The notes under the pieces were generated by a model. It was not told the DNA's origin and did no database searches. It saw only the letters and a program-made list of their open reading frames with translations. Shown piece by piece: positions 1 through 8,181 of a stretch of 8,181 nt of DNA (its first letter is position 1; each line of letters opens with the position of its first letter). The position numbers were made by a program, and so were the translations under genes. This stretch comes from Candidatus Desantisbacteria bacterium CG1_02_49_89 (GTDB lineage Bacteria; Desantisbacteria; UBA1551): assembly GCA_001871075.1 (NCBI GenBank), contig MNUP01000105.1, forward strand, positions 1 to 8,181, given 5' to 3'.

Positions 1-111
1 GATTTTCTGCTCATCTTTTAACACAATAATCTTTTTGTTGGGGATAAGACACACGGTTACTTCTTGCTCCGGAAATCGACCTACCTTCCAGATTCTGCCT
101 TCGAGAGTACC
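1..111 (-). pseudogene. Possible transposase/integrase C-terminal remnant, running off the left edge
   Basis: The minus strand is open from 180 to the window edge. From about 111 to 1 it reads like real protein, including GRIWKVGRFPEQEVTVCL followed by IPNKKIIVLKDEQKI. No ATG precedes it, and the upstream part of the frame (121-165) is a hairpin repeat rather than coding sequence, so the segment appears 5'-truncated. The alternating hydrophobic and charged pattern resembles the small beta-barrel at the C-terminus of DDE transposases such as IS481 or IS21 types. That resemblance is from general pattern only; no catalytic residue is in view. It could equally be a chance open frame. Tandem 23-bp repeats lie just beyond it at 216-261, which would suit a decayed element end. 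Confidence 0.25.
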
Positions 112-120
112 CACCCCCCT

Positions 121-165
121 CACCCTACCCCTCTCCCTCGAGGGGAGAGGATAAAGGAGAGGGTG
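121..165. repeat. Two-arm hairpin repeat rich in CCCTCTCC
   Basis: CCTCTCCC (130-137) pairs with GGGAGAGG (143-150) around a 5-base loop, and outer arms CACCCT (121-126) and AGGGTG (160-165) also pair. This resembles the dispersed CCCTCTCCC..GGGAGAGGG palindromes common between genes in environmental bacterial genomes. There is no T-tract next to it, so it is probably a repetitive element rather than a terminator. Confidence 0.65.
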
Positions 166-215
166 ATTATTACCTGATTTTTAAACCAGCCAGCCTAAAT
201 CAATTTCCCCCAGAT

Positions 216-261
216 AGGTATACTTCTGATTGTTCCCCAGGTATACTTTTGATTATTTCCG
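216..261. repeat. Two tandem copies of a 23-bp repeat (AGGTATACTT...)
   Basis: Copy 1 occupies 216-238 and copy 2 occupies 239-261, directly abutting. Both begin AGGTATACTTYTGATT and differ at four positions. Subterminal tandem repeats of this size are known as transposase-binding sites at the ends of some insertion sequences (IS21 family). Given the possible transposase remnant at 1-111, an IS end is one reading. The gap 1-363 holds no gene I can call with confidence. Confidence 0.6.
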
Positions 262-267
262 CACAGT

Positions 268-300
268 AAAAAAGTAAAAACCGCCTAAAAAGGCGGTTTC
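268..300 (-). terminator. Rho-independent terminator after the HEAT-repeat gene
   Basis: On the minus strand, AAACCGCC (299-292) pairs with GGCGGTTT (285-278) across a 6-base loop. The stem is followed by a T-rich run (TTTTTACTTTTTT, ending near 268). It lies 64 bases past the stop codon of the gene at 364-1122, which is the expected position. On the plus strand the T-run is short, so the strong direction is minus. Confidence 0.88.
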
Positions 301-363
301 TTACCTAAAATAGATTTCGATGCCTCAACTATTAACAGGTCAGATCAATCCACTTCTACCTTT

Positions 364-1122
364 TTACCAGGGTCGCACCCATGTAGGTGTATATCTTTGT
401 TCGGCCATAAATCTAATAGAATTTAGTTCGCCATTTAAACATATCTTTTTCGGGCTTTGTGGCATCTTATCAATTCTTGCTTTAAGAAATGGTGCGGCAT
501 CCATTCCCATCTCTGTTAAATTACACCCGATTCCTTTTTTTATAATAGTTTCTACCGAAGAAATGCCTGGTCTAATCATTCCTGAATAGGTATCTGGATA
601 TTGGTCTACCAAATAATCTACCCTACCTTTTATAGTTGAAATACCTTTCAGATCCATCTCCCTTCTAATAAAATACATATAAGCATATATTCTTGGGTCA
701 TCATATTCTGCCAGAGATGAAGTCTCTGAAGTAGCCATATAATAAAAAAGTTTATATACTTCATCATCTTTCCAGTTTGATAGAAAGCGTACAGCATAGT
801 CCAAGATGTCACCAAACAAATTATCGTAACACATTATTTTGGTTTCTTCGCGTGGGCCGATTTCTATAGTCCCTTTAAGAATTTTTAATATTTCACTCCT
901 TGCTCTTTCGCCTCCGATTTGCGATAAAGCCAAAATTACTGATGCTTTTACGCCAGGAGGGGCTTCAGCTATTTGCATTGTGTAGGTTTCATCTTTATAT
1001 GCCTTTAAAAGAAAATCAATAGCTCTTGAGTCTTTTAATTCTCCCAGCCTGCGCACTGCTCCTGCCCTCGTCTCTTCCCCAGAATCATTCAAATATGAAA
1101 TCAATTGTTCAATACTATTCAT
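364..1122 (-). CDS. HEAT-repeat protein (probable mature part of a secreted protein)
   Basis: The 252-residue product has two clear HEAT-like helical repeats in its N-terminal third: residues 4-42 (SIEQLISYLNDSG..VRRLGELKDSRAIDFLLKAY) and about 57-84 (GVKASVILALSQIGG..ILKILKGT). After these come less regular helices (98-135) and a tail containing RFMAEQRYTPTW. HEAT repeats form protein-binding solenoids; no enzymatic motif is visible. The listed ATG follows directly on an in-frame TAG (1123-1125) that closes a signal-peptide ORF, so the native gene is probably 1248-364, one exported protein of about 294 residues interrupted by a nonsense codon. Translation could instead restart at TAGATG, with GGAAAG about ten bases upstream. 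The segment is clearly more AT-rich than its neighbours, suggesting a separate origin. A strong terminator follows the TAA stop. Confidence 0.8.
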   Translation of the reverse strand: MNSIEQLISYLNDSGEETRAGAVRRLGELKDSRAIDFLLKAYKDETYTMQIAEAPPGVKASVILALSQIGGERARSEILKILKGTIEIGPREETKIMCYDNLFGDILDYAVRFLSNWKDDEVYKLFYYMATSETSSLAEYDDPRIYAYMYFIRREMDLKGISTIKGRVDYLVDQYPDTYSGMIRPGISSVETIIKKGIGCNLTEMGMDAAPFLKARIDKMPQSPKKICLNGELNSIRFMAEQRYTPTWVRPW

Positions 1123-1248
1123 CTATTTGATACTTTCCGGTATATCTCTATCTAATTTGGGAAGATCTGATGCAAAAATACCTTGAAAAAGATTTACATT
1201 AACAGTTAAAATAAATGTTAAAAATATTATTTTATAAAATATTCTCAT
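1123..1248 (-). CDS. Signal-peptide ORF, 41 aa, in frame with the HEAT-repeat gene
   Basis: An ATG at 1248 with a good ribosome binding site (AAGGA at 1258-1262, eight bases upstream) opens a 41-codon frame. It begins MRIFYKIIFLTFILTVNVNL and ends in PESIK before TAG. The product has the form of a Sec signal peptide: basic residues at 2 and 6, a hydrophobic core at about 8-22, and a likely cleavage after GIFA (residue 31). The mature part would begin SDLPKLDRDIP. The TAG abuts the ATG of the HEAT-repeat frame with no shift, so the two almost certainly were one gene. As a stand-alone gene it would produce little beyond a signal peptide. A repairing substitution at the TAG (for example to CAG, Gln) would join them. 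Confidence 0.7.
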   Translation of the reverse strand: MRIFYKIIFLTFILTVNVNLFQGIFASDLPKLDRDIPESIK

Positions 1249-1336
1249 TTTATAATTCCTTATGAAAGAAACATGGTGTCTCTAGTTGTGAGTTCGACCT
1301 GATTCTTCTTTCAAATCCTCAAATTGGGCTTTTAAA

Positions 1337-1858
1337 TCAACCTACTTTAAAACCTATCCGTGGTTTTGGTTTTTCATTGAACGCCAGCATTTGACGGATG
1401 GCTTCAAAGATAGCCTGTATTTCTTTGTCGTGTTTGTCTACCCTGCTTTCAAGTTCCTTGAATTTATGGGCAAGGGCTATATTGGTAGAAACTAATCTTT
1501 TTATTTTAACGAATGCTCTCATTATGGCTATATTGACCTGGATAGCTCTTTCGCTGTTTAGGACGCTTGAAAGCATGGCAATGCCCTGCTCTGTAAAGGC
1601 ATAGGGCGGTCTCCTCAGCCCCATTTTGGCTGAGGAATTGGAAGTCGCAATTTGCGACCTCCAACTTTTCAATTCACCTTTGCTTAACTGAAACATAAAG
1701 TCCCCGGGAAACCTCCTGATGTTTCTTCTTACCTGTTCGTTCAGCCGTTTTGTCGGCACGCCGTATAGTTTGGCTAAAACGCTGTCAAGCATTACCTTCT
1801 GTCCGCGAATAAGGAGTATCTTGCTTTCGATAACTTCCTGGGGTACCATTGCCTTCAC
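1337..1858 (-). CDS. ORF6N-domain DNA-binding protein
   Basis: The 173-residue product matches the ORF6N family seen in phages and in bacterial accessory regions. The N-terminal domain covers about 8-66, with the typical stretch IRGQKVMLDSVLAKLYGV and the following RLNEQVRRNIRRFPGDFMFQ. The second hallmark, YAFTEQGIAMLSSVLNSERA, is at 86-105. A short predicted coiled coil follows (about 133-158, ELESRVDKHDKEIQ...). ORF6N proteins are small DNA-binding or regulatory proteins of mostly unknown target. The start is GTG at 1858, supported by GGAAGG at 1865-1870; the ATG three codons on is too far from that site. The gene lies 71 bases after the dehydrogenase and is probably independent cargo. The coding region holds two adjacent palindromes (1613-1664), and just past the stop a +1 frame continues with coding-like sequence to 1282. 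Confidence 0.88.
   Translation of the reverse strand: MKAMVPQEVIESKILLIRGQKVMLDSVLAKLYGVPTKRLNEQVRRNIRRFPGDFMFQLSKGELKSWRSQIATSNSSAKMGLRRPPYAFTEQGIAMLSSVLNSERAIQVNIAIMRAFVKIKRLVSTNIALAHKFKELESRVDKHDKEIQAIFEAIRQMLAFNEKPKPRIGFKVG
1613..1664. repeat. Two adjacent palindromes inside the ORF6N gene
   Basis: CCTCAGCC (1613-1620) pairs with GGCTGAGG (1628-1635). Three bases on, 1638-1650 pairs with 1652-1664 at 12 of 13 positions around a single central base; its core is GTCGCAA-T-TTGCGAC. Together they encode residues about 65-82, between the two conserved blocks of the ORF6N protein. They could be an inserted palindromic element, an operator or an RNA structure. Confidence 0.6.
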
Positions 1859-1929
1859 TGTCTACCTTCCTTTCAATTGCTTATTTCTCTTTTTAGTTGC
1901 TATAAACTATATGCTATACGCCATAAGCG

Positions 1930-3081
1930 CTATTGTATTTTTACGGCCTCCCCTTCCCTTGCTGATATCTGCGCAGCTTCCAGCACTTCCTGGACTTTCA
2001 TACCATCAAATAGGTCGGGTGAGCAGGGCTTGTTTGTTATGATATTTTTTACAAAAGCGGCAACCGCAGCTATGTTATATCTCATCCAACCGATCTCAAC
2101 TTTTGCTCCCGGGAACGTGGAATCCGCGTAATGCTGGACTGTTTGCAGTTTTTTGAAACCCCGCATACCCCCTATCGGCTCTGAGCTGTCGCGCGTGTCA
2201 TAAACATTAAGCCAGTTCGGCTCCATCATATTGAAAGCGATAGCGCCCTTGCTGCCGTGTATCTCAAACTTCATATCATTGCACGCCCCTGTAGCAAGGC
2301 GTGAAGCTTCAAGGGTCCCAACCGCCCCGTTCTTCATTTTCACCTGCATTAATGCAATGTCGTCTACGTTTACGGTTCCCATTTTTGTTTTTACTTGTAA
2401 GCTTGTAAGCTTGTCAGCTTGTTTCACCGGTCTTTTCTTTATCATCGTCTCACACACTGCCCTGACTTCTTTATAATCTCCGACGAGAAACCTCATCATA
2501 TCAATTATGTGCGAGCCCAGGTCAAACAAAGCCCCGCCCCCGCTCCTTTTCTTCTGCGTGCGCCACGTAATGGAACGGTTGGGATCAATATAGCCGGAAT
2601 GCAGATAAACAGCCCTGAACTGGAATATATCTCCGAGGAAACCTTCGTTTATAAGCTGCTTTGCCCGCATAATAGCAGGTATGAAACGGTATTCAAAAGC
2701 CATCTGGTGTTTTATCTTTGATCTTGCGGCTGCTTCCGCGATCTCTTTTGCTTCCCGCAGGTTCATAGCAAGCGGTTTCTCGCAATAAACGTGCTTTCCC
2801 GCTTTTATCGCGCTGAGCACGATCTCTTTATGCGTATCATTCGGGGTGCAGCAATGTATGATCCCGATATCTTTTCTTTTAATGATATCGCGAAAATCCG
2901 TTGTCCCGAACTCAAAACCGAGTTTCTTCGCTTTCGCGAGCGTCTCTTCCCTGCTCGTGCATACCCCGGTTAGCTTTATCTCAACCGGAATATCATAATA
3001 ATAAGGAATGTTAACGTAGGAAAGCGCGTGGACCTTTCCGATAAATCCACAACCGATTATTCCTACACGTAGTTCTTTCAT
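1930..3081 (-). CDS. Gfo/Idh/MocA family NAD(P)-dependent oxidoreductase
   Basis: The 383-residue product is a complete member of the Gfo/Idh/MocA family, cytoplasmic enzymes that oxidise or reduce sugars, inositols and related polyols with NAD(P). The Rossmann motif is GIIGCGFIG (residues 7-15). The catalytic-lysine motif EKP is at 101-103. The C-terminal domain carries GGGALFDLGSHIID (181-194), containing the family's conserved Asp187 and His191. The start has an excellent ribosome binding site, AAAAGG five bases before the ATG. The substrate cannot be read from sequence. It lies 149 bases downstream of a URO-D-fold gene, repeating the URO-D/Gfo-Idh pairing seen at 5342-7928. One oddity is a variable loop (about residues 219-230, KQADKLTSLQVK) encoded by a perfect or near-perfect 8-bp tandem repeat. 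It ends in a genuine TAG: read-through would add only a few residues before another TAG. Confidence 0.93.
   Translation of the reverse strand: MKELRVGIIGCGFIGKVHALSYVNIPYYYDIPVEIKLTGVCTSREETLAKAKKLGFEFGTTDFRDIIKRKDIGIIHCCTPNDTHKEIVLSAIKAGKHVYCEKPLAMNLREAKEIAEAAARSKIKHQMAFEYRFIPAIMRAKQLINEGFLGDIFQFRAVYLHSGYIDPNRSITWRTQKKRSGGGALFDLGSHIIDMMRFLVGDYKEVRAVCETMIKKRPVKQADKLTSLQVKTKMGTVNVDDIALMQVKMKNGAVGTLEASRLATGACNDMKFEIHGSKGAIAFNMMEPNWLNVYDTRDSSEPIGGMRGFKKLQTVQHYADSTFPGAKVEIGWMRYNIAAVAAFVKNIITNKPCSPDLFDGMKVQEVLEAAQISAREGEAVKIQ
2393..2423. repeat. 8-bp tandem repeat within the dehydrogenase coding sequence
   Basis: ACTTGTA (2393-2399) is followed by AGCTTGTA (2400-2407), AGCTTGTC (2408-2415) and AGCTTGTT (2416-2423). 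The period is eight, not a multiple of three, so successive copies are translated in different frames. A change of one copy would shift the reading frame. Confidence 0.85.
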
Positions 3082-3092
3082 TTTTTCCTTTT

Positions 3093-3178
3093 GATTACAG
3101 TGATTTTAAAAGAGATTACAGTGATTATTGAAAGTTCACAAATGAATTTCTCTGTGTCTCTGTGCCTCTGTGGTGATT
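3093..3178. repeat. Intergenic short repeats upstream of the dehydrogenase
   Basis: GATTACAGTGATT occurs at 3093-3105 and again at 3114-3126. After it, TCTCTGTG is repeated with period eight at 3149-3156, 3157-3164 and, with one change, 3165-3172. A related GTGATTAC plus CACAGAG block is found at 7937-7977, upstream of the URO-D-fold gene. Nothing here looks coding. Confidence 0.8.
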
Positions 3179-3199
3179 CTTTATTTTCTTAATCTTGCG

Positions 3200-3227
3200 T
3201 TACACGTAACACGTGACACGTTACACG
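3200..3227. repeat. 7-bp tandem repeat, four units (TTACACG)
   Basis: TTACACG, TAACACG, TGACACG and TTACACG follow one another without spacing, four bases before the stop codon of the URO-D-fold gene (the gene reads on the minus strand and ends at 3231). Confidence 0.85.
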
Positions 3228-3230
3228 GAT

Positions 3231-3512
3231 TCACTTGCGGCCATGTTCCCGATAATACTTCAGCCCTTCGACAAACGTAAGTATATTTTCTCTATTCGTT
3301 CCGGGAGTGATCGAGCTGGAACCCCCGAGGAACAGCCCTGTTTTTGGGCCGTTCTCCACCAGCCATTTCATTTCGGCGCGGACTTTGTCAGGCGTCCCGA
3401 ACGGAAGCGTTGTAGTCACGGAAACCCCGGCTATTATCAACATTGAATCCCCGTCCTTCGCTTTCATCCTGCATATTTTCTCGTAATCCATCCCAGCTTC
3501 ATACTGAAATCC
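3231..3512 (-). pseudogene. URO-D-fold protein, C-terminal part downstream of the in-frame TAG
   Basis: This segment continues the frame of 3513-4352 without any shift. It encodes GFQYEAG, then from the ATG at 3491 an 86-residue stretch: MDYEKICRMKAKDGDSMLI, GVSVTTTLPFGTPDKV, and GLFLGGSSSITPG..NRENILTFVEGL. These are the last strands and helices expected of the URO-D TIM barrel, including the glycine-rich GGSSS loop and the final xxPxxxxEN-type segment. The ATG at 3491 has no convincing ribosome binding site, so I do not read it as a separate gene. Joined to the upstream part it gives a normal-length protein of 373 residues. Whether the C-terminus is made at all depends on read-through, suppression or a sequencing error at 3513-3515. 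Confidence 0.8.
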
Positions 3513-4352
3513 CTAGAAACCCTTAAGCCCGGCGTCCAGCAGCATCGATATCATTGCCATCAGGTTGCCGTCGCAGTGCCATATAACATTCATACCGGGT
3601 ATGCTGACAACCGGGCGCATGGCCCGCTTGAAATGCGGGAACCAGATCTTTTCCAGACTTTTGATATCTACGAGCGTGCCACGGGAGTCTGTCATATCGT
3701 GGTCTGACCTGCATAAAAGCGGCATTTCCTCTTCGATAATCGCCTTTGCCGCTGCCCTGTTATGCATTTCCGCGTAGTCCGCCTGCAGCTTGAAATCTTT
3801 TTCCATTATTTCCGGGTAAAGCGCGTATGCAGTGAAATAATTGACGTACCCGTACCAACCGTACCGGAAAACCGGGAAAAGCACGAAGCCATAAGGAACT
3901 TTCAGGATCGAACTGCCTATTCTTTCCTGGATTGCCTTTTCACTGCTGATTATTTCTTTTGCTGTTTTTTCCTCATCGAATGTTTCTTTTGCTTTTTCCA
4001 ACTGGGGAAAAGCTATCTTTTCCAGGTGCTCAATAACCGCTTCCGGTGAATCAATAACCATTCCGTCCAGCACGATCTTTTCCGCGCCTGTTGTCGCGCC
4101 TTTCTGCGTCCCGGATTCAAAACCATCTCTCCTCATACTCAGCGGATTTTCCGGAATGAACTGGTCTATGAAATCAACTCCCGCGTTTTTCTGCGCCTTA
4201 AGGTACGTGCCGACCGGATCTTTGAGGTATGTCCCCGGCTTCTCGCCGGCAAGCTCATCAAGGATATCAAAATCCATGGTGTGGACTATCCACGTCGGAA
4301 TGCCCTTTACTTTCTTCCTTGCAATAGTATCCAGTACCGCCTCAAAACTCAT
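3513..4352 (-). CDS. URO-D-fold (uroporphyrinogen decarboxylase / methyltransferase-like) protein, N-terminal part, interrupted by TAG
   Basis: The frame opens at ATG 4352 (AGG six bases upstream, a modest site) and runs 279 residues to TAG at 3513-3515. It resembles the URO-D superfamily, which includes uroporphyrinogen decarboxylase and the cobalamin or CoM methyltransferases (MtaA/CmuA types). Visible features are the N-terminal helix MSFEAVLDTIARKKVKGIPT and IPGMNVIWHCDGNLMAMI (about 252-268), where His259-Cys260 occupies the position of the barrel-strand histidine and metal-ligand region of the methyltransferase branch. The usual uroporphyrin-binding motifs are not evident, so heme synthesis is unlikely. 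The stop falls in LKGF*GFQYE, in the middle of a conserved barrel segment. The product as listed would lack the last quarter of the barrel and probably not fold. The substrate is unknown. It is followed by a Gfo/Idh dehydrogenase. Confidence 0.82.
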   Translation of the reverse strand: MSFEAVLDTIARKKVKGIPTWIVHTMDFDILDELAGEKPGTYLKDPVGTYLKAQKNAGVDFIDQFIPENPLSMRRDGFESGTQKGATTGAEKIVLDGMVIDSPEAVIEHLEKIAFPQLEKAKETFDEEKTAKEIISSEKAIQERIGSSILKVPYGFVLFPVFRYGWYGYVNYFTAYALYPEIMEKDFKLQADYAEMHNRAAAKAIIEEEMPLLCRSDHDMTDSRGTLVDIKSLEKIWFPHFKRAMRPVVSIPGMNVIWHCDGNLMAMISMLLDAGLKGF

Positions 4353-4408
4353 ATAAACCTACATTCAGGCAAAAAATATTTGTCACTGAAGCCACTGAAT
4401 CCACTGTC

Positions 4409-4456
4409 CGCCCGTCTTTCAGCGGGCGAGACCTCGCCCCGATAGACATCGGGGCG
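4409..4456. repeat. Double-hairpin element (copy with long second stem)
   Basis: The first hairpin is CGCCCG (4409-4414) with CGGGCG (4423-4428). The second is a perfect 9-bp stem, CGCCCCGAT (4435-4443) with ATCGGGGCG (4448-4456) and loop AGAC. It is followed by GGCGGGAGACTACC (4453-4466), which recurs in inverse orientation at 6766-6779 beside another double hairpin. Confidence 0.75.
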
Positions 4457-4474
4457 GGAGACTACCTTTGAAGT

Positions 4475-4522
4475 GTAACTCAAACCTTTAGGTTTGATAT
4501 CAGGGCTAAAGCCCTGAGTTAC
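4475..4522. repeat. Three-way-junction palindrome
   Basis: Outer arms GTAACT (4475-4480) and AGTTAC (4517-4522) enclose two perfect inverted repeats placed almost back to back: CAAACCT / AGGTTTG (4481-4487 and 4490-4496) and CAGGGCT / AGCCCTG (4501-4507 and 4510-4516). Five bases separate them. As RNA or extruded DNA this would fold as a cloverleaf-like junction. It lacks the T-run of a terminator on either strand. Confidence 0.75.
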
Positions 4523-4622
4523 CCCGAAGGGATCCCTTTGGAACAACAAAATTCCTTGTAGTTGCGTTGACACGTTGATACGCTTTTCCTGCTGGCCACT
4601 GACCACTCACTACTGGCCACTT

Positions 4623-5171
4623 TTATAAATAATTCTCCCAGTTCATCCTGAAATACCTGAAAATATCCATCCACCTCTGGTACTGGTTATCATCTATGAT
4701 AGTGGGAACAAAACCAAGGTTAAGGTAAGTCTTTATGGCGGGAAGCCTGTCATCGTCGGTCTGCAGGACAGCGTTCTTGAACCCGTGATCTTTCATGTAA
4801 TGCAGGGTTCTGAGGGTAAGCGCGTATCCCAGTTTCCTGCCCGCGTGTTCAGGCAGGACCCCGACGTAATGGACTATCCCTGTGACTTTTTCTTCGGGCT
4901 CTTTTACCCAGGCAGTCGCTGTGCCTGCGGGAATGCCGCCGCAAACAACAAAAAACATCCTGTCCGGGCTGAACACAGGAAATTGCAAGAACGAGGTATT
5001 GAACAGGTCCGCGTTCCACCCCGGGCCAATAGTCCTGTTTATGATATCGCACCAGGCTTCTCCATCCCCTTCCTTATAAGTTCTGATGGAGTATCCCTGC
5101 GGCAGGACAATTGCTGGCAGATCTTCAAGGTTATTGCGCTTCATTACAAGCTGGGGTTGTTTTCTCTCCAT
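4623..5171 (-). CDS. GNAT family N-acetyltransferase
   Basis: The 182-residue product is a GNAT-fold acetyltransferase, transferring an acetyl group from acetyl-CoA to an amine of unknown identity. The acetyl-CoA-binding motif A is VGVLPEHAGRKLGYALT (103-119), with R112-x-x-G115-x-A117 matching the R/QxxGxG/A signature. Motif B is AIKTYLNLGFVPT (145-157), with the usual Tyr and Gly-Phe. The N-terminal 20 residues precede the domain, which starts near GYSIRTYKEGD; the ATG at 5171 has AAGGTG at 5177-5182, six bases upstream, and is preferred to the internal Met10. The TAA stop is 270 bases from the next gene. It lies between the two URO-D/Gfo-Idh pairs, so an amino-sugar or amine acceptor in the same pathway is conceivable, but nothing in the sequence fixes it. 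Confidence 0.88.
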   Translation of the reverse strand: MERKQPQLVMKRNNLEDLPAIVLPQGYSIRTYKEGDGEAWCDIINRTIGPGWNADLFNTSFLQFPVFSPDRMFFVVCGGIPAGTATAWVKEPEEKVTGIVHYVGVLPEHAGRKLGYALTLRTLHYMKDHGFKNAVLQTDDDRLPAIKTYLNLGFVPTIIDDNQYQRWMDIFRYFRMNWENYL

Positions 5172-5210
5172 ATGGACACCTTATAAGGTCAAAACTCAAA
5201 GGTTAAAAGT

Positions 5211-5244
5211 CCCGCCTCATCGGCGGGTCGCCGTAGGGGCGACC
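5211..5244. repeat. Double-hairpin element after the GH109-like gene
   Basis: CCCGCC (5211-5216) pairs with GGCGGG (5222-5227), and GGTCGCC (5226-5232) pairs with GGCGACC (5238-5244). The two stems share two bases. On the minus strand the CCCGCC/GGCGGG stem is followed by ACTTTT, so it could act as a weak terminator for the gene ending at 5342. The same arrangement recurs at 6774-6805. Confidence 0.75.
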
Positions 5245-5303
5245 GAGGTTCAAGGAAATTAACTTTATTTTAAGTTCTCTTAAGTTCCCTGTGAAAAATC
5301 TTA

Positions 5304-5337
5304 TTTCGTGCTTTCGTGACACTTTCGTGTTTTCGTG
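5304..5337. repeat. TTTCGTG repeat, four copies
   Basis: TTTCGTG occurs at 5304-5310, 5312-5318, 5323-5329 and 5331-5337, just beyond the stop of the gene at 5342. A related ATTCGTG repeat is present at about 6651-6667 and 6709-6727. Confidence 0.8.
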
Positions 5338-5341
5338 GAAA

Positions 5342-6562
5342 TCAGTTTGTCCTTCGTTTTTCTTCAAGCATCCTGTAAACTGAGTCCGGTATTTTGATGT
5401 CGCCCAGCACCGACGGATATGGCTGGCCCGGGATATTCCTGTCCTTAGGGTCAGGTGACCAGCGATCGTTCTCGTATTTCTTCCTTACTTCTTCCTTCCT
5501 GAAATCAGGGACTTCCACCGGCGTGCTGTTGTTCAACGCTGAGCGGAAACCAAGTATCCCCGGAAGGGTCATATCCATTGCGCGATAGACGTCAATGGGC
5601 GATCTTTTGTTGTTGAGGGCGGCATCCACAAATTCCCAGATCACGAAAAAGTCCCCGCCGCCGTGCCCGTATTTCGCCGCCTCTTCCGTGTATTTCCTGA
5701 AAAGCGGAACATAGCTTTTCTCCTCGTCTTTCCCGCCCACATTCCTTAAAAAAAGATTCAATGTGTCCGTATCCCTCCAGCGATTGTTTTCCATCGCACC
5801 TTTCAGCCCGTGCACGCGGTACCATATTGAATCGTGCGGGCCGAACGACCAGGGAATAACCCTTGTTATGGCATCATTATTCATTTTGCACATAATAACA
5901 GAACCGTCATCACCTCTCCTGCCCCATTCCCTTGAGATCTTGTTCGGGATGATAAATCCATTCACGCTTACAGGCCGGGTCCCGGTTATCATAACAATTG
6001 GGCCCAGCGAGTGGGTGCAGTAATAAGTTGAAGGTATCCAGTTCCTCCAGTGGTCAGGGCCGTTCGTAAGCAAATGCGTTATTTCCCTTGTATCGTGCAC
6101 GTATTCACACTCCCCATACCTGTATTCGCCTATCACTCCTTCCTCGTAAAGCCTTCTCATTTCCTGCGTGTAGGAAAAATAGCAGTAATTCTCCGAGAAC
6201 ATGTAGAGTTTTTTCGACTTCTCCACTGCCCTGCAAAGCTCAACTCCCTCTGCAAGCGTTTTGCAGGCAATAACCTCGGAAATAACGTGCTTTCCCGCGT
6301 TCAGCGCCTTTACTGCCTGGGGAGCGTGGTCTGTGCAGTAACTGCATAGCATTACCGCGTCCATATCGTGCTTTAAAAATTTGGCGTAATCCTTGTATCC
6401 GGTCACGTCTTTCCTGTTTCCGATGAAGTTCTTCAGGACGCCTTCATCGAAATCACACACAGCAACTGTCTTTGAATTGGGATTTGAGTCAAAAAGGCCA
6501 GCGAACCCCGCGCCCCGGCGTAATCCTATCACACCGACCTTTAGTTTCTTGCTTTCCGCCAT
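5342..6562 (-). CDS. Gfo/Idh/MocA family protein, GH109-like (NAD-dependent glycosidase type)
   Basis: The 406-residue product has an N-terminal Rossmann domain (KVGVIGLRRGAGF, 8-20; CDFDE acidic end of strand 2 at 36-40) and a Gfo/Idh C-terminal domain. The EKP lysine motif is replaced by SEVIACKTL (95-103), so the usual catalytic Lys is missing. In its place are two motifs I associate with family GH109 alpha-N-acetylgalactosaminidases: YCTHSLGP (181-188, His184) and YGHGGGDFFVIWEFVDA (298-314, His300 and Asp304). GH109 enzymes use bound NAD in an oxidation-elimination mechanism to cleave glycosides. Hydrolysis of a glycoside is thus inferred; the substrate is not. No signal peptide is seen, so it acts in the cytoplasm on imported material. 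A strong ribosome binding site, GGAGG at 6567-6571, fixes the start. It follows a URO-D-fold gene. Confidence 0.87.
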   Translation of the reverse strand: MAESKKLKVGVIGLRRGAGFAGLFDSNPNSKTVAVCDFDEGVLKNFIGNRKDVTGYKDYAKFLKHDMDAVMLCSYCTDHAPQAVKALNAGKHVISEVIACKTLAEGVELCRAVEKSKKLYMFSENYCYFSYTQEMRRLYEEGVIGEYRYGECEYVHDTREITHLLTNGPDHWRNWIPSTYYCTHSLGPIVMITGTRPVSVNGFIIPNKISREWGRRGDDGSVIMCKMNNDAITRVIPWSFGPHDSIWYRVHGLKGAMENNRWRDTDTLNLFLRNVGGKDEEKSYVPLFRKYTEEAAKYGHGGGDFFVIWEFVDAALNNKRSPIDVYRAMDMTLPGILGFRSALNNSTPVEVPDFRKEEVRKKYENDRWSPDPKDRNIPGQPYPSVLGDIKIPDSVYRMLEEKRRTN

Positions 6563-6609
6563 TTTGCCTCCGGTTAGTTATAATAGTCCATGGTCGACAG
6601 TCCACAGTA

Positions 6610-6645
6610 GTTTACAAAGTTTACATAGTTTGCAGAGTTTACAGA
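6610..6645. repeat. 9-bp tandem repeat, four units (GTTTACAAA type)
   Basis: GTTTACAAA (6610-6618), GTTTACATA (6619-6627), GTTTGCAGA (6628-6636) and GTTTACAGA (6637-6645) run in tandem. This lies in the 274-base gap 6563-6836, which also contains ATTCGTG repeats and a double hairpin but no gene I can support. Confidence 0.85.
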
Positions 6646-6773
6646 GTATAAATTCGTGCAATTCGTCGTTTATCGATGTAACCCACAAAGAATGTTGCGA
6701 AGCAAACAATTCGTGCTAATTCGTGGTTGCAAAGGTAGTTGTCAGTAAAAGCCAAGCATCTATATGGTAGTCT

Positions 6774-6805
6774 CCCGCCACTTCGGCGGGTCGCCGATGA
6801 GGCGA
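6774..6805. repeat. Double-hairpin element after the first URO-D-fold gene
   Basis: CCCGCC (6774-6779) pairs with GGCGGG (6785-6790), immediately followed by TCGCC (6791-6795) pairing with GGCGA (6801-6805). It matches the element at 5211-5244 in layout and stem sequence, and shares 14 flanking bases, inverted, with the one at 4409-4466. TCTCCGTG / TCTCTGTG repeats (6811-6826) follow. Confidence 0.75.
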
Positions 6806-6836
6806 CTGTGTCTCCGTGTCTCTGTGGTGTATCTTT

Positions 6837-7928
6837 TCAGCGAATTTTGGACCATTCTTTTACTTTTTCAAGCAGGTCCTTCGCTTCCTGCTCGGACGCG
6901 CACCAGGTAGCAATGAAAAGGCCCTTTGCTGATAAATTTTTAAGAGCTTCCTCTACTTCGTTCGGAGCGATGGAAATATGCAGGTTCTTGCCGCGCGACT
7001 GGACGGTTTTCAGGACATCCATATAATATAATGGGCTTGGCTTGCCTGCGCCGGGCAGGATCTGAAGCGCTTTCAGGCGTTTAAGGCCGCAGAGCATAGG
7101 GACATGCTTAAAAGCGCCGATGCCATCAACGTGATAGATCGCGTAATCAAGGAATTCAAGTTGTTTTTCAAGAGCGGGAATAAATATCCTCTCAAACATA
7201 TCCGTGGATATCATATAGGAAAGATCGTTCTGCACAGCGTAAAATTTCCCCGGAGCCCACAAATCGAACCAGCACGTGGAACCATTGTCAGAAGAACCCT
7301 TGATGATCCCGTAAAACTTTTTATAGACGTGAATCCACGTATCCATAAGGAAAAGCTCTGCGTCAAGGACTTTTTCGGGACAGTCGCAGAGATCATAAAG
7401 GAGCCTGTCTGCCCCGCGCAAAGAAGAAAGCGTATCCCCGGTGCCGCCAAACGCGCCGATACAGGATATTGCTTTGCCTTTGGCGTCCATAGCTCCCCTG
7501 CCGAGAGCATCCAGCGTGAATTTCCACCAGCGCCCTTCAGGATCTATGCGTAACTTGTGAATATCCCAATCATCACCCGTAAGAACCGGCTCATGCCATC
7601 CCGTATGAAGGTCAAGGGTAAGAGGACACCCAAGAAATGTGGGAATGTCGGCATGCCCCGGATGCCCGCCCTCGCCGTGCCATATCGGAAATGCCTCCCC
7701 GCCGAAAAAGGTGCGGGATAAAGCATATTCGTTCCATTCCCTGATATAACCGGGATCGCTCCATTTGACAACCGGATCCTGCGGCTCTGCCGGCGGAGGC
7801 TCTTTACCGGCTTTTTCAAGAGGCGCTGTCACAGAGATCGCGCATCTGCCGAAATATTCGCCTTTCCACCACGCGCGGTAGTGTTCTTTCGCCTCTTCCC
7901 AGTCTTTTTTATATTTTAATGCACTCAT
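6837..7928 (-). CDS. URO-D-fold (uroporphyrinogen decarboxylase / methyltransferase-like) protein
   Basis: The 363-residue product looks like a divergent, complete member of the URO-D superfamily. Supporting features are the overall length, an aromatic N-terminal segment (HYRAWWKGEYFGRCAISV, 16-33), DLWAPGKFYAVQNDLSYMIS (222-241) as found in the strand before the active-site histidine, and YHVDGIGAFKHVPML (265-279), where His266-x-Asp-Gly matches the HCDG of the second URO-D-fold gene in this window. The tail resembles barrel strands 7-8 (NLHISIAPNEVEEAL, GLFIATWCASEQEA). Heme synthesis is unlikely, since the N-terminal substrate-binding signature is missing. A transferase or lyase acting with the neighbouring Gfo/Idh proteins is more likely, but the reaction is unknown. 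The start has no clear ribosome binding site; the ATG is preceded by a GTGATTAC repeat and an A-rich stretch. Confidence 0.75.
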   Translation of the reverse strand: MSALKYKKDWEEAKEHYRAWWKGEYFGRCAISVTAPLEKAGKEPPPAEPQDPVVKWSDPGYIREWNEYALSRTFFGGEAFPIWHGEGGHPGHADIPTFLGCPLTLDLHTGWHEPVLTGDDWDIHKLRIDPEGRWWKFTLDALGRGAMDAKGKAISCIGAFGGTGDTLSSLRGADRLLYDLCDCPEKVLDAELFLMDTWIHVYKKFYGIIKGSSDNGSTCWFDLWAPGKFYAVQNDLSYMISTDMFERIFIPALEKQLEFLDYAIYHVDGIGAFKHVPMLCGLKRLKALQILPGAGKPSPLYYMDVLKTVQSRGKNLHISIAPNEVEEALKNLSAKGLFIATWCASEQEAKDLLEKVKEWSKIR

Positions 7929-7936
7929 TTTTATTT

Positions 7937-7977
7937 GTGATTACGGTGATTACAAACTAACCACAGAGGACACAGAG
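7937..7977. repeat. GTGATTAC and CACAGAG repeats upstream of the URO-D-fold gene
   Basis: GTGATTAC appears at 7937-7944 and 7946-7953, then CACAGAG at 7962-7968 and 7971-7977. On the minus strand this gives AATCACCGTAATCA just before the start codon of the gene at 7928, as AATCACTGTAATCA does before the gene at 3081. Confidence 0.75.
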
Positions 7978-7995
7978 AATTTTTTGGCTTTAAAC

Positions 7996-8165
7996 CTAGT
8001 GTAGTGTCTCTAACAGATCTTTACATTTGGGCTGTCATTGCGAGGAGTGTTAACGACGAAGCAATCTCGACCTAAAAATCGAGATTGCCACGCTCCCTTT
8101 GGTCGCTCGCAATGACAACTCAAAGCAGAATCAAATGTCAAGGGATTTATGCGACACCATACTAG
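7996..8165. mobile_element. CTAG-bounded miniature inverted-repeat element (MITE-like)
   Basis: The two 34-base ends, 7996-8029 and 8132-8165, are imperfect inverted repeats matching at 24 positions, with both outermost ends reading CTAG. The core is a large palindrome (8033-8117). The element is about 170 bases long and has no open reading frame, as expected of a non-autonomous element moved by a transposase elsewhere. Insertion at CTAG with TA duplication is a known habit of the IS630/Tc1 group, so mobilisation by such an element is the natural inference. Confidence 0.6.
8033..8117. repeat. GTCATTGCGAG palindromic repeat
   Basis: Outer arms TGTCATTGCGAG (8033-8044) and CTCGCAATGACA (8106-8117) form a 12-bp perfect stem. 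Inner arms GCAATCTCGA (8061-8070) and TCGAGATTGC (8079-8088) form a 10-bp perfect stem around an 8-base loop. This sequence type is a familiar dispersed repeat in many bacterial genomes; its function is not established. Confidence 0.85.
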
Positions 8166-8181
8166 TGTGGTGTCTCTAACA
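8162..8181. repeat. Start of a second CTAG element, cut by the window edge
   Basis: These 20 bases repeat 7996-8015 directly with one mismatch. They begin at the same CTAG that closes the first element, so a second copy or the end of a full-length insertion sequence probably starts here and continues off the right edge. Confidence 0.6.

Follow-up and report, generated by a model that had tools for sequence, protein, structure and literature searches.

This locus raises the question of whether a leader with the features of a Sec signal peptide and a HEAT-repeat frame, parted by a single TAG codon that is directly followed by ATG, are the two halves of one exported protein interrupted by a nonsense codon, or an arrangement in which the stop codon serves restart or read-through. 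The window, meaning the whole stretch of 8,181 nucleotides analysed here, is the entire contig C144 of a genome of 2.48 Mb that was assembled in 150 contigs and is 93.5% complete.

The leader, the stop codon and the HEAT-repeat frame

On the minus strand, an AAGGA ribosome-binding site (1257-1261) is located 8 nt upstream of the leader ATG (1246-1248). The 41 sense codons of the leader (1126-1248) are translated as MRIFYKIIFLTFILTVNVNLFQGIFASDLPKLDRDIPESIK, comprising a Sec-type signal sequence and a linker of 15 residues. An in-frame TAG (1123-1125) separates the leader from the HEAT-repeat frame of 252 codons (367-1122), which ends in a stop codon at 364-366. The first codon of this frame is the ATG adjoining the TAG (1120-1122), a possible restart codon having upstream only a weak motif of the GGAA type. 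An ATG would be found right behind any given in-frame stop in about 2.5% of cases by chance, this being the frequency of Met.

The leader was examined with a rule (n-region, hydrophobic stretch, A-x-A-like site) rather than with SignalP, and by this rule it has the positive N-terminus, the hydrophobic core and the small residues at the cleavage site characteristic of Sec export. When the 210 bases upstream were subjected to 20,000 dinucleotide shuffles, an in-frame signal-peptide-like leader without a Shine-Dalgarno motif arose seven times, and one with such a motif never did. Chance therefore does not account for a signal-peptide-like leader that shares the frame of the HEAT repeats. A preliminary description of the window had pointed to a 41-codon Sec-type leader with a ribosome-binding site, a TAG and then the ATG of the HEAT frame; the coordinates and the shuffle test agree with it, and the signal peptide that it proposed is the one recognized by the rule.

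By sequence comparison, the HEAT frame is a real one. It matched the Pfam families HEAT_2 (E 8e-10, 39.3 bits against a cut-off of 27.7) and HEAT_PBS (E 1e-7, 31.8 bits against a cut-off of 20.9) within residues 4-82, and its PDB matches were alphaRep/HEAT chains (1e-25). The remainder, the C-terminal 170 residues of the gene, matched no known family. In the joined sequence of 294 residues HEAT_2 starts at residue 46, placing the entire HEAT domain downstream of the TAG. A single-sequence AlphaFold model of the joined residues was helical but of low confidence (mean pLDDT 50), too weak for a fold search, and in this weak model the TAG position separates a short helix from the first HEAT helix. 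The HEAT gene (364-1248) is AT-rich, with 35% GC compared to 47% in the rest of the window, and codon bias within it is too weak to lend independent support to either frame. Directly upstream is a gene with an ORF6N domain, a phage-type regulator (1337-1858, minus strand). No Rfam match was found in the window.

Paralogues and the proposed joined protein

Several HEAT_2 proteins are encoded in the same genome. In four of these paralogues (L002, L102, L104, and L106), a signal peptide directly precedes the first HEAT repeat in an unbroken frame, and the linker of L104 ('NPEEIGN...') aligns with the 'IPESIK' of the window just ahead of the first HEAT helix. These exported HEAT/PBS-lyase-like proteins (PF13646, PF03130) resemble the window gene in the order of signal peptide and HEAT repeats and in a similar short linker. 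They differ from it in that their frames are unbroken, whereas the window gene has a TAG at codon 42, and in that its C-terminal part is without recognized relatives. Because the four paralogues carry the signal peptide and the HEAT repeats in one unbroken frame, the leader and HEAT frame of the window are best read as encoding one exported protein.

Two further HEAT proteins of the genome, L101 and L103, have no signal peptide, in keeping with a reading in which the window holds two separate genes, one for a short peptide, secreted or serving as a leader, and another for a cytosolic HEAT protein truly starting at the ATG at 1120-1122. The position of this ATG ahead of the entire HEAT domain would also suit such a pair. 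A separate leader gene, however, would yield a mature peptide of only 15 residues; the leader and the HEAT ORF share one frame and adjoin without a spacer; and the Shine-Dalgarno-like motif ahead of the HEAT ATG is weak. Two genes at this site thus appear very improbable to us.

An orthologue of the HEAT protein was sought in its own genome, in its phylum, in 59 and 386 other genomes, in genome_contigs, and in phages and plasmids, and HEAT-level similarity at most was returned. The comparison within the phylum involved one other genome, the phylum being a poorly sampled lineage with two. Since no orthologue was found, it is from the paralogues and from the anatomy of the locus that we infer an ancestral joined state, in which the gene was once uninterrupted. 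The uninterrupted homologues to which the preliminary description had looked for the joined protein of 294 residues were thus met with as an architecture, in the four paralogues, but not as an orthologue.

These considerations lead us to regard it as likely that 367-1248 on the minus strand is one exported HEAT-repeat gene with a recent nonsense codon, and that the ATG following this codon is probably incidental. The ancestral product would have been a protein of approximately 294 residues, in which a Sec signal peptide was joined to the HEAT repeats by a short linker. A recent nonsense TAG at codon 42, within the linker, would halt translation after the signal peptide and linker, and the exported product would presumably be lost. 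The ATG behind the TAG would then probably be an internal Met codon of the original frame; some termination-reinitiation may give rise to a cytosolic HEAT fragment, which we regard as incidental. The in-frame leader with its ribosome-binding site, the four unbroken paralogues, the further isolated stops within frames of this genome and the evidence that TAG is a genuine stop codon in it, the last two described below, argue for the nonsense codon. Counting against it are the fact that a cytosolic protein started at the ATG would be a complete HEAT domain and the lack of an uninterrupted orthologue in the genomes searched. Of the readings offered in the preliminary description, that of one exported gene carrying a nonsense codon is thus the favoured one, supported by the reality of the leader, the architecture of the paralogues and the comparable stops elsewhere in the genome.

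Possible restart and read-through at the TAG

In E. coli and Haloferax, ribosomes reinitiate efficiently only when the next start is very close (PMC10666635), and for bacteria the condition is an overlap or a very short distance. A ribosome ending at the TAG could thus restart at the ATG, the spacing between the two being 0 nt. A programmed arrangement would be one in which termination at the TAG and reinitiation at the adjacent ATG produce a short peptide that is secreted and a HEAT protein that stays in the cytosol, or in which partial read-through gives a protein two localizations. The same succession of TAG and ATG is found at an apparently natural gene pair of the same genome, where a peptide deformylase-like frame follows (L153 9102). 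In termination-reinitiation gene pairs (PMC10666635, PMC6728339), stop and start are likewise within a few nucleotides of one another. In typical pairs, however, the overlap is 4 or 1 nt and each of the two ORFs encodes a functional protein of its own, whereas the first ORF of the window encodes a signal peptide and linker only and shares its frame with the HEAT repeats.

Further evidence counts against programming. No orthologue was found in the 386 genomes or in genome_contigs, nor any relative conserving the order of leader, TAG and ATG. Stops directly preceding a start codon are present in the genome at about the chance level (9 of 155, with approximately 7 expected), and no suppressor tRNA was found. 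The RNA around the junction is without stable structure (z -0.56), on which ground we rejected a read-through element in the local RNA. Restart at a spacing of 0 nt is physically possible, with no positive support for its selection or programming. The preliminary description had entertained TAGATG as a site of restart or read-through leading to two localizations. With RF1 intact in addition to the results above, this part of it found no support, and we consider a programmed site very improbable.

Mid-gene stops and the status of UAG

Mid-gene stops were sought by coding score and by comparison with paralogues in 788 kb of the genome, sampled in stretches amounting to about one-third of the whole. 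Out-of-frame shadows made an initial search for interrupted genes among paralogues, run without a filter, too noisy, and a filtered one took its place; the final list was judged by eye. Nine isolated in-frame stops were retained, or approximately one comparable stop per 90 kb sampled. TAG accounts for eight (two in the window, L079 1080, L082 2164, L162 18709, L164 8474, L171 5028, and L171 6485), TAA for one (L163 171), and TGA for none. All are single stops in frames that are otherwise intact. The stop lies within the reach of a Pfam domain or a solved homologue in genes for a URO-D protein, a DUF2961 protein, CsgG, and a 3-keto-disaccharide hydrolase-like protein; propeller repeats, internal or paralogous, lend support to L171 6485 and L163 171, and L079 1080 and L082 2164 are backed by weaker similarity. 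The HEAT gene resembles nonsense-interrupted genes, that is, young pseudogenes, in that a single in-frame stop breaks a reading frame that is whole apart from it, and in having others like it in the same genome. It differs from them in that its stop is directly adjoined by an ATG, making restart possible.

The second interrupted gene of the window is a URO-D/MtaA-like gene (3234-4352, minus strand) with one in-frame TAG at 3513-3515, and homology extends across the stop. Its product shares 57% identity over 370 residues, through the TAG, with a protein from genome G016, which has Gln at the site. An alignment with 20 close relatives (50-66% identity) revealed Gln at this position in all 20.

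From codon usage, the expected share of TAG among new stops is 42% with every point change weighted equally and 65% with transitions alone. The probability of at least eight TAG codons among nine is then 0.005 or 0.12, respectively, and the excess of TAG is suggestive at most. Recent nonsense alleles scattered over the genome would account for this pattern, as would consensus errors, the genome having been assembled from a metagenome. Under the latter explanation, the TAG of the HEAT gene would be an error of sequencing or consensus in the assembly, or an allele of a minority strain that became fixed in the consensus, and the gene of the organism would be intact. The fragmentation of the assembly and the finding that every interruption is a single stop in an otherwise intact frame are both in keeping with this. 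Errors, however, should also strike TAA and TGA sites, and the nonsense allele would be real even if only a minority strain carried it. We hold such an artifact to be unlikely.

The predominance of TAG, the absence of TGA, and the presence of two TAG-interrupted genes on a single contig would also be accounted for if UAG were translated, as a reassigned or ambiguous codon, in which case the HEAT gene and the other TAG-interrupted genes would be intact. Against this, RF1 is present and intact. None of 43 tRNAs has a CUA anticodon, and a scan of larger stretches added none. TAG terminates 85 of 362 ORFs of at least 300 codons, and approximately 20-23% of genes end in it. The residues at the TAG sites differ, with Gln in the URO-D-like gene, Tyr in four of four solved relatives of the DUF2961 protein, and, for the L171 propeller, Trp in an internal repeat that is nearly identical. 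A stop is moreover absent from the 28 URO-D and 33 GFO_IDH_MocA domains listed, in a list that lacks the window's own URO-D gene. In 192 kb of G001, a genome of the same order, the sole TAG candidate was an ordinary gene junction, and no clear mid-gene TAG was found. Genome G036 (GC 62%) was a poor control because of out-of-frame shadows.

Reassignment of UAG was rejected on the basis of the intact RF1, the common use of TAG as a terminator, the missing CUA tRNA, and the differing residues at three sites. Pyrrolysine use was rejected as well, as no match to PylS (TIGR02367) was found in the genome. A translated UAG is thus unlikely, to the point that we give it very little credence, and independent nonsense alleles explain the TAG sites better than a reassigned codon. 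We find it just as far-fetched that UAG is ambiguous and partly read through, with the HEAT protein exported following read-through and cytosolic following restart at the adjacent ATG.

Other observations were made in the course of the survey. Among the 43 tRNAs, a tRNA-Leu with an AAG anticodon in L100 (G000:C47:39014-39095), unusual for bacteria, was the weakest match (46.7 bits), and no tRNA-Gln with a UUG anticodon was seen. In the control genome G036, an in-frame TGA in a peroxiredoxin-like frame at L195 6334 (minus strand; ...FLRGFG*PYSRKHLGQ...) resembles a selenocysteine site.

As a nonsense allele of the ordinary kind, the TAG of the HEAT gene would be of consequence chiefly for annotation, since an automatic gene caller would record a cytosolic HEAT protein where the gene for a secreted one is broken. 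If the surplus of TAG in the mid-gene stops, with two genes on one contig and six others, were real and the codons were translated, it would represent a new ambiguity of the genetic code.
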